This document shows positions 1 through 64,000 of a stretch of DNA of 64,000 bases, in pieces; within the stretch, counting starts at the first letter, position 1, and the number at the start of each line of letters is the position of its first letter. A model generated the notes under the pieces. It searched no databases and was not told the origin of the DNA. It was given only the letters and a program-made list of their open reading frames with translations. The position numbers and the translations under genes were made by a program. The DNA is from Fibrobacter sp. UWH4. GTDB taxonomy: Bacteria; Fibrobacterota; Fibrobacteria; Fibrobacterales; Fibrobacteraceae. The stretch covers positions 1-64,000 of the forward strand of contig NZ_FRAY01000001.1 in NCBI RefSeq assembly GCF_900142475.1. Reading direction: 5' to 3'.

Positions 1-2
1 CC

Positions 3-200
3 GTCCCCGTTCCGGAGGGGTCGCAGTTCGCCCTCTTGCAGAAGAAGGCCGAATTGAGTAAATTTACGGAAGAATTTCTTGTAAGCGAGGCTATGCTTAT
101 GGATAACGAACCGATTGAAAAAATCGTCAAGTATTCGGGGCTTTCTGAAAAAGATATGCTTGAACTTCGCCGTTTGCAAACGGATCCGTCAAAAAAATAG
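3..200 (+). CDS. C-terminal end of an unidentified protein (5' truncated)
   Basis: An open frame enters from the left edge and stops with TAG at 198-200, leaving about 65 residues of a hydrophilic, mostly helical tail. It includes EAMLMDNEPIEKIVKYSGLS followed by an EKDMLELRR stretch. Such a tail, a short helix followed by 'PIEKIxKYSGLS', is common at the end of Rpn/PD-(D/E)XK transposase-like nucleases, but too little is visible to assign it. A strong terminator follows at 264-291, so this is the last gene of its transcript. The frame is clear; the family is a guess. Confidence 0.6.
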   Translation, partial: VPVPEGSQFALLQKKAELSKFTEEFLVSEAMLMDNEPIEKIVKYSGLSEKDMLELRRLQTDPSKK

Positions 201-263
201 CCGTTCAACCAGCAAATTGATGTGGCAAATAGCTAAAAAAATGCAAATTTGATCAAATTTGAG

Positions 264-291
264 GGCCCCTCTGTTTGAGGGGCCTTTTTTT
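264..291 (+). terminator. Rho-independent terminator
   Basis: A perfect 8-bp stem (GGCCCCTC 264-271 with GAGGGGCC 277-284) with a 5-nt loop is followed by seven T. It ends the transcript of the gene that enters from the left edge and isolates it from fabD. Confidence 0.92.
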
Positions 292-447
292 GATGCAGTT
301 TTTTGCGACTTTATAAAAATCTCCCCAAAATCTTACATTTCGGTTTTCTTGCTCGGTTTGCATGGGGAGCCCTTTTACATGTTCTGTATTTTCTAAATTG
401 TGGGCGAAACTTTGAAAGTGCGGTCTAGCCGCAGAGGTATATATATA

Positions 448-1365
448 ATGTCTAAGACGATTTTGCTTTTCCCGGGCCAGGGTGCCCAGTACGTGGGCAT
501 GGGCCAGACGCTCGCTTCTACTTTTGAACCTGCCAAGAAGCTCATGATGCAGGCTGACGAAATCCTCGGTTTTTCGCTCTCCAAGCTCATGGCTGAAGGT
601 CCGGAAGACGTTCTGAAGAGCACCGACAACACCCAACCGGCTCTGTTTACCGTGTCTGCCATGGTGATGGAACTCCTCAAGTCCGAAGGTTTTGCCTTTG
701 ACTACGTGGCGGGCCACTCCCTCGGTGAATACTCCGCCATTTACGCTGCCGGCGGTTTCAGCTTCGAAGACGGCCTCCGCCTGGTGCGTACCCGTGGCGA
801 ACTCATGGCATCTGCCGGTTCCAAGAATCCGGGTGCCATGGCCGCTATCATGGGCCAGGACGAAGCCAAGATTCTTGAACTTTGCGAAGCCGTGAAGGAT
901 GCCGGTACCGTGGTTCCGGCCAACATCAACTGCCCGGGCCAGATCGTGGTGTCCGGTGCGGTCGCCGGCGTGAACAAGCTGGTCGAAAACTGCGCTGCCG
1001 CAGGCATCAAGGCCATTCCGCTCGCCGTGTCTGGTGCCTTCCACAGCCCGCTGATGCAGTTCGCACAGGCAGGTCTCGCCGAAGCCATCGCCAAGACCAA
1101 ATTCAACGATGTCGAAAAGCCGGTCATTGCCAACGTGATTGCCGAACCGGTCACGAAGGGTTCCGAAATTGCCGACCTCCTGGTGCGCCAACTGGTGTCT
1201 CCGGTCCGCTGGAACGATTGCATGAACAAGGCCATGTCTCTGGGCGTGACGCAGGGTGTCGAAGTGGGTTCCGGCAAGGTGCTCACGGGCCTCATGCGCA
1301 AGATCAGCCGCGACGTGAAGGTCACTCCGGTCGAAACAATCGAGGCTTTCCAGGCATTGAAATAG
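448..1365 (+). CDS. fabD: Malonyl-CoA:ACP transacylase (FabD)
   Basis: The enzyme moves malonyl from CoA to acyl carrier protein, supplying the extender unit for fatty acid synthesis in the cytoplasm. The 305-residue product has the family motifs: GQGAQ at 10-14, the nucleophile elbow GHSLGE at 89-94 (Ser91), the conserved Arg around 116, and His199 in AFHSPLM. Length is normal for the family. The ATG at 448 is preceded by an AGAGG-type site around 433-437. An in-frame upstream GTG at 400 would add a 16-residue tail not expected in FabD. fabG and acpP follow on the same strand, as in the classical fab cluster. Confidence 0.96.
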   Translation: MSKTILLFPGQGAQYVGMGQTLASTFEPAKKLMMQADEILGFSLSKLMAEGPEDVLKSTDNTQPALFTVSAMVMELLKSEGFAFDYVAGHSLGEYSAIYAAGGFSFEDGLRLVRTRGELMASAGSKNPGAMAAIMGQDEAKILELCEAVKDAGTVVPANINCPGQIVVSGAVAGVNKLVENCAAAGIKAIPLAVSGAFHSPLMQFAQAGLAEAIAKTKFNDVEKPVIANVIAEPVTKGSEIADLLVRQLVSPVRWNDCMNKAMSLGVTQGVEVGSGKVLTGLMRKISRDVKVTPVETIEAFQALK

Positions 1366-1430
1366 TAGACAGTAAACAGTGGTTAGTAAACAGGGTAGTT
1401 AGGCGGCGAAGCCGCGATTATTTAAACCTA

Positions 1431-1458
1431 ACCACTAGCCACTAACCACTAACCACTT
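1431..1458 (+). repeat. Four ACCACTA heptads in the fabG leader
   Basis: Units read ACCACTA, GCCACTA, ACCACTA, ACCACTT, ending 27 nt before the fabG ATG. A further partial unit (CTAACCACAGG) lies between the array and the start. The gap also holds a GCGGCGAAGCCGC hairpin near 1403-1415 and GGTTAGT copies in the opposite sense near 1381. The same heptad array, in the same orientation relative to the gene, precedes the fumarase gene. Confidence 0.85.
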
Positions 1459-1485
1459 TTAAACTACTAACCACAGGTAACTACT

Positions 1486-2226
1486 ATGGGTAAACTTACT
1501 GGTAAAAAGGCAATTGTGACTGGTGCTTCCCGCGGTATCGGTCTCGCCATTGCAACCAAGCTCGCCAGCGAAGGTGCTGACGTCGCCATCCTTTCCACCT
1601 CGGTCAAGGAAGAATTGGCCGCCAAACTTTCCGCCGAACTTGGGGTGCAGGTCAAGAGCTATGCTTGCAACGTGGCCGACTCCGAAACGGTGCAGAACGT
1701 GTTCAAGCAGATCATTGCTGACATGGGCACGGTCGACATTCTGGTGAACAACGCCGGTATTACCCGCGATGGCCTGTTGATGCGCATGAAGGACGAAGAC
1801 TTCGACGCCGTGATCGCCACGAACCTGCGTTCCGTGTTCCTTTGCACCCGCGCTGTCGCCCGCACCATGATGGGCAAGCGTACCGGCCGCATTATCAACA
1901 TTTCGAGCATCAACGCCCTGCACGGCCAGGCCGGTCAGGCCAACTACGCCGCCGCCAAGGCCGGCATTATCGGTATGACCCGCTCCAACGCCATGGAATT
2001 TGCCTCTCGCGGCATTACCGTGAACGCCATTGCCCCCGGTTTTATCGGTACCGACATGACCGCTGCTATGGATGAGGCCACCAAGGAAAAGTATGCCGCC
2101 CAGATTCCGCTCGGCCGCATCGGAAAACCCGAAGATATTGCCAACGCTGCCGCATTTTTGGCATCTGACGACGCCTGCTACATCACCGGCCAGATTCTTG
2201 GCGTCGATGGTGGGTTGAACGCCTAG
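1486..2226 (+). CDS. fabG: 3-oxoacyl-ACP reductase (FabG)
   Basis: This NADPH-dependent short-chain dehydrogenase reduces 3-oxoacyl-ACP in the fatty acid elongation cycle. The 246-residue product shows the nucleotide-binding TGASRGIG near 12-19, NNAG at 88-91, the catalytic Ser around 141, and YAAAK with Tyr154 and Lys158. It ends in the usual GQILGVDGG region. It lies 120 bp downstream of fabD and 51 bp upstream of acpP. The ATG at 1486 is preceded by an ACAGGTAACT stretch with only a weak Shine-Dalgarno (AGG), and by an unusual run of heptad repeats. Identity is secure from motifs and neighbours. Confidence 0.97.
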   Translation: MGKLTGKKAIVTGASRGIGLAIATKLASEGADVAILSTSVKEELAAKLSAELGVQVKSYACNVADSETVQNVFKQIIADMGTVDILVNNAGITRDGLLMRMKDEDFDAVIATNLRSVFLCTRAVARTMMGKRTGRIINISSINALHGQAGQANYAAAKAGIIGMTRSNAMEFASRGITVNAIAPGFIGTDMTAAMDEATKEKYAAQIPLGRIGKPEDIANAAAFLASDDACYITGQILGVDGGLNA

Positions 2227-2245
2227 GCATTTTTTACTAAATTTG
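2215..2245 (+). promoter_or_regulatory. Predicted acpP promoter
   Basis: TTG (2215-2217), 20 nt, then TAAATTTG (2238-2245), ending 32 nt before the acpP ATG. This can also be read as a -35 TTGAAC and -10 TAAATT with a 17-bp spacer. It overlaps the end of fabG, so acpP can be transcribed separately, as expected for such an abundant protein. Confidence 0.6.
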
Positions 2246-2277
2246 AACTCAAACAATCAATCCAAATGGAGATTACA

Positions 2278-2517
2278 ATGAACGAAGAAATTTTCAAGAA
2301 GGTCACCGCTGTTATCGTTGACAAGCTCGGCGTTAAGGCTGAAGATGTCAAGCCGGAATCCGAATTCGGTAACGACCTCGGTGCCGACTCCCTCGACCGC
2401 GTGGAACTCGTGATGGCCCTCGAAGACGAATTCGAAGTCGAAATCCTCGACTCCGACGCCGAAAAGTTTGCCAAGGTTGCCGATGTGGTTGCCTTCATCG
2501 AAGCTAAGAAGGCTTAA
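2278..2517 (+). CDS. acpP: Acyl carrier protein (AcpP)
   Basis: This small acidic protein carries growing acyl chains on a phosphopantetheine arm. The 79-residue product has the attachment site [10 protein letters not shown] with Ser38. The start at 2278 is chosen over an in-frame ATG at 2266 because GGAG at 2271-2274 overlaps the region just upstream of 2278 and because MNEEIF is a normal ACP beginning. A strong terminator follows. The Ser must be modified by a phosphopantetheinyl transferase; an Sfp-type enzyme is encoded at 20543. Confidence 0.97.
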
Positions 2518-2543
2518 TTATTAGCCTCTTTCGATAGAACTTT

Positions 2544-2583
2544 AAAGAGGCGGGACCATCAGGTGCCGCCTCTTTGCTTTTTT
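2544..2583 (+). terminator. acpP terminator with alternative upstream arm
   Basis: AAAGAGGCGG (2544-2553) pairs perfectly with CCGCCTCTTT (2566-2575), followed by GC and six T. An extra copy of the distal arm, GCCTCTTT at 2524-2531 just after the acpP stop, can pair with the same AAAGAGGC, so two mutually exclusive hairpins are possible. Confidence 0.9.
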
Positions 2584-2615
2584 CTATTATGTTATTATCA
2601 ACTTTTCCTCCATAC

Positions 2616-2696
2616 GTCATCCTCGACCGCTAGGGAGGGAATCCATAATTTGAATTTCAATGATGGATTCCGTCACGCTTCGCGTTCCAGAATGAC
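2616..2696. repeat. Dispersed palindromic element copy (GTCATnCTCGA...AGAATGAC)
   Basis: An 81-bp element begins GTCATCCTCGACC, contains GGAGGGAATCCAT, then an inverted ATGGATTCCGTCACGC arm, and closes with TTCCAGAATGAC. The ends are inverted repeats (GTCAT.CT against AG.ATGAC), as are the internal AATCCAT/ATGGATT. It lies immediately upstream of rnc. Related copies are at 36387 and in the 62124-62500 cluster. Confidence 0.75.
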
Positions 2697-2711
2697 TTCA
2701 TGGTATAACTT

Positions 2712-3551
2712 ATGGAACAAACAACTCTTCTTCACAAAGTGTTAAAACTCTGGTTTCGCCAGAAGTCCGATGGCGGGCTTGAGGCGAAGCTCGGGTACCG
2801 GTTCAAGGATCCCGAACTCTTGGCGCATGCGCTGGTACACCGTTCATTCTTGACGGGCACGGACATGCCTTACGCGAGCAACAACGAACGTCTGGAATTT
2901 TTGGGCGATTCCGTGCTGAATATGCTCACCACCGAATATCTTTACAAGGCTTATCCCGACGATCCCGAGGGTGAACTTTCCAAGCGTAAGAGCGCGATTG
3001 TTTCGGGGCATGCCTGCGCGCAGTCGTCCAAGGAATGGAGCCTGAGCGAATATGTGAAGGTAGGCAAAGCCGAAGAAAAACTCGGCGGTCGCGGCAAGGA
3101 AAGCATCTTGGCCGACGCTTACGAAGCGGTTCTTGGCGCCGTCTACTTGGATGGTGGCCTCGAAGAGGTTCGCGCGATTTTGAACAAGTTCCACTTTCCG
3201 CGCGTGCAGGAAATTATCTCTGCCGAAGATTTTGCGAATCACAAGAGTGAACTCTTGGAATACCTGCAGGGTAAGCTCCGCACGGTTCCGGAATATATCG
3301 TGGTCGATGAGTCGGGTCCGGAACACCAGAAGGTGTTCACGGTCGAAGTCCATGTGGATGGCCGCGTGTACGGCCGCGGTCAGGGTGGCAACAAGAAGAA
3401 GGCTGAGCAGGAAGCTTCCCGTGTGTCGCTCGAAATGCTTTTAGCCGAAGCTGCGAAGGCCGAAGCCGATGGTTCGGCAAGCTCACCAACCGACAAAGCT
3501 GCCGCTCCCAAGCCCAAGAAGCAGAAACAGCGTCACGTCGGCTTGCCGTAG
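2712..3551 (+). CDS. rnc: Ribonuclease III (Rnc)
   Basis: The enzyme cleaves double-stranded RNA in rRNA processing and mRNA turnover. The 279-residue product has the signature NERLEFLGDSVL at 58-69 and the second acidic cluster DAYEAVLGAVYLDGG near 135-149 (Asp135, Glu138). A C-terminal double-stranded RNA-binding domain spans about 180-250, with the GNKKKAEQEAS loop. A basic, low-complexity tail of about 25 residues extends beyond the usual end. The gene follows acpP, as in many bacteria, but fabF is absent. No convincing Shine-Dalgarno precedes the ATG, and a palindromic repeat ends 15 bp before it. Confidence 0.95.
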   Translation: MEQTTLLHKVLKLWFRQKSDGGLEAKLGYRFKDPELLAHALVHRSFLTGTDMPYASNNERLEFLGDSVLNMLTTEYLYKAYPDDPEGELSKRKSAIVSGHACAQSSKEWSLSEYVKVGKAEEKLGGRGKESILADAYEAVLGAVYLDGGLEEVRAILNKFHFPRVQEIISAEDFANHKSELLEYLQGKLRTVPEYIVVDESGPEHQKVFTVEVHVDGRVYGRGQGGNKKKAEQEASRVSLEMLLAEAAKAEADGSASSPTDKAAAPKPKKQKQRHVGLP

Positions 3552-3590
3552 CCGTTGTTCCCGGGATAAATTCGGGAAAACAATCTTTCC

Positions 3591-3612
3591 GAACAATTTA
3601 TCTATATTGTTC
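3591..3612 (+). promoter_or_regulatory. Inverted repeat just upstream of the substrate-binding protein gene
   Basis: GAACAAT (3591-3597) and ATTGTTC (3606-3612) flank an 8-nt centre, ending 3 nt before the ATG at 3616. The centre holds TATATTGT, resembling the -10 element seen elsewhere here. It could be an operator or a small hairpin at the mRNA 5' end. Confidence 0.45.
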
Positions 3613-3615
3613 TGT

Positions 3616-5415
3616 ATGAAAGATTTTTCTATTAAAGTTTCTTGTGCGGTTCTTGTTACATCCGCGTTTCTATTTTCTGCCTGTAACGAGTCCGGCGCAT
3701 CCAAGGGTGCTGCCACTAAAAATGCCGAGCTGAATTGCCCCGAGTTGCCGCAGGATCCCGAAGCGACAGGTGAGTTCGACCCGATAGCCTCAAAGGATGC
3801 CCGCCCCTGCGGAACGATTACCTTGTGGGGCTCTGCGATGCCGAAGTCGTTCAACATGTGGGAAGACTATAACAGTTTCTCCGCCGAACTCATGGGCATG
3901 ATGTTCGAGCCGCTCGTAAGCCTGCACAGTACCGAAGACCGGGAAGTGGGAATCCTTGCCGACAGCTGGAATGTGTCCGAAGACGGCAAGACGTTCACCT
4001 TCCACGTGGACCCGCGGGCCAAGTGGAGCGATGGCAAGGCCGTGACGGCCGAAGATGTGCAGTTCTACTACGACGTCATCATGGACGAAAAGAACCTGAC
4101 GCCCATATTCAAGGTGGGGCTTAGCCGCTTTGACCGCCCCGAAGTCGTGGACAGCTTGACCATCAAGATGACTGCGAAGGAGTCCCACTGGGGCAACTTC
4201 TGGGAAGCCGCGGGAATGCTCGCCTTCCCGAAGCATGCGTGGGCAGGAAAGGACTTCAATCAAATTCGTTATGATTTCCCGGTGGTGTCCGGCCCGTATA
4301 AAATCAAGACCTTTCGCGAAGACCGCTATGTGGAACTTGCCCGACGTGCCGACTGGTGGGGCTTCAAGAAGAACTGGAACCGCGGCAAGTACAACTTCGA
4401 AAAAATCCGCTACCGTTTCATGAATGACCAGACGAAGGCACTTGAGGCCTTCAAGAAGCAGGACATCAACGCTTACGCCATTTACACCAGCAGCATCTGG
4501 ATGAAACAGACGGACTTTGATGCCTTGCAGAAGGGTTGGGCGGTCAAGCAGCGTATCTTCAACAAGGAACCTATCGGTTTCCAGGGCATGGCTATCAACT
4601 TGCGCAAGCCGCAATTCCAAGACGTACGCGTACGCCGCGCCCTCAACATGCTTTTGAATCGCGAAGCCATGAACGAAAAGTACATGTACAACCAGTACTT
4701 CTTGCTCAACAGCTATTACCCTGACTTGTGGGAAGGCAACCAGAATCCGACGGCGCCGCTCTACAAGTTCAACCCGGATAGTGCCCGCGCCCTCTTTGCC
4801 GAAGCGGGTTACAAGGTGAACGCCCAGGGCGTGCTGGAAAAAGACGGGAAGCCCTTTGCCATCAACTTTATTACGAGCCAAGAAGACTTGCGTCACCTCA
4901 CGCTGTTCCAGGAAGACCTGAAGAAAGTGGGCGTTGTCGCAACCATCGAGCAGATGTCGCAGAGTACGCTCCGCAAGCGTCTGGACGATGCCGACTTTGA
5001 CCTTTACTGGGTGAATTGGGGCGCAGGCCGCCTACGCGATCCGGAAGCCAGCTGGAATTCTACGACAGCGCTTCAGAAGGGAACGAATAACCTGGCTGGT
5101 GTGCAGGACAAGGTGGTGGATAGCCTCATCAACTTGCAGAAGACGGAATTCGACCTCGCCAAGCGTAACGAAATCCTGAAGGCGCTGGATAACCGCCTGG
5201 CTGAAATCGTGCCCTACGTGCTCATGTGGCAATGCGACCACCACCGCATTCTCTACTGGAACCGCTACGGCACTCCGGAAAAAGTTTTCGACCGCTTTAA
5301 CCGCGAAGATGCCATTCCCGTTTACTGGTGGCTGGACCCCACGAAGTCTGCCGCCTTTGACAAGGCCATGAAGGCTGGAGAGAGCCTGCCGGTTCCGGAA
5401 TACGATATCAAGTAG
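3616..5415 (+). CDS. Peptide/oligopeptide ABC transporter substrate-binding lipoprotein
   Basis: This is a family 5 (OppA/DppA-like) solute-binding protein, presumably membrane-anchored. The 599-residue product starts with a type II signal peptide ending in the lipobox FSAC (Cys22). It continues with the family layout: an early GTITLWGSAMP strand, MMFEPLVSL, 'SWNVSEDGKTFTFHVDPRAKWSDG', and the typical 'RRALNMLLNREAMNEKYM' region past mid-protein. The start at 3616 is the only one giving a proper signal peptide; the frame is open 147 bp further upstream. No permease or ATPase genes adjoin, so the transporter partners lie elsewhere. The ligand cannot be told from sequence. Confidence 0.9.
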   Translation: MKDFSIKVSCAVLVTSAFLFSACNESGASKGAATKNAELNCPELPQDPEATGEFDPIASKDARPCGTITLWGSAMPKSFNMWEDYNSFSAELMGMMFEPLVSLHSTEDREVGILADSWNVSEDGKTFTFHVDPRAKWSDGKAVTAEDVQFYYDVIMDEKNLTPIFKVGLSRFDRPEVVDSLTIKMTAKESHWGNFWEAAGMLAFPKHAWAGKDFNQIRYDFPVVSGPYKIKTFREDRYVELARRADWWGFKKNWNRGKYNFEKIRYRFMNDQTKALEAFKKQDINAYAIYTSSIWMKQTDFDALQKGWAVKQRIFNKEPIGFQGMAINLRKPQFQDVRVRRALNMLLNREAMNEKYMYNQYFLLNSYYPDLWEGNQNPTAPLYKFNPDSARALFAEAGYKVNAQGVLEKDGKPFAINFITSQEDLRHLTLFQEDLKKVGVVATIEQMSQSTLRKRLDDADFDLYWVNWGAGRLRDPEASWNSTTALQKGTNNLAGVQDKVVDSLINLQKTEFDLAKRNEILKALDNRLAEIVPYVLMWQCDHHRILYWNRYGTPEKVFDRFNREDAIPVYWWLDPTKSAAFDKAMKAGESLPVPEYDIK

Positions 5416-5481
5416 GTCGGCGCAATGCGCCTTTGAGGTGTGAGCGCGGGACAAAGTCCCTTTGAGGTCGCTTTGCTTTGA

Positions 5482-5522
5482 GAAAAAAGAGCGTGCTGAA
5501 AATCAGCACGCCTTTCTTGTTT
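5482..5522. terminator. Bidirectional terminator between convergent genes
   Basis: A 9-bp stem (GCGTGCTGA 5491-5499 with TCAGCACGC 5503-5511) with an AAA loop has a T-rich tail on the plus strand. On the minus strand it has a TCTTTTTTCTC tail. It serves the binding-protein gene and the minus-strand barrel gene. The surrounding 5416-5618 holds further small palindromes (GGCGCAATGCGCC near 5418; GGGACAAAGTCCC near 5449; CTTTGAGGTCGC near 5460 inverted at about 5578) and no gene. Confidence 0.85.
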
Positions 5523-5618
5523 AAACATTCACGGTCTCATCTGAGAACTCTCTGCTCAATGCTCAGAGCGCTCAGCGCGACCTCAAAGCCTTGCTACGCA
5601 AGGCGACCTGATACCTCT

Positions 5619-6416
5619 TTAGAAGAAGAATTCTGCTCCGACGTAAAGGCCGCTGGCGTCGCCACCCATGTTGCTGTGGTCGCCGCTACGAACAAAGAGC
5701 TTCGCCTTGATATCAAGTTGGTTGGGGATAATGAAGAAATCCGCACCGAGCCAAAGGATGACCTGCTTGTCGCCGTCGTCGTTGGCGCCTTTTTCGTGCT
5801 TCTTGCCGTTTTCGTCAACTTCTTCCCAGGTGCTTTCGGTCATGCGGTATTTGAGCTGCAGGCCGACGAACGGGGTGATTCCTGCATCGGGGATGGTGTA
5901 GCCGACTTCGCCTGCCAGATGAAATTCGAGGCCGCGTTCGTTGTTGTCGTGTTCAAAGCCCCAGAAAAGGCCGGCTTCGGTTCCGAACTTGAGACCGGGA
6001 GCTTCCGGCACCTGCATGCTGAATTGTCCGCCCATATAGAGGGCGATTTCGTCGCTGGTAACTTCGTCACCACCGATAGGGAGGTTCAAGTCGAGGAAAA
6101 GGGCGACCATCGGGTCAATCTGGTAACGTCCACCAATGGTCAGGTCGCGCAGACCGTCACCGCCGTTTTCACAGCCGTTGCAGTCCGTTTCGCTCCAGAA
6201 CTGAAAACCCCAGCCCTGCAAAGAAACTTCAAGATTCTGGATAATGCTGTAACGGGCGCCCACCTTGAGGCCCGCCTGAGACCAGTCGTGATACCAGTCG
6301 TAGTAGAGACCCGCTTCGGCGGAACCCTTGCCCGCTTCGAGAACGGGATAAAAGTCCCAAGTTGCAAATGCGGCACTTGCGGCGAGAGCCGAGGCCAGGG
6401 CGATTTTCTTGAACAT
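5619..6416 (-). CDS. Small outer-membrane beta-barrel-like protein
   Basis: A 265-residue exported protein of unknown specific role. An N-terminal signal peptide (MFKKIALASALAASAAFA) is followed by alternating hydrophobic/polar strands rich in Gly and aromatics. Examples are AGLKVGARYSIIQNLEVSLQGWGFQFW and 'GLYVGAEFFF' at the C-terminus, the terminal Phe being typical of outer-membrane barrels. It is clearly paralogous to the next upstream gene (ending at 6538): both begin with KKIALxxAxAASAxFAT and share 'YSxIQNLxxSLxGxGxQxW'. AAGGAG precedes the ATG, and its own promoter-like TAAATTTG lies 29 bp upstream, so it need not be cotranscribed with its neighbour. Confidence 0.8.
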   Translation of the reverse strand: MFKKIALASALAASAAFATWDFYPVLEAGKGSAEAGLYYDWYHDWSQAGLKVGARYSIIQNLEVSLQGWGFQFWSETDCNGCENGGDGLRDLTIGGRYQIDPMVALFLDLNLPIGGDEVTSDEIALYMGGQFSMQVPEAPGLKFGTEAGLFWGFEHDNNERGLEFHLAGEVGYTIPDAGITPFVGLQLKYRMTESTWEEVDENGKKHEKGANDDGDKQVILWLGADFFIIPNQLDIKAKLFVRSGDHSNMGGDASGLYVGAEFFF

Positions 6417-6444
6417 TCCAGACTCCTTAATAAATTGGTTTTTC

Positions 6445-6452
6445 CAAATTTA
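6445..6452 (-). promoter_or_regulatory. TAAATTTG promoter element for the 5619-6416 gene
   Basis: The minus strand reads TAAATTTG here, 29 nt before the ATG at 6416. No good TTG sits 20 nt upstream, so the call rests on the -10/-7 element alone. Confidence 0.45.
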
Positions 6453-6477
6453 GCAATTTCCCTACGCGGCGGGATGT

Positions 6478-6512
6478 AAAAAAAAGATACCCCGGACTGT
6501 GTGGGTCCGAGG
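6478..6512 (-). terminator. Terminator of the 6538-7347 gene
   Basis: On the minus strand CCTCGGAC (6512-6505) pairs with GTCCGGGG (6497-6490), with one G-T pair, followed after TATC by a run of T (6485-6478). Confidence 0.85.
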
Positions 6513-6537
6513 CATTCCTTCTTAAATGTTTTTGAAA

Positions 6538-7347
6538 CTAGAAGTTGATGGCGAGCTTGGCGTTCACGCCCTTCCAGTCGGAACCCATGGAATCGTCATC
6601 GGCAAACTTCATGATGAAATTGGCCTTGACGGTGAACATCGGGTTGATGTCATAGCCGGCACCGAGCCAGACCAGGATGGCCTTGTCGCCCGAACCGTAT
6701 TCTTTGGTGACCTTGCCGCCACGGGCGTCGTCGTACCATTCTTCTTCGACATCGCTAAGGCGCATGTTCAAGGCGGCTCCGATCCACGGGGTCAGGCCGA
6801 GGTTGGCGAGAGTGTAGTCCAATTCTGCCTGCACGGTGAGGCCGAGACCTTCGGTTGTCTTTTCGTCTTCGAACTTGTAGCTAACGCCGGCTTCGCTACC
6901 GAACCACAGGTTGGGCACGAATTCCTTGGTGAACTGGATGGCGCCATACAGGCCAAATGGATCGTACTTTCCGGTCACGTCTTCGGAAGTGAGGGGGAGG
7001 TTCACGTCCAAGGCTGCGATCAAAACAGGCATAAACTGGTAACGAGCGCCAATGGTCATAGCCTTGAAGCCGTCGTTATCCGGGCAGTCGGGATGGCCGT
7101 CTTCGCCGCAATCATCCGGATCGTCCCAAAGCTGGTAGCCGAGTCCCGTCAGAGACAGGGCAAGATTCTGGATGACGGAGTATTCGGCACCTGCGATAAT
7201 TTCCATATTGCTGGTATTGTCGGTCCAGCCATACTGGGCTCCGACTTCAACCTGGCCTTTGCCGGCGTCCTTTACCGGGAAGAAGTTATAGGTTGCAAAG
7301 GATGCGCTGGCAGCCATGGCTGCGACGAGGGCAATCTTCTTGATCAT
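6538..7347 (-). CDS. Small outer-membrane beta-barrel-like protein (paralog)
   Basis: A 269-residue exported barrel-like protein, paralogous to the gene at 5619-6416. The signal peptide is MIKKIALVAAMAASASFA. The body is made of amphipathic strands such as AEYSVIQNLALSLTGLGYQL and 'MTIGARYQFMPVLIAALDVN', with acidic loops rich in Asp and a Cys pair (DDCGEDGHPDCPD) that could be an external loop. It ends in AINF. The start at 7347 is set by AAGGAG 7 nt upstream and by the signal peptide; the frame is open further upstream. A tandem duplication is likely. Function unknown; a porin or surface role is inferred from the fold only. Confidence 0.8.
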   Translation of the reverse strand: MIKKIALVAAMAASASFATYNFFPVKDAGKGQVEVGAQYGWTDNTSNMEIIAGAEYSVIQNLALSLTGLGYQLWDDPDDCGEDGHPDCPDNDGFKAMTIGARYQFMPVLIAALDVNLPLTSEDVTGKYDPFGLYGAIQFTKEFVPNLWFGSEAGVSYKFEDEKTTEGLGLTVQAELDYTLANLGLTPWIGAALNMRLSDVEEEWYDDARGGKVTKEYGSGDKAILVWLGAGYDINPMFTVKANFIMKFADDDSMGSDWKGVNAKLAINF

Positions 7348-7379
7348 TTTTATACTCCTTGGTATATGTTTGTAGTAAG

Positions 7380-7408
7380 AATGTAGTATTGTGGTGCCTG
7401 TTTGTAAA
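7380..7408 (-). promoter_or_regulatory. Predicted promoter of the 6538-7347 gene
   Basis: On the minus strand TTTACA (7408-7403), a 17-bp spacer, then TACATT (7385-7380), 32 nt before the ATG. The rest of the divergent gap 7409-7655 holds a GCAAGT/ACTTGC hairpin near 7457-7473 and nothing gene-like. Confidence 0.5.
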
Positions 7409-7655
7409 GGGTTCGTTACATGGGGTGTGATAAAGAACACAATGCGCCTGCTAGCTGCAAGTTGTTGACTTGCAACGAATTAGGCACTTCGAATGTGAAA
7501 TCGTCTTCGCCTAATGGGAGGGACCCCAAGGGCTGGATTCAATCGCTATCTGCTAGATATGTTCCTAATCACACGGACAACATTTTTTGAGGTGAATCAC
7601 TTCCTTTTTTCAAATATTAAGATATTTTTATAGGGTAAAAGATCTAGAGGGTTTT

Positions 7656-10600
7656 ATGAAGGCAAAAATTGGTTTGGTCTTTTTTACCGTGCTGTACTGT
7701 TGCAGCATGGCTTTTGCCGTAAATGGAACGGGTTATTACAATTTGATGACCGTTGTTGAAACGCAAGGCGGATTTGGCTTCCCTGCGATGACATCGACGA
7801 AAACGATTATGGTGCTAAGCCAGGGAGCATTGGCTTGCTCTAGTTCCGAATGGTCCTTGACTTTCAAGGGCATGAATTATGTAAGCAACGGAACCGAAAT
7901 CGGCTATTACAGCAACTATGGATGGCCGGTCATGCAGTCTACCTTTACCAAGAAGGGCGATTGTGTCGCGTCGCTTGAAGACACTCCGGCCAATTTGGCA
8001 AAATTGCTTGAGAATTCGTGGGTGAAATCGCCTGAAATGAAGGGCGTTACGCTGGAATTGGGGTCCGATATCGACCTTGGCGAATTTGAATCTTCGACCA
8101 AGGCTGGAAGTTGCGAGGTAAACCATCTTCCGCTTCCCATGATGGACAGTAGTTCGTTTAACGGAAACCATTTTACGATAAGCCATCTATGTTACGCAGG
8201 ACCGCTATGGACAAACCGGTCGGTCTTTTTGAATCGGCCTCGAACGTGACTATTCAGAATGTAAACCTGAACGGGGTGCGTATTTACATTGATGGAGAGA
8301 GCGGAGATGGCAAGGACTATTATCCGGTGGGTGCTATCGTTGGAGTCTTGAATCTTGCTACTATCGATAGCATCGTGCTGGCTAATGATTCGATCCAGGC
8401 TCCCATTGCGGGCGGCCTTGTGGGCCTTGTCAAAAATTCAACCATTTCGAATATTTCGGGTGACGACGACATTCATGTGTCGAATAAGGTCTCGATTACG
8501 GAAGGTTATGCAGGCTCGAGCGTCTTGGCGGATTTCAACTATGCCCATCAAGTATTTCTAGGTGGTATTGCGGGGGTGGCCATTCGTTCGGAACACGACG
8601 AAGACCCCACTTTTATCGACGATTCGCTAAAGGTTGAAATCCATGACTATGCCACAGGACATAGGTCCGCTTTGGGTGGCATCGCGGGCTTCTACAAGAC
8701 GAACGGCGATACGCTTGAAAACCTGAAGGTGTATACGAAGTACGGTGGCGCAGGTGAGACTGTCCCCACGAAAATTTCAGGGGGAGCTTCGATGGGCGGA
8801 ATCTTTGGAATGCTGTTTGCGCCCCGTGATTACACCGGTTCTGCAACGGCTGGAAATTTTGTTGCCGCAAATTGCTCGTTTGACGGAAAAATTTACGATG
8901 CGGCATCTCCGGATACTATAGCCGTTGGTGGTATTGTGGGACTGGGTACAATGGAATCGGCGACATCGGTTCGAGTTATGAACAGCACGGCAACGGTGGA
9001 TATAAAGGATTCTTTGCGAGTCGCAGGGGTGTATCGCTATTATGCGGGTGGTATTTTCGGCTATGGCGGTTCTTGTAGCCAGGGAGGCGCTAACGGCGAT
9101 GAATTCCTGACGGTGACTGGCTCGCGTACGGCAGGCTCGATTGCGCTTTCTGCATCTGGTACCGCTGTCGAGGGCCTGCGTAGCGACGCCTATTTGGGCG
9201 GTATTGCGGGGTCGGCTTGTATCGCGCAAACAGGAGGCTTGGGACTTGCAAATGACTCGTCTTCGGTCAAGATTACATCAAAGGTGAAAACGTCTGTTGA
9301 CAAAGCCAAGTTGGTTAATGGAAATAATGCTCGCGATAGCGTTTTTGTAGGAGGCATGATCGGCTTTACGAGTGTGGCGGTAGCCAAGTCGGGCAAAACG
9401 TTACTCCCGGCAACCTTGATGAATCTGTATTATGACGGCTCGATTGCGGTAGAAGATAGCTTGAACAGCGTATTCGTTGGGGGCATCCTCGGTGGGTTCC
9501 CCAAGGCCGAGGGGGGCAAGTCGCTTGTTTTCGAAAAGGTGATGGCATCTAACGAGAACCTGATTACCTATAAGGCGAAAGAGGCGCCGTCTGCGGTATC
9601 GCTGAGTGTGCAGGAAACGGATATCGGCGGCATCTGCGGTATCTGCAACGAAATTGTTGAAATGTCTTATGTGGGAGTGCAAGGTAATATTGTCGTGACC
9701 GGAAAGCACGCTGCCAATACCCTTTATGTCGGTGGTCTTGTCGGTTCCACTGGCGCAAACGAGGCGGGAACTTATCTGCACAACTCCTTCAATGTCGGCA
9801 ATATCCTGGTGACGGCAAGCAATAGTGATGCTTCGTATGTGCAAAAGGTGGGGTACTTGCTCGGGTACGCATTGCTGTACAAGGGATTCGATATTCGGTC
9901 GGATTATCATTATAGCGATGCTGCCGAAGATACCTACGAACCGTTCGGAATGTTGAGGGATGAAGCCTACACGAAGGATTGGCGCACGAGCGACAGTATT
10001 TTCTATGTTGTTCGGAACGGTGGCGAACGCAAATATACGGATGTTCATCACAACGGAACGGAATTGAAGGATTCCATGAAGGTGTCCAAATTTGCCGGTT
10101 TCCTGAACAGCGCTTACGAAAATGCGGAAGATTATGCCTGGAGTTTTAAGTCGGGAACAAACAGCAACCTTCCGATTTTCACCGATAGCAAGAACCTGCC
10201 GGTTGTGCCGGAACTCGGACCGGAAAATGCGACCTATGTGGTGACCTTCGTAGACATGAACGGTGAAACGATCAAGCAGGAAACGGTAGAATCGGGAAAG
10301 GCTGCAACGGCACCGACACTTGAAGAAATGCCGGAAATCGAAGGTTATAGTTTCACGGGCGAATGGGATCGGGATTTTGAAGAAATTAAGGGTGATTTGA
10401 CGGTAAAGGCAGAATATGCTATCAATTCGTACAAGGTGAGATTCTTTGATTACGATGGCTTGACGCCGCTTTACGACGAGCAAGTTATTGAATATATGAA
10501 ATCGGCAACGGCTCCGGAAAACCCGACTCGCAATGGTTATATTTTTGTAGGGTGGAGTGATTCCTCTTATATACAGGTGAAAAAGAACCTGGATATAAAG

Positions 10601-12688
10601 GCGATGTACCTTGCGAAAAAGTACCTGATCGTGTTCAAGAATTTTGACGGCTCTGTTTTGGCGCAGGATTCCGTACACTTTGATATGACGGTCTCGGAGC
10701 CGGTCGGCATTACGCGCAAAGCGACCCCCGAGTATTCTTATGAGTTCAAGGGATGGAATCCGGCGATAACGACGGTAAAGGGCGATGCGGTATATACGGC
10801 CCAGTACGATTCCGCCAAGGTAAAATACTCTGTTGCCTTTATTGATTACGACGAATCCCCGATTGGGGAAGTCCAGTGGGTGGAATATGGTGCGGCCGCC
10901 TAAGCCCCTGCCGATCCGGTGCGCGAAGGCTACCGTTTTGTCGGTTGGGATCGCAATTTTAGCGAAATTAAGAAGGATACCGAAATCATGGCCCGCTATG
11001 AACTTGTCCCCGTGTCTTCGGCTTCTGTTGAAAGCTCCAGCAGCGAGACTGCGGTGTCGAGCTCCAGCGGTGAATCCTCCAGTTCCGAAGAAAGTTCCAG
11101 CAGCGAAATCGTGGAATCGAGTTCCTCGAGTGCCGAAGAAAGCTCCAGCTCTGCCGAAAGTTCGAGCAGCAGGGGCGAACTCAAGTTGGTGGAACCGAAA
11201 ATCGAACAGTCCGGTAACGCCGTTCGCCTGACCTTCGATGCGGAAAATGCGGATGTCGAAACGGTTGCCCGTGTGGTGGTGACCGGAGAAAACGGAATTA
11301 TTGTCGATACGGTGATTTCGGACGATGTCGTCAAGGGCGGCGCCTGGGAAATGACGCCTGCGCCCATGGGCAAGTTTAAGGTGGAATTGACCTTGGACGA
11401 CCAGAAGCAAACTGTTTCTTTCGAGAGTGACTTTGAAGTCGCTTCTGAAATTGAGGTGCGCGCGGAAAGCTGGCAGATGGTGTCGCTCTCGGCGCTTGAC
11501 CGTTCCTCGATGGAAGGGGATGACGATGCCAGCTTCTATTGGTGGGATGAACATAATCCCGTGGGTGATTATTGGCAGTATCGTGCCTTTGCGGGGGGCG
11601 ATGCCGATGCGACTCGTGGATTCTGGTACGGTACGGCAAAGGGAAAGCCGCTGGTACTCCGCGAATCGACCGGTGCAAAGGATAGCGAAATCGTATGGGA
11701 ACTGGATAGCCTCTATAGTGGCTGGAACCTGGTGGCTAACCCTTACGGCTGGTATGTGGACCTGAGCAAGGGTGTTGCCGACGATGGTAGCGAAGTCTCG
11801 TTCTGGCGCTGGAATCCGGTGCTTTCGGAATATGAGGTGCCGACGGTGATTGGTCCCTACGAGGCTGTATGGGCGAAGGCTTCGCATGCGTTGACATGGC
11901 GTGTGTCGGCCGCTCCGGTGTTTGGAATTGCGGAATCGAAAATTGAACCCGGTGAACCGGGCGAAGAGCCTCGCAAGAAAAACCTGATGAAGGCGACGGA
12001 TGGTCGTACTCCTGGTAACTTCGCTTTGGTAGCAACCCTTTCCGATGAATATGGCAAGAAAGATTCCTGGAACGTATTCGGTGTAGGGAAGCCGCAGTCG
12101 CTCGAAGAACCCCCTGCCGGTATGGGTAATCGCGTGTCCTTGGCCATTCGCGACAAGGATGAAAATGGTGCTAAGGGTGTCAAACTCGCCAAGAGCATCA
12201 AGGCGGTGGAAGATGAATACAGCTGGACTCTCGAAATGTCTGCAAGTACGGCCCGCGATGGCTAGCTTTCGTTTGAAGGTGTTCAGGAACTTAAAAAACT
12301 TGGTCTTAAGTTGTTTGTGATAGCCGACGGCAAGACGACGGAAGTGACTGATGGAAAGTCCGTGAATGTTGCCTTGGCGAAATCAGCAAGCCAGGTGGAA
12401 GTCCGCGTGGCCGCTTCGAATGCAGTTGTCGCGACAAAGATTAGCGGATTCAAATCCGCTGTTGCGGGCAATACCTTGCAGCTTGGCTTTGATGCCCCCG
12501 AATCGCTGGCCGGAACGAAGGCGAACTACGCGGTTGTCGGCGTCGATGGCAAGGTGGTTGCCTCGGGACGCTTTACGGCGACGGCGGGCACGAACAAACT
12601 TGCCATGAATGTCCCGAAGTCCGGAATTTACTTTGTGAAAATCAAGGTGGGTGCTCAGAACATGGCGGGCAAGGTACTTGTGAGATAG
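7656..12688 (+). pseudogene. Giant secreted GLUG/InlB-repeat protein gene, interrupted three times
   Basis: A ~1,677-codon coding region reads through almost intact but carries a -1 frameshift around 8202-8206, an in-frame TAA at 10901 and an in-frame TAG at 12263. The translated parts give a signal peptide (MKAKIGLVFFTVLYCCSMAFA), then many GLUG-like units with GGIAG/GGIFG/GGLVG cores (about 8400-9780). Next come four InlB-type repeats of the form 'VxFxDxxGxxL...GYxFxGW' (about 10230-11010), a Ser-rich linker (11022-11172), two Ig-like modules, and a C-terminal sorting-like strand with SGIYFVKIKVG. Open pieces are 7656-8249, 8189-10903, 10919-12265 and 12311-12688. The intact neighbour at 12818 is a paralog over the C-terminal half, where Tyr occupies the TAG position. 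Most likely a recent pseudogene; sequencing errors are the alternative. Confidence 0.85.
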
Positions 12689-12723
12689 CGCACAACATTA
12701 CAGGCAAATATGTGATTAAACTC

Positions 12724-12753
12724 AAAAGGTGGGCTTTGTTTCCACCTTTTTTT
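12724..12753 (+). terminator. Terminator after the interrupted giant gene
   Basis: AAAAGGTGG (12724-12732) pairs with CCACCTTTT (12742-12750), continuing into a run of seven T. It separates the two tandem giant genes. Confidence 0.9.
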
Positions 12754-12817
12754 GCGTATGGGGCCAATATCTGGAACTTAAAAAATTATTATTTGCTTAT
12801 AAAGTGGAATGGTGTAT

Positions 12818-15800
12818 ATGAAGAGAACAACAGAAATTCTTGTTGCAACGGTCCTATTTTTGGTTGGGGCTGTGTGGGCCGGTATTAAACCTATCGGGTA
12901 TAGGTGCGATGTTCCGTTGCCAAATAATGATTACACAGCAGAATGCTACGTGAAACAATTTGAGCCGGGCGAATCGGCTGGCGAAGATTATGAGGTTTAC
13001 GATACTTGGGATGAATTTGCATCTGATTTTCTAAGTCGTGTGGGGGCGTTTGAGAGTGATCCGAACACTTGGTCGGTCCAGATTAAATTCGAAAACGATA
13101 TTGACCTGGGTGGGTATTCGAAAAAAAACGGAACGTGTGCAGAGTCGTTTACTCCGCTCCATTTTAATCTCTCTGGCAAACCGGTTTCTGTCGATGGAAA
13201 CGACAAAACGATTTCGGGTTTCTGCTATGTTTCTGATGACCAAAATGCGGCGTTCTTTAGTGAGTTGTCGAATGCGTCTGTAAAGAATCTTACATTTGAT
13301 AGTGCCTATGTAATGGCAAAGACGGTGTCTTCTGCATTGCCCAAGAACGCTGCGGTAGTCGCTGTTTTGATTGAAAACAGCTCTTTTTCGGGTGTGACTG
13401 TGAAAAATTCCACGGTGTATGGCTGGAATACCTCGGCCATAGTGTATAGCGCCACGGGCGGGGCGAAATTTTCTAGTGTGCAAGTAGAGAATGTTCATCT
13501 TTCTGTAAGTGAAGAATCCTTGAAGGATGTTTCCCAGATAGGATCTTTGCTTACACGAGTTTCCTATAGTGCTGGCCTTGTCGCCTATTTGGTGGACTAT
13601 GCGTCATTCAAAGACATCTCGGTATCCAATCTGCAGATTCCCGATTCTGTTTCGCAGGTCTTGAAAAACAAGGGAATGGTTTATTCTGGCGCAAGTTATG
13701 TTGGTGGAATTGTCGGCTTTGCAAGCGTAAGTATGGATGGCTCGACGAGTTTTTCTCTTGAAGGCTGTACCGTATCTGCAGAATTGACCGGTTCCTCGGT
13801 AGGCGGGTTGGTTGGTTCGGTGTCTCCGCATACCATTACCCAAGAGTCCATTTTTGAAGTGGTGAATGCAGATGTGACTTTCAAGTCGGGAGACTACAGC
13901 GGAGCAAACCAAAATCGTTACCTGGGTGGACTTGTCGGAGCTTTGTCCTGGAGAAATGGTAGTGTACAACTTTTGAAAAACAAGGTTGAGACGACCATCA
14001 AGAATACAAAGACGGTGGGCTCTGTAGGTTCTCGTCTTGGCGGTGTGGTTGGTGTCTATTCGGGACTGAGTGGTGGAGACGACGCTGTTGCGGATTTCAC
14101 TATAAATGAAAATGATGTCGCGGTGGATATCAGTTCGTCTGACACGGCACTTGCCGTGGGTGGAATTGTGGGCTATGCCACGGTCAACGCCACTAATAGC
14201 ACTTTTGCCATTCGCAATTCGACTGTCAAACCGGTGAATCCGGGAAAGAATCCAAATGTGATTACGGCAACGGCTTCTAAGATGTACAGTGTTCATGCAG
14301 CCTATGTTGTGGGGCGTGTTGACAATCCAAATTATACCGTAGAACTCCGTGGAAACCATGCCGAAGGCAATATCAAAATTGCAGCATCGACGGTGAAAAC
14401 GATGAGTGGAGTCGGTGCGATGGCGGGTAGAGCGTACTGCTTGAATCTGTATGTGCGTTACAATACTTCTATAGGTGACTTGTCTGTCCCCATCGCAAAT
14501 GAGACTGCCGGTACGGATAGTGACTTTTTCCATGTCGGTTATGAAGTTGGTGAAATTCGGGCGCCATCATCTGCCCAAATGAATGTCGAGGACAATTACC
14601 ATTATGGCTTTAGTGATGAAAATGCTGGGTTGGCCGTTGGTTGGCTTGGTTTAGTAAATGGCGACCCGGTTACGCCGGATTTGTGGAAAACCCAGGCTGT
14701 CGATTATTACCGAATTTGGAAAAACTATCGCAATGCCGTTAAAACGAAGTCGGCGAGCCTTGATGCCGAAGGGACGCTGGATGTAGATGGCTCGGGTGTC
14801 ATTTATGTAGAAAACGAAAAAAAATGGCTCTACGATGGCGTGATCGATGGTGAAGAGATGAAGACACGCCTGTTTACTTATGTGCTGAATACAGCCTCTT
14901 CAAGTGGCGGAGAATGTGGTGTAAATGGTACGGTCTGCTGGGAAAATGAGCCGGACTCGTTGCCGATGGTTTCGACCTATAGGACGGTGTACAAGGTTAC
15001 GATAGTGCTTGATGATGTTTATGATAAATTAACCGAGGCCGATAAGGAATCTGTAAAGAAGTATTTGAATGAAACGGAACAAACTTCGTACCTTACTATT
15101 TATACTGATAAATACTTCATGCTTGACCATGAACTTGTAAAATTGGTGTATGGCTTGAGTGTCGTTTGTGGAATGTTCGAAGAAAATGCCGCTGCTGGGC
15201 CGGATATGTCTGAAGGGACGGATATAGATCTTTACAATTTCTCCACGACGACGGACGCTTATTTCCGCGCAGCAGAAATCTCGTACGAGAATGTGCGTTT
15301 CGATGTAAATACAGCGGCGACGGAGGTGTTCTACGGCGTGGGCTCTGAATTGCCCGATAGCCTTGTGGTGCCGAATGGCAACAGACCCGTGTTTCTGCCG
15401 TCTCAAATTTATACGGCTGAAGCCTGCGTGATGGGCTGGGCCTTTAATGCCGATACTAACGATTATAAGTACCATGTGAAAGATCCGGGTAGTTACTTAT
15501 ACCCCGATATCAATGCCGAAAAGACTTTGTATGCGGTGTGGAAAGATGCGGAATCCTGCCTTGGGCATTATGTCAGGGTCCGTGTAGGCGAATCTGAAAA
15601 CGGAACGGTTGCCGTGGACGAATACCGCGACGGAACGAAGGTCTATACGCACCACTTTGCAAAGGATTCCACGATGCTCTTGCCGTGGGACAATCCTGAA
15701 GGGGTTGCGATGCGGTTGCTTGCTGAACCCGATTCGGGCTATGCGCTGGATTCGCTGGTGATTGTCAAAGTGATGAAGGATGCTGGCTCGGAGGAAATGT

Positions 15801-17443
15801 CGAACAACATAAAGGATGGTTCAGTTGAAAGGTATGTGTTGCAAGAAGGCGATACGTTGCCGGACGGCTTGATCAATGCGACCCTGACGGCGTATTTCTC
15901 TGAAGCCAAGGACGTAAAGAATCCTGGTGATTCTGCGGATGATCCCACTAAACTCGCCTTGGTACGCCATGAATTGCTCCAGTCGGGAAATGCGGTGCAG
16001 TTGACTCTTGAAACGAATCAGTTTGAAGTAGATGGTTCTGCCTCACTACAGGTTTCATTGACGGATGCCTTGGGTGTTGTCCTGGAAAACTACGGCTTTG
16101 CCGAAGAAGTGAAGAAAACTCCTTATGAACATGTCTGGACGCAATATCCGTTGCTGCCGGGACGCTATGTGGTGAAGGCGACACTTTCGGACAAGGCCGA
16201 GAAGGTGTCGTTCGATACCGCGTTTACAGTGAGTGCGGAAATTGCCGCTGCTCCGGATGCTTGGCGAATGGTTTCGCTTTCGGATGTAGAGATTGATTCC
16301 ATTGTGTGGGATGCCGACCCGGTGTTCTACCACTGGGACGAGTCCGCTTACTTTGGCGATTTCTGGAAGTACCAGAAGTATCGCGGTGGCAAGGTTGAGG
16401 CCGAACAGGGCTACTGGTACAATTCCTTGGAAGGTCGTCCGCTGTTGCTCCGCAGGGATTCGGCAAGGACAGGTAACGAAATTGTCTGGAAACTCGATAG
16501 CGGCTGGAACATGGTGGCGAACCCCTATGGTTGGGGGGTGCAGCTGAATGCGGAACAGCTTGAGAATGAGTCCCTGGTGCTGACCGTTTGGAATCCTGAG
16601 AGTGCGGATTACCCGGGGAAGACCTTGTATCTTGGCCCTTACGAGGCGGCTTGGGTGTATTCCGAGTCCAAGAGAACAGCCGAGGTCGGTCAGGAACCGT
16701 TCTTTGTAAGTGCGGCGGAACATACTCCGGGATTTGACTATCCGCTTGAAAAACGGGTGCTGGCGAAAGCTGAATCTCGCAGTAACTGGACGCTGCAGGC
16801 GGTTCTTTCGGATACGAAAGGGCACCGGGATTCTTGGAACGTAATCGGTGCCGGTGCCGCGGCTGAACAGCCGGAACCGCCGGAGGGAATGGGCGACCAT
16901 GTGAACCTGTCTCTCTTGGAAGGCAAACGCGCCCTCGCGAAATCCATCAGGAGTGCCGATGAACGCTATGAGTGGAATATGGCGCTGAGCGCTACGGGCG
17001 ACCGTGTGGGCTACCTCAGGTTCGAAGGCGTGAAGGCGCTGAACGAGATGGGCCTCAAGGTGTTCGTGACGGTGGATGGCAAGACGACCGAAGTCGTTGC
17101 GGGCGACTCCCTGAAGGTGCTCCTGAAGGCGGCGGGAGCTACCGCTACGGTTCGGGTGGCTCCGATGGATGCCCGCGCCCTGGCCTCTAAGGTCGAGAAT
17201 TTGCGGTTTGAACAGGCTTCGGGCCGCCTCCAGGTCGGTTTCGATGTGTCCGAGGGGCTCGCCGGGGCGAATTACATGGTGCAGCTGGTGGGCCTGAACG
17301 GCAAAATTGCGGCTTCTTACGCGTCCAAGGCGTTCTTCGGCCACAATACGGTCGCCCTGAACGTCCCCAAGTCCGGAATCTACCTCCTCCGCGTTCGTGT
17401 CGGCAGCGAACAGGCCTCCCGTAAAGTGGCAATTTCCCGCTAA
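12818..17443 (+). CDS. Giant secreted GLUG-repeat surface protein
   Basis: A 1541-residue exported protein of unknown role, presumably at the cell surface. After a signal peptide (MKRTTEILVATVLFLVGAVWA) it has many short repeats with V/I-GG-I/L-VG cores (for example YVGGIVGFAS, VGGLVGSVS, LGGLVGALS, VGGIVGYAT). These match the GLUG motif. A Cys-containing InlB-like region follows near residues 830-920. The C-terminal third repeats the modules of the broken neighbour: 'WRMVSLSDVEIDS', 'GWNMVANPYGW', 'FEGVKALNEMGLKVF', and the terminal SGIYLLRVRVG strand ending KVAISR. An ATG at 12809 is possible, but 12818 gives the better signal peptide. The C-terminus resembles type IX (type A) sorting domains; that is inference. 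Confidence 0.82.
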   Translation: MKRTTEILVATVLFLVGAVWAGIKPIGYRCDVPLPNNDYTAECYVKQFEPGESAGEDYEVYDTWDEFASDFLSRVGAFESDPNTWSVQIKFENDIDLGGYSKKNGTCAESFTPLHFNLSGKPVSVDGNDKTISGFCYVSDDQNAAFFSELSNASVKNLTFDSAYVMAKTVSSALPKNAAVVAVLIENSSFSGVTVKNSTVYGWNTSAIVYSATGGAKFSSVQVENVHLSVSEESLKDVSQIGSLLTRVSYSAGLVAYLVDYASFKDISVSNLQIPDSVSQVLKNKGMVYSGASYVGGIVGFASVSMDGSTSFSLEGCTVSAELTGSSVGGLVGSVSPHTITQESIFEVVNADVTFKSGDYSGANQNRYLGGLVGALSWRNGSVQLLKNKVETTIKNTKTVGSVGSRLGGVVGVYSGLSGGDDAVADFTINENDVAVDISSSDTALAVGGIVGYATVNATNSTFAIRNSTVKPVNPGKNPNVITATASKMYSVHAAYVVGRVDNPNYTVELRGNHAEGNIKIAASTVKTMSGVGAMAGRAYCLNLYVRYNTSIGDLSVPIANETAGTDSDFFHVGYEVGEIRAPSSAQMNVEDNYHYGFSDENAGLAVGWLGLVNGDPVTPDLWKTQAVDYYRIWKNYRNAVKTKSASLDAEGTLDVDGSGVIYVENEKKWLYDGVIDGEEMKTRLFTYVLNTASSSGGECGVNGTVCWENEPDSLPMVSTYRTVYKVTIVLDDVYDKLTEADKESVKKYLNETEQTSYLTIYTDKYFMLDHELVKLVYGLSVVCGMFEENAAAGPDMSEGTDIDLYNFSTTTDAYFRAAEISYENVRFDVNTAATEVFYGVGSELPDSLVVPNGNRPVFLPSQIYTAEACVMGWAFNADTNDYKYHVKDPGSYLYPDINAEKTLYAVWKDAESCLGHYVRVRVGESENGTVAVDEYRDGTKVYTHHFAKDSTMLLPWDNPEGVAMRLLAEPDSGYALDSLVIVKVMKDAGSEEMSNNIKDGSVERYVLQEGDTLPDGLINATLTAYFSEAKDVKNPGDSADDPTKLALVRHELLQSGNAVQLTLETNQFEVDGSASLQVSLTDALGVVLENYGFAEEVKKTPYEHVWTQYPLLPGRYVVKATLSDKAEKVSFDTAFTVSAEIAAAPDAWRMVSLSDVEIDSIVWDADPVFYHWDESAYFGDFWKYQKYRGGKVEAEQGYWYNSLEGRPLLLRRDSARTGNEIVWKLDSGWNMVANPYGWGVQLNAEQLENESLVLTVWNPESADYPGKTLYLGPYEAAWVYSESKRTAEVGQEPFFVSAAEHTPGFDYPLEKRVLAKAESRSNWTLQAVLSDTKGHRDSWNVIGAGAAAEQPEPPEGMGDHVNLSLLEGKRALAKSIRSADERYEWNMALSATGDRVGYLRFEGVKALNEMGLKVFVTVDGKTTEVVAGDSLKVLLKAAGATATVRVAPMDARALASKVENLRFEQASGRLQVGFDVSEGLAGANYMVQLVGLNGKIAASYASKAFFGHNTVALNVPKSGIYLLRVRVGSEQASRKVAISR

Positions 17444-17453
17444 ATCGGGTTTT

Positions 17454-17603
17454 TAAGGGTGAAACCCTTAGGCGAGAGGGTGGTGGAAGACCCTGCGAAA
17501 AGCCTGACCACTAAGCGAACAATCGTCGGCCGAAGGCCGAGGCCTTGTGAGCGTGTGGTTCATGGCTGAGCTGGGGCTGCAACCAGGGAGAGTCTTCTCC
17601 CTT
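17454..17603 (+). repeat. Structured repeat, copy A (upstream of the dicarboxylate transporter)
   Basis: Copy A begins with the perfect hairpin TAAGGGT-GAA-ACCCTTA (17454-17470). It continues with GGCGAG, an AGGGT/ACCCT helix, the conserved block AAGCGAACAATCGTCGGCCG plus a GGCCGAAGGCC hairpin, TGTGAGCGTGTGG, and AGGGAGA-GTCT-TCTCCCT (17585-17602). About 140 bp are shared with copy B at 19561-19725. The remaining intergenic DNA 17604-17713 holds a CGATTTGT-TAAT-ACAAATCG... type hairpin (17663-17682) and no gene. Confidence 0.8.
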
Positions 17604-17713
17604 ACAGACCGCTCGGCTCTTGTTTTATGGAACCCTATGACATCGCCTCGCTCTCGCCTCCACGATTTGTTAATACAAATCGCTTGTGGCTCACTAGTAG
17701 TATTCCTGTAATC

Positions 17714-17744
17714 TTGCCATAAGGGCGGCATTTTTCTAAATTTG
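17714..17744 (+). promoter_or_regulatory. Predicted promoter of the dicarboxylate transporter
   Basis: TTG (17714-17716), 20 nt, TAAATTTG (17737-17744), or TTGCCA-N17-TAAATT. The ATG at 17753 is only 8 nt beyond the element, so transcription would start almost at the start codon. Confidence 0.6.
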
Positions 17745-17752
17745 GCCGCACT

Positions 17753-19438
17753 ATGACAAAGGCTAAATTCATCAAGTTCATCATCGCGTCGGTGCTTGCC
17801 ATCGTCGCCCTCTTCTTGCCCTACGAATCCCTCGGATTCGATGCCGCAAGCCCCATGGGAATCCTGAACCCGCTCGAAATCCGCGTGATTGGCGTTTTCG
17901 TGATGGCGGCCCTCTTCTGGATCCTGCAACCGTTCCCGATCTGGTCGACCTCGATGCTTGTCATCGTGCTCATGATCGTGACGATGTCTGATTCCGCCCT
18001 GACGCCTTTCCGCGTGGACGGCGTGACCATGATCAGCCATAAGTCCATTATGGCAACGTTTGCAAACCCGATCATCATGCTTTTCTTGGGCGGCTTCTTC
18101 CTCGCTGCTGCAGCCACCAAGTACAAGATGGACTTGAACCTCGCCCGCGTGCTCCTGAAGCCCTTCGGAAAGAACCCGAAATTCGTGCTTTTGGGCCTCA
18201 TGCTCATTACCGCCGTGTTCTCCATGTTCATGAGCAACACCGCAACCGCTGCCATGATGCTTGCCATTCTCGCTCCGGTGCTCAAGCTCTTCGACGAAGA
18301 TGACCGCGGTAAAGCTGCCTTTGCCCTCGCTATTCCGCTGGGAGCCAACATCGGTGGTATGGGTACCCCGATCGGTACGCCTCCTAACGCGATTGCCCTC
18401 GGCGCCTTGAACGACGCTATCGCCCGTGGCGACCTGGTCGCAAACCCGGTGAGCTTCGGTCAGTGGATGGCCTTCGGTATTCCGTACGTGATTGTTTTGA
18501 TGGTGATTGCTTGGCTCTTGCTCCTCAAGATCTACCCGATCAAGATGAAGGAAATGGTCCTGAAGATCGAAGGCGCCGGCAAGTTCGATACCAGCCCGAA
18601 AGCAATTATCGTGTACATTACCTTTGTCGTGTGCGTTGTCTTGTGGGTGACCGGTAAGGGTGTCCACGGCATTAACGATAACGCAATTGCTATGATCCCG
18701 ATGGCCGTGTTTGCCTTGACCGGTGTGATTACCAAGAAAGACCTGAACGCGATGAGCTGGGACGTGCTCTGGCTCGTGGCTGGTGGTTTTGCTCTGGGTG
18801 TTGGCCTCAACGCTACGGGCCTTGCCGCTCACTTGATCAAGACGATTCCGTTTGCAAGCTGGTCTCCGCTCGCCCTCATGATCGGTTGCGGTATCATCTG
18901 CTTGTTCATGGCGAACTTCATGAGCCATACTTCTACCGCGACCTTGCTCGTGCCGATTCTTTGCGCCGTGGGCATTGCTTGCCAGGACAACCTCGTTGGC
19001 CTCGGTGGCGTGACCGCCCTGCTCGTTTCTGTCGCCTTTGCAAGCTCTCTCGGTATGAGCCTCCCGATTTCGACGCCGCCTAACGCCTTGGCCCACGCTA
19101 CGGGTTACACCGACACTAACGGCATGGCGAAGACCGGTATCGTGATGGGTCTCGGTGGTCTCGTGATTTCTTGGGTGATGATGATCCTCCTTGCCAAGGT
19201 GAACTTCTTCGGTACGCCGGTTCCGAAGGCCGCTGAAGCCGCTCCTGCTGCTCCTGCCGCCGTTGAAAAGGTCGTTGCCCCGGCTGCTGACACTGCCGCT
19301 CCGGCTGTTGCCGATAGCGCTGCCACCGCGGACTCTACCGTTGCTGTCGCCGTTGATAGCGCAGCCGCAGCTAAGGTTGAAGTTGCCGCCCCTGCTGAAG
19401 AGAAGGCTGCAGCTCCGGTTGACTCCGCTGCTAAGTAA
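17753..19438 (+). CDS. DASS-family dicarboxylate/sulfate-type anion transporter (SLC13-like)
   Basis: An inner-membrane transporter of the divalent anion:Na+ symporter family, probably for C4-dicarboxylates. The 561-residue product shows the twofold repeat typical of the family: SNTATAA near 161 with GTPIGTPPNAIA near 203-214, then SHTSTAT near 391 with LPISTPPNALAHA near 437. About a dozen hydrophobic segments fill residues 1-490. Unusually, the last ~70 residues are a non-membrane Ala/Pro/Val/Asp-rich tail (repeated APAADTAAPA-like units) like the protein at 41597. The predicted promoter sits 8 nt before the ATG and no Shine-Dalgarno is visible. The organism's succinate-producing metabolism would fit a dicarboxylate exporter or importer; the direction cannot be told. 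Confidence 0.88.
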   Translation: MTKAKFIKFIIASVLAIVALFLPYESLGFDAASPMGILNPLEIRVIGVFVMAALFWILQPFPIWSTSMLVIVLMIVTMSDSALTPFRVDGVTMISHKSIMATFANPIIMLFLGGFFLAAAATKYKMDLNLARVLLKPFGKNPKFVLLGLMLITAVFSMFMSNTATAAMMLAILAPVLKLFDEDDRGKAAFALAIPLGANIGGMGTPIGTPPNAIALGALNDAIARGDLVANPVSFGQWMAFGIPYVIVLMVIAWLLLLKIYPIKMKEMVLKIEGAGKFDTSPKAIIVYITFVVCVVLWVTGKGVHGINDNAIAMIPMAVFALTGVITKKDLNAMSWDVLWLVAGGFALGVGLNATGLAAHLIKTIPFASWSPLALMIGCGIICLFMANFMSHTSTATLLVPILCAVGIACQDNLVGLGGVTALLVSVAFASSLGMSLPISTPPNALAHATGYTDTNGMAKTGIVMGLGGLVISWVMMILLAKVNFFGTPVPKAAEAAPAAPAAVEKVVAPAADTAAPAVADSAATADSTVAVAVDSAAAAKVEVAAPAEEKAAAPVDSAAK

Positions 19439-19443
19439 TTAGG

Positions 19444-19506
19444 ATTCCGGCAAAGCCGGAATGATGCTTTAGGAAGCCGCCTCGCAGGGGCGGCTTCTTT
19501 GCGTTT
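19444..19506 (+). terminator. Tandem hairpins / terminator after the transporter
   Basis: ATTCCGGC-AAA-GCCGGAAT (19444-19462) is followed by GAAGCCGCC (19473-19481) pairing with GGCGGCTTC (19489-19497) and a TTTGCGTTT tail. The second hairpin is the likely terminator. Confidence 0.82.
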
Positions 19507-19560
19507 AATCGCTGCATCCGGGATTTTAAGGGCAGAGCCCCACCCTGGTGGCCATGCGCA

Positions 19561-19725
19561 CTAAGGCAACAAGTTGCCAAGTGCTGTCCGCCTTAGGCGA
19601 GTGGGTACTGTAAGCCACGGCGAAGCCTGTCCGCAAAGCGAACATTCGTCGGCCGAAGGCCGAGGCCATGTGAGCGTGTGGAGCAGGCTGAGTTGTGGCT
19701 GAAAGTAGGGAGAGCCTTCTCCCTT
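19561..19725 (+). repeat. Structured repeat, copy B (downstream of the dicarboxylate transporter)
   Basis: CTAAGGC (19561-19567) can pair with GCCTTAG (19590-19596), enclosing a GGCAAC-AA-GTTGCC hairpin. GGCGAG, a GTGG/CCAC helix, the block AAGCGAACATTCGTCGGCCG with GGCCGAAGGCC, TGTGAGCGTGTGG, and AGGGAGA-GCCT-TCTCCCT follow. The order and sequence match copy A at 17454. The element lies between the transporter terminator and the tRNA-Val terminator and contains no credible gene. Confidence 0.8.
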
Positions 19726-19731
19726 TGCCCC

Positions 19732-19768
19732 AAAAACAAAAAAAGAAACCTCGCTTAAAAGCGAGGTT
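19732..19768 (-). terminator. tRNA-Val terminator
   Basis: On the minus strand AACCTCGC (19768-19761) pairs with GCGAGGTT (19754-19747), followed by TTCTTTTTTTGTTTTT. It lies 7 nt beyond the tRNA 3' end. Confidence 0.9.
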
Positions 19769-19775
19769 CTTTCAG

Positions 19776-19849
<74 letters not shown>

Positions 19850-19859
19850 GAGGTGAGAC

Positions 19860-19890
19860 CAAATATAGAAAAGGCTTTTTCGTTTGTCAA
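19860..19890 (-). promoter_or_regulatory. tRNA-Val promoter
   Basis: On the minus strand TTGACA (19890-19885), a 17-bp spacer, TATATT (19867-19862) plus TG. Equivalently TTG-N20-TATATTTG. It ends 10 nt before the tRNA 5' base. This is the cleanest promoter in the window. Confidence 0.8.
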
Positions 19891-19904
19891 GGGGTTTTGA
19901 CGAA

Positions 19905-20504
19905 CTATCTCTCCGAGGCGGGAACCCAGTAGCGTAGTCGTCCGTTGACATGTACGGGGGGCAGGCTGTCGATGCACGAGCCGGAGCGGCAATCCTTGAA
20001 ATAGAGGTCAAAATGGGCGGTCCAGAGCGAATCCCCGATGATTTCGTCGAACCGGATGGTGCTGCTGTCCTCGATAAGGGGCGCTTCTGGCGAGAATTCC
20101 TCGCGCATCCAGGTGACGTACTGGAACCTTCCGCTCAGGTTGGCCCTTGCGACGGGCGTGAGGGCCTTGCCGGTTTGCGGATTGTTGACCATCAGCGAAA
20201 TCTGGTCGCCGCGCTTACTTTCATTGATTTGAGAGCAGAAATAGAAGTAGTGGTGGCTGTTGTTCACGTAAAAGGGCGGTTCCACGTCGTTCTTGGCGAG
20301 ATCGATGCTGTAGGGGCCGTTCCCGTTGACGGTGTACTTGAGGTAGCCGCCGCCCTTGACTTCCCAGCTGCTATTGATGTCTCCGCAGCTGCAAAGCAGG
20401 GCTAGCGTGAGGCATGATACGGTGCTTAAAGCGCTCAAGAAAGCGCTTGTCGTACGCCGAGCCGTTCTTGCAAAAGAGGTCTTTGCCGTTGCACCTGGAT
20501 TCAT
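19905..20504 (-). CDS. Predicted lipoprotein, unknown function
   Basis: A 199-residue protein not recognised as any known family. The N-terminus is basic (residues 1-18), then a hydrophobic stretch ends in LALLCSCGD, a plausible lipobox with Cys40, so the mature form would be membrane-anchored. The rest is polar with a predicted beta character (YLKYTVNGNGPYSIDLAK, HHYFYFCSQINE), and contains several Cys (CSQ, CRSGSC) that could form disulphides. The gene is divergent from the phosphopantetheinyl transferase, with only 38 bp between their starts, so the promoters must overlap. The signal is unusually long; a later start is possible but no other ATG is available. Confidence 0.65.
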   Translation of the reverse strand: MNPGATAKTSFARTARRTTSAFLSALSTVSCLTLALLCSCGDINSSWEVKGGGYLKYTVNGNGPYSIDLAKNDVEPPFYVNNSHHYFYFCSQINESKRGDQISLMVNNPQTGKALTPVARANLSGRFQYVTWMREEFSPEAPLIEDSSTIRFDEIIGDSLWTAHFDLYFKDCRSGSCIDSLPPVHVNGRLRYWVPASER

Positions 20505-20521
20505 GCCCCTAAACTAGAAAT

Positions 20522-20529
20522 TATCTTTG
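20522..20529 (+). promoter_or_regulatory. TATCTTTG promoter element for the phosphopantetheinyl transferase
   Basis: An exact TAnnTTTG match ends 13 nt before the ATG at 20543, so the predicted leader would be only a few nucleotides. No TTG is found 20 nt upstream. Confidence 0.45.
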
Positions 20530-20542
20530 TGCTAGACTTCCT

Positions 20543-21175
20543 ATGAACGACATCAATGCCATTTCTAGCGATTCCCGTACCATCCGGAGACTCGATGTGG
20601 AGACTCCTCTGGGGGTGGTGCATTTGGCGGGATTCGTGCAGAAACCGGACCACCGGTCGGTCATTCTAGGCATTCTGTCGGAGTATGTGGGCGAGCCTGT
20701 AACCGCTGCGGATATCGTGGAATCCAAAGAAGATACGCGTCCTAAATTTCCGAAGCTGGATTTTGACGTGAACTGGACGCATTCGGACGGTTACTGCGTC
20801 GTGGCTTTTGGCGGACGAGGCTCTCTAGGGTTGCGTCTCGGGGTGGACCTGGAACGATTTTCCCCTCGGCGACTGCACCTCGCGGAACGGTTCTTCAGCA
20901 CCGAAGAGGCTTCCCTCGTAAAGTCGCTGACGGCATCGTCGGGAGAATTCGCCGAACATGCAGCCGAGCGGGAGTTTTTCCGTCTGTGGTGCCGCAAGGA
21001 AGCTTTCTACAAGTGCGTGGGCGGCGAGTTTTTTGAAGGTACTCTTCGGCGCAATATGCTAAAAAATCCGGTGCACCTGGATGCACCGAATCGTTCAGTT
21101 TACTTTGTCGACCTGGACGGCTCGGCTGTCGGAGCTCCTATGAAGGCCGCTCTCTGCCTCGCCGTTTCCGCTTGA
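20543..21175 (+). CDS. 4'-phosphopantetheinyl transferase, Sfp type
   Basis: The enzyme transfers phosphopantetheine from CoA to carrier proteins. The 210-residue length is typical of the Sfp/Gsp/EntD group rather than the ~120-residue AcpS. Motifs are in the right order: NWTHSDGY near 77-84, GVDLE at 100-104 (Mg-binding Asp102 and Glu104), and FRLWCRKEAFYK near 146-157 containing the W..KEA signature. It probably activates the ACP encoded at 2278, since no polyketide or nonribosomal gene is nearby; no acpS was seen in this window. No Shine-Dalgarno is visible and the promoter element is 13 nt away, so translation may be nearly leaderless. Confidence 0.88.
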   Translation: MNDINAISSDSRTIRRLDVETPLGVVHLAGFVQKPDHRSVILGILSEYVGEPVTAADIVESKEDTRPKFPKLDFDVNWTHSDGYCVVAFGGRGSLGLRLGVDLERFSPRRLHLAERFFSTEEASLVKSLTASSGEFAEHAAEREFFRLWCRKEAFYKCVGGEFFEGTLRRNMLKNPVHLDAPNRSVYFVDLDGSAVGAPMKAALCLAVSA

Positions 21176-21241
21176 TTCCGGACTCGGAACGGGGATTCAT
21201 TCAAAATCCAAATTACGAATTCCGAATTCTGAAAAATTGAA

Positions 21242-21703
21242 TTAGTTGGGCAGTTCCTGTTCGCCACTTGCGATGGGGGCGTCAGGAGAGTTTCCTCCCG
21301 GCTGCTGCGGGGCTTCGAGTGCGTACAGCGGGAGGCTTGCCAGTTCTTCGTCGTCGACGATCAGGCGAATGATGTACTTGTCGGGGCGCTTGATCTGGAG
21401 GCGCTGCAGGTTCAGGACCATGTTCACCGCGGCGGTATCGAAACCCTGGGCGACAGGTTCCAGCGGAATTTTAGACTGCATCGGGGGTACGATCGGCTTG
21501 CCGCACACATCCTCGAATGCAAGCGTCAGGTCGTGCATGCCGGCTTCGCTGCGCGAGTAACGGATACGGAATGCCGTGGAGCACTGCGGGATTACGAGCG
21601 GGAATTTTGCAAAGATTCGGTCGAATGCACCAAGGATATTCAGACGGCCTCCGGACCCGTTGGCGGTCGCGGCGTCACAGATTGCAGCAATTTCGATATT
21701 CAT
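21242..21703 (-). CDS. DUF6941-like conserved protein
   Basis: A 153-residue soluble protein beginning MNIEIAAICDAAT...GRLNILGAFDRIFA and 'FPLVIPQCSTAFRIRY'. This pattern (early CDA, 'LxILGAFD', 'P..P.CxxAxRIRY') recalls the DUF6941 family, whose function is unknown. The C-terminal ~25 residues are Pro/Gly-rich and probably disordered. Its ATG overlaps the stop of the giant lipoprotein gene by one base (TAATG), so the two are translationally coupled and likely functionally linked. No signal peptide is present, so it acts in the cytoplasm while its partner is exported. Confidence 0.72.
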   Translation of the reverse strand: MNIEIAAICDAATANGSGGRLNILGAFDRIFAKFPLVIPQCSTAFRIRYSRSEAGMHDLTLAFEDVCGKPIVPPMQSKIPLEPVAQGFDTAAVNMVLNLQRLQIKRPDKYIIRLIVDDEELASLPLYALEAPQQPGGNSPDAPIASGEQELPN

Positions 21704-24700
21704 TATTTAATCTCCCAGTTGTCGGCCACGTACTTCATCACGAGCGGGCCGTTGTTGCGGTTGGCGCCGCCCGCATTTTCGCGGGCAAGCATAGATACAT
21801 AGACTTTGCCGGAATTGTCGACGGCGAGCATCGGGAACGATCCGCGCAGGTAGTAGCCCTTGGTTTCGTTGAAGACAGCCTTGAAGTAGGGCAACTGGTT
21901 CTCGCCGTGCAGGAGCCACTTGTTGTTCTCGAAGCGGTATACATGGACCTGCGACAGTTCGGGTTTGCCCTTGTCGTCTATGGCGGCGTAGATGACTCCG
22001 TTATAGATGGCGAGGCTCAAGTGGTAGGCGAGAATGCCTTCGTTAATGGGCGTGCTAGCGAATGTGCTGCCAGTCTTGATCCAGGAGATTTCGTTGTTAG
22101 AGATAGTTCCCTTGCCCATTCGTGGCCCATAGGTATTCACGTCACGGCTAAGGAAACCCATGTAGATTGTTGATTCGTCACAAACGAGTTTTGGCTGGCT
22201 TACATTATATGCACTGAAGCCATTCCACTTGATTAGCGAGTAGTCGGTTTTGTATAGTCCATAGTAAGCGGTGTAATCGGTGGTAACGCCCATCACAATC
22301 AGCTTACCGTCGCTGTTATAGGTTGCATCGAGTTCGCGGTATTTTTGGTTCCCGTCGAATTTGCCGAACTTGGTATTCTTGCTCCAGGCGCTGCCGCTGT
22401 AATCGTACATGTAGATCTTCTGGTCGTCGCTCGCAATTACCACGACGTGCGGATAGCTGTCGCTTTCCTTGCTCACGATTTTTGCGAAGCTGATTTTTTC
22501 GAAGGTGGCGCCGAGCTTGGCGAACGACGAGGTTGCGCCCGCGGACTTGTATACGGAAAGTTTTCCGGTCTTCTCGAGTGCGGCTAGGTAGAGGGCGTTG
22601 CCGTGTACGGTAACGCTGAGCTGCGTCACGGAATCGTTGAGGGTGATGGTTTCGCCGACCTTGTTCCAGTTTGTTCCGTCAAAACGTTTCGCCGCGACTG
22701 ATGTCTTGCTTTCGAGGTAGGCGACAACCGGCTTGTCGTTGAAAATGGCGAGTGCAGGAGAGGTGTTGACGGTCGATGCCGCAAGAACGGTGTCCTTGCC
22801 CTGGTTTTTCCATGCCTTGCTGAAATAGACCGTGCGGCTGACTTCGGCGGCGCGGTGGCGGCTGAGGAAGCCGGGCGAGACCGTTTCGGCGCTGCTGTCG
22901 CGGTAATCCAGCGTAATCGTAATGGATCCTTCGGTTGTCCTGCGGGTGAAGGCCGTGTTGAATTCGGCAATGTTGGTATCTAGGCTTCCGTTCGCGCGGC
23001 CCTGGTAGAAGTTGTTGTCGACATTGCTGAATTTCCAGCGGAAATCCTGCATGTTCTTGTCGCCGAGGTCGCCGAGCTTGGAATTGAAACCGCCCCATTC
23101 CGGAGTGTAGAAATAGAGCGCCGCGTCATCGGCAGCTTCATCGCCGCTCCACAGGTAGACGGTGTCTGCCGCGGTAATGACGCCTACGGGGTGGTATTGC
23201 ATCAGGCGGACTTCGGTCGAGTCACTGAAGGTCACCTTGGTGCTGGTTTCCTGAGCCGAAATCACGCAGACCATGTCCTTCCCCTTTTCGGAGTAGGTGG
23301 AGTCCTTGCCGATTCTGAAGGATTGGTGGTTCGCGGCGTAGTCGTACTTGGTGACCTTGTTTTCCATGGTCTTGCCGGTCGCCTTCTCCTTGCATTCCCA
23401 GGTGAACCAGTCGATGCCCTGCCATACGTCGTTGACCGAAGCGTCCAGTTCAAAATTGTCGCCGGGGTTCAGGTAGATGACTTCGTCCTTGACCCAGATG
23501 AGGGGGACTTCGGTCGAAAAACTGATCTTGGTCGTGTCGCTTGCGGTGTTGCCGTCGTTGTCGGTCACGCGGGCGATACAGTAGAAATTGGCCTGTGCGG
23601 CGGGTGCTTTCCAGACGGTGTCAAAGTCGCTGACGGTTTTCAAGTTGGCAGCAATTTGTTCCGGCGTACCGCAGCTCCATTCGCGCTTGGCGATTGAACC
23701 CGGATCCGAGGGAAGTCCGTTGTTGTCGCTTGCCGTTGCGTTCAGGGCGATGTTGTAGCCTTCGCGGACTGTCAGGTTGTCGTTTGCAACCTTGATGGTG
23801 GGCGGAGCCAAAATGATGTCGATGGTTACCGTATCCTTGGCCGTATTGCCGTCGTCGTCGGTGACGCGGACAATGCACTTGTATCCGTTTTGGGGTAACG
23901 AAGGCATGTTCATGGTGGTCCGCGGCGTGGTAGGCGAGGAATAGGTGAATCCGATGTTTTCTGCCGAGGCCGATCCGCAACCCCATTCATATTTGACCAG
24001 GGTGCCGAGGGAGTCCTGTGCGTTTGCGTTCAGTTCTACGATATCCTTGATGGTGACCTTGTTGTAGTTGACAAAGGCCGTTACGGTCGGAAGTCCGACG
24101 ATGACCTTGTATACGGCAGTGTCGCGGGCGGTATTGCCGTCGTCGTCAGTGACCTGTACCACGCAGTAGTAGGCGTTCGTTGCCGTCGAGGGCATACGCA
24201 CGACTGCTTCGGGGCCGTTCATCGGACCCCAGCTGGGGTTCTTGAGTTCGGAAAGGTTGTCGCTGCAGGCGGAATCGTAGGCGGCGATGTAGCCGAGCTT
24301 GTCCGTCGCGTTCGCCTTGAGCGTCTGTGAACTGTTGATTTTTACGGTGTCCTTCTTGGTCGAAAGTCGTACGGTCGGAAGGTCAAGCAGGGTCGTGAAG
24401 AGGAGCGTGTCGAGGCCTTCTTCTCCGTCATCGTCGATGGCCTTGAAAATGCAGCGGTGGTTCGTGACTTCGGCTCCGGGGAGCTGCAACTTGAGCGGAA
24501 TGTCGCTGACCGATTTCTGGGGGACGCTAAATGTGGTGTCGTGGTCAAAGACGACCATGCCGTTGCTGCAACCCCATTCGATCTTGTTGATGGTTCCGAA
24601 CTTGTCGCTTGCGGAAGCCTTGACCGTCACGATAGAATTAATCTTGTATTCGTTGGAGTTGCTTTCGGTGGAAGCGTTGATGCTTGGCGGATCGTTTACG

Positions 24701-26997
24701 ACAGTCACGGTGGTCGCAGCTGAGGAGGTTTTATCATCCTGGTCCTTCACCGTGACTGTAACGGTGTGCAATCCGACTGCGTTGAAGGATATGTCCGCTT
24801 CCTTCACGTCTTTTGCGGGGCAGGCGCTTGCAGAACCGGAGCAGGCCCATTCAATATGGAGCTCGGTAGATGCCTTGCCGAGGTAGGCTTCGACCTTAAA
24901 GTGGACGGGGTCGTTAAGGCTTACGGTGTCGTCGAATGCGGGCTCAGTAAAGATGACTGCCGGATCATCGCCCAGGATACCGAATTTGACCTGCGTCTTG
25001 ACATTGGCTCCGTTGCTCTTGTATTCCGCCGTCATAATATAGTCTTCGCCCGGCTTGGCGCTGGATGCCTCGCTATAGTCGAGGCTGTAGGTCGTGGTAC
25101 CGTCATCGAGGACCTTCGTCTTCTTGGTGGTGGCTCCGTTGCCCACATCCCATGTCCAGATGACGGAGTCCGCTGCCGGGAAGGCGCCAATCACTTTCGC
25201 AGTGAAGTCGAACTTTCCGTCTGTTCCGATGCGGGCGTTCTGGGCCCCGTTCACGTTCAGGGTCATCGAGGTCGCCTTTACGACAATAGTCTGGGTGGGA
25301 AGGGTGGTTGTGTTTCCGGCCTTGTCCTTTGCGGAGTAGTTGAACTGGTGCTCTCCGTCCATCAGGCCCGAAAGGGCGAGCGGACAGTTGAACACGGCGT
25401 TGTCGTCCTTGCTGCAGTTGAGAGTCTGAGCCTTTCCGTCGATAGCGGCGGTGACGGTGTCCAGGAACGATCCCAGGTCTCGGGCGTAAATGGCAAAATT
25501 GTATTCGCGGCTAGTCAGCGTGTCGATGTTTTTCACGAGCAGGACCGGCGCTACCGTGTCCTTCAGCAGCATTTCGTCGTTCATGATGGTGTTGCCCGAT
25601 TCAATGAACAGGTCCTTGAGTGTGGCGGACTTGTATTCCTTGGCGGAATCGGAACTTGCGGTGGCGGTGTAGGCGCCTGCGTCCACCTTCACCGAGTAGT
25701 TACCCTTTTCGTCGGTGTAGGCGTCATAAGTCTTGTTGCCGTTACTGAATTCCACGTGGATTCCCGCATGGTTGCTGCGGGCCTGGTACTTGGCCGTACC
25801 CGAGAAGGTTCCTTGCGTCGAACTCAGGTCGCCGATGTAGAAGTTCCAGGGGCGGCTGGATCCTTCGCCGGTCGAGATACGTTCCATGCGGACGATGTCG
25901 TAACCGTCGGTAACGTACATGTCCCAGTAGATGCGGCCCGTCAGTTGTTTGCTCGGATCGCTAATCAGGGTAATGACGTTCTTGCCTTGCTGGTTGATGG
26001 GTTCGAAAATGTTCGAGGTGAATTCGGCGGCAATCAGGTCGTCCGGCGTGAACGCCTTTTGGGGCGGCTGTCCGTTCTTGGAGACCTGGGCGTAAATGAA
26101 GTATTGCAGGTTCTGCGGGTTGTCGTCGTCTGTACCTTCGTAGAAGAAGTAGAAACGGTCATTGATGTTGTGACGTGCGCCGTCCTGCGGGTAGATAATC
26201 TTGAGTTTCGGGATGCGGTTGAAGTGCAGGTTCACGCTGTCCTTGGTCGTATTGCCATCGTCGTCTGCTACGATGACGTAAATCTTTTGGTTTCCGAGCG
26301 AGTCTATCTTGGCGTCGCTATTCTTGATGGTGAGGTAGAGGGAGTCGTTGTCTTCGAAGGTCTCGTATTTCCAGACCTTGGCGGAATCCTTTCCGCTGGC
26401 ATCCAGGTCGACCTTGATGTTCACGATGGTTCCGAAGGAGTCGCTTGCGAGAATCGGGAAGGTGATGTCGCCGTCGTGCCTGGTCCACAGGGTGTCCTTG
26501 GGAACCGTCAAAAGCGGCTTGGTGTCGATGACCTTGACCCAGGCCTTGCGGGTGGCCGTACCGGAAGTGTCGGTAGCGTTGTTGCCGTCAAAGGCGACAA
26601 ACCTGGGCTCGTAGAGTCCGGGTTTTGCGTATGCCCAGGCTTGGGGCTTGGCGTTGCCGCCGATGATGGTCGTGTCCTTGCCGTTCTTGTCGGTAAGGGT
26701 CCACTGGAAACGGTAAATCTTGTCGACATGGTAGGGGAGGAGGCCTATCATATAGACGGTGTCGTTGACGGTAACCGTAAGCGTGTCGGGTATGGTGTCG
26801 GCTTCCACGACGGCCGTGTTTGCCATGGAGTCGGCGAATGCCTGCGCATCAGGAATGGGCTCGTTAAAGATGAAAACGCGGGAGTGGTTGTTCTTCAGGT
26901 TCACGTTTTCCTTGACGGACGATTCCCTGGAACAGCCGAAAAGGGCTATCATGGCGCTCAGGCCAAGGGTAAAAGACAAAAAATGGGGTACACGCAT
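21703..26997 (-). CDS. Giant multidomain lipoprotein with PKD/Ig-like repeats
   Basis: A 1764-residue exported lipoprotein of unknown role. The signal peptide ends at the lipobox LFGC (Cys22). PKD/Ig-like modules follow, several ending in a calcium-site-like DDDGNT or DNDGNT motif (VADDDGNTTKDSV, VTDDDGNTAKDTV, VTDNDGNTASDT). Near residues 390-475 a carboxypeptidase-regulatory-like domain appears ('AGIHVEFSNGNKTYDAYTDEKGNYSVKVDAG'). The last ~400 residues (from 'PALAIFNDKPVVAYLES') hold repeated 'xxKIYMYDYSGSAW'-like units that look like a beta-propeller. The start has GAGG upstream. It is the first gene of a two-gene unit with the DUF6941-like gene. A scaffold or adhesion role at the surface is inference only. 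Confidence 0.78.
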   Translation of the reverse strand: MRVPHFLSFTLGLSAMIALFGCSRESSVKENVNLKNNHSRVFIFNEPIPDAQAFADSMANTAVVEADTIPDTLTVTVNDTVYMIGLLPYHVDKIYRFQWTLTDKNGKDTTIIGGNAKPQAWAYAKPGLYEPRFVAFDGNNATDTSGTATRKAWVKVIDTKPLLTVPKDTLWTRHDGDITFPILASDSFGTIVNIKVDLDASGKDSAKVWKYETFEDNDSLYLTIKNSDAKIDSLGNQKIYVIVADDDGNTTKDSVNLHFNRIPKLKIIYPQDGARHNINDRFYFFYEGTDDDNPQNLQYFIYAQVSKNGQPPQKAFTPDDLIAAEFTSNIFEPINQQGKNVITLISDPSKQLTGRIYWDMYVTDGYDIVRMERISTGEGSSRPWNFYIGDLSSTQGTFSGTAKYQARSNHAGIHVEFSNGNKTYDAYTDEKGNYSVKVDAGAYTATASSDSAKEYKSATLKDLFIESGNTIMNDEMLLKDTVAPVLLVKNIDTLTSREYNFAIYARDLGSFLDTVTAAIDGKAQTLNCSKDDNAVFNCPLALSGLMDGEHQFNYSAKDKAGNTTTLPTQTIVVKATSMTLNVNGAQNARIGTDGKFDFTAKVIGAFPAADSVIWTWDVGNGATTKKTKVLDDGTTTYSLDYSEASSAKPGEDYIMTAEYKSNGANVKTQVKFGILGDDPAVIFTEPAFDDTVSLNDPVHFKVEAYLGKASTELHIEWACSGSASACPAKDVKEADISFNAVGLHTVTVTVKDQDDKTSSAATTVTVVNDPPSINASTESNSNEYKINSIVTVKASASDKFGTINKIEWGCSNGMVVFDHDTTFSVPQKSVSDIPLKLQLPGAEVTNHRCIFKAIDDDGEEGLDTLLFTTLLDLPTVRLSTKKDTVKINSSQTLKANATDKLGYIAAYDSACSDNLSELKNPSWGPMNGPEAVVRMPSTATNAYYCVVQVTDDDGNTARDTAVYKVIVGLPTVTAFVNYNKVTIKDIVELNANAQDSLGTLVKYEWGCGSASAENIGFTYSSPTTPRTTMNMPSLPQNGYKCIVRVTDDDGNTAKDTVTIDIILAPPTIKVANDNLTVREGYNIALNATASDNNGLPSDPGSIAKREWSCGTPEQIAANLKTVSDFDTVWKAPAAQANFYCIARVTDNDGNTASDTTKISFSTEVPLIWVKDEVIYLNPGDNFELDASVNDVWQGIDWFTWECKEKATGKTMENKVTKYDYAANHQSFRIGKDSTYSEKGKDMVCVISAQETSTKVTFSDSTEVRLMQYHPVGVITAADTVYLWSGDEAADDAALYFYTPEWGGFNSKLGDLGDKNMQDFRWKFSNVDNNFYQGRANGSLDTNIAEFNTAFTRRTTEGSITITLDYRDSSAETVSPGFLSRHRAAEVSRTVYFSKAWKNQGKDTVLAASTVNTSPALAIFNDKPVVAYLESKTSVAAKRFDGTNWNKVGETITLNDSVTQLSVTVHGNALYLAALEKTGKLSVYKSAGATSSFAKLGATFEKISFAKIVSKESDSYPHVVVIASDDQKIYMYDYSGSAWSKNTKFGKFDGNQKYRELDATYNSDGKLIVMGVTTDYTAYYGLYKTDYSLIKWNGFSAYNVSQPKLVCDESTIYMGFLSRDVNTYGPRMGKGTISNNEISWIKTGSTFASTPINEGILAYHLSLAIYNGVIYAAIDDKGKPELSQVHVYRFENNKWLLHGENQLPYFKAVFNETKGYYLRGSFPMLAVDNSGKVYVSMLARENAGGANRNNGPLVMKYVADNWEIK

Positions 26998-27097
26998 AGC
27001 ACATCCTCAATTAAAATCAAGATATTTTTTACACTTTAAATCTATCTTTTTTATTCGTAAAGCGTGTGTGATAAAATGCACCGATGGAGCTTGTTTT

Positions 27098-28000
27098 ATG
27101 GAAGAAATCCCTCTTTGGTATCATCTTGCGGTGTTTTTTGTGCTGGGCGCCTGTGTCGGCAGCTTTTACAACGTGATCGTGTACCGCATGCCGCGCGGAA
27201 TTTCGCTGATCAATCCGCCTTCGCACTGCCCCTTGTGCAAGAAGCATATTCCGCTGTATTACAACCTGCCCATTGTCGGCTGGCTGATTCTGCGCGGAAA
27301 GAGTGCCTGTTGCAAGCAACCGATCAGTATCATCTACCCTATTGGCGAAAGTATTTGCGGCTTGCTCGGTGCGCTGGCCCTTTATGCGGCGACCGGATTC
27401 ACGACGAACTTTACCGCCCCGGTGCAGGGTATGGAAGTGTGGGCCGACGCCCTGGCGCTTTTCTGGCTCCTGCTCGGCATTTATCCGGTGAGCGCGGTTG
27501 ATTTTAAGTACAAGTTAATTCCCGATTCCATTTCGGTGGGCGGCATTGTCGCGGGGCTTGTCATTTCGTTTATTCCGGGGGGCGTCACCCCTGTCGAAAG
27601 CATTGTGGGCGCTGTAGCTGCCGGCGGTGGCCTTTACCTGCTGGGCTTTGTTGCATCGAAGGTGTTGCACAAAGACGCCATGGGTTTTGGCGATGTCAAG
27701 CTCCTCGCTGGTTTCGGAGCCATTATGGGTTTTACCCGTGCGGTCGAAGTGCTGGTGGTCGCCTCGATTCTTGGCATCTTGATTATGGTGCCGTACGCAA
27801 AGATTGCCGAACGCCGTGCCGCTAAAAAGGCTGCTCAAAATAAGGTTTCGCAAAATAAAAAAGCTTCCGCAGACGAGGCGGAAGACGAAGGCGCCGGACA
27901 GATTCCTTTCGGCCCGTTCCTCGCAGTGGCCGCCCCGTTTATGTATCTGTGGGGCGATGCGCTGAAGGACATTTATATGAAATTCGTTCTCGGCGAATAA
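27098..28000 (+). CDS. Type IV prepilin peptidase / methyltransferase (PilD-like)
   Basis: This integral-membrane aspartyl protease removes the leader of type IV pilins and type II secretion pseudopilins and N-methylates the new end. The 300-residue protein has the N-terminal GACVGSFYNVIVYRMPRG segment and a zinc-type Cys cluster, CPLC (44-47) plus CC (71-72), where most homologs have a second CxxC. The A24 domain follows with VDFKYKLIPD (Asp135) and GFGDVK (Asp199), the two catalytic aspartates, amid about seven hydrophobic helices. A Lys/Glu-rich loop near 245-270 is an insertion. The start at 27098 is supported by GGAG about 10 nt upstream. Confidence 0.93.
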   Translation: MEEIPLWYHLAVFFVLGACVGSFYNVIVYRMPRGISLINPPSHCPLCKKHIPLYYNLPIVGWLILRGKSACCKQPISIIYPIGESICGLLGALALYAATGFTTNFTAPVQGMEVWADALALFWLLLGIYPVSAVDFKYKLIPDSISVGGIVAGLVISFIPGGVTPVESIVGAVAAGGGLYLLGFVASKVLHKDAMGFGDVKLLAGFGAIMGFTRAVEVLVVASILGILIMVPYAKIAERRAAKKAAQNKVSQNKKASADEAEDEGAGQIPFGPFLAVAAPFMYLWGDALKDIYMKFVLGE

Positions 28001-28043
28001 GAGCGGCAGCACAGCACGGATTGATTGCTGCTTTTGATGTGAA

Positions 28044-28076
28044 AAATGCTCGCGAAACCGCGAGCATTTCGCTTTA
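28044..28076 (+). terminator. Terminator after the prepilin peptidase gene
   Basis: AAATGCTCGCG (28044-28054) pairs perfectly with CGCGAGCATTT (28059-28069) over an AAAC loop, followed by CGCTTTAATT and TGTTTTT. The strong stem may stop transcription from both convergent genes, though the minus-strand tail is not T-rich. Confidence 0.75.
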
Positions 28077-29654
28077 ATTGTTTTTCTGCATTTCGTAGAA
28101 GGCCTTGAGCCATGCCTTGAGGCGGGTCCAGTCTTTTTCGCCATCCTTTCGAATGTAGCTGCCGAAGGAATGGACGACTAGGTTTTCTAGCGGATAGTCG
28201 CCGACCAGCATTCCAGAGAGACCGTAGAATTCGCTGGAAAGCTTGAGGTCGGTATCGTGGATTGTTTCTCCGTCTATGGCGATGGCGAGGTGTTTCTTGT
28301 GGATGACGAACGAAACGTGGTGCCTTTCGCCGTCAAGGATTTTCGCCTTGCCGTAGATGACGCTGTCTGTCGCGGCGGAATCGAGCCCGCTGTAAATCCT
28401 GGAACAGACGTATTCAGCGTTCCTTTCGCATTGGGCTATTTTGAAACCGGTACTTTCTGAACCCAGGGAAAGAATGCTGTGGCGAGTGCTGTCTTCTGTA
28501 CCCACGGCGTGAATCCAGAATCCGATTGCTAAGCTGGAATCTTCGGAGAATGTTGCCCTGTACAGCGTGTCGCCCGAGGCGAACGAGTCTGAATACTGGA
28601 TGCGGTTTGTGGCTGCCGCGAGGGGGTAGATTTCTCCGTGTACCTTGTAGATGGTGACTGCCGAATCCATGGGCGGAAGCATTACCCAGGTGGTGATGGA
28701 GTCTGCCCCCCTGTAGTTGGAATTGCTCCAGGGAAGGCTGTTTTGACTCTTGTCCATGAAGTCGGATGTGGTCGTGCTCCCGAAGGCGCATACGATGTAG
28801 TCGTCTTGTGTGACGTGCCTTTTGACTGGAATCGGTGCGATTAGCGAATCGAGCGTCTTGTCCTGGAGGCTGTCGAGAAGACTTATGGATGGGAGCGTGA
28901 AGGACCATTCGGAGACAATATCGACGACGGCGTTCTTGTTGGCGGTGCGGTCGTCTCCAGGGAAAACACGCCAGTAGACGGTATCCTTGCGGGCGGCTCC
29001 GTCATGGATAATTTCGACCTGGTCATAGTCTACGTAGGAGTCAGAATATGTTGATGCCGGAATATTCTCGATGCTGATGTATCCGGATTCCTGTGCGGTT
29101 TTGTCGTAGACTCCACAAGACAGGGTGCCCGTGATGCAGACAGAGTCGCCCGGGGCAATCTCGAGTGCCGCTGCGTTCAGCCTGATTTTTGCTGTCTCGT
29201 AAAGGTTGATCTCGAGGTGGGTCTCTACAAACCCGGTGTCGTTCAGCAACTCTTTGGACTCAAGAATTTTGTCGGTGATGATATTGCCAAAGGTGACGGC
29301 GCCGGAAGGATCCATACCCATGGCCACGATGCTAAAATCGCTGTAGGGCACGTTCTTGAAGGTGACTTCGTTGTTCGTGTCGGTGACGGCGGAGTCTATG
29401 ATTTCGCTGCGGTCGTTAGCGGTACGCATCAAGGCGACTCTGGGGCGACTACTGATTTCGGAGGGGGCGCCAACTTCAAGATTCGTGTTGACGCTGATGG
29501 TCAAACTTGCAGTCTGCCCCGATTCTGTTTCGGTAAGCACGCCCGCGGTGCTTGTGCTGTCGCTACAGGCGGTAAGGAGTGAGACTGCCCCTGTAAGCGA
29601 ACAGAATGCCGCTGCGGCGAGGGACGGATAAAATTTGAAAAGTCCTTTATTCAT
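28074..29654 (-). CDS. Predicted lipoprotein with LamG-like C-terminal domain
   Basis: A 526-residue exported lipoprotein; the signal peptide ends at LLTAC (Cys30). Residues about 45-160 look like a carboxypeptidase-regulatory/transthyretin-like fold ('ITISVNTN..', 'VTDTNNEVTFKNVPYSDFSIVAMG'). The last ~190 residues resemble a laminin-G/concanavalin-type beta-sandwich: SIAIGFWIHA-like 'LAIGFWIHAVG', 'GERHHVSFVIHKKHLAIAIDG', 'LVVHSFGSYI'. It starts 10 nt after the TIGR02147 regulator upstream (29665-30489), with which it is surely cotranscribed. No enzymatic motif was found; sugar or surface binding is suggested by fold resemblance only. Confidence 0.75.
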   Translation of the reverse strand: MNKGLFKFYPSLAAAAFCSLTGAVSLLTACSDSTSTAGVLTETESGQTASLTISVNTNLEVGAPSEISSRPRVALMRTANDRSEIIDSAVTDTNNEVTFKNVPYSDFSIVAMGMDPSGAVTFGNIITDKILESKELLNDTGFVETHLEINLYETAKIRLNAAALEIAPGDSVCITGTLSCGVYDKTAQESGYISIENIPASTYSDSYVDYDQVEIIHDGAARKDTVYWRVFPGDDRTANKNAVVDIVSEWSFTLPSISLLDSLQDKTLDSLIAPIPVKRHVTQDDYIVCAFGSTTTSDFMDKSQNSLPWSNSNYRGADSITTWVMLPPMDSAVTIYKVHGEIYPLAAATNRIQYSDSFASGDTLYRATFSEDSSLAIGFWIHAVGTEDSTRHSILSLGSESTGFKIAQCERNAEYVCSRIYSGLDSAATDSVIYGKAKILDGERHHVSFVIHKKHLAIAIDGETIHDTDLKLSSEFYGLSGMLVGDYPLENLVVHSFGSYIRKDGEKDWTRLKAWLKAFYEMQKNN

Positions 29655-29664
29655 CTGTCGCCCC

Positions 29665-30489
29665 CTAGTCTAAATTTGAGAACAGGTGGATGTTCATCTG
29701 GTAAACGCCGTCGGCCTTTTCTTGATCTTCGCCGATGATGCGTCTCGCCTTCGCCTTGAATTCCTGCAGCTCGGCTTCGAGTTTCTTGTACGCCTCGCTC
29801 GAGATACTGAAGGTGAGCGTGCTCATGACGGTCGGCTGCTTGGGTGGCGTCATCAGGGCCTGTTTCGAAAGTTCGAAGCACTGCAGCTGGTATTGTTTGA
29901 TCAGTTCGGCGTTGTTGTAGGGGCCGCTGCTGATACTTTCTTTGGTGGGCTTCCAGAAGCCGTTCTCGTTTTTGCGTGCAAGTCCGAGGCGCTCCAGGAG
30001 TGCAAGCGAGTCCTTGAGCTTTCCGAGTGGCACCTTCGGAAAAATCCGCTTTTGAACCTGGGCCATGTCGTCGCCGACATCCATTGCGTCTAGAATCGCG
30101 AAAAGGGCGCTGTTGTACCAGTGGCTGTAGTATTCGTAGGCGTCTTCGTTTAAGATATGCTGCGGGTTCGGGTGCTGCTTCAAGAGCTCCTGCATCGCCG
30201 CGTTACGGATCGTTTCGTTTTTGGCCTGGTCGAGTTCGACCAGGGTTTCGAAGTACTTGGCCTCTTTCTTGTCAAGTTCCAGAATTTCGATAAATTTTTG
30301 CACCATGCGGGGGCTGACTTTCTTGCCCCTGAGAACATCGGCGAAGTAGCTGCGGCTCTTTTCGAGGCCCAGCAGGTTGCAAATTTCGGTACGGGTAAAG
30401 CCCGGCTCCGCTTTGGCGCGGACCGCCTGGTATTCTTCCAGGAACTTGCGAAAGTGAGTAAACTGATAAATGTCTAAATAGCGATTCAC
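29665..30489 (-). CDS. TIGR02147-family regulator-like protein (first copy)
   Basis: A 274-residue cytoplasmic protein of the TIGR02147/DUF4423 type, a family expanded in Fibrobacter. The N-terminus 'LDIYQFTHFRKFLEEYQ' is followed by a helix-turn-helix-like segment around 30-65 ('FTRTEICNLLGLEKSRSYFADVLRGKK'), and the rest is a helical DUF4423-like domain. The start is GTG at 30489. It is divergent from the metalloprotease gene (228 bp between starts) and is followed 10 nt later by a lipoprotein gene. A transcriptional role is plausible from the helix-turn-helix and its position; the target is unproven. It is paralogous to 32797-33645. Confidence 0.85.
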   Translation of the reverse strand: MNRYLDIYQFTHFRKFLEEYQAVRAKAEPGFTRTEICNLLGLEKSRSYFADVLRGKKVSPRMVQKFIEILELDKKEAKYFETLVELDQAKNETIRNAAMQELLKQHPNPQHILNEDAYEYYSHWYNSALFAILDAMDVGDDMAQVQKRIFPKVPLGKLKDSLALLERLGLARKNENGFWKPTKESISSGPYNNAELIKQYQLQCFELSKQALMTPPKQPTVMSTLTFSISSEAYKKLEAELQEFKAKARRIIGEDQEKADGVYQMNIHLFSNLD

Positions 30490-30532
30490 GGTAACTAATA
30501 TAGATTTTTTATTGGAATTGTGTATGGTAACT
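30490..30532. promoter_or_regulatory. GGTAACT direct repeats in the divergent control region
   Basis: GGTAACT occurs at 30490-30496 and again at 30526-30532, 36 bp apart, in the 227-bp gap between the TIGR02147 gene and the protease gene. The first copy touches the GTG start of the regulator. The rest of the gap is very A/T-rich (runs of T and A near 30611-30660). Confidence 0.4.
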
Positions 30533-30716
30533 CAAAAAAATTTGAGAACATGTAGCGCGGCTCACATTTTTGGGAAAAATCGGGAATTTTTACACCGAAT
30601 TAACGAAAATGAGCATTTTTTTTAGCTTTTTTTGCAAGATGATAACACTTTTTTACTACGGCAAACTGGAAAATTTGGTAAAAAATGGATTATTTTAGAG
30701 ATGAGGATTTTGGGAA

Positions 30717-32747
30717 ATGAAAAAGGTGCTTTTTGTATATATAGTGGCGGCGTGCGCTCTGGTCTCGCAGGTGAGTGCTCGTCCGGCTGCTCCGGGATTC
30801 CAGACTATTTCCAACAAAGACGGTAGCTCCGTTTCGATTCGCCATTTTGGCGATGAACATTACCATTATGCCGAAACATCTGACGGCTACCTGGTTATGG
30901 GCAATGGCGATGGCAGCTATGTGTACGTGGGCGAAGATGGCTTGGCGAGCGACGTTATTGCCAAGAATGTCGCTGATCGCACTCCCGAAGAAAAGACTTT
31001 CTTGAACGGTTTAAACCAGGAGGCGGTTCGTCAGAAGCACCAAGAACTGAATGGGGACCGATTTCCCGAGGAAGAAGGACTGAACGAAAACGAGAATTTT
31101 AGCCATGTTCCCCTGATGTCGTACAATCAGGATGGAGTATCGGCGGTGATGCTCCGTCGTCCGACTTCGGAAAAATGGACGACTGGGGAACGTTGGTTCC
31201 CGGTACTCTTGATAGGGACTACCGATAAAAATTATGGCGATTCGGCGGCGTTCTATGATTTTTTGAATAAGCCGGGCTACAACGTCAACAACAACATCGG
31301 AAGCCTGCGAGATTATTTCTTGTATGTGTCGGATAGCCTATTTTCGCCGCATTTCGACGTGTACCCGATCCAGCTCAATAAGGCGTTGACGGACTATGGC
31401 TCCGGCGACAACTTTAAGGAAGGCCAGTTTACTGCGGAAGGCCTTACGGAGTTGGCGAAACGCGCTGATTTCCAGGCGAACGCAAAAAAATATTGCATGA
31501 AAAATTCTAATGTCGACGGGTTTATATTCCTTTTCCCTGGCATGGAAGAAGACGCTCTCAAGCAGAGTCAAATCTTTTGGGGACACCAGTTCTGGATGCA
31601 GAGCAACGGGTCGTCATCTGGCTGGTATCCGTCGGCATACAAGGCGGGTGGCTATACCTTTGACAAATACTTGTTTATTGCCCAATATGCAGATGGTTCA
31701 AGGAATTCCAAAATCAATAAGATGGGAATTTTTGCCCATGAATTTAGCCATGTAATGGGTTTAAACGATCATTATGGTAAGGATGCGAATAAGCAGCAGG
31801 TTAATGGTCCGGGGGCATACGATATTATGTCGCTTGGCATGTATAACGGAACTTCGTATAACGAAGGCAATGCGCCAATGGGGTATTCCGCGTACGAAAA
31901 AGAAATTATGGGTTGGCTGAAACTGACTGAGTTAGAAGCCGACCAAGTTTACTCCCTCAGAAAATTGAGCGAGATGCAGGCGTATTCTGTCACGAACCCG
32001 AACCAGAATGATGAATATTACATTGTCGAATACCGTCCGGCGGAATCTTACGACTCGTATATAAAGAATTCGATCAGTTGGAACCAACGCGGAAATGGCG
32101 TGTATGTGTGGTATATCGATTACGATAAAACGATTTGTGTGACGAACAATAATGCAAATGGCGATATCAATCACCAACGTGTAGCGCTCAAGTCGGTGCT
32201 TGCGGCTAAAGGTTACTATGTGGACTTTACTTATGTGAATAAGAACGGAACGTCTTCTGTGCCGGGCGTTTACAATATTGTGCTCGATGGCGACGACAGG
32301 GCGTGCTTTACGACTTCGCAGGAAATCTCTTTGACGGCATGTCCCGAAGAATCAAGTTCTTCTGTCGCAAGTTCCAGCAGCGAGGTTAATAGTTCCGGCA
32401 CCGAGGTCGAAAGTTCTAGCAGCGAGGAATCGAGTTCTAGTCAGGTCGAGGCGGGATCTTCTTCTAGTGAAATGCTGGAATCCAGCTCGTCCGAGACGAT
32501 GGGCTTTGCCGCAAATGTCGGCGCTGCGCCGCAAGTCCAGATGGTTCTTGACGGCGACTTGCTCTACGTGCAGACCGAAGTGGCTGGCCTCAAGGAATTG
32601 CGGCTGTTCGATCTGCAGGGACATCTGCTCCATTCGGAAAAATTTTCCGGGAATTCGACTAGTCTTGAAATTGGAAAATTCAGCCACGGAAAATATATCG
32701 TGCGGCTGAGCGTGGGTAACAAGCTTGTTGCCGTGAAAAGAATCTAA
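30717..32747 (+). CDS. Secreted M6-type (InhA-like) zinc metalloprotease
   Basis: An exported 676-residue metalloprotease. A signal peptide (MKKVLFVYIVAACALVSQVSA) is followed by a propeptide-like N-terminal region (DEHYHYAETSDGYLV, conserved in M6 enzymes). The catalytic domain carries zinc motif HEFSHVMGLNDHY, with His341, Glu342, His345 and Asp351, the metzincin-like HExxHxxGxxD of family M6. Downstream are 'YDIMSLGMYNG' (Met-turn) and a beta-rich region, then a Ser-rich linker (SSSSVASSSSEV...) near 545-595 and a C-terminal strand (GKYIVRLSVGNKLVAVKRI) like type IX sorting ends. It is divergent from a TIGR02147 regulator. Substrate unknown; proteolysis of plant or rumen proteins is inference. 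Confidence 0.9.
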   Translation: MKKVLFVYIVAACALVSQVSARPAAPGFQTISNKDGSSVSIRHFGDEHYHYAETSDGYLVMGNGDGSYVYVGEDGLASDVIAKNVADRTPEEKTFLNGLNQEAVRQKHQELNGDRFPEEEGLNENENFSHVPLMSYNQDGVSAVMLRRPTSEKWTTGERWFPVLLIGTTDKNYGDSAAFYDFLNKPGYNVNNNIGSLRDYFLYVSDSLFSPHFDVYPIQLNKALTDYGSGDNFKEGQFTAEGLTELAKRADFQANAKKYCMKNSNVDGFIFLFPGMEEDALKQSQIFWGHQFWMQSNGSSSGWYPSAYKAGGYTFDKYLFIAQYADGSRNSKINKMGIFAHEFSHVMGLNDHYGKDANKQQVNGPGAYDIMSLGMYNGTSYNEGNAPMGYSAYEKEIMGWLKLTELEADQVYSLRKLSEMQAYSVTNPNQNDEYYIVEYRPAESYDSYIKNSISWNQRGNGVYVWYIDYDKTICVTNNNANGDINHQRVALKSVLAAKGYYVDFTYVNKNGTSSVPGVYNIVLDGDDRACFTTSQEISLTACPEESSSSVASSSSEVNSSGTEVESSSSEESSSSQVEAGSSSSEMLESSSSETMGFAANVGAAPQVQMVLDGDLLYVQTEVAGLKELRLFDLQGHLLHSEKFSGNSTSLEIGKFSHGKYIVRLSVGNKLVAVKRI

Positions 32748-32796
32748 TAAACGGAAGAGAATGCCCCTGCATATTTGCGAAGAGCAGTGTGGCGAT

Positions 32797-33645
32797 TTAT
32801 TTCCCGCCGACGGGGAATAACGCGAATTCTAGCTGGAAAACCTTATCGCTCCCTTCGTCTTCTTCGGCGAGGAGCGCGATTTCTTTGCGGAAGGCGTTGA
32901 TGCGTTCCACAATGCGTTCGTAGCCTTCTTGGCTGATGCCGAGCGTGAGTCCCGAAATGTGGCGCGTGCCCGGAGGGTCGCGGTCGATAGAGTCGGCGGC
33001 AAGCTTGAGGCATTGCTGGTGGTAGCCGCGGAGAGCAAGTTTAGAGGTCCGGTCGCCGGTAGTAATGGCGCTTTCTGTCAGGATGTATTTGCCGTTGTCG
33101 TCTTTCTTGATCAGCTGGCATTCTTCAAGCAACTTTACCGATTTTTTCGCCTCGTCGGCGGTGATATGCGGATGCACCCGCCTGGCGAGCGCTTCGAAGT
33201 CGCCGTCAAAACCGAATAGTCCGATGAGGCTACGGACGGTAAGGTGACGCCAATCCGAATACACCATGTACTGGGCGTGCCCGAGCAGGTGCTGCTTTTC
33301 GGCGAAACGGACAACCTTAAGCGTTGTCTGCATTTCTTCGAAAGCGGTGTTCCTTTCTTCGGTGGTTTCGGCTTGGTTGAACTTGACGAGCGCGACGAAG
33401 AATTCCGTTTCGTGTTTGCCGAGGCGCAGCCCCGAGGCAACTTTTGGAATGCTTTGGTTTGACAGATTCTTGTCGCCGTTCATCACGCGGCTGATAAAGT
33501 CCTTTGCCTTGAAACCGATCCTGTCCGAAAATACGCGGAGAGAAAAGGCGGGGTTAGCCTCTTTCTTTGCGTTGTAGTAATCCTTCAAGAATTCCCGGTA
33601 ATCCAGGTACTCGAAGATTTTTTTTGTCGGTTTCTTTTCGGCCAT
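32797..33645 (-). CDS. TIGR02147-family regulator-like protein (second copy)
   Basis: A 282-residue protein paralogous to 29665-30489. 'IFEYLDYREFLKDYYNAKKE' aligns with the first copy's N-terminus, then a helix-turn-helix-like segment ('FSLRVFSDRIGFKAKDFISRVMNGDK') and a DUF4423-like region ending LEFALFPVGGK. It converges on the metalloprotease (49 bp between stops) and is divergent from the pectate lyase (151 bp between starts). Unlike the first copy it has no lipoprotein partner downstream. Minus-strand TACATTTA at 33657-33650, 4 nt before the ATG, resembles the local -10 element, so the mRNA may be nearly leaderless. Role as a regulator of the lyase is inferred from position. Confidence 0.85.
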   Translation of the reverse strand: MAEKKPTKKIFEYLDYREFLKDYYNAKKEANPAFSLRVFSDRIGFKAKDFISRVMNGDKNLSNQSIPKVASGLRLGKHETEFFVALVKFNQAETTEERNTAFEEMQTTLKVVRFAEKQHLLGHAQYMVYSDWRHLTVRSLIGLFGFDGDFEALARRVHPHITADEAKKSVKLLEECQLIKKDDNGKYILTESAITTGDRTSKLALRGYHQQCLKLAADSIDRDPPGTRHISGLTLGISQEGYERIVERINAFRKEIALLAEEDEGSDKVFQLEFALFPVGGK

Positions 33646-33697
33646 GCTTTAAATGTAAGAAAATTATCTACTTGAAAGTATTCCTTTAATGTTTTCC

Positions 33698-33715
33698 CGT
33701 TGTCCAGGAACAACG
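33698..33715. promoter_or_regulatory. Inverted repeat between regulator and lyase (candidate operator)
   Basis: CGTTGT (33698-33703) and ACAACG (33710-33715) flank CCAGGA, midway in the 151-bp divergent gap. The symmetry would suit a dimeric regulator such as the adjacent TIGR02147 protein. A second half-site-like GGTTGTC lies at about 33730. Confidence 0.45.
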
Positions 33716-33796
33716 CAAAATGTGACGGTTGTCAAAAATAGCTTTGAAAAGATTGATGCGAAATTTAGATTATGGACACAAAAAGGGTGTACAGAT

Positions 33797-36382
33797 ATGA
33801 AAGATATGGGAAAAATGTTTGGTCGCTTCGCCTTGGTGGGCGTTGTCTCAATTTTAGGAATTTCTGCAGTGCAGGCCGCTGTTCCGGTGAGCGAAGTGGT
33901 GAGTCTGCCGACGGATGCTGCTTATGGCGGCGGCGACAAGGTGGGTTCGCAGCTGGTGGCCGCGACGTACAACGCGGGCGAGGGTCCGGGCATCTGGATT
34001 GTGGCCGATGGCGGCTACAGGCTCTACCACAATGGCGCGCTCCTTGCCGAAGACAACCAGGCGGGTCGTGTGCGTTTTGTTCCGATGACCTTCCTCCCTG
34101 GCGAGAACGCGATTTCGGTCGTGGGCGTGAACGGCCAGGGTGCTCCCGGTGTCATGGTGCAGATTGATGACCTCGACAAGTCCTACTATTCCGGCAGCGG
34201 CTGGAAGGCCAAACCGACCGTCGGCAACAACTCCTGGAAAAACAAGGGCCGCGACCTTAGCCAGTGGGGCGGTGCTACGACTTTGAACTATGCGAGCAAC
34301 AAGCTCCCGAGCGGGGCGGCCCTTACGGGATTTGCCGCGAATACGCAGGCCAAGTGGATCTGGAGCGGTGCAGAAACCGACCCGACGGCCGTACTGCTTT
34401 TCACATTCAACGTGAAGGCCGAAGGTTTCGGCGCCAATACCACCGGCGGCGATGCGGGTAACATCGTGGTGGCAAGCGACTCGGCAACCATCCGCAAGTA
34501 CCTGCAGAGTAACGATGCCGTGACGATTCTTGTGCCCGAAGGTACTTACGATTTTAGGCAGATGCGCAATGCGGTAACCGAGGCGAACAAGCAGGGGCGT
34601 ACCTGGTGCCGCACGACATGCAGCGAGAAGAACCGCGTGACGGGCAAGACGAACAAGTTCTACCGCATCGCCTTTGAGAAAAACAGTTGCGCGAGCCTCG
34701 GCGAATCCGGACTCGAAATCGTGAAGGAGTCGGATAATCTGCAGGCGTGGAGCAACTGGATTACCACCAAGCCCAACAAGAGTCTTGTGGGCATGGGCCG
34801 CGGTGCGAACCTGCGTGGAGCTTCCATCGTGGTGCGTAGTTATGAAGGGTCCGGAAACCACATCTATCGCAACCTCGCCATTTACGACGTAAACCCGCAC
34901 TTGATCGAGGGCGGCGACGGCCTCGAGACGGTGGGCTCCGCATCGAACCACGTGAAAAAGTTTTGGGCAGACCACATCAGCTACAAATGGATCAGTGACG
35001 GCATGGACATGGAATTCGTGGACGACGCCACTATCAGTTACCTGGATTTTGACGGCGCAAACGATTTCAACTGCTGGGGTACCGACCCCTACATGGCACT
35101 TGTCGAAGATGCTCATCTGACATACGCGAACAACTACTGGCACAATACTTACGGCCGCGTGCCGAAGGTGACGGGCGAAAGCAACGGTTCGCAGGTGCAT
35201 CTGTACAACCAGTACGTGGACTACAACCGCTTCTTTATCGCAGGTGCGAACGGCCATAGCGCAAACGCGAAGGCCTACGTGCGCTACGAGAACAGCTATA
35301 TCGATAATGGCCAGGGCTATCTGGCCGAATGGGGCGACAACGGCTACGTGTACTTTAGCGGAGTCACGTTCGGGAGCGGGACAAAGCAACAGCACCGCTA
35401 CAACGGTACGGTGACGCAGGGGGTCCCGAATGCGGCGACATTCAACCCGAGCTACAGCTTTGAAAAGCGTACCGTGGCAAATCTCCCGAAAGAAATCCCG
35501 AATCTCTCGGGCGTGGGTGGCCGCTACGGCAAGATGCCCGAATACAACCAGGCTTTCGGACTGAGCAACAAGGCGGCGACGGTCTCGATGACTGCCCCTG
35601 CGTCGGGTGCGAAGTTCGAAGTGGGTGCGACGGTGACCTTGAAGGCCGACGCGAAGGACAGCGACGGTTCCGTGAAGAGTGTCGCCTTCTATGTGGGCAA
35701 TACTTTGGTCGGATCTGCGACGGCAGCCCCCTATCAGGTGGACGCGAGCGGGCTTGAACCGGGAGTGTATTCCGCGGTTGCAGTCGTGACGGACAATTCG
35801 GGCCTTTCGCAGATGTCTTCGTTCGTGACTTTCTCTGTCGAAGGGACTGCCTATCCTGAAGTCGTGAAGTGCGGAGCCGGTTCCAGCAGCCAGAGCATCA
35901 ATCTGGGCGAACCGATTGTAGATTTCTGCTACACCTGGAGCGGCGCCGAGACGGTCGTGCCCCAAGGCTTCCCGGCGGGTGTTACGACTAGCATCGACAA
36001 GGAAAACCGCAAGATTTCTATCAGCGGCACTCCCACTGCGGCGGGCGAGTTCGCCTTTACCGTCACGGCAACCAACAACGATTCGACCTTTGTCAAGAGC
36101 GGCCGCATCGTGGTGACGGACCCGAATGCTCCCGAATCATCTTCGAGTACTGAACTGGAGTCTTCTTCGGGCGAAGTTATTGAATCCAGCAGCGGAACGA
36201 CTTCGATTGCGCAACGCATAAACCTGTCAACTGAAGCCGAAACGGGTTTCTACCGTATCTTTGATATGCAGGGCCGTCCGCTGTTTGCTGGCGAACGCAA
36301 ACCGGCAAGGATGCCTGCTGCTCGCGTGATGGTGGTGGAGTATACGAAAAACGGCGCAGTGAAGCGCCGCTACATACAGTAG
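33797..36382 (+). CDS. Secreted PL1-type pectate lyase with Ig-like modules
   Basis: An exported 861-residue polysaccharide lyase that probably cleaves pectin by beta-elimination. A signal peptide (ending VQA) is followed by a ~120-residue N-terminal beta region, then the PL1 beta-helix from about residue 240. FWADHISYKWISDGMDMEF near 389-407 matches the family 'vWvDHxxxxxxxDGxxD' calcium-site segment, and 'GRVPKV' near 453 holds the position of the conserved Arg. After the lyase come a bacterial Ig-like domain ('VSMTAPASGAKFEVGATVTL'), a second Ig-like unit, a Ser-rich linker (near 775-800) and a C-terminal sorting-like strand ending VKRRYIQ. The start at 33797 gives the signal peptide; the open frame runs 108 bp further upstream. 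Divergent from the TIGR02147 gene. Confidence 0.88.
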   Translation: MKDMGKMFGRFALVGVVSILGISAVQAAVPVSEVVSLPTDAAYGGGDKVGSQLVAATYNAGEGPGIWIVADGGYRLYHNGALLAEDNQAGRVRFVPMTFLPGENAISVVGVNGQGAPGVMVQIDDLDKSYYSGSGWKAKPTVGNNSWKNKGRDLSQWGGATTLNYASNKLPSGAALTGFAANTQAKWIWSGAETDPTAVLLFTFNVKAEGFGANTTGGDAGNIVVASDSATIRKYLQSNDAVTILVPEGTYDFRQMRNAVTEANKQGRTWCRTTCSEKNRVTGKTNKFYRIAFEKNSCASLGESGLEIVKESDNLQAWSNWITTKPNKSLVGMGRGANLRGASIVVRSYEGSGNHIYRNLAIYDVNPHLIEGGDGLETVGSASNHVKKFWADHISYKWISDGMDMEFVDDATISYLDFDGANDFNCWGTDPYMALVEDAHLTYANNYWHNTYGRVPKVTGESNGSQVHLYNQYVDYNRFFIAGANGHSANAKAYVRYENSYIDNGQGYLAEWGDNGYVYFSGVTFGSGTKQQHRYNGTVTQGVPNAATFNPSYSFEKRTVANLPKEIPNLSGVGGRYGKMPEYNQAFGLSNKAATVSMTAPASGAKFEVGATVTLKADAKDSDGSVKSVAFYVGNTLVGSATAAPYQVDASGLEPGVYSAVAVVTDNSGLSQMSSFVTFSVEGTAYPEVVKCGAGSSSQSINLGEPIVDFCYTWSGAETVVPQGFPAGVTTSIDKENRKISISGTPTAAGEFAFTVTATNNDSTFVKSGRIVVTDPNAPESSSSTELESSSGEVIESSSGTTSIAQRINLSTEAETGFYRIFDMQGRPLFAGERKPARMPAARVMVVEYTKNGAVKRRYIQ

Positions 36383-36386
36383 TATA

Positions 36387-36436
36387 GTCATTCTCGACCC
36401 TGGAGTGCGTAGCACGATAGGGGAGGGAATCCATTA
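36387..36436. repeat. Half copy of the dispersed palindromic element
   Basis: GTCATTCTCGACC is followed by a variable TGGAGTGCGTAGCACGATAG stretch and GGAGGGAATCCATTAT. It starts 4 nt after the lyase stop and runs into the stop codon of the convergent minus-strand gene. Only the left half of the element seen at 62124 is present. Confidence 0.7.
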
Positions 36437-37903
36437 TTTTCCTATACTATCTAATATTTTCTGAGCCTGTTTGGCCATCATATCATTGCCATTCATCTCG
36501 ATTACTTTTTGAAGACGCTTAACACCGTCTTCAATTTCTATTTTATTCGTAATACTTGTCTCGCCTAGAACGTAAAGGGCGCGACGGGCGAAGTTCTTGT
36601 CTTTTTCGCGCGAAAGGCCTTTCTTCAGAAGAAGGATGGCTGCCTCGGGGGAATTCTTCGCCTTGGCGATTTCGCCCCATTCCAGCCATTGGTTGCTCAT
36701 GATTTCAATGTAGAGAGTCGGGCTGGTCATCCGTTCGGCAAGTGATTTTACGAGTTCCCCGTCGACAGGGTGTTCCTGCAAAAGTTGGGTCATCGCCTGG
36801 GTCAGCTGACGCTGAGCCTGGTCGAATTGCCCGAGTTTGGCGCTTGCAAATCCGGCCTCGATGGTGGCGCGGGTTTTCGCCTTCATTTCTGCCATCGGGT
36901 TACGGCTCGCGACGCGACGTGCTCGTTCGTTGAGGGCATCCTGTTTGAGTTCTCGCTTGTTCTTGCGGCGAGTCTCAATCTTTGTCCCGGCGAAAGCTCC
37001 TGCTCCGAACAGAAGGGGCGAAAGAATGGTGACCGCCCCGAAGATTCCCGGGTTCACGAACCAGTTGATTGCCATGTCTAGGAATAGTCCCGCAAAGCAA
37101 ACTGCGGAAGTTGTCGTCGAAATCATATCCTTGCGGGGAGCAAATGCAGTTGCTCCGAGTAGAAAGGCGATGGTGAGGCTCATTCCCATGTAGCGTTCGC
37201 CATCATAGTGATCAAAGAAGCTTGTTCCCGTAAGAATCGAAACGAAGATTCCTCCGCAAAGGGTTACTCCGACCACGATTCCCCACAAGATATACCATTG
37301 CCAGCGCTTTTCCAGTTGAACGGTGGCGAAGATAAAGAATACGGCAAAAACCAGGTAGCTCCACACGCTCGGGAAAAGCATCCAGCTGGTAAGCAGGTTG
37401 CCGTATTGTTCCCTCTTGGGAACGAACGCCATATTGTAGCGGGTAAACTTGTCCGTATAGTTGTTGATCCATTTCGTCAGTTCGCGACGGAAATCCGATT
37501 CACTGGGGTAGCGCTTGTGCTCTTCGGCAAAGGCCTCTTTACCGCCCTTGATTTCCCACCATTCGCGGAAATCCTTTTTCATGATTTCGATGCGGTCTTC
37601 TACGATATAGGAAGGCTTCTGGGCGAGCGCTCTCGCTCGGAACTGTTCGAATTCCTCGTTGCGGATTTTTTCGGTGGGTTCCAGACCGACGGCCTTGAAC
37701 TGCTCGGCGCCTTCGTTATCCCACCATTTGCTGAAAGCCTTTTCAATCCCGCGTTCGTAGCGGTGTTGGTTGATATAGGGCATTGCCCCTGTGACGGCGT
37801 TGAATATCCCAAGTCCTAGAATCAGGGCGAGGACAATATAATGAACGGGCTTGAGTTGACGGAGGCCATCAAGGAACAGCTTCTTTAGTGTCGCTTTGAA
37901 CAT
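36434..37903 (-). CDS. Multi-pass membrane protein with C-terminal TPR-like region
   Basis: A 489-residue membrane protein not confidently recognised. After a cytoplasmic start and one hydrophobic segment (YIVLALILGLGIF) lies a ~130-residue charged region. Then come about five membrane segments (residues ~170-310) including 'SWMLFPSVWSYLVFAVFFIF' and 'YMGMSLTIAFLLGATAF', followed by a basic stretch and a helical, TPR-like C-terminus ('AKLGQFDQAQRQLTQAMTQL', 'EAAILLLKKGLSREKDKNFA'). The membrane region faintly recalls rhomboid proteases (a GxS in the right place, a glutamate after the N-terminal helices), but no catalytic His is evident. It overlaps a repeat element at its stop and lies 22 bp downstream of the epimerase gene, likely one operon. 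Confidence 0.7.
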   Translation of the reverse strand: MFKATLKKLFLDGLRQLKPVHYIVLALILGLGIFNAVTGAMPYINQHRYERGIEKAFSKWWDNEGAEQFKAVGLEPTEKIRNEEFEQFRARALAQKPSYIVEDRIEIMKKDFREWWEIKGGKEAFAEEHKRYPSESDFRRELTKWINNYTDKFTRYNMAFVPKREQYGNLLTSWMLFPSVWSYLVFAVFFIFATVQLEKRWQWYILWGIVVGVTLCGGIFVSILTGTSFFDHYDGERYMGMSLTIAFLLGATAFAPRKDMISTTTSAVCFAGLFLDMAINWFVNPGIFGAVTILSPLLFGAGAFAGTKIETRRKNKRELKQDALNERARRVASRNPMAEMKAKTRATIEAGFASAKLGQFDQAQRQLTQAMTQLLQEHPVDGELVKSLAERMTSPTLYIEIMSNQWLEWGEIAKAKNSPEAAILLLKKGLSREKDKNFARRALYVLGETSITNKIEIEDGVKRLQKVIEMNGNDMMAKQAQKILDSIGK

Positions 37904-37925
37904 ATCCCAAACTGATTGTTAAAAA

Positions 37926-38963
37926 TTACTTGAGCGGATTTTTGTCGCTCTTGTACCACTTCATGAATTCGGCGATGCCGTCGTGCAGGCTCCAGTGGGG
38001 CTTGTAGCCGCACTCGGTTTCGAGCTTGGTGGTATCGGCGTTGGTCTGGTACACGTCGCCGGGCTGCATGGGCAAGAAGTTCTTCTTGGCGGGCTCGCCG
38101 TAAGCGTTTTCGATTTCGGCGATAAAGTCCATGAGCTTTACGGGGTGGCTGCAACCGATGTTGTAAATCTTGTAGGGCACGTTGTTGGCGCACTTGGCGG
38201 CATCGGGCACATGGTCCAGTGTGTGGATGGTGCCTTCGGCGATGTCGTCGATGTAGGTGAAGTCGCGGATCATGTCTCCGTTGTTGAACACCTTGATGGG
38301 TTCACCCTTGGAAATGGCGCGGGCAAAGAGCATGGGCGACATGTCGGGGCGTCCCCACGGACCGTATACGGTAAAGAACCGCAGGCCCGCGACAGGCAGG
38401 TTGTAGAGTTTGCTGTAGCTGTGGGCCATGAGTTCGTTGCTCTTCTTGCTCGCGGCGTACAGGCTCACCGGATTGTCGACCTTGTCGTCTTCGCTGTAGG
38501 GCACCTTGCTGTTGAGGCCGTACACGGAGCTGGACGAGGCGAACACCAGGTACTTGACTTGGTTGTGGCGGCAGGCTTCCAGGATGTTCAGGAATCCGAC
38601 CAGGTTGCTTTGCAGGTAGGCATACGGGTTCGTTATGGAGTAGCGTACGCCTGCCTGTGCGGCGAGGTTCACGACCTTGTCGAACTTTTCTTCGGCAAAG
38701 AGCTTGTCGAGGGGCTCCTTGTCGTCGATGCCCATCTTGACGAATCGGCAATTCTTGTACTTGGTGCTTTGCACCATGGCGCCGTAGGCGAAGTTGTCGC
38801 CGGGCTGTTCGATGCCGCCTTCGCGGAGTCTGCCGTACTTGAGGCGGACATCGTAATAGTCGTTAATATTGTCGAGGCCCACCACTTCGTCGCCGCGTTC
38901 CGCGAGCATGAACATGAGCTTGGAGCCAATAAAACCAGCTGCACCTGTAACAAGAATTTTCAT
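37926..38963 (-). CDS. NAD-dependent nucleotide-sugar epimerase (UDP-glucuronate 4-epimerase-like)
   Basis: A cytoplasmic extended short-chain dehydrogenase for sugar-nucleotide interconversion, most like the UDP-glucuronate 4-epimerase (CapI/GaE) group that supplies UDP-galacturonate. The 345-residue product has the nucleotide-binding TGAAGFIG at 6-13, 'VVGLDNINDYYDVRLKYGRL' (the family hallmark after the first strand), and the catalytic YAASKKSNE near 150 with Tyr and Lys. 'TVYGPWGRPDMSPMLF' is the substrate-side loop typical of this group. It starts the operon with the 36434-37903 gene. The exact substrate is inferred from family resemblance. Confidence 0.9.
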   Translation of the reverse strand: MKILVTGAAGFIGSKLMFMLAERGDEVVGLDNINDYYDVRLKYGRLREGGIEQPGDNFAYGAMVQSTKYKNCRFVKMGIDDKEPLDKLFAEEKFDKVVNLAAQAGVRYSITNPYAYLQSNLVGFLNILEACRHNQVKYLVFASSSSVYGLNSKVPYSEDDKVDNPVSLYAASKKSNELMAHSYSKLYNLPVAGLRFFTVYGPWGRPDMSPMLFARAISKGEPIKVFNNGDMIRDFTYIDDIAEGTIHTLDHVPDAAKCANNVPYKIYNIGCSHPVKLMDFIAEIENAYGEPAKKNFLPMQPGDVYQTNADTTKLETECGYKPHWSLHDGIAEFMKWYKSDKNPLK

Positions 38964-39071
38964 GTGAGATAATATAGCAATTAGAATTTAGAGCTTAGAT
39001 TTTAGAGCTTGGATGATTCTTCTAAGTTCTACCAACTAAGCTCTACCAACTATTTTCTACCTTTATTCCCG

Positions 39072-39623
39072 ATGTCCACGGTTATCTTATTCAACAAGCC
39101 TTTCGGCGTTTTAAGCCAGTTTACGCCGGAATCGGGCCATGCGGCGCTCGACACGTTCGGGTTTCCGCCGGGTGTTTATGCGGCGGGGCGTCTGGACCAT
39201 GACAGCGAAGGCGCGCTCTTGCTGACGGATAATGGCAAGCTGATTAAGAAACTGCTGGATCCGAAGTTTGAGCACCCGCGAACCTACTTGGCGCAAGTGG
39301 ATGGTCAAATTACCGAAGAGGCGGTGCGCAAGCTTGCCAGGGGTGTCGATATCAAGGGTTATCACACCAAGCCCTGCAAGGCTGAAATGGCGGAAGAACC
39401 GGACTGGCTTTGGCCCCGTAATCCGCCGGTGCGTTTCAGGGCGAATATTCCCACCAGCTGGGTACGCCTTATGCTCATCGAAGGCAAGAACCGCCAAGTG
39501 CGTCACATGACGGCGGCGGTGGGGTTCCCGACACTTCGCCTTATCCGCGTGCAGATAGGAAAAATTCCCCTGGGTGACTTGCAACCAGGGGAATGGAAAA
39601 TTGTTACTGATAAAGTAATTTAG
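39072..39623 (+). CDS. rRNA pseudouridine synthase, RluE/RsuA type
   Basis: The enzyme isomerises a uridine in ribosomal RNA to pseudouridine. The 183-residue product lacks an S4 domain, as in RluE, and contains GRLDHDSEGALLLTDNG near 36-52, whose Asp (in RLD) is catalytic, and the second RsuA-family motif 'LIEGKNRQVRHMTAAVG' near 138-154. The ATG at 39072 is chosen because it starts the conserved STVILFNKPFG strand; the frame is open 63 bp upstream. Direct repeats (CTACCAACTA) occupy the leader. It converges on the fumarase gene with a 3-bp gap, and that gene's terminator lies inside this coding region. Confidence 0.9.
   Translation: MSTVILFNKPFGVLSQFTPESGHAALDTFGFPPGVYAAGRLDHDSEGALLLTDNGKLIKKLLDPKFEHPRTYLAQVDGQITEEAVRKLARGVDIKGYHTKPCKAEMAEEPDWLWPRNPPVRFRANIPTSWVRLMLIEGKNRQVRHMTAAVGFPTLRLIRVQIGKIPLGDLQPGEWKIVTDKVI
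39560..39594 (-). terminator. Fumarase terminator embedded in the pseudouridine synthase gene
   Basis: On the minus strand ATTCCCCTGG (39594-39585) pairs with CCAGGGGAAT (39573-39564) and is followed by TTTTTCC. The stem lies wholly inside the 3' end of the convergent gene, whose codons for PLGDLQPGEW form the same palindrome. Confidence 0.85.
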
Positions 39624-39626
39624 TTA

Positions 39627-41264
39627 CTAAATCAGTCCTTCAAAGAAGTTGTTGCCCTTGTCATCCACGAGGATGAATGCCGGGAAGTCCTTGATGGTGA
39701 TCTTGCGGATGGCTTCCATGCCGAGTTCCGGGAAGGCCACGATATCGTTGCTGAGGATGTTCTGTTCAGCGAGGATAGCTGCCGGGCCGCCGATAGAGCC
39801 GAGGAAGAATCCACCGTACTTCTTGCAGGCGTCGGTCACGTCCTGGCTGCGGTTGCCCTTCGCGACCATGATCATCGAGGCTCCCTTGCTCTGGAAGCGC
39901 ATCACGTACGGGTCCATGCGGTTGGCCGTCGTCGGGCCGAAGCTACCGGTGGGCATGCCTGCCGGAGTCTTGGCTGGGCCGGCGTAGTAAATCGGGTGGT
40001 CAGAAACAACCTTGAGCACGGTCTTTTCTTCGTCCGTGAGTTCTTCGCCGCGTTCCTGCTTGTCGAAGATTTCGGCAATCTTCGCATGGGCCATGTCGCG
40101 GGCCACGATCATCGTGCCCTTGAGGCTGAGGCGCGTCTTCACTGGGTACTTGGTGAGGTCGGCGAGCACTTCCTTCATCGGGCGGTCAAGGTCGATTTCA
40201 ACTGCCGGAGCGAGATTCACGGCATTGCCTGCCGGAATGTAGTTTTCCGGATGGTGTTCCATCTTTTCGAGCCAGAGACCGTTCTCGTCAATCTTTGCCT
40301 TGATGTTACGGTCGGCAGAGCAGCTCACGCCGATAGAAACCGGGCAGCTTGCAGCGTGGCGCGGAGCGCGAATCACGCGAACGTCGTGCACCAGGTACTT
40401 GCCGCCGAACTGGGCGCCAATGCCCGTCTTCTGGCAAATGTGCAGAACCTTTTCTTCCATTTCGAGGTCGCGGAAAATGCGGCCGCCTTCGGAACCGCTG
40501 GTCGGAATATCGTCGAGGTAGCCGCAGCTAGCGAGCTTCACCATGTGGGTGTTCATTTCGGCAGAGGTACCGCCAATCACGATCGCAAGGTGGTACGGAG
40601 GGCATGCTGCAGTACCCAAGGTCTTCACCTTTTCGGCGAGGAACTTTTCCAAGGACTTCGGGTTGAGGAGCGCCTTGGTCATGGGCCAGTAGTAAGTCTT
40701 GTTGGCAGAGCCACCGCCCTTCGCCACAAAGAGGAACTTCATCTCGGCGCCTTCTTCGGCGTGGATGTCGATCTGGGCGGGCAGGTTGCAACCGGTGTTC
40801 TTTTCTTCGTACATCGTGAGCGGAGCAATCTGGCTGTAGCGCAGGTTCTTCGTGGTGTAGGCGTTGTAGATACCTTCAGAAATGGCTTCGGCATCGTCAA
40901 AGCCCGTCCAGACCTGCTGGCCCTTGTGGGCAACGCAGATTGCGGTACCAGTGTCCTGGCAGAACGGGAGAATACCCTTTGCGGCAACGCAGGCGTTCTT
41001 GAGCATGGTGAGGGCCACAAACTTGTCGTTGTCCGAAGCTTCCGGGTCCTGCAAAATCTTTGCGACCTTGGCCGTGTGGGCCGGGCGCAGGCAGAATTCG
41101 ACTTCTTCAAAGGCGGCCTGGGCAATCTTGGTAAGCGCCTCGGGGGCGACCTTCAGAATCTTCTTGCCTTCGAATTCGGCGACGGAAACGCCGTCTTTAC
41201 CGAGATTTACGTATTCGGTAGTATCTTCACCGTGCTGGACGGTTGCTTCGTATTTGAATGCCAT
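39627..41264 (-). CDS. Class I fumarate hydratase (iron-sulfur)
   Basis: The enzyme catalyses reversible hydration of fumarate to malate. In succinate-forming anaerobes it works in the reductive direction. The 545-residue length and layout are those of the class I, [4Fe-4S] enzyme (FumA/FumB type). The Cys ligands are likely in FCQDTGTA (near 112), [20 protein letters not shown] (near 256) and [14 protein letters not shown] (near 330). The C-terminal domain '[20 protein letters not shown]' is the fumarase beta-subunit type fused to the alpha type. The ATG at 41264 is preceded by four TAGTGGT/ACCACTA heptads and no clear Shine-Dalgarno. Confidence 0.95.
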
Positions 41265-41271
41265 AGTGTTC

Positions 41272-41299
41272 TAGTGGTTAGTGGTTGGTGGTTAGTGGT
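41272..41299 (-). repeat. Four ACCACTA heptads in the fumarase leader
   Basis: Read on the minus strand the units are ACCACTA, ACCACCA, ACCACTA, ACCACTA, ending 8 nt before the ATG. The unit is identical to that in the fabG leader at 1431. The rest of the 332-bp gap to the next gene is A/T-rich (TTTCACATTTCACATTCCAC near 41350) and holds no other gene. Confidence 0.85.
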
Positions 41300-41596
41300 T
41301 AGGATCTAGGGACTGGAGTTAGGTGTGGGCTGTGTAATGACTAATTATAAATTTCACATTTCACATTCCACATTGATTTTACGTGTGTAATTTAAAATTT
41401 CTTGCAGTATCCGTCCTAAAAAAGCTGCCTGAATGGAGTACTTTTACCCCTGACGGTGTACGAAAAAATTGCAAAATGCCGACGAAAAGACGAAAATGGC
41501 GGACAATTTGAACTTTTTTTATAAAAAACTTGGCGAACGGCCGAAATTTGTACTATTTTTTACAACGTGAAAGTTTAAAATCTAGTGAGGAATACT

Positions 41597-42268
41597 ATGA
41601 AGATCAAGAATCTCATGCTCGCATCTATGCTTGCCTCTGCGGTTGTTTTCGCGGCCCCGGCTGCCAAGACTGCCGCCGCTCCCGCTGCCGAAGCTGCCAA
41701 GCCCGCTGCTGAAGCCCCGAAGGCTGAAGCTGCCGCACCGGCTCCCGCTGCAGCCCCTGCTGCTCAGCCCGCCGCCGAAGCTCCGAAGGCTGCTGAAGCC
41801 GCTCCGGCCCCTGCTCCTGCCGAAGCCCCGAAGGCCGAAGCCGCTGCTGCTCCTGTTGCCACTGATTCTGCTGCCGCTCCTGCTGAAGCTCCGAAGGCCG
41901 AAGCCGCTGCTCCGGCTGCAACCGATTCTACCGCTGCCGCAGCCCCGGCCGATTCTGCTGCCGCTCCTGCTGCTGAAGCCGTAGCCGCCGCCGATACGAC
42001 AGCTCCTGCCGATACGGCCAAGACCGAAGTGCTCGAAGCAAAGGCTGAAGAAGCTCCGGTTGACTCCGCCGCTCTCGCCAAGGCCGAAGAAGAAAAGAAG
42101 GCCGCCGAAGCTGAAGCTAAGGCCAAGGCCGAAGAACAGGCTGCTCTCGAAAACAGCTCCGCCGGTTCTGCCAAGTCCACCATCATGGAAAACCCGTGGG
42201 AATTCCTGATCGTGTCCGCCGCCTTCGTGGCATCCGTGCTCGTGATTATCTTCACCGGCAAGGACTAA
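41597..42268 (+). CDS. Ala/Pro-rich exported protein with C-terminal membrane anchor
   Basis: A 223-residue protein of low complexity. The N-terminus is a signal peptide (MKIKNLMLASMLASAVVFA); residues ~20-150 are almost only Ala, Pro, Glu and Lys in repeated units (APAEAPKAEAAA, ATDSTAAAAPADSAAA). Residues ~150-185 form a highly charged coiled-coil-like stretch (KAEEEKKAAEAEAKAKAEEQ), and the end has a single membrane helix (WEFLIVSAAFVASVLVIIFT). GAGG is 6 nt before the ATG at 41597, which is chosen over 41585. It is not a recognised enzyme. A periplasm-spanning spacer between envelope layers is one possible role. A similar Ala/Pro/Asp tail ends the transporter at 17753. Confidence 0.78.
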   Translation: MKIKNLMLASMLASAVVFAAPAAKTAAAPAAEAAKPAAEAPKAEAAAPAPAAAPAAQPAAEAPKAAEAAPAPAPAEAPKAEAAAAPVATDSAAAPAEAPKAEAAAPAATDSTAAAAPADSAAAPAAEAVAAADTTAPADTAKTEVLEAKAEEAPVDSAALAKAEEEKKAAEAEAKAKAEEQAALENSSAGSAKSTIMENPWEFLIVSAAFVASVLVIIFTGKD

Positions 42269-42297
42269 TCAACGCTTTTTGCAAAATCCTACGGTTA

Positions 42298-42330
42298 AGG
42301 TCGATGCCTACGGGTGTCGACCTTTTTTTT
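42298..42330 (+). terminator. Terminator before the cellulase run
   Basis: AGGTCGA (42298-42304) pairs with TCGACCT (42317-42323), ending in eight T. The following 230 bp up to the cellulase start are A/T-rich, with two TTTTTAGA copies near 42475 and 42495. They also hold a TGGCATAG near 42463 that only weakly resembles a sigma-54 -24 box. No gene is seen in 42269-42574. Confidence 0.88.
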
Positions 42331-42562
42331 GCGTACATCCTTTGTAAAGATTTTTATACTTTGTTCTACATTTTTCTTACTAAAAACTTTTATGCGAAAT
42401 TGCGTATCTTAAATCATCAACTTTTGCCTTTTTTGAGAGCAAAATGCGAACATTTTCTGATTTGGCATAGTCCGTTTTTAGACTAATAAATCTATTTTTA
42501 GAATGTGTATTTGGGCGTTTGCTTAACGGGTGCTTGTGTATCCGCCATTTAGTTGTATATAA

Positions 42563-42569
42563 AAGGAGG
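42563..42569 (+). promoter_or_regulatory. Perfect ribosome-binding site deciding a GTG start
   Basis: AAGGAGG ends 5 nt before the GTG at 42575. It is the strongest Shine-Dalgarno in the window, and it identifies the non-ATG start of the first cellulase. Confidence 0.9.
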
Positions 42570-42574
42570 CTTTT

Positions 42575-45500
42575 GTGCCTATTAAAAAGAGTCTTGTCGC
42601 TGCGATGTTTGTCGCGATGTCTGCCGTATCCGTTATGGCGGCAGCGGGTCAGGAACAACCCACGCCTTATGACCTGATTCGTCCGGTGTGGCCCCTCACC
42701 TGGGATACGACTGTCTTTAATCATTATGACACGACGGTCACCATGAAACACAATATGGTGCCTAAGAACCGTACCCCGGCCTCTTATGTGCCGAATGCCC
42801 TTATTCCCGATACGCTGAACCAGGCGTACCTCGATGCAATCAACTATCGCATGTCGCCGATCCGTATCAACCAGGCCGGTTACTTGCCGAGCGACCCCGA
42901 AAAGCAGTTCTACTATGTGGGAACGGCGACCACTTTCGAAGTGGTCGATGTCGACGGCAATTCCTTGAGCCCAGCGGTGACGGGTACGCTCTCCAGTAGC
43001 GGTGTGCAGACTTCTTCGGACTGGACGATTATCGCCGGTACCAATGCGGCAACTAACGACCAGAAGCGTTACCAGCTCGACATCACGGGGCAGTCCGGCA
43101 TTATCCAGATCGGTCATATTCCGGGCAATGTCCCGACGGACACCCGTTTGCGTATCAAGGTCGGGAACGATATCTCGAGCACCTTTATCGTGAGCGAAAA
43201 GGTGTATTCCATGGTGCGTAGCGCCGCCCTCAAGTTCTACGGCATCAACCGTAGCGGTTACGGCGATTCCTGGTTCCACCCGGCTAGCCATACCTTGGAT
43301 GGTGCTGGCGAACTGGTGCAGGACCCCGAAGGTGGTTCGCTGACTTTCCTTGATATGTCGCAGGCGGGAACGCTGGAAGGTGGCTACTATGACTGCGGTG
43401 ACCACCTGAAGGAATCCCAGACGCAGATGTATGCCTTTATGGTGGCGGCGGTTCTTGCTGCAACGAATCCCGACGCCGACGAAGACAACTATGCTTTTAA
43501 CCATGGCGAAACGGTGAATACCGACGGTATCCCGGATATGTTGCGCGAAGCAAAGCATGGTGCAGACTTTGTGTTGCGTTCCTATGTGCGTGCAAAGGGC
43601 GTGATTGACGACATGGTGCTGTCTGTTGGTAGTTTCGGCAAGGACCATGGTTGGTGGGGCAGACCTGAAAACCAGGACAAACTCCCGACGGACGGTTCCG
43701 CTGCCGCAACGGGCCGTGGCGGTCCTACGACGCGTATCCTGAGACAAGGTGAAATCGGTGCGAATATCGGTGGCGAAACGGCTGCCGGCCTTGCGATTTT
43801 GGGCAAGATGTATGCTGAATACGACAAGCCCTTCGCGGACAGCTGCTTGATGGTTGCCGAAAAGATGTATGACTTTGCAAAGTCCCTTGCCCAGGGCAAG
43901 TCCAGTTACGACGGTGGCAAGCCTTTTGTGAACAACACCAAGGCTGCCGGTTGGTCTTCTCCGGCTTACAACGGTAACAACGAATTCTACGATGACCTTG
44001 CTCTCGCTTCTGTGGCACTTCTCTATGCGACCGGCAAGAAGGAATATGCCGACGACATGATCCGCACCCGTAACTTGGTGGCTGGCCAGGAATATATGGA
44101 CGGTGCGGGCGCCTTTGCTGGCGGTTGGTTTGTGACCAACGACAAGGGCTTCCTGAAGAACGTGAAGAACACGAGCTGGGCGAATGTTTATGCCTATGCG
44201 ACCTATGCTCTTTACAAGCTGATCCTGGCTGACAAGAACAAGGCCATAACCGAGTATGGACTTACCGAAACGGAATGGCTCAATGCAGTGGAAGACTGTA
44301 TTACGAGCATGATCCTGAACCTGGAAGACATGTCTGGAAATGGAACGGGCTCCATTGCATTGCCGGGCATTCCCAATAACCAGGGACCGGCTTGGAAGTT
44401 GAGAGGTGCCTTGACTTACGATCCGACTTGGTACACGATGATGACGGACCAAACCTGGATTTACAACCGTTACCAGGCAGGCAACATCTTCGAAGTTCTT
44501 GCGTACGCCGATGTGGCGAAGGATATCGAAAAGCAGGGAATCGTTCTCCCGATTATGGGAACTCCTGACTGGAAGGCCGACGAAATGCATCAGCTGGGTA
44601 TCAACCAGTTGAACTACATGCTGGGCGTGAACCCGTGGGACGTGTCCTTTATCTTGGGTATCGGCGACAAGAACGATGCCCACCCGCACCACCGTGCTGC
44701 AAACCCCGAAGGTAAGAATACGCCGGGTGCCGGTTACAAGTATAATCCGCCGGTGGGAGCCCTTTTCGGTGGCGTGACTCCGGGTACGACTAATTCCTGG
44801 GTTCCCGACAACAAGAGCTGGGAAGACTATCACCTGTCCGAAACCTGTATCGATGCCGCGGCTACGATTGTGAGTTCGGGCATGCTTGCCGCCGCCAAGT
44901 TTGACCGCACGGCAGCCCCGGGGGTGACGGTGGAAATCCGCCACGTGAGCATGGACTCCGCAATCGTGATGGTGAAACTCTCGACCCGTGGAACGGCAAG
45001 GCTTTATTACGGTACCGACGAGGCCTCGTTGAATACGGCGGCCTTCCCGGATGATTCCACCTCGGGCGTGCAGCACGAAATTATCCTGCGCGGCCTCCAG
45101 AACGGTACGACCTACTACTTCTATGCTGCAGGCCTGAATGCCTACAATCCGGAAAACTTTACCTTCAAGTACATGGTCGATTCCACGGAAACTCCGTTCA
45201 GCTTTACGACGCTCAATACGGTGGAAAGCGCACAGATTACGAACCCGACGGTCTGTAACATGTTTGGTGACAGCGCCGAAATCATGTGGTACACGCCGAA
45301 TGGCGAATATGAATCCAAGGTGTACTGGGATACCGTTCCGCATGCGACTGCCGCCGAATACGCTTTCAATAGCGGTGCGGGCAACGCCGATGTATCGGGC
45401 ATTCCGACCAAGTTCCACTATGTGAAGATTGGCGGCCTTAAGGAAAAGACGACTTACTATTACATGGTTGAAAGTAACGGCCAGTTTGCGAATACCAACG

Positions 45501-48500
45501 ACAAGACGGGTGAACTGCTCAAGTTTACGACACCGGTGGGCTGGTACGACTTTAGCGTGCGCGCATACCAGTATGAATTTGGTGGTCTGGACTTCCTCGA
45601 TTTGAATATCTACAATAACGAGGCAAGACCCTTCGACAGTTTGACCTTGCGCATGTACTTTACTGCAAAACCGGAAGAAGTTGAAAAGTGCGCGACCTTG
45701 ATTGATATCGATATCTGCCAGGCCTACGATGAAGCTGGCTTTAACAAGCCTTGCGAAACGGGTGAAGAAATCCGTTACCTGATGCGCCATGCATTGCCGC
45801 AACGCCTGGATGACACTTACGATGCAGCAACGGGTAAGTATTCTTACTATTTCCCTGTTCCGCTGGGATCGACAACGATCAAGTCTTCGTCTCGCGTGCG
45901 TCTCGACTTTGGTTTCTCGTCGGGTCTTTCGAACGATGGCTATCAGACTTGCGAAACCCTGCGTCAGCTCGCCAAGAAGCGCATGACCAAGGAAACGGGA
46001 GACTGGTCCTGGGCTCCGCATGAGTTCCTGAAGGACGGTGCCGACTATGTGGGTATGCCTTTTGAAGACAAGGATTACGGCGATATCGATAACGAAATCC
46101 CCATTAACCCCTATATCGTTGTTTACCGTAAAGACGAATTCATTTGGGGCTATAGCCCCTCTTACCAGGAAATGACGCAGAAGAAGGCTCACTACGAAAT
46201 GGATGTGACCCTGGACGCTCCGTTCAATGTTTCCGACGGTTCCTATGTGGAAATCGACCAGACGAGCAGCACCGTGTACGTGAAGGGTTATGCCCACGTT
46301 TCCGAGCAGGGCTACATTACCCGTATCTGGGCGAACGGTACTGAAATTGAAACGATTGTCAACAGGATTGGTGATGAAATCTTCCTGATCTCGAAGGACA
46401 GCGAAGTGATTGCTCACTACAATGTCACGAGCGGCGGCGGTGAGATTGACTCGACCGGCCTCTGGACGCTGAATATTCCTGTCAAGATGAAGATTGGTAG
46501 CAACAAGATTGACCTCACGATTTTTGCGGGCGCCAATCCGGATTGTGCCGAATGTGCCGAAAACGGCGGTTGCGCCTTTATCAACCGTACCTACTACGTG
46601 CAGTTCACTCGCGGTAACCTGACGCAGTCCTCGCTGACGATCAAGGACGAAGCCGGTAATCCGGTGGCATCTCCTGCCGATCCGGCGAATACCCGCTTCA
46701 ATATCTTCTTGACCGACAAGGACAAGGCGGGAACTTCCGCTCCGATCGAAGTGCTTGTCGTCAACGGAAAGAAGCAGGATACCCTGAAGGTCAAGCTGGT
46801 GGAAGATGCCGCCAACCCGGGCTCGTTCAAGAGTTCCTCCTTGATTTCTGCAGTGTCCGTTCCGAAGGAAGGCCGTCTGGGCAATCAGATTTCCTTCTTT
46901 GCGGGCGATACGATTCAGGTAATCTACATTGACCCCGACGACGAAGAAGATATTTCGAAGCAGAGCTTCTTTGCGGAATCCAAGTACCCCGAACCGCAGA
47001 AGGTTCTGGCTCAGGATACCGACTGCGACAATGTCGCCGACAAGCTTCTCGTTGAATTCACGAACGAACTGGATGCGGATTACAGCTTCGACAGTATCCG
47101 CGTGTTCCTGCCGGGCATGTCCGATACGGCTACCCTTAAGGTGGATCAGGCCGCGGCGCTGAACCAGTCGGTGGTGACGCTTGACCTGCCTGCCTCGCTT
47201 GGAATCCAGGCGACTGCATCTCCGTCGGGAACGGCGACGGTTTACCTGAAGGCCGAAGGGGCGACGAACGCCGAACGCGTGGCGATTGGCGACGGCATCC
47301 TTCCGCAGCTCTTGAGCGTGACGATTCTTGAAAACCCGAATCATGAATCCGAACAGGATACCTTGATGGTCGCCTTCACCGAACCGGTGCTGCTTTCTTC
47401 GCTGAACAACTGGTTCCTGCAAGTGGTCGGCGTGACGGGTGCCGCAATCAATGTGGTGGGCAAGGCGACGACCAGTAACGATGGCAAGAGCTGGCTCTAT
47501 GTGATTACGGGCAATACCGACGGACAGATGCTGCCGGTTGGCGGTACGGTGGTCGTGCAGCCGAATTCCGTTTCGGACAAGACGCTGAACCTGCTCGATC
47601 CTGCGAATACCTGCAATACGGTGAAGATCGTGGAAACTCCGAAGCCGGTGCCGGTGACGCTTGCCGAAATGCGTGACTTCGAAGGTGACGGTTATCCCGA
47701 TGAACTGTACATGAAGTTCGCGAAGAAACTCCGCGACAAGGACATGCTTGACAGCTTCGTGGTGGAATGGGGCCTGAAGGGCGAAGTTCTTAGTTTCTTG
47801 CCCGAAAGCTGGACGCATACATTGGAATTTGGCGAACATGCCGAAAGCGTTTTGGCCGAGGATTCTTCGGTCGTTACGGTGATGGTCCCCGATACCGTCT
47901 CGATTATCACGATCAAGATGACTCCCTCGAACACCTTTGCGAAGGGCTCTACGGTTGGTCCTTACGACGGTTACGGACATGTGACTCCGCGTCTTGGCCC
48001 CGAAGGCGGCTTCTTCGACAAGTATTACCCTGTGGTCGACAAGTGTCCTCCGATTATCCTGTCTGCGCTGTGGCAGGGCTACGACGTGGGTGATGACGCC
48101 CAGGGCTCCAAGGACTACGTGACCCTCACGTTCTCGGAACCGCTGGATACGATGCCGGGTCACCCCTATGTGGTGGAACGCAACCGTGAAGGAAAGAAGG
48201 GAACGTTCTTCAGTCCTCTGCAGAATCCGAACCTCTCGCTCAGCTATTCTTCTCGCTCGACGTCGGCACGCCTTGGTTTCAGGCACAAGTATGACGAAGC
48301 GATTTGGATCGCAGACTCGGTGCGTCTGATTTCGGATGCCGAAATGAGCTACTTCAAGGATCTCGCCGGACAGTATGCGGGTGATCAGAATCCGTGGGTG
48401 CCGGTAACCGGATCCGTGTCCAAGATCAAGTTCACGATCTCGACTCCGGAAGGCGTTGCCAAGGGTCGTAAGCTCGATGAAGTCTACTATGGAGGCTCCC

Positions 48501-49045
48501 CGCTGCTTGCTAACGAAAACTTCCGCTTGACCGGAATCAACAAGAACGGTGAAACGGTCGTGATCGCGGCTGGCCAGCATAAGCTGCACGATGTCTTCAG
48601 TGCTCCGATCAAGGATTACAAGCATGCCGGTCCTGTATTCATGATCGAGGTGGCTCTGCCCGATGTGCGCGACAGTACGGACCTGGGCGAAGCGAAGCGC
48701 AATTACGACATCAAGCTCGAACTGGATATCTTCAGCAATATGGGCGCCTACGTGAACAACATGAGCTACAGGTTCACCTCGGCGGCCGTGATGGACTTCA
48801 TTTCGGCAAGCAGCACCTTGACCTTGTATCTGGAATGGTGCGCCCCGGAAGACTACCCGGCCAGCGCCGATGGCAAGAAGATCGGAACCGGTCCTTACAT
48901 CGCGAAGTTCAATACCGAAGCGAAGAGCCCCTACCTGGCCTCGACCGAAGAAAGTGCTGACGGCGCGACCAAGTACAGGACCGAAACGCTCAAGGATAAC
49001 GATACGTTTACCAAGACGTTCGGCTTCAGAAGAGCGAAGAAGTAA
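42575..49045 (+). CDS. Giant GH9 cellulase (first of two)
   Basis: An exported 2156-residue glycoside hydrolase family 9 endoglucanase. A signal peptide (ending VMA) is followed by an N-terminal Ig-like CelD_N domain ('SPIRINQAGYLPSDPEKQFYYVG', about 92-210). The GH9 alpha/alpha barrel follows (about 215-785). GGYYDCGDHLK near 268-278 supplies the nucleophile-base Asp pair (Asp273, Asp276); 'LGVNPWDVSFILGIGDKN' and PHHR precede the acid in HLSETC (Glu756). Downstream lie two Fn3-like domains ('YYGTD', 'TTYYFYAAGLN', 'KTTYYYMVESNG') and several beta-sandwich modules. The terminal module ends FGFRRAKK. No cellulose-binding domain was recognised. The GTG start has AAGGAGG. The next cellulase follows 36 bp on. 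Confidence 0.92.
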   Translation: MPIKKSLVAAMFVAMSAVSVMAAAGQEQPTPYDLIRPVWPLTWDTTVFNHYDTTVTMKHNMVPKNRTPASYVPNALIPDTLNQAYLDAINYRMSPIRINQAGYLPSDPEKQFYYVGTATTFEVVDVDGNSLSPAVTGTLSSSGVQTSSDWTIIAGTNAATNDQKRYQLDITGQSGIIQIGHIPGNVPTDTRLRIKVGNDISSTFIVSEKVYSMVRSAALKFYGINRSGYGDSWFHPASHTLDGAGELVQDPEGGSLTFLDMSQAGTLEGGYYDCGDHLKESQTQMYAFMVAAVLAATNPDADEDNYAFNHGETVNTDGIPDMLREAKHGADFVLRSYVRAKGVIDDMVLSVGSFGKDHGWWGRPENQDKLPTDGSAAATGRGGPTTRILRQGEIGANIGGETAAGLAILGKMYAEYDKPFADSCLMVAEKMYDFAKSLAQGKSSYDGGKPFVNNTKAAGWSSPAYNGNNEFYDDLALASVALLYATGKKEYADDMIRTRNLVAGQEYMDGAGAFAGGWFVTNDKGFLKNVKNTSWANVYAYATYALYKLILADKNKAITEYGLTETEWLNAVEDCITSMILNLEDMSGNGTGSIALPGIPNNQGPAWKLRGALTYDPTWYTMMTDQTWIYNRYQAGNIFEVLAYADVAKDIEKQGIVLPIMGTPDWKADEMHQLGINQLNYMLGVNPWDVSFILGIGDKNDAHPHHRAANPEGKNTPGAGYKYNPPVGALFGGVTPGTTNSWVPDNKSWEDYHLSETCIDAAATIVSSGMLAAAKFDRTAAPGVTVEIRHVSMDSAIVMVKLSTRGTARLYYGTDEASLNTAAFPDDSTSGVQHEIILRGLQNGTTYYFYAAGLNAYNPENFTFKYMVDSTETPFSFTTLNTVESAQITNPTVCNMFGDSAEIMWYTPNGEYESKVYWDTVPHATAAEYAFNSGAGNADVSGIPTKFHYVKIGGLKEKTTYYYMVESNGQFANTNDKTGELLKFTTPVGWYDFSVRAYQYEFGGLDFLDLNIYNNEARPFDSLTLRMYFTAKPEEVEKCATLIDIDICQAYDEAGFNKPCETGEEIRYLMRHALPQRLDDTYDAATGKYSYYFPVPLGSTTIKSSSRVRLDFGFSSGLSNDGYQTCETLRQLAKKRMTKETGDWSWAPHEFLKDGADYVGMPFEDKDYGDIDNEIPINPYIVVYRKDEFIWGYSPSYQEMTQKKAHYEMDVTLDAPFNVSDGSYVEIDQTSSTVYVKGYAHVSEQGYITRIWANGTEIETIVNRIGDEIFLISKDSEVIAHYNVTSGGGEIDSTGLWTLNIPVKMKIGSNKIDLTIFAGANPDCAECAENGGCAFINRTYYVQFTRGNLTQSSLTIKDEAGNPVASPADPANTRFNIFLTDKDKAGTSAPIEVLVVNGKKQDTLKVKLVEDAANPGSFKSSSLISAVSVPKEGRLGNQISFFAGDTIQVIYIDPDDEEDISKQSFFAESKYPEPQKVLAQDTDCDNVADKLLVEFTNELDADYSFDSIRVFLPGMSDTATLKVDQAAALNQSVVTLDLPASLGIQATASPSGTATVYLKAEGATNAERVAIGDGILPQLLSVTILENPNHESEQDTLMVAFTEPVLLSSLNNWFLQVVGVTGAAINVVGKATTSNDGKSWLYVITGNTDGQMLPVGGTVVVQPNSVSDKTLNLLDPANTCNTVKIVETPKPVPVTLAEMRDFEGDGYPDELYMKFAKKLRDKDMLDSFVVEWGLKGEVLSFLPESWTHTLEFGEHAESVLAEDSSVVTVMVPDTVSIITIKMTPSNTFAKGSTVGPYDGYGHVTPRLGPEGGFFDKYYPVVDKCPPIILSALWQGYDVGDDAQGSKDYVTLTFSEPLDTMPGHPYVVERNREGKKGTFFSPLQNPNLSLSYSSRSTSARLGFRHKYDEAIWIADSVRLISDAEMSYFKDLAGQYAGDQNPWVPVTGSVSKIKFTISTPEGVAKGRKLDEVYYGGSPLLANENFRLTGINKNGETVVIAAGQHKLHDVFSAPIKDYKHAGPVFMIEVALPDVRDSTDLGEAKRNYDIKLELDIFSNMGAYVNNMSYRFTSAAVMDFISASSTLTLYLEWCAPEDYPASADGKKIGTGPYIAKFNTEAKSPYLASTEESADGATKYRTETLKDNDTFTKTFGFRRAKK

Positions 49046-49081
49046 GATTCCGAAAGTCGCGACGATATAAAGTTGAGTGGT

Positions 49082-52000
49082 ATGATGAAGTTCTTGAAGT
49101 TTGTTCTGTTCCTCGCCTTGTTCGCCGCGGACTTTGCCCTGGCGGACGGGCTCCCTAATTTGGATCGCACCGACAAGGTGCATAGCCGTCGCTATCTGGA
49201 CTCGCTGAACGCCTTCGCGAGGCGTCCGATTCGCCTGAACCAGAGCGGCTATAGACCTCAGGACTACAAGTACGCCTATGTGGCGGACCCTGCGGATACC
49301 AAGTTCAGAGTCATTGACGCGAATAGCGGCGCCGAGGCATGGAGCGGCTCCTTGAGCCTTATCAGCAATAGTGTCATTAAACCGAATATCTGGATTAATG
49401 GTGCTTTCAACTCCCTGGAAAGCGTCTACGAGTTTGGAAAGCAGGATTCCATCAGCACCGAGAGGGAAGCGCTTTACCGTGCCGATTTTACGGGACTCTC
49501 GCCGGCGATTCCGGGTGAATATTTTGTCGTGGTCGGAAACGACACCTCGGCCACGTTCCATATCCATCCTTCCGTCTTTAATGCGATTCTCGAAAAGTCG
49601 CTGATGTTCTTTGGCATCCAGCGTTGCGGTGACACGCATTCGCATTTCCACGGGGCCTGCCATTTGAAGGACGGTTCTGCAGAGGGCTTTGACCTTACGG
49701 GTGGTTGGCATGACTGCGGTGACCATTTCAAGGTCTCCGAAACTTTGGGCTATGCGGCGTTCGTTTTGTCGATGGTTTACCTGACGTACCAGGACAAGGC
49801 CGAAGACCGTTACGGCAATTCGTATGCCGATACGGTGTTCACCGACGGTATTCCGGACGTGCTTTACGAGGCGAAGATCGGAACGGACTATTTGCTCAAG
49901 CTTTACAGGGCATCCAAGGCGAAAGGCCTGATTGAAAAGGGCGATATGTTCCATTCGGTGGGCGTGGGCGATGGTGACCACCGATACTGGGATTTGCCGG
50001 AACGCCAGGATGCGCAGTCTCCGGAACAGGGTGGCCCTGACCGTCCTGTCGACACCTCGATTGGAGCCAATACGGCGGGTATTTTTGTGGCGGCCATGGC
50101 GAATGTGGCCGTGGGTTACAAGGTGTATGACCCTGCCTATTCCGATTCCTTGATCGAGGCCGCCAAGGATATTTACAAGAACGTGTTGATGCCTGCCTTT
50201 TACGAGCAACGCAATACGGGTGGTGGCGCCTATAATCAGTTCTACACGGGTGGTGGTCCGCTGTATGACGACGGTGCCGCCGCAGCCCTTGCCCTGTGGT
50301 ATGCGACCAAGGATACGACGTATCAGTACGACTTGTACAAGAACACCAATATTTTTAATAACGCCTCGAATTACCATTATAACTTGGATTATTTTAAGGC
50401 CGGTTTCCTTGGCAATCCGAGTGGCTTTACTCCGGGTGGCTGGGCGGCCGACTACCAGAACATCCATTCGTTCGTCCTGTTTGCTCTGCAGAAAATGATT
50501 CTGAATGACGAGACGGTGGCTGCTTCTTATGGGCTTTCTGCGGCGGAACGCGATACCCTTTCGAAGCGTACGATGGCGACCTTCAGGAAGGTTATCGACA
50601 ACAGCACGAACGACGGTGACTCCCTGGTGCTTGAAAATCCGGCGACGCAGGGCGAGCCGCACGAGGGGTCCACCAAGCTGCACGTGATTCGCCCGTATAA
50701 CCTGGTGTGGACGAGTTTTGACTGGGGCGTGATGCGTTACAACCTGGGAACGGCAGTCTCGATTTTCTTGATGTATGAACTGACGGGCGACGAACGCTAT
50801 TTGCGTGTGGCACTCGACAATATGTACTTTATCTTGGGTGCGAATCCCTGGGATATTTCCTTCTTGATGGGGACGGGCGACAAGAACCCGCAGCATCCGC
50901 ATAACCGTGCGTCTAACCCCGATGGCTATAATGCTGGCGGTATGCCTTACAAGTATAAGTGCCCGGTGGGCGCCTTGATGGGTGCCCGCGAACCGACCAA
51001 GACTTTGATTGAAGACTGGAGCAAGTACACCTCGACGGAAACCTGTATCGACTTTACGGCACAGTTCCTTTTCCCGGCGCAGAGCCTTGCCCAGACACTT
51101 CCGATCGACGCCGAAGGCCCCCTGTTCAGCAACATTATGGGGACGCCCATTACCGATACGTCGGCTATCGTGAGCTGGGATGCAAACGAAGTGGCGTTGG
51201 TGACGGTGTTCTACAATACGACGCCCGATGTGGTGGGGGCAAAGTCGGTACAGCAGGAAAAAGCTTCCAAGGGTGGTAATGTCGTTCTGCCTGGACTTGA
51301 AATGGGTCAGACCTACTATTTCTTCCTGGAAGGCATGGACACCAAGCGCAATATGACGACCGACGACAATCACGGACAGTGGTATCAGTTTACCATGGTG
51401 CCCGCCACGACAAATATCAGCGGCGTGACGATTTGCCAGGTCGATAACCGTAGCGCCAAGATTTATTGGTGGTCGAGTGACCGTATGAACGGTGTCGTCA
51501 ATTACGGAACTTCGATGAGCGCATTGACGTCGTCCAAGGCGGCCGATGGCGGTGCCGTACTCTTCCACGAGGCGAAACTTACCAACCTTGCTCCGGGAAC
51601 GACTTATTACTTTAACGTGTCCTCGGGCATGACAACGGACGATAACGGCGGTGCGGGTTACAGCTTTACGACCGAAAGCGAGGCATCTTATGCCGACCTG
51701 AATATCAGCCTCAAGCCGAGTTCCTACCAGAATGCTTGTTCCGACTGGGGGAGTTGCCACCAGTTTATCGTGTCGATCAGCAATAACGATACGATCCCGT
51801 TCGAAGATTTCGAAATGCGCCTCTACCTGAATAACCCGAACCTTCAGGCGGCAAGCAACATTACGCAGAAGTTCGGTGGTGGCGGTGTCGTGAACGGCTC
51901 CTGTACGGTTTCGTTTGGTACGGCGCAATCCGATGGTTTCGGCGGCTATTACCTGCCCATCAAGGTGAACGGCCAACTCGAAGTTTCGGGTCAGTTGATT

Positions 52001-54904
52001 TTCCAGCTGATATTCAATAATACCGATTTCAAGGCTCTTGAAGGTTCCTGGTCGCTCAGAGCGCATACCGATGAGAACGATCCCGTGTACTTCGAGGGCG
52101 TCGACTTGACGCGTGGCCCGGCTTACAGCGGCTCCGAGACATCGTTCCTGGAAACCTATAACGGAGAAAAGGTGATTGCGATGGTGGAAGATCCCTATAT
52201 CGCAGTCTATTACCATGGAAAACATATTTTCGGTTACGGTCCTGACTATACGCCCGAAAATGGTCCCCAGGTGCATCGTACCGTGACCCTTGACTTCACG
52301 AAACCGTTTGTGTCCCCGCTCTACTCTGTCGAAAAGGAAGACTACGCGACAAGTTTCGAGGGCAAGAGCAAGGTGTCTCCCACGGGATTCCTGGATGACC
52401 TTGAAATGAACGGCCGCCCGCAGAACTTCTTCTACGACAATGGAAACCGTACCGATTCCTACGTGTTCGGCAAGGATACGGTACTTTCCTACGGCAACAA
52501 CTACATGGAATGGGTGAGCTGGCATAACCATGGCGCGAACCTGAAGACCGAGAATAAGTACGATTGCGCTTGCGCGGTGGTGCGTAGCAATGTGGAAATC
52601 GATACGATTACAACTCCGCTAGAAAAACGCTACCTTGTATTCGACAAGGATTCCTATAAGACTTATCAGACCGCGGCGGGCGGGACGCCCAAGATGGTGG
52701 AGGTCCATGTGCGTCTGCTCGATAGCCTTGCCAATCCGCTCGATACGGTGAACTTGACGCTCACCTTGGGGACGACTTCGGGAAATCCGCTTTTCTGGAG
52801 CTCTGCCACGGCGACGATTCCTATTACGAGTGTCCAGCTGGTGGGGGGCGAAGCGACCTTCTATGTGAGTTCCGAAGATGTCATGACGACGACGCTCTTT
52901 GCCCGTGCGGGAACTTCTACGCAGTTTGACTATGTGCCTGCAAGTGCCGAGCTGATTGTCGAGGAACTTCCGCCATGGCCGATTATTGACATTGCCAAGA
53001 TGGTTGACACGGATTGCGATAATGTTCCCGATGCAATCCAGATTCGGATCTCGAACGAATACCAGGAAAATCAGTCGTTCAACTCGGTGCAGTTTGTATA
53101 CAAGAACGATACTGTTACGACGACCGACGCTTCTGTAAACGGCAAGGAAATTCTGGTCAAGATGAACATTTCCGATACGTCCGTCAATACGGCTCCGAGC
53201 GGCTCGATTACGCTGTTCTCCAATGTGGCGGGCAAAGTGGAATCGCATACGGATTTCTATCTGGATGGCATTGCGCCTACTCTGCTGGCTGTCGCGGTAC
53301 TCGAACGCCTCGATACAGCTAGGAGTGACCGTGTGTACATGCAGTTCAGCGAACCGATTTCTTCTCCGGGTACCGAATGGCCGGTACAGCTTTTCGCCAC
53401 GGATGGAAATTCGATGGTCGATGCTCCTGCAGTCAAGTTCACGCAGCTCTATAACGAGCCTATGAACGTGTGGGAATTTGAAGTCGCGTATGCTGCCGAC
53501 GGATCGTCGATTGTCACGGAAGGGATGTTTGCCCAGCTGCTTGCAACGAGCGGAATCCTGGACAAGAACGGAAACGGAATCTCGACGACCTGCGGACAGC
53601 CCAAGCTTCCGATTACCTTGAAACTCTTGCCGGTCCCGATGGTATACGCCTCGATTTCGGATGCCGACGAGAATGGTGTCGCAGAACGTGTCTATGTCGA
53701 ATTTGAACGTCCTATCGATGCGAAGCATTACCCGGACAGCATTTCTGTCGTCTTTGGCCGTACCGAACCCGAAACACTGTGGGTGTCTGGTAGCCTGCCC
53801 AATTACGCTGCCGACGGCATGACGGCGATTCTCGATTTGCCAACGCCCTTCAGCTATGGGGTCACGAGTGGAACCTATGAAGGCGCTTCCAAGGGAATGA
53901 ATATCTCGGGTGCAGGGTTTGTCACTCAGCACTTGGGTTCTGGCGCCTCCTACGAATCGAATTCAGCCTTGGCCGAAGACAAGGTTGGCCCGGTAATCGT
54001 GTCGGCGACTATTGATATGTCCAAGTCGGATCGATTCGATATGCTTAATATGAGTGTCAGTGAACCCTATACGATTGTCGATTCGTCGCTGGTGTACTAC
54101 CGCGAAAAGCAAGACAAGCGCGATACGGCGGTTTACAAGCATTCTGTGGAGTCCATGACGTTGAACAAGTTGGGTATCACGGCGGTGTATAGCAAGGAGA
54201 ACGAACTTGCCGTGAGTGATGGTGACTCTGTGCGTCTGCAACCGAAGGATTTCAGTGCCGTTGTCGATGAACGGGGCAACAGGCCTTCGCTGGATAATCG
54301 GTGGGTGCCTATCCTCGCTGGAGGCGAACCTAAGATCAGGTTCCGCGTGAAGCTGCAGGAGCAGGTTTCCCGTTCGGGCGGCTTGGTCCGTTCTCAGGTT
54401 CCTTCTACCGACAACATCCGCCTTTACGTCGTGAATCCGTCGACGGGTAAGCTGGACATGATCAGTCACGGCTTGGTGGTGGCGACGGGAATCGACACCT
54501 CGGCTATCCAGGGTGCTATCTGGAAAGTGGACATGACGGTACCTCGAGGTTCCTTGAGTGGAGAACCTGCCGCTTGGGATACGCTCAAGATCAAGTATAA
54601 CTTGCCAATCTATTCGAATTTGGGCAACTACGTGAACCGCCTCGCTGCTTCGTACAACTTGCCGTCGGCGAAGTACTTGTCCAATTCGGGAAAGGTGGTC
54701 ATGTACATAGAATGGGCGAACTCCGAGGTTGGTCTCCAGTCCGAACAGGGCAGGGCCGTTGCGACGGGTGCCTATATTTACAAGTTCCAGATCGATTGTC
54801 GGTTTGTACCTAATAGGAACGCAGATGCCGCTCTTGTGAAGAAGTTCTCGAGCAAGAATTCTTACGACAAGACGGAAACCTTCGGGGTCAAGCGTGTGAG
54901 GTAG
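49082..54904 (+). CDS. Giant GH9 cellulase (second of two)
   Basis: A 1940-residue exported GH9 enzyme paralogous to the first along its whole length. After the signal peptide (MKFLKFVLFLALFAADFALA) comes a CelD_N-type Ig domain ('RPIRLNQSGYRPQDYKYAYVA'). The barrel has GGWHDCGDHFK near 206-216 (Asp211, Asp214), 'LGANPWDISFLMGTGDKN', PHNR, and the acid in STETC (Glu653). Fn3-like and beta-sandwich modules follow, ending TFGVKRVR. The second ATG (49085) is also possible, and an upstream TTG less so. Only one base separates its stop from the histidine kinase ATG, so the kinase is translationally coupled to it. Linker and C-terminal modules diverged more than the barrel. Confidence 0.92.
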   Translation: MMKFLKFVLFLALFAADFALADGLPNLDRTDKVHSRRYLDSLNAFARRPIRLNQSGYRPQDYKYAYVADPADTKFRVIDANSGAEAWSGSLSLISNSVIKPNIWINGAFNSLESVYEFGKQDSISTEREALYRADFTGLSPAIPGEYFVVVGNDTSATFHIHPSVFNAILEKSLMFFGIQRCGDTHSHFHGACHLKDGSAEGFDLTGGWHDCGDHFKVSETLGYAAFVLSMVYLTYQDKAEDRYGNSYADTVFTDGIPDVLYEAKIGTDYLLKLYRASKAKGLIEKGDMFHSVGVGDGDHRYWDLPERQDAQSPEQGGPDRPVDTSIGANTAGIFVAAMANVAVGYKVYDPAYSDSLIEAAKDIYKNVLMPAFYEQRNTGGGAYNQFYTGGGPLYDDGAAAALALWYATKDTTYQYDLYKNTNIFNNASNYHYNLDYFKAGFLGNPSGFTPGGWAADYQNIHSFVLFALQKMILNDETVAASYGLSAAERDTLSKRTMATFRKVIDNSTNDGDSLVLENPATQGEPHEGSTKLHVIRPYNLVWTSFDWGVMRYNLGTAVSIFLMYELTGDERYLRVALDNMYFILGANPWDISFLMGTGDKNPQHPHNRASNPDGYNAGGMPYKYKCPVGALMGAREPTKTLIEDWSKYTSTETCIDFTAQFLFPAQSLAQTLPIDAEGPLFSNIMGTPITDTSAIVSWDANEVALVTVFYNTTPDVVGAKSVQQEKASKGGNVVLPGLEMGQTYYFFLEGMDTKRNMTTDDNHGQWYQFTMVPATTNISGVTICQVDNRSAKIYWWSSDRMNGVVNYGTSMSALTSSKAADGGAVLFHEAKLTNLAPGTTYYFNVSSGMTTDDNGGAGYSFTTESEASYADLNISLKPSSYQNACSDWGSCHQFIVSISNNDTIPFEDFEMRLYLNNPNLQAASNITQKFGGGGVVNGSCTVSFGTAQSDGFGGYYLPIKVNGQLEVSGQLIFQLIFNNTDFKALEGSWSLRAHTDENDPVYFEGVDLTRGPAYSGSETSFLETYNGEKVIAMVEDPYIAVYYHGKHIFGYGPDYTPENGPQVHRTVTLDFTKPFVSPLYSVEKEDYATSFEGKSKVSPTGFLDDLEMNGRPQNFFYDNGNRTDSYVFGKDTVLSYGNNYMEWVSWHNHGANLKTENKYDCACAVVRSNVEIDTITTPLEKRYLVFDKDSYKTYQTAAGGTPKMVEVHVRLLDSLANPLDTVNLTLTLGTTSGNPLFWSSATATIPITSVQLVGGEATFYVSSEDVMTTTLFARAGTSTQFDYVPASAELIVEELPPWPIIDIAKMVDTDCDNVPDAIQIRISNEYQENQSFNSVQFVYKNDTVTTTDASVNGKEILVKMNISDTSVNTAPSGSITLFSNVAGKVESHTDFYLDGIAPTLLAVAVLERLDTARSDRVYMQFSEPISSPGTEWPVQLFATDGNSMVDAPAVKFTQLYNEPMNVWEFEVAYAADGSSIVTEGMFAQLLATSGILDKNGNGISTTCGQPKLPITLKLLPVPMVYASISDADENGVAERVYVEFERPIDAKHYPDSISVVFGRTEPETLWVSGSLPNYAADGMTAILDLPTPFSYGVTSGTYEGASKGMNISGAGFVTQHLGSGASYESNSALAEDKVGPVIVSATIDMSKSDRFDMLNMSVSEPYTIVDSSLVYYREKQDKRDTAVYKHSVESMTLNKLGITAVYSKENELAVSDGDSVRLQPKDFSAVVDERGNRPSLDNRWVPILAGGEPKIRFRVKLQEQVSRSGGLVRSQVPSTDNIRLYVVNPSTGKLDMISHGLVVATGIDTSAIQGAIWKVDMTVPRGSLSGEPAAWDTLKIKYNLPIYSNLGNYVNRLAASYNLPSAKYLSNSGKVVMYIEWANSEVGLQSEQGRAVATGAYIYKFQIDCRFVPNRNADAALVKKFSSKNSYDKTETFGVKRVR

Positions 54905-54905
54905 T

Positions 54906-57245
54906 ATGGCTGAGAGCCTTTATTCCGATTCGCCGTACCTCTTGGTACTTTCGGTGCTGGCATTGTTGCTGTCGCTGGCGTACCCGATGTTGATGAGCAG
55001 CAAGATGACGGCAAAGGCTCTCCCGTCTGCGCTTCGGCAAATGATTATAATCAACATCGCCTGGAACTTGGGCGGTGTGATTGGCATTCTGTTCTTTGAC
55101 GGAACGGTCGAGGTCGGCACGCCGCAATATATTGGGCGAATGATCTTGTTCGGTCTCCAGGCAATTTTCTGGATCAGGCTGACGCTGGTTACCTACAGTA
55201 TCGGTGAGCTAGTCGTTTTCAACAAACGCAATTCCTTCGGCTACCTGATGTCGGTGTTGAGCGGCGTAGTTGTTTTGCTGTTTACTCTTTTGCTGATTTT
55301 TGCTCCGGAAGCGGTTGCTGGAATCACTGTTCTGGGAATGCATCCCTTTGAGAAGGCTCCCATCTTTTCAAGCTTTGCTGTCGCCTATATTTTATTTGTC
55401 GCCCCGTTTGGTTTCCTTATGGTGTACCAGCTTTTGCGCGGAACGCTTCATTCGCTTGATGCAACCATTACGCAGACGGGCGGCTACATGGTGTCCTGTT
55501 ATGCCGTCCTGATGATTCTTGCGGTCCTGTTCGATTTTGTCATTCCGATTGCGAAACATTTCGAGACGGGGGTAGGAAGTTTTCATTTCATGGTGTGGCA
55601 TCAGTTCCTTAGCCTTTTCTTGGCGGTGCTTAGCGGGCAGTATTACACGTCGGCCCGTTTCCGGGACAAGAGTGCCTACTGGTTCTTGCAGAAACTCATT
55701 AGCAAGATTGAAGATGGCGTGATTTACTTTGACGACCGAGGCAAGATCGAATTCGCTAATTACGGAGCTTCCAAGTTGCTTGGGCAGTCTGCCGCAAGCC
55801 TTTGCGGTCGCTCGATCAAGAGCCTGTTTCCTCCGAATCTCGATTTTTTCCGCGAGACGGTCTACAGTGACGTGCGTGTTTCTATCGATGGGGAAACGCA
55901 TGTGCTCAAGATTCATTTTTTCAAGTGTCGCCAGACGCTGATGACGGTTCTGAATGTCGCCTTTTTTACCGACCAGTCCAAGACGCTTTTGCTGCAGCAG
56001 AATATCAAAACGCTGAACGAACAGTACGTGGAGTACACGCACGATCTGGTGCGTTACCAGGACCGCCTGAATAAGGAAGCGAGGGTCAAGGCCGAAAAGG
56101 AAAACGTGCTGAACACCTTGATCAACGCACTCCCGTTCAGAGTGTGGTACAAGAGCGAACTGGGTGTCTACCAGACGCAGAACCAGATGGACCTGGACAA
56201 GCGCGGATCCCGTGGCGGTGCCCGCGATAATCCCGACGATATTTCGGAGTACGAAACCGATGCCCGCGAGAAGGGCGAGGTCAAGGTCTACACCTCTTTC
56301 GAAACTGCTGACGGCAAGGAAATTTCCCAGGACGAGGCGAACAGGCTCGCGAAGAACGGCGAACTGGTTCAGACGTTCGACAACATGTACATTCCCATTA
56401 TCCAGGGGACGGCTCCCTACAAGACTTTGTGTCTTAAGGTTGACATGACGGAGCAGCGCAGGCTCGAACAGGAACGTAACATGCTCCGCGAACAGAAGTT
56501 CATCCATTCGAGACTCGAGGAACTGGGTACGATGTGCGGCGCCTTTGCGCACGACTACAACAATATCCTGGGTTCGCAGATCGGCTTCTGCGAATTGGCG
56601 ATCGAAATGCTTTCTCCGGACAACGATGCCTATGAATTAGTCTGTGAAGCAAAGAAGGCGGCGGAACGCGGAAAAGTCTCTATCGCGGAATTGCTGAACG
56701 TGATTCGTGGCAACGCCAATGCGGCAACGCCTGCAATGGTGTTCTCTCCGTATATGATTATCGAGGACGTTGTCAAGAAGATTTCTCTGACTCTTCCGCC
56801 CAATATCGTGGTTCACAGCGAAAACTTGGACAAGAAACTGAAAATCAAGGGCATCGTGGCGTCGTTGGACCGCATCATCAGCAATATGGCGAACAACGCA
56901 ATCTTTGCCATGAAGCAGACGGGTGGCACGCTTACCTTCGGCCTCTCGCCGGTGACGCTCGAAACCCAGCTGGTGACCCCGTACGCACCTCCCGTGCCGG
57001 CCGGAAATTATGCCAAGTTCGAAATCGCCGATACGGGCTCGGGGATGGATTCGGGGACCCTGGAACGCATTTTTGCACCGTTCTTTACGACCAAGGCGCC
57101 CGGAGAGGGGCTCGGGCTTGGGCTTTCGTCTGCACTTAGGCTCCTAAAAGAGGGTAATGCCTACTTTACGGTGCAGACAACTTTGGGCGAAGGAACTACA
57201 TTTTATCTATATTGGCCACTGGAAACTGAAACGAAGGAGGACTAG
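54906..57245 (+). CDS. Membrane sensor histidine kinase (7TM-PAS-HATPase)
   Basis: A 779-residue kinase. Residues 1-265 form seven hydrophobic segments, similar in layout to 7TM histidine-kinase sensors. A PAS domain follows ('KIEDGVIYFDDRGKIEFANYGASKLLGQS', near 275-330), then a coiled region and a second PAS-like fold. The dimerisation domain has AFAHDYNNILG (His near 537, HDFNN-like). The ATPase domain has the N box 'IISNMANNAIFAM', G1 DTGSGM and FTTKAPGEGLGLGL. Its ATG lies one base after the cellulase stop, and its stop overlaps the next gene's GTG (TAGTG). The ligand is unknown; the context suggests cellulose or cell-surface sensing, which is inference. Confidence 0.9.
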   Translation: MAESLYSDSPYLLVLSVLALLLSLAYPMLMSSKMTAKALPSALRQMIIINIAWNLGGVIGILFFDGTVEVGTPQYIGRMILFGLQAIFWIRLTLVTYSIGELVVFNKRNSFGYLMSVLSGVVVLLFTLLLIFAPEAVAGITVLGMHPFEKAPIFSSFAVAYILFVAPFGFLMVYQLLRGTLHSLDATITQTGGYMVSCYAVLMILAVLFDFVIPIAKHFETGVGSFHFMVWHQFLSLFLAVLSGQYYTSARFRDKSAYWFLQKLISKIEDGVIYFDDRGKIEFANYGASKLLGQSAASLCGRSIKSLFPPNLDFFRETVYSDVRVSIDGETHVLKIHFFKCRQTLMTVLNVAFFTDQSKTLLLQQNIKTLNEQYVEYTHDLVRYQDRLNKEARVKAEKENVLNTLINALPFRVWYKSELGVYQTQNQMDLDKRGSRGGARDNPDDISEYETDAREKGEVKVYTSFETADGKEISQDEANRLAKNGELVQTFDNMYIPIIQGTAPYKTLCLKVDMTEQRRLEQERNMLREQKFIHSRLEELGTMCGAFAHDYNNILGSQIGFCELAIEMLSPDNDAYELVCEAKKAAERGKVSIAELLNVIRGNANAATPAMVFSPYMIIEDVVKKISLTLPPNIVVHSENLDKKLKIKGIVASLDRIISNMANNAIFAMKQTGGTLTFGLSPVTLETQLVTPYAPPVPAGNYAKFEIADTGSGMDSGTLERIFAPFFTTKAPGEGLGLGLSSALRLLKEGNAYFTVQTTLGEGTTFYLYWPLETETKED

Positions 57246-57622
57246 TGTCTACTATCCTGATTATCGATGACGACGAACAGTTCAACCTCATGATGAAAAA
57301 GGCTCTTGAAATCAAGGGCTACAACGTCGAGACTGCCAAGAATGGTCGCGAAGCCAAGGCTTTGTACCAGAACAAGACCTACGACGTGATCATCACCGAC
57401 ATCATTATGCCGGATGTGGACGGTTATGAAGTAATCCTGGACCTGCGTCGCTTGGGAATGAGCGACCGTACCATTGCCGTCAGCGGCGGTGGCCGTACCT
57501 CGGCCGAAGATTACCTGATGACTGCCCAGCATTTCGATGCCGCTGCGACATTCAACAAGCCCGTAGAACTGCAAGCCCTTCGCGCCAAAGTCGAAGAAAT
57601 TATCAAGAGTCACGCCTCCTAG
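57245..57622 (+). CDS. Single-domain response regulator (CheY-like)
   Basis: A 125-residue stand-alone receiver. The acid pocket is IIDDDEQ (Asp8-Asp10), the phosphoacceptor is Asp52 in DVIITDIIMP, the switch Ser80 is in AVSGGG, and Lys105 is in FNKPVE, so it looks fully functional. The GTG start overlaps the kinase stop by one base and AGGAGG lies just upstream. With no output domain, it probably acts by protein contact or as a phosphate relay between the kinase and another partner, possibly the activator encoded next. Confidence 0.93.
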   Translation: MSTILIIDDDEQFNLMMKKALEIKGYNVETAKNGREAKALYQNKTYDVIITDIIMPDVDGYEVILDLRRLGMSDRTIAVSGGGRTSAEDYLMTAQHFDAAATFNKPVELQALRAKVEEIIKSHAS

Positions 57623-57630
57623 AGTAAACG

Positions 57631-59100
57631 ATGAATATCCTGATCGCGGATTTGGATCAGAAGTTTATCGAGGGCGTGGAGCGTTCCTGGTCGGTGCCAG
57701 GGACCAATTTGTTGGTATGCCGTAACGAAGCCGGGCTCATGCCCCTCGTCAAGAAGGATTCGATAGACCTTGCGTTTATCGAGGTTCCGTTCCTGATGCA
57801 GGACAACATGGACATGGTGAGTTTCCTGAAGGAAAAACACCCTGGAATCGAGATATTTGTGCTTTGCGACGACCGCAACTGGCAGGGTGCCGCCTCGGCG
57901 ATTACGCGCGGGGCGAACAGTTTCCTGAAAAAGCCAGTCACTCTTTCCCTGCTGGAATCGACCGCCCGCAAAATCCAGTCGCAGTTGCAGAACCGCACGA
58001 ACAACCAGCTCATGGAATCCCAGGTGCTGGACAGCCTTCTGGGCAATACGCCCGAGATGCGCAAAATTTTGAAGACGGTCTACAAGGTGGCGCCTACCAA
58101 CAGCACCGTTCTTATTACCGGCGAGTCCGGTTCGGGTAAGGAATTCCTGGCGAATGTCATTCACCGTTACAGCAAGCGTGCGACAGAACCGTTTGTGGCA
58201 GTGAACTGCGGCGCCATTCCCGAGAACCTGGTCGAAAGCGAACTTTTCGGTAGCAAGAAGGGCTCCTATACGGGCTCGACGACCGACAAGAAGGGCCTGT
58301 TCGAATCCGCGAACGGCGGTACGCTTTTCCTGGACGAAGTGGGAGAACTGTCTGCCGCTACCCAGGTGAAGTTATTGCGCTTCTTGCAAAGCCACGAAAT
58401 CAGGCGCGTGGGCGAGACCGAACCTCGTTATTTGGATGTCCGCGTGCTTGCGGCGACCAACCGCGATTTGCAGGAATCCATGCAGAAGGGAACCTTCCGC
58501 GAAGACCTTTATTACCGCCTGAACACATTCCACCTGATGCTTCCTCCGCTCCGTGAAAGGAAGCCCGCGCTCCCGAACCTGATCAAGTACTTCATCTTGA
58601 AGAACAAGGATGCGCAGGGGAAAGAAATTGTCGACCTGGAACCGGCAGCCCTGTATGCGCTCACCAAGTATCCGTATCCGGGCAATATCCGCGAACTGGA
58701 AAATATCATCGAACATGCCATCGTGCTTGCCGAAGGTGGCGTAATCCGCTTAGAAGATTTGCCCGAAGAAGTGCAGGAATGCGCCCGCGAAAAGACGATG
58801 GCGATTCCGCATATCAAGGGGGAATCCCCGGAACCGATCGAGGCTGAAGTTGAAAGACTACCGGGCATTTCGTTTGAAGGGACGGGTAAGTCGAGTGCCT
58901 CGGAACAGAAGTCGGCAGCGGAAGGCGATTCCGAAGAAATCCTCTCGCTTGAGGAGATGGAACGCCGTCATATCCTGCATGCGCTGAGTGTGTGCGGCGG
59001 AAACAAGACCGAAGTCTGCAAGCGACTTGGAATTAGCCGTGCGACCCTGTGGCGTAAATTGAAAGAACTCAAGATTATGATGGATGGCGACGATGCCTGA
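57631..59100 (+). CDS. Sigma-54-type activator with degenerate receiver (NtrC-like)
   Basis: A 489-residue AAA+ transcription activator. The receiver (1-115) keeps acidic Asp7 and Asp9 and the Lys near 100 but has Glu51 (IDLAFIEVPF) where phosphorylated Asp is expected. The AAA+ domain (about 133-365) has Walker A GESGSGKE (164-171), Walker B TLFLDE (231-236), and the arginine-finger region FREDLYYRL. The sigma-54 loop reads GSYTGS (211-216) rather than GAFTGA. A 60-residue charged linker precedes a Fis-type helix-turn-helix (GGNKTEVCKRLGISRATLWR) near the C-terminus. It lies 8 bp after the single receiver and overlaps dnaB. It may be constitutively active. Confidence 0.92.
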   Translation: MNILIADLDQKFIEGVERSWSVPGTNLLVCRNEAGLMPLVKKDSIDLAFIEVPFLMQDNMDMVSFLKEKHPGIEIFVLCDDRNWQGAASAITRGANSFLKKPVTLSLLESTARKIQSQLQNRTNNQLMESQVLDSLLGNTPEMRKILKTVYKVAPTNSTVLITGESGSGKEFLANVIHRYSKRATEPFVAVNCGAIPENLVESELFGSKKGSYTGSTTDKKGLFESANGGTLFLDEVGELSAATQVKLLRFLQSHEIRRVGETEPRYLDVRVLAATNRDLQESMQKGTFREDLYYRLNTFHLMLPPLRERKPALPNLIKYFILKNKDAQGKEIVDLEPAALYALTKYPYPGNIRELENIIEHAIVLAEGGVIRLEDLPEEVQECAREKTMAIPHIKGESPEPIEAEVERLPGISFEGTGKSSASEQKSAAEGDSEEILSLEEMERRHILHALSVCGGNKTEVCKRLGISRATLWRKLKELKIMMDGDDA

Positions 59101-60505
59101 TTTTGAAAACCAACAGAACAATTTTGAAGGCCGTCAGGTCCCGATGGATCTTGAGGCGGAACGTTGCCTGCTCGGTAGTATTTTGCGCGATCCGGACGTG
59201 ATGGGGAGTGCCATCATGACCATCAAGGACGAAAGCTTTTTTTATCTGGAAAAGCACCAGCTGATATGGACAGCCCTCTGTACGCTCAACCGTAATGTGA
59301 CTCCGATCGACTTGGTGACTTTGGCCTCGGAACTCGAGACCATGAACAAGCTAGCACTCGTGGGTGGCCGCGAATACTTGTTTGAACTCATGGAATCGGT
59401 TGCGTCTTCGGCGAATACGGAATGGCATATCGAGCTGTTGCGCAAGAAGGCGACTCTCCGCAAGCTGATCAAGTCGTCTTCAACGATTATCAAGAATGCA
59501 ATGGATCCGGCGGCGTTGCCTGACGAAGTCTTGCAGGATGCCGAACGTGATATCTTTGCGATTGCCGACGACCAGATCAAGGATTCTCTCAAGCCGATCC
59601 AGAGCTTCGTGACTCCGCTCCTGGAACGCCTGAATAACCGCAAGGATGGCATTACGGGTATTCGTACGGGAATTTCGGAACTCGATGAACTCACGAACGG
59701 TCTCCAGAATTCCGACTTGATTATTCTGGCGGCGCGTCCGGGTGTGGGTAAGACTTCTTTTGCCCTGACGATTGCGGCGAATGCGGCCATCAACTACCAC
59801 CACAACGTGGCGTTTTTCAGTCTCGAAATGGACGGAGTGCAGCTTGCCCAGCGTCTGCTTTGCTCCCAGGCGCAGATCGACCAGAGCAAGCTCCGTAACG
59901 GTTACCTGAACAGTGACGAAAAGAAGAAGCTAATCGCGGCCGTGTCGCCTATCCAGCAGGCTCCGCTCTATGTCGACGACAACGCGGACCTCGGCATCAT
60001 GGAACTCATGAGCAAGGCGCGCCAGCTCAAGCGCAAGGGAAAACTTGACCTGCTGATTATTGACTACCTGCAGCTGATGAAAACCGGCAAGGAAGAAAAC
60101 CGTGCGGTCGCCATCGGTGCGATTTCGCGTGGCTTGAAAATTCTCGCGAAGGAAATGCAGATTCCCGTGATTGCGCTTGCCCAGCTTAGCCGTAAGGTCG
60201 AAGAAAAGGGACGCGAACGCCCGCAGCTTTCCGACCTTCGTGAATCGGGTTCTATCGAACAGGACGCCGACATGGTGTGGTTCGTGGAACGCAAGTTCGT
60301 GCAGACCCACCGCGAAGAAGATAAACATTCTGCAGAACTTATCGTGGCGAAACACCGTAACGGTTCCGTCAAGGACATCCCGATGACGTTCATTCCGGAA
60401 TACACCACATTCTACGACGCAGCCCCCGAAGGCGAAGAGGGTGGCGAGGCCTATGCCTACGACGACTCCGGCGACATGGGCGCAACCGATTTCGGAAGTT
60501 TCTAG
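59093..60505 (+). CDS. dnaB: Replicative DNA helicase (DnaB)
   Basis: The hexameric helicase that unwinds DNA at the replication fork. The product (470 residues from 59093; 473 from an alternative ATG at 59084) has the N-terminal DnaB domain ('DLEAERCLLGSILRDPDVM'). The RecA-like ATPase has Walker A RPGVGKTS near 216, 'AFFSLEMDGVQLAQRLL', Walker B LLIIDYLQLM near 322, and 'LSDLRESGSIEQDADMV'. The C-terminus is a short acidic tail ending GSF. Its start overlaps the end of the activator gene by 8 nt. No intein is present. Its place in a cellulase and signalling run is unusual, but it lies directly upstream of the mla genes and may have an internal promoter. Confidence 0.96.
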   Translation: MPDFENQQNNFEGRQVPMDLEAERCLLGSILRDPDVMGSAIMTIKDESFFYLEKHQLIWTALCTLNRNVTPIDLVTLASELETMNKLALVGGREYLFELMESVASSANTEWHIELLRKKATLRKLIKSSSTIIKNAMDPAALPDEVLQDAERDIFAIADDQIKDSLKPIQSFVTPLLERLNNRKDGITGIRTGISELDELTNGLQNSDLIILAARPGVGKTSFALTIAANAAINYHHNVAFFSLEMDGVQLAQRLLCSQAQIDQSKLRNGYLNSDEKKKLIAAVSPIQQAPLYVDDNADLGIMELMSKARQLKRKGKLDLLIIDYLQLMKTGKEENRAVAIGAISRGLKILAKEMQIPVIALAQLSRKVEEKGRERPQLSDLRESGSIEQDADMVWFVERKFVQTHREEDKHSAELIVAKHRNGSVKDIPMTFIPEYTTFYDAAPEGEEGGEAYAYDDSGDMGATDFGSF

Positions 60506-60515
60506 GAAATTGCGT

Positions 60516-61298
60516 ATGTCGATTGTTTTGCTCCCCTTTGCCTGGCTTGGAAAGATTATCGTGACCGGTATTGCCAATATCGGTGAAGTGGTGTGCATCC
60601 TGTTGAACACGCTGAAACAGTTGCGCTATATCCATAAGAATCCGTCGCTGATTGTAAAGCAGATGATATCGATTGGCGTGTCGTCGCTTCCACTGCTGTT
60701 CGTGACCTCCATTTTTACGGGCATGGTTGCGACGGTACAGGCAGAATTTGAATTTCACAATCTGGTTGCAGACAAGTTTGTGGGAACGGCCGCTTGCAAG
60801 ATGATCTTGATCGAACTTGGACCACTCCTCACGGCGATTGTGCTTTCGGGCCGCGTGGGCTCTGCCGTGGCGGCAGAACTCGGTTCCATGAAAGAAAAGG
60901 AAGAATTGGCTGCTTACACGGTGCTCGGACTTGAACCATACCGTTACTTGGCTCTCCCGCGTTTTGTGGCTTTCTTTACGATGGTGCCCTGCCTTACGGT
61001 GATTTCGAATGCGCTAGCCATTATAGGTGGTTGGATCGTGTGCGTACTTGGTCTTGACATTACGACCTATACCTACGTGACCGGGATGCAGTACCTGTTC
61101 GACCCGATGGACCTGTGGTCCGGTGTGCTCAAGTCGTTTGTCTTTGGAACCTTGATTTTCTTGCTGGGTTACTACCACGGCATCAATGCCAAGGCGGGTG
61201 CCCGAGGCGTGGGAATTGCCACGATGAGCGTGGTGGTTTCCAGTTGCCTTATGATTTTGATTGCTGACTTTGTGATGGACGCCATCCTGTTCTTCTAA
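60516..61298 (+). CDS. mlaE: MlaE-type ABC transporter permease
   Basis: Inner-membrane permease of the retrograde phospholipid (Mla/MCE) system that maintains outer-membrane asymmetry. The 260-residue product has five to six hydrophobic segments and the MlaE core pattern 'GPLLTAIVLSGRVGSAVAAELGSMKEKEELAAYTVLGLEP'. AGGA lies upstream of the ATG at 60516; a longer open frame begins at 60441 but overlaps dnaB. The gene is 10 bp after dnaB and 9 bp before mlaF, forming an mlaE-mlaF pair. No mlaD (MCE substrate-binding) gene follows in this window. Confidence 0.93.
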   Translation: MSIVLLPFAWLGKIIVTGIANIGEVVCILLNTLKQLRYIHKNPSLIVKQMISIGVSSLPLLFVTSIFTGMVATVQAEFEFHNLVADKFVGTAACKMILIELGPLLTAIVLSGRVGSAVAAELGSMKEKEELAAYTVLGLEPYRYLALPRFVAFFTMVPCLTVISNALAIIGGWIVCVLGLDITTYTYVTGMQYLFDPMDLWSGVLKSFVFGTLIFLLGYYHGINAKAGARGVGIATMSVVVSSCLMILIADFVMDAILFF

Positions 61299-61307
61299 GG
61301 TAATATT

Positions 61308-62099
61308 ATGCCTAACGTAAAAATCGACCCGAACGATATTGCCATTCGCCTCAAGGGACTCAAGAAATCCTTTGGCCCGCAGGATGTGCTTTGCGACGTG
61401 AACCTTGACATTCGCCGTGGCGAGACGATGGTGATTATCGGCAAGTCCGGTGGCGGAAAGTCCGTGATTCTTAAGCACATGATTGGCCTGTTGCAGCCGG
61501 ACGGCGGTGAGGTGACTGTGGACGGCGTGACGATCAGTACGCCGAAGTTTTTCGATACGCATACGATCCGCCGCAAGATGGGCATGCTTTTCCAGATGGG
61601 TGCGCTCTTTGACTCGATGGATACCGGCGAGAATATCGCGTTTGCCCTGCGTGAACATCACCCGGAACTTTCCGAGAAGCAGATTCAGGATGTGGTCACC
61701 GAAAAACTCCAGATGATTAACCTGGTGCCCGAATTCCGTACCAAGATGCCGTCTGAACTTTCGGGTGGTATGCGCAAGCGTGTTGCCTTGGCCCGTGCGA
61801 TTGCACTGAATCCTGAAATCCTGTTGTACGACGAACCGACGACCGGTTTGGACCCCATTACGAGCGATGTGATTAACGACTTGATTCTCGATATGCAGAG
61901 CAAGCTCGGGGTGACGTCTGTGGTGGTGACGCACGACATGGTGAGTGCCTTCAAGGTGGCCGACCGTATCGCGATGCTTTACAACGGCCGCATTATCGAG
62001 GTGGGGACGGTGGACGAAATCAAGAACACCAGCAACCCCTACGTGCACCAGTTTATTACCGGACAGCGCAAGATTTCCGTGGAAGAGGGCGAAGCGTAA
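61308..62099 (+). CDS. mlaF: MlaF-type ABC transporter ATPase
   Basis: The ATP-hydrolysing subunit partnering MlaE. The 263-residue product has Walker A GKSGGGKS near 45-52, signature LSGGM near 150, Walker B ILLYDEPTTGLDP near 168, and 'VVVTHDM' with the switch His. The loop 'MGALFDSMDTGENIAFALREH' is typical of the Mla/Ttg2A group. It ends the long same-strand run; the 169-bp tandem repeat cluster starts 24 bp later and no standard terminator was seen between them. Confidence 0.94.
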   Translation: MPNVKIDPNDIAIRLKGLKKSFGPQDVLCDVNLDIRRGETMVIIGKSGGGKSVILKHMIGLLQPDGGEVTVDGVTISTPKFFDTHTIRRKMGMLFQMGALFDSMDTGENIAFALREHHPELSEKQIQDVVTEKLQMINLVPEFRTKMPSELSGGMRKRVALARAIALNPEILLYDEPTTGLDPITSDVINDLILDMQSKLGVTSVVVTHDMVSAFKVADRIAMLYNGRIIEVGTVDEIKNTSNPYVHQFITGQRKISVEEGEA

Positions 62100-62123
62100 A
62101 GGCTTTCCCGGCTGTTTCCACAT

Positions 62124-62500
62124 CGTCATTCTCGACGGAGCGAAGCGACGGAGGGAATCCATTGAATCATTCGTCGGTTGGATCCCGTTCGCCTCTTCGA
62201 GGCTCCAGGATGACTCTCCTAGAACCGTAACGGAATGCCCCCGCGTCGTCATTCTCGACGCGCCTGCTTCGGCAAGGATGTTGTACTCGCATCGTCATTC
62301 TCGACGGAGCGAAGCGACGGAGGGAATCCATTGAATCATGCGTCGGTTGGATCCCGTTCGCCTCTTCGAGGCTCCAGGATGACACTCCTAGAACCGTAAT
62401 GGAATGCCCCGCCTCGTCATTCTCGACGGAGCCTGCTTCGGCAAGGATGTTGTACTCGCATCGTCATTCTCGACGGAGCGAAGCGATGGAGGGAATCCAT
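62124..62500. repeat. 169-bp tandem repeat made of dispersed palindromic elements
   Basis: Units begin CGTCATTCTCGACGGAGCGA at 62124, 62293 and 62462, exactly 169 bp apart; the third is truncated near 62500. Each full unit contains GGAGGGAATCCAT, a GGATCCCGTTCGCCTC arm, the hairpin GCCTC-TTC-GAGGC, a closing CAGGATGAC, and a second internal GTCATTCTCGACG (62248 and 62417). The unit ends are inverted (GTCAT.CT and AGGATGAC), so each left part can fold into a ~90-nt hairpin. No gene is seen in 62100-62648. Confidence 0.9.
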
Positions 62501-62515
62501 AACTTGAGGTTCTGC

Positions 62516-62544
62516 TTGACATTTTGTTTAGTAATGTTTACATG
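62516..62544 (+). promoter_or_regulatory. Predicted promoter of the last lipoprotein gene
   Basis: TTGACA (62516-62521), a 17-bp spacer, and TACATG (62539-62544) form a sigma-70-like promoter. A ~100-nt A/T-rich leader follows, with AAAGAGG about 6 nt before the ATG at 62649. Confidence 0.45.
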
Positions 62545-62648
62545 TCGGTGGTGTGTATGTAAAAAATATGTGTTTTTAAGCACGAATTTATCACCAAGTG
62601 TAACGCTTTTGATTTGAATAATGTATTTTTCGGACAAAGAGGTTTTAT

Positions 62649-63932
62649 ATGAACAAGAAACTTTTGTCAGGACTTGCATTGGTGTCGGTTGCTGCGACCG
62701 GTTTTTGGGCTTGCGGCGAAGGTAATATCAATGGCAAGGATTTGAATGACGATATCGCGATGGCTTCCAATGATCAGGACTTGCAGACTTTAAAAGACAA
62801 CGCCCTTGATGAATGTCGTATGACCCCGGACTGCTATGCGAAGTATCAGGGCTATTTGGAAGGAACCGAAGTTCCGACTTCGGTTGACAATCCGGTTCCT
62901 GACGTAAATTCCTCGAACTCTAATGGCGGCGGCAATTCGTATACGATGCCGAATGTGTCTTCTTCCATCAAGATTGCCCGTAGTTCTTCGTCGATCAATA
63001 TTATTGATAATCCGGTTGAGTCCTCTTCTGGCGCAGCCCCGATTACCGACGATTCGTTCGGTACTTGCGCACCGCTTAAGAATCCCATTAACAAGGGTGA
63101 AAAGGTCCAGTGGCAGTTTAAGGCAAACTCGAAGTATCCTGGTTTTGACGCTTTGAAGATTGCCAAGGCGACTTATACTTGGTCCTTTGCTGCTGGTGCC
63201 GTGGATGATGGCACGGGCAAGGGCACCACGAGTGGCAATATTACCTATGCAAACTCCGGCGCAACGACAGCCTCTGTTACGGTGCTGTATGATGGCACTC
63301 CGATCAGCGTTGCCTGCGATCCGCTGCAGGTGAATGGAGCTGCAATTACGGGTTGTACTTGCGAACCCGATGTTGCTATTCCGGATGTTGCAAATGGCCC
63401 GGTCACTGTTACATGGTCTGTATCTAAGTGTGCTACTGTTGGCGCCACGATTACTGGTTATGAATGGACAGGTGCTACTGGAACGGGCGAATCTGCTACC
63501 GCAGCATTCTCCGAAAAAGACCAGGAGATTACTCCGACAGTGGTTGTTTCCAACGATGACAATACCAAGCAGTCTTTTACTTGCTCGGCAGTGAAGGCTA
63601 TCGATGCAAGCAAGCCTGACTATGAATTTACGGATCAGGGAAATACAAACGCTATTCCGTTTGTTGGCAATGTGGATGCTACTGTAGTGTTCAATCTTCC
63701 GTCGGGTTGGCATGGCGCTGGTGATGCTGGCACATGTACCTTTGCTTGCCAGGTTGATAGAGGTGGAACTGGTGATGGAAAAATTACGGGATCTATTGGT
63801 ACAGTTGAAATTGTTGGTGGTGACTATGTTACTGCAACGATCGATGTTGCCAATACTATCGGTGGTAAGTCCCTGCCGTTTGTCTTGAATGTTGGATCCA
63901 ATGCCGGCGCGTCCTGCTTCGTTGCTTGGTAA
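62649..63932 (+). CDS. Predicted lipoprotein with Ser-rich linker and repeated beta domains
   Basis: A 427-residue exported protein of unknown function. The signal peptide ends at GFWAC (Cys22), so it is lipidated. An acidic helical part (about 25-70, with a CRMTPDC Cys pair) is followed by a Ser/Asn-rich linker (SSNSNGGGNSYTMPNVSSS, SSSSIN). About 280 residues follow of beta-sandwich-like repeats with spaced Cys (ITGCTCEPD, FTCSAVKA, CTFACQV), three of them PKD-like ('YTWSFAAGAVDDGTGKG', 'GYEWTGATGTGESAT'). Start supported by GAGG. It is separated from the mla genes by the repeat cluster and ends with its own terminator. No catalytic motif found. Confidence 0.8.
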   Translation: MNKKLLSGLALVSVAATGFWACGEGNINGKDLNDDIAMASNDQDLQTLKDNALDECRMTPDCYAKYQGYLEGTEVPTSVDNPVPDVNSSNSNGGGNSYTMPNVSSSIKIARSSSSINIIDNPVESSSGAAPITDDSFGTCAPLKNPINKGEKVQWQFKANSKYPGFDALKIAKATYTWSFAAGAVDDGTGKGTTSGNITYANSGATTASVTVLYDGTPISVACDPLQVNGAAITGCTCEPDVAIPDVANGPVTVTWSVSKCATVGATITGYEWTGATGTGESATAAFSEKDQEITPTVVVSNDDNTKQSFTCSAVKAIDASKPDYEFTDQGNTNAIPFVGNVDATVVFNLPSGWHGAGDAGTCTFACQVDRGGTGDGKITGSIGTVEIVGGDYVTATIDVANTIGGKSLPFVLNVGSNAGASCFVAW

Positions 63933-63953
63933 TCCACTAAAACTCTAATTTCA

Positions 63954-63983
63954 GAAAAGCTCCCTCCGGGGAGCTTTTCTTGT
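63954..63983 (+). terminator. Terminator of the last lipoprotein gene
   Basis: GAAAAGCTCCC (63954-63964) pairs with GGGAGCTTTTC (63969-63979) over TCCG, followed by TTGTATAT. The upstream A run also makes it likely to work for anything entering from the right. Confidence 0.85.
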
Positions 63984-64000
63984 ATATGTACAATCATTGA

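Follow-up and report, generated by a model that had tools for sequence, protein, structure and literature searches.

Tagged lipoproteins as possible partners of TIGR02147/DUF4423 regulators linked to secreted enzymes in Fibrobacter

Introduction

The window analysed here, a stretch of 64,000 nucleotides from Fibrobacter sp. UWH4, contains two genes of the TIGR02147 family, each situated back-to-back with the gene of a secreted degradative enzyme, which raises the question of what these regulators control. The first-pass annotation proposed that the family consists of dedicated local regulators of secreted depolymerases and that a lipoprotein encoded beside the first gene could be a surface sensor or antagonist. 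The titles of the TIGR02147 (Fsuc_second) and DUF4423 models give no function, and a literature search yielded no paper naming TIGR02147 and nothing on the role of the family. The sole paper found to name DUF4423 reports that a protein with this domain is up-regulated while Bdellovibrio grows inside its prey (PMC12546842). The computational analysis described below points to regulators that each sense a lipoprotein of their own and thereby govern a group of secreted enzymes, many of which degrade plant cell walls.

Results and Discussion

Organization of the two loci

The first regulator, R1 (29,665–30,489, minus strand), is a protein of 274 amino acids which combines a putative XRE-like helix-turn-helix (HTH) with a DUF4423 domain (E 8.9e-26). 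At a distance of 227 bp it is faced by the divergent gene of a secreted M6-family metalloprotease (30,717–32,747, plus strand; PF05547, E 8e-6; TIGR03296, 113.5 bits versus a cut-off of 110.8). On the other side, 10 bp downstream of R1, lies the gene of a 526-residue lipoprotein with a predicted lipobox (LLTA/C; 28,074–29,654, minus strand). The second regulator, R2 (32,797–33,645, minus strand, 282 amino acids), is separated by 151 bp from the divergent gene of a secreted pectin/pectate-lyase-like enzyme with Big_7/PKD domains (33,797–36,382, plus strand; Big_7, E 5.5e-15), which matches pectin lyases A and B (phmmer, best E 1.6e-11 to pectin lyase B, 1qcx). The two back-to-back pairs and the two-gene unit led by R1 are thus arranged as first described. 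The LamG-like character ascribed to the lipoprotein holds in part, since its C-terminal region weakly resembles LamG but, at 20.1 bits, stays below the Pfam cut-off of 27.6.

With 288 bits (R1) and 300 bits (R2) both regulators score far over the curated TIGR02147 cut-off of 50 bits. The genome holds 26 matches, all above this cut-off, and copy numbers reach 85 in one relative and dozens in gut Fibrobacter. DUF4423 (PF14394, gathering score 30) is matched by R1 and R2 with 91 and 122 bits and, at E≤0.01, by all 63 of 63 diverse family members. The HTH-like segment noted earlier in both proteins is compatible with the AlphaFold2 model of R1 (mean pLDDT 88), which displays an HTH-type helical bundle at the N-terminus followed by a second winged-helix-like segment and long helices, but on the profile level it gives only a weak Pfam match (HTH_31 in R1, E 0.0036, 18 bits versus a cut-off of 27). 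Among the 63 relatives an HTH match at E≤0.01 was found in seven, with a best value of 4.7e-6. A profile match to a CI-type repressor in the PDB is likewise weak (E 0.23), and the model matches HxlR/PadR folds weakly and partially; fold searches against the PDB and viral models returned nothing at E<0.001 and no convincing solved-structure match. A plasmid search with a regulator as query gave no match. Neither a signal peptide nor a membrane segment was predicted, by a crude predictor, in the regulators of this genome, and those of the other surveyed genomes lack a membrane segment as well.

The lipoprotein gene is the conserved neighbour

The neighbour survey called for by the first-pass annotation revealed a distribution which is not random, although its emphasis differs from the one expected. 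Secreted neighbours in divergent orientation show a moderate enrichment (6/26 versus 18/262 background genes; p=0.013, and 5e-4 and 9e-12 in two further data sets), and a secreted enzyme opposite the regulator is missing for most of the 26 paralogs. By inspection, a lipoprotein gene lies directly 3' of 25 of the 26, usually overlapping the regulator gene; a strict automatic caller places it there in 21/26 cases versus 5/246 in the background (p=3e-22, with 1e-33 and 2e-30 in the other two data sets). Of the 170 TIGR02147 genes whose neighbour could be seen, 155 are followed by another gene on the same strand within 60 bp, mostly with 4-bp ATGA overlaps. The pairing extends to other Fibrobacterota and to Bdellovibrionales, Oligoflexia, Myxococcales and Deltaproteobacteria records, that is, to Bdellovibrionota- and Myxococcota-type genomes. 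In nearly all partners a hydrophobic segment precedes a Cys, forming a predicted lipobox from which lipidation is predicted.

R1 itself follows this pattern: 29 of 30 orthologous loci have a lipoprotein gene 3' of R1, the bodies of the encoded proteins differing widely. The M6 protease stands opposite R1 in no more than about half of the orthologs, and a NuoB-like gene often takes its place. What is conserved across phyla is the pairing of regulator and lipoprotein, and the divergent enzyme is a minor, variable part; the lipoprotein, which the first-pass annotation took for an addition to the first pair, turns out to be the constant partner. A toxin-antitoxin reading of this unit was set aside, as the partners are exported lipoproteins that carry diverse domains of binding type.

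A short tag next to the lipidated cysteine

Each partner lipoprotein carries a tag of 6–13 residues beside the predicted lipidated Cys. In the R1 partner, Cys and tag (CSDSTSTAGVLTETESG, in translation) are encoded at 29,517–29,567 (minus strand), and the tag core TETESG is near-invariant among orthologs. Tag sequences for R2 and two paralogs are AGNSAETGSPEL, AGIEIGNP and AGGPGSITTNG. In four ortholog groups the tag is group-specific with an identity of.94–.98, compared with.20–.38 for the signal peptide and.14–.44 for the next 40 amino acids; the corresponding values for the R1 group (29 orthologs) are.94,.20 and.14. Because synonymous codons of the tag vary freely among orthologs, it is conserved as protein, and a DNA-operator reading of the tag was rejected. 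The spacing between Cys and tag (4–15 amino acids) and the residues on either side are not conserved, and consequently no processing site is seen around the tag. A general consensus, AGG-TETGN, emerges across phyla. A tag profile transfers only weakly to other phyla (AUC.66–.70), although by eye nearly all of the lipoproteins concerned carry [TS]x[VITS][GS]NP.

Co-variation between regulator and tag

The Mantel correlation (r) of the regulator is.29 with the tag, -.03 with the signal peptide and.12 with the 30 amino acids after the tag. At the residue level, co-varying pairs are formed by regulator position 249 with tag position 2, 245 with 4, 201 and 224 with 5, and 221 with 6, reaching a Z of 10.9 in within-group permutations; Arg or Lys at 245 goes with Glu or Asp in the tag. 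When all 187 pairs were considered, 47 tag pairs exceeded Z=5, 30 of them within regulator residues 184–264, compared with zero, one and one in the control columns from signal peptide, post-tag region and linker. In 66 independent pairs, eight of ten residue pairs fixed beforehand replicated at p<0.05, the exceptions being 185-tag2 and 207-tag5. A model trained without this genome placed the true tag at a mean rank of 7.7 out of 23 (random 12; p 5e-5; control columns 11.65); the seven residue pairs it used had been selected from data in which this genome was represented. The distant lipoprotein of R2 ranked third of 23, and the own-genome paralogs L022, L026 and L020 ranked near the bottom. 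Co-variation may be inflated, since slowly evolving tags retain more of the paralog phylogeny than signal peptides do. This concern is lessened, though not eliminated, by the clustering of the pairs in DUF4423, by their chemical plausibility, by the behaviour of the control columns and by the replication.

These data bear on two other readings of the tag. Lipoprotein sorting signals sit beside the lipidated Cys, and with its one general consensus across phyla the tag could be a sorting or surface-export signal for the envelope machinery, correlated with the regulator through shared paralog history alone. A sorting signal would fit poorly with tags which are group-specific and near-invariant per regulator, which are missing from most other lipoproteins (AUC.87–.88) and whose co-variation is concentrated in DUF4423, chemically sensible and replicated, so that this explanation is decidedly improbable. 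Alternatively, once the protein is lipidated the tag might be set free as a short peptide, enter the cytosol via an oligopeptide importer and act on the regulator in the manner of enterococcal PrgX-type systems, whose pheromones are cut from lipoprotein signal peptides (PMC7117660). Its length and the peptide-specific co-variation would suit a peptide ligand; however, the tag is located after the Cys instead of before it, flanks and spacing point to no processing, and no TPR domain was detected in the 63 family members, which makes such a route rather improbable.

Putative operators and the predicted R2 regulon

Phylogenetic footprints are conserved 5' of five regulators, R2 and those of four other groups, and represent putative operators. 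A single operator common to all paralogs was rejected: the GTTG-CAAC form occurs at 3 of 26 regulators of this genome, and each group has its own site. The R1 candidate (ACTCAAAAAAATTTGAGAAC, 30,530–30,549, with GTTCTCA-type half-sites) lies 40 bp 5' of the R1 start, and the footprint GTTCTCAAAA is found in 28 of 30 orthologs; being A+T-rich, the candidate is weak evidence on its own. It is the sole R1-type site in the intergenic region that R1 and the M6 gene share in the window, and the M6 gene begins some 170 bp away from it.

The family looks like a set of dedicated regulators of secreted enzymes, R2 being the clearest case. Its putative operator, CGTTGT-CCAGGA-ACAACG (33,698–33,715; palindrome CGTTGT-N6-ACAACG), lies 52 bp from the start of R2 and 81 bp from that of the lyase gene, which is divergent from R2 in most orthologs. 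The sequence matches once in the window (0.02 expected) and is present in 20/20 orthologous loci, 61–63 bp (centre to start) 5' of R2. No lipoprotein gene was found 3' of R2 in any ortholog examined, or adjacent to R2 here. The palindrome recurs 109 kb away, ahead of a tagged lipoprotein-pectinase operon and of another secreted gene; the two further genomic copies with N6 spacing, near 142.9 and 147.7 kb, both lie within this lipoprotein-pectinase cluster, and in a scan of 271 kb all matches near a called gene precede R2 or an R2-linked gene.

The R2 operators support part of the proposal that the family regulates secreted depolymerases locally, as does the enrichment of divergent secreted neighbours. 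Most members are not arranged as such a local divergent pair, though, and a reading in which the regulators control the enzyme opposite with an incidental lipoprotein is most improbable, given that the near-universal neighbour is the lipoprotein, whose tag co-varies with the regulator. The separate locations of R2 and its lipoprotein in this genome mean that the system can do without strict translational coupling. This distance of 109 kb also weighs against DUF4423 being a dedicated export chaperone or targeting factor which keeps the tagged precursor export-competent and whose DNA-binding domain merely couples supply to demand. Regulator-chaperones of this kind occur in type III secretion, and pairing, ATGA overlaps and tag co-variation would fit equally; conserved putative operators in front of untagged enzymes, as in the R2 regulon, would be needless for a pure chaperone, and the explanation is unlikely.

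Proposed mechanism

The reading preferred here, with a probability of about 0.6, is that DUF4423 proteins are one-component regulators, each matched to the tag of its own lipoprotein and tuning a regulon of secreted enzymes. The N-terminal XRE-like HTH would bind the inverted-repeat operator ahead of the gene for the regulator itself and, in the case of R2, also ahead of secreted enzymes, and the C-terminal DUF4423 domain would recognise, by direct binding, the short linear tag just past the lipidated Cys of the cognate lipoprotein. As neither signal peptide nor membrane segment is predicted in the regulators, these would most likely encounter the lipoprotein inside the cytosol, as a precursor awaiting export. 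The regulator could then be switched by the amount of precursor, i.e. synthesis minus export, which would determine how strongly lipoprotein and secreted enzymes are expressed, and the variety of tags might insulate some 25 parallel channels within one cell. That the precursor-bound regulator switches genes off is a guess, as apt to be wrong as right. The pairing, the tag with its conservation as protein, its co-variation with the regulator and the conserved operators with the R2 regulon were established computationally; direct binding, the compartment, the direction of control and the contribution of the lipoprotein body are inferred. The earlier idea of the lipoprotein as sensor or antagonist gains from the residue co-variation, which argues for a direct relation, but the contact would run via the juxtamembrane tag and not via the LamG-like body, which may serve in substrate binding.

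A broader claim has an even chance of being correct: a cross-phylum regulator class with the juxtamembrane tag of its own lipoprotein as ligand, in which each cell would use dozens of insulated, barcoded feedback channels to follow how much lipoprotein is made and exported and to adjust the expression of secreted degradative enzymes. The proposal provides a testable function for a large uncharacterised family (26 copies here) in a phylum known for plant-fibre degradation, and the literature search found no description of transcriptional control of fibre-degrading enzymes in this phylum. If true, it would add a new route by which information on the cell surface reaches a regulator in the cytosol, and the tag code would offer protein-peptide pairs already insulated from one another in nature. 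Operators and tags in combination allow prediction of regulons and orphan partners, as done for R2.

Comparison with known systems

Among known systems, PrgX/cCF10 of Enterococcus (RRNPP) likewise joins an XRE-like DNA-binding domain to a domain reading a short linear peptide from the N-terminal region of a lipoprotein, with peptide-receptor specificity among paralogs. In contrast, DUF4423 is not a TPR domain, its tag follows the Cys instead of residing in the signal peptide, with no processing site seen, and the partner lipoprotein is encoded in the same operon, in Gram-negative-type phyla. FecI/FecR and the SusR-type regulators of glycan-degrading operons in Bacteroidetes share the link between a surface protein and expression of secreted degradative enzymes, whereas the DUF4423 system has no membrane-spanning anti-sigma factor or sensor, the surveyed regulators being free of membrane segments. 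A further likeness is found in the anti-sigma factor FlgM, an exported protein whose abundance in the cytosol signals the state of export and thereby controls gene expression. Unlike FlgM, the DUF4423 system would operate without a sigma factor, with a Sec-type lipoprotein partner recognised by its tag and with many parallel pairs per cell.

Regulators are paired with lipoproteins

The gene arrangement given by the first-pass annotation is borne out by gene calls in the window. Both regulators, R1 (29665-30489, minus strand) and R2 (32797-33645, minus strand), are TIGR02147/DUF4423 proteins with scores far over the cut-off. Divergent from R1 lies the gene of a secreted M6-like protease (30717-32747), divergent from R2 that of a secreted enzyme matching pectin lyases (33797-36382), and a lipoprotein gene starts 10 bp past R1. 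In the genome, 26 TIGR02147 matches are found, one of them a fragment. When genes were called in about 7 kb either side of each paralog, the gene immediately behind it, in the same orientation, encoded a lipoprotein in 25 of 26 cases, mostly with an overlap of 1-29 bp; R2 is the sole exception. Two of these neighbours were assigned by eye, namely in locus L021, where the start was missed by the gene caller, and in locus L015, where the N-terminus is frame-shifted. By an automatic test, a downstream lipoprotein is present for 21/26 regulators versus 5/246 other genes (p = 3e-22). A divergent secreted neighbour, the kind of association originally proposed for the enzymes with the lipoprotein as an extra of the R1 pair, shows a much smaller enrichment (6/26 versus 18/262, p =.013). 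The lipoprotein rule also holds for more distant Fibrobacterota (62 genes) and for a named-genome scan (84 genes), including records titled Bdellovibrionales, Oligoflexia, Myxococcales and Deltaproteobacteria. With all sets together, a neighbour was in view for 170 genes, and for 155 of these it lies on the same strand within 60 bp, typically with a 4-bp ATGA overlap.

Locus L015 (6153-15628; genome C5:108-118 kb) contains three tandem regulator-lipoprotein cassettes, the last regulator being a 101-aa fragment; this array points to cassette duplication and decay. The reading frame of one partner lipoprotein (L015:7005-7150; C5, ~109.4-109.6 kb) is restored only by shifting one base close to an A7 tract in the signal-peptide region; the cause would be phase variation, decay or a sequencing error. 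A TIGR02147 relative is also present on contig CAMAWH010000033.1 (L222), whose title, a Klebsiella pneumoniae MAG, is probably wrong. A 1764-aa lipoprotein (window:21703-26997, N-terminal start CSRESSVKENVNLKNNHSRVF) adjoins a prepilin peptidase gene, and the same neighbourhood is kept in R1-bearing loci genus-wide.

A group-specific tag follows the lipidated cysteine

The bodies of the partner lipoproteins vary (carboxypeptidase-regulatory-like, Fib_succ_major, LamG, one pectate lyase, one CBM4/9). Common to them is a segment soon past the lipidated cysteine, termed the tag, with the consensus ~AGG-TETGN in Fibrobacterota and GTxVGNP in other phyla. Profiles separate partner from other lipoproteins with an AUC of.87-.88 within the phylum and, more weakly,.66-.70 across phyla. 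Four regulators were followed through the genus Fibrobacter with 30 loci each; the tag is present in 29/30, 29/30, 29/30 and 30/30, and is near-invariant within each group: [TS]ETESG (R1), AGIEIGNP, AGGPGS[IE]TTNG and AGGGPSGTEAGNAI. In pairwise comparison, tags have a mean identity of.94-.98, as against.20-.38 in the signal peptide and.14-.44 in the 40 residues that follow. The distance between cysteine and tag varies from 4 to 15 residues. Single tag positions are encoded by as many as four synonymous codons, so it is the peptide and not the DNA that is under selection. The tag is thus a group-specific barcode.

Regulator and tag co-vary

Across a non-redundant set of 121 pairs, the more distant two regulators are, the more distant are their tags (Mantel r =.29, p = 5e-4); the correlation is weak for the 30 residues that follow (r =.12) and absent for the signal peptide (r = -.03). 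Part of the co-variation signal, in this and the tests below, may be history, because slow-evolving tags retain more paralog history than signal peptides. In a column-wise test, in which pairs were shuffled only inside genome groups, the strongest links (regulator residue in R1 numbering, then tag position) were 249-2, 245-4, 200/201-5, 224-5, 221-6 and 223-4. Arg or Lys at residue 245 accompanies Glu or Asp in the tag, and Glu, found in two regulators, accompanies Lys; at residue 249, Leu goes with Gly, and Arg, Ala, Val or Ile mostly with Thr or Ser.

The main predictions were written down before new pairs were collected from other genomes. Of the new pairs, the 66 that were less than 75% identical to the training set and among themselves were kept; in these, eight of the ten top residue pairs were replicated at p<0.05, and for five of the eight p was <=.001. 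When all 187 pairs are used, Z is above 5 for 47 tag pairs, and 30 of these lie within residues 184-264; the corresponding controls give 0 (signal peptide), 1 (post-tag) and 1 (post-cysteine). When this genome was left out of the training of the tables, the true tag of its regulators came at a mean rank of 7.7 of 23 (random 12, p = 5e-5), compared to 11.65 with columns taken from elsewhere in the protein. As the residue pairs for this ranking had been picked on data including this genome, the 66-pair replication is the clean test.

The AlphaFold2 model of R1 (pLDDT 88) displays a helical N-terminal domain, connecting helices, a winged-helix-like segment (143-181) and two long helices (194-213 and 231-254), on or between which most co-varying residues are located. 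No match at E<0.001 was obtained among solved and viral structures; partial matches to HxlR/PadR-type regulators are weak.

Putative operators locate the partner of R2

R2 orthologs have no downstream lipoprotein of their own. In 10/20 R2 loci, an opposite-strand lipoprotein tagged ...AGNSAETGSPELAG adjoins R2 or lies behind the lyase. Footprinting upstream of R2 finds the putative operator CGTTGT-N6-ACAACG (window 33698-33715; 0.02 expected by chance), situated 61-63 bp before R2 in 20/20 loci. The genome has two more copies with N6 spacing. The site at C1:142900 precedes a lipoprotein (C1:142977-144644) bearing the same tag as the R2-linked one, with a Pel9A-like gene and a pectate lyase gene behind it; the site at C1:147744 precedes the gene of a secreted 796-aa DUF4859 protein and is kept in orthologous loci. 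The missing partner was thus located via the operator, and it ranks third of 23 for R2 by co-variation. These sites indicate that R2 is no exception to the pairing, its partner having moved away, and a pectin regulon is predicted for R2. On the strand opposite to the R2-type lipoprotein-pectinase operon, and just before it, lies an OLD-family AAA ATPase/TOPRIM gene (L490:5040-6833), and a gene with a similar start adjoins R2 in locus L287.

Four further regulator groups each have their own conserved upstream site. The putative R1 operator consists of GTTCTCA half-sites, lies ~170 bp from the M6 start in the window and touches a TATATT box in several genomes, which would fit self-repression. 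At L488:1501-1520 (C7:115895), CGTTGT-N8-ACAACG, an operator with the OG14 regulator's spacing, precedes the gene of a secreted polysaccharide deacetylase by 82 bp, which makes this gene a candidate for distant control by the OG14 regulator.

Proposed mechanism and comparison with known systems

Pairing, tag, co-variation and operators are established computationally. We infer from them that DUF4423 binds the tag; since the regulator carries no export signal, binding would take place on the lipoprotein precursor before export. The tag-bound regulator may switch the genes off, by which lipoprotein supply and export would feed back onto enzyme synthesis, and substrate may be bound at the surface by the body of the lipoprotein.

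In the literature searched, TIGR02147 is not named and DUF4423 is mentioned solely in a Bdellovibrio proteome entry. The closest parallel is PrgX, an RRNPP regulator with a pheromone that derives from a lipoprotein signal peptide (PMC7117660). However, the TIGR02147/DUF4423 regulators lack the TPR domain that defines RRNPP proteins, and the tag lies on the opposite side of the cysteine from the source of the PrgX pheromone. The working principle proposed for the regulator-tag pairing, a regulator that reads a peptide, is a familiar one.
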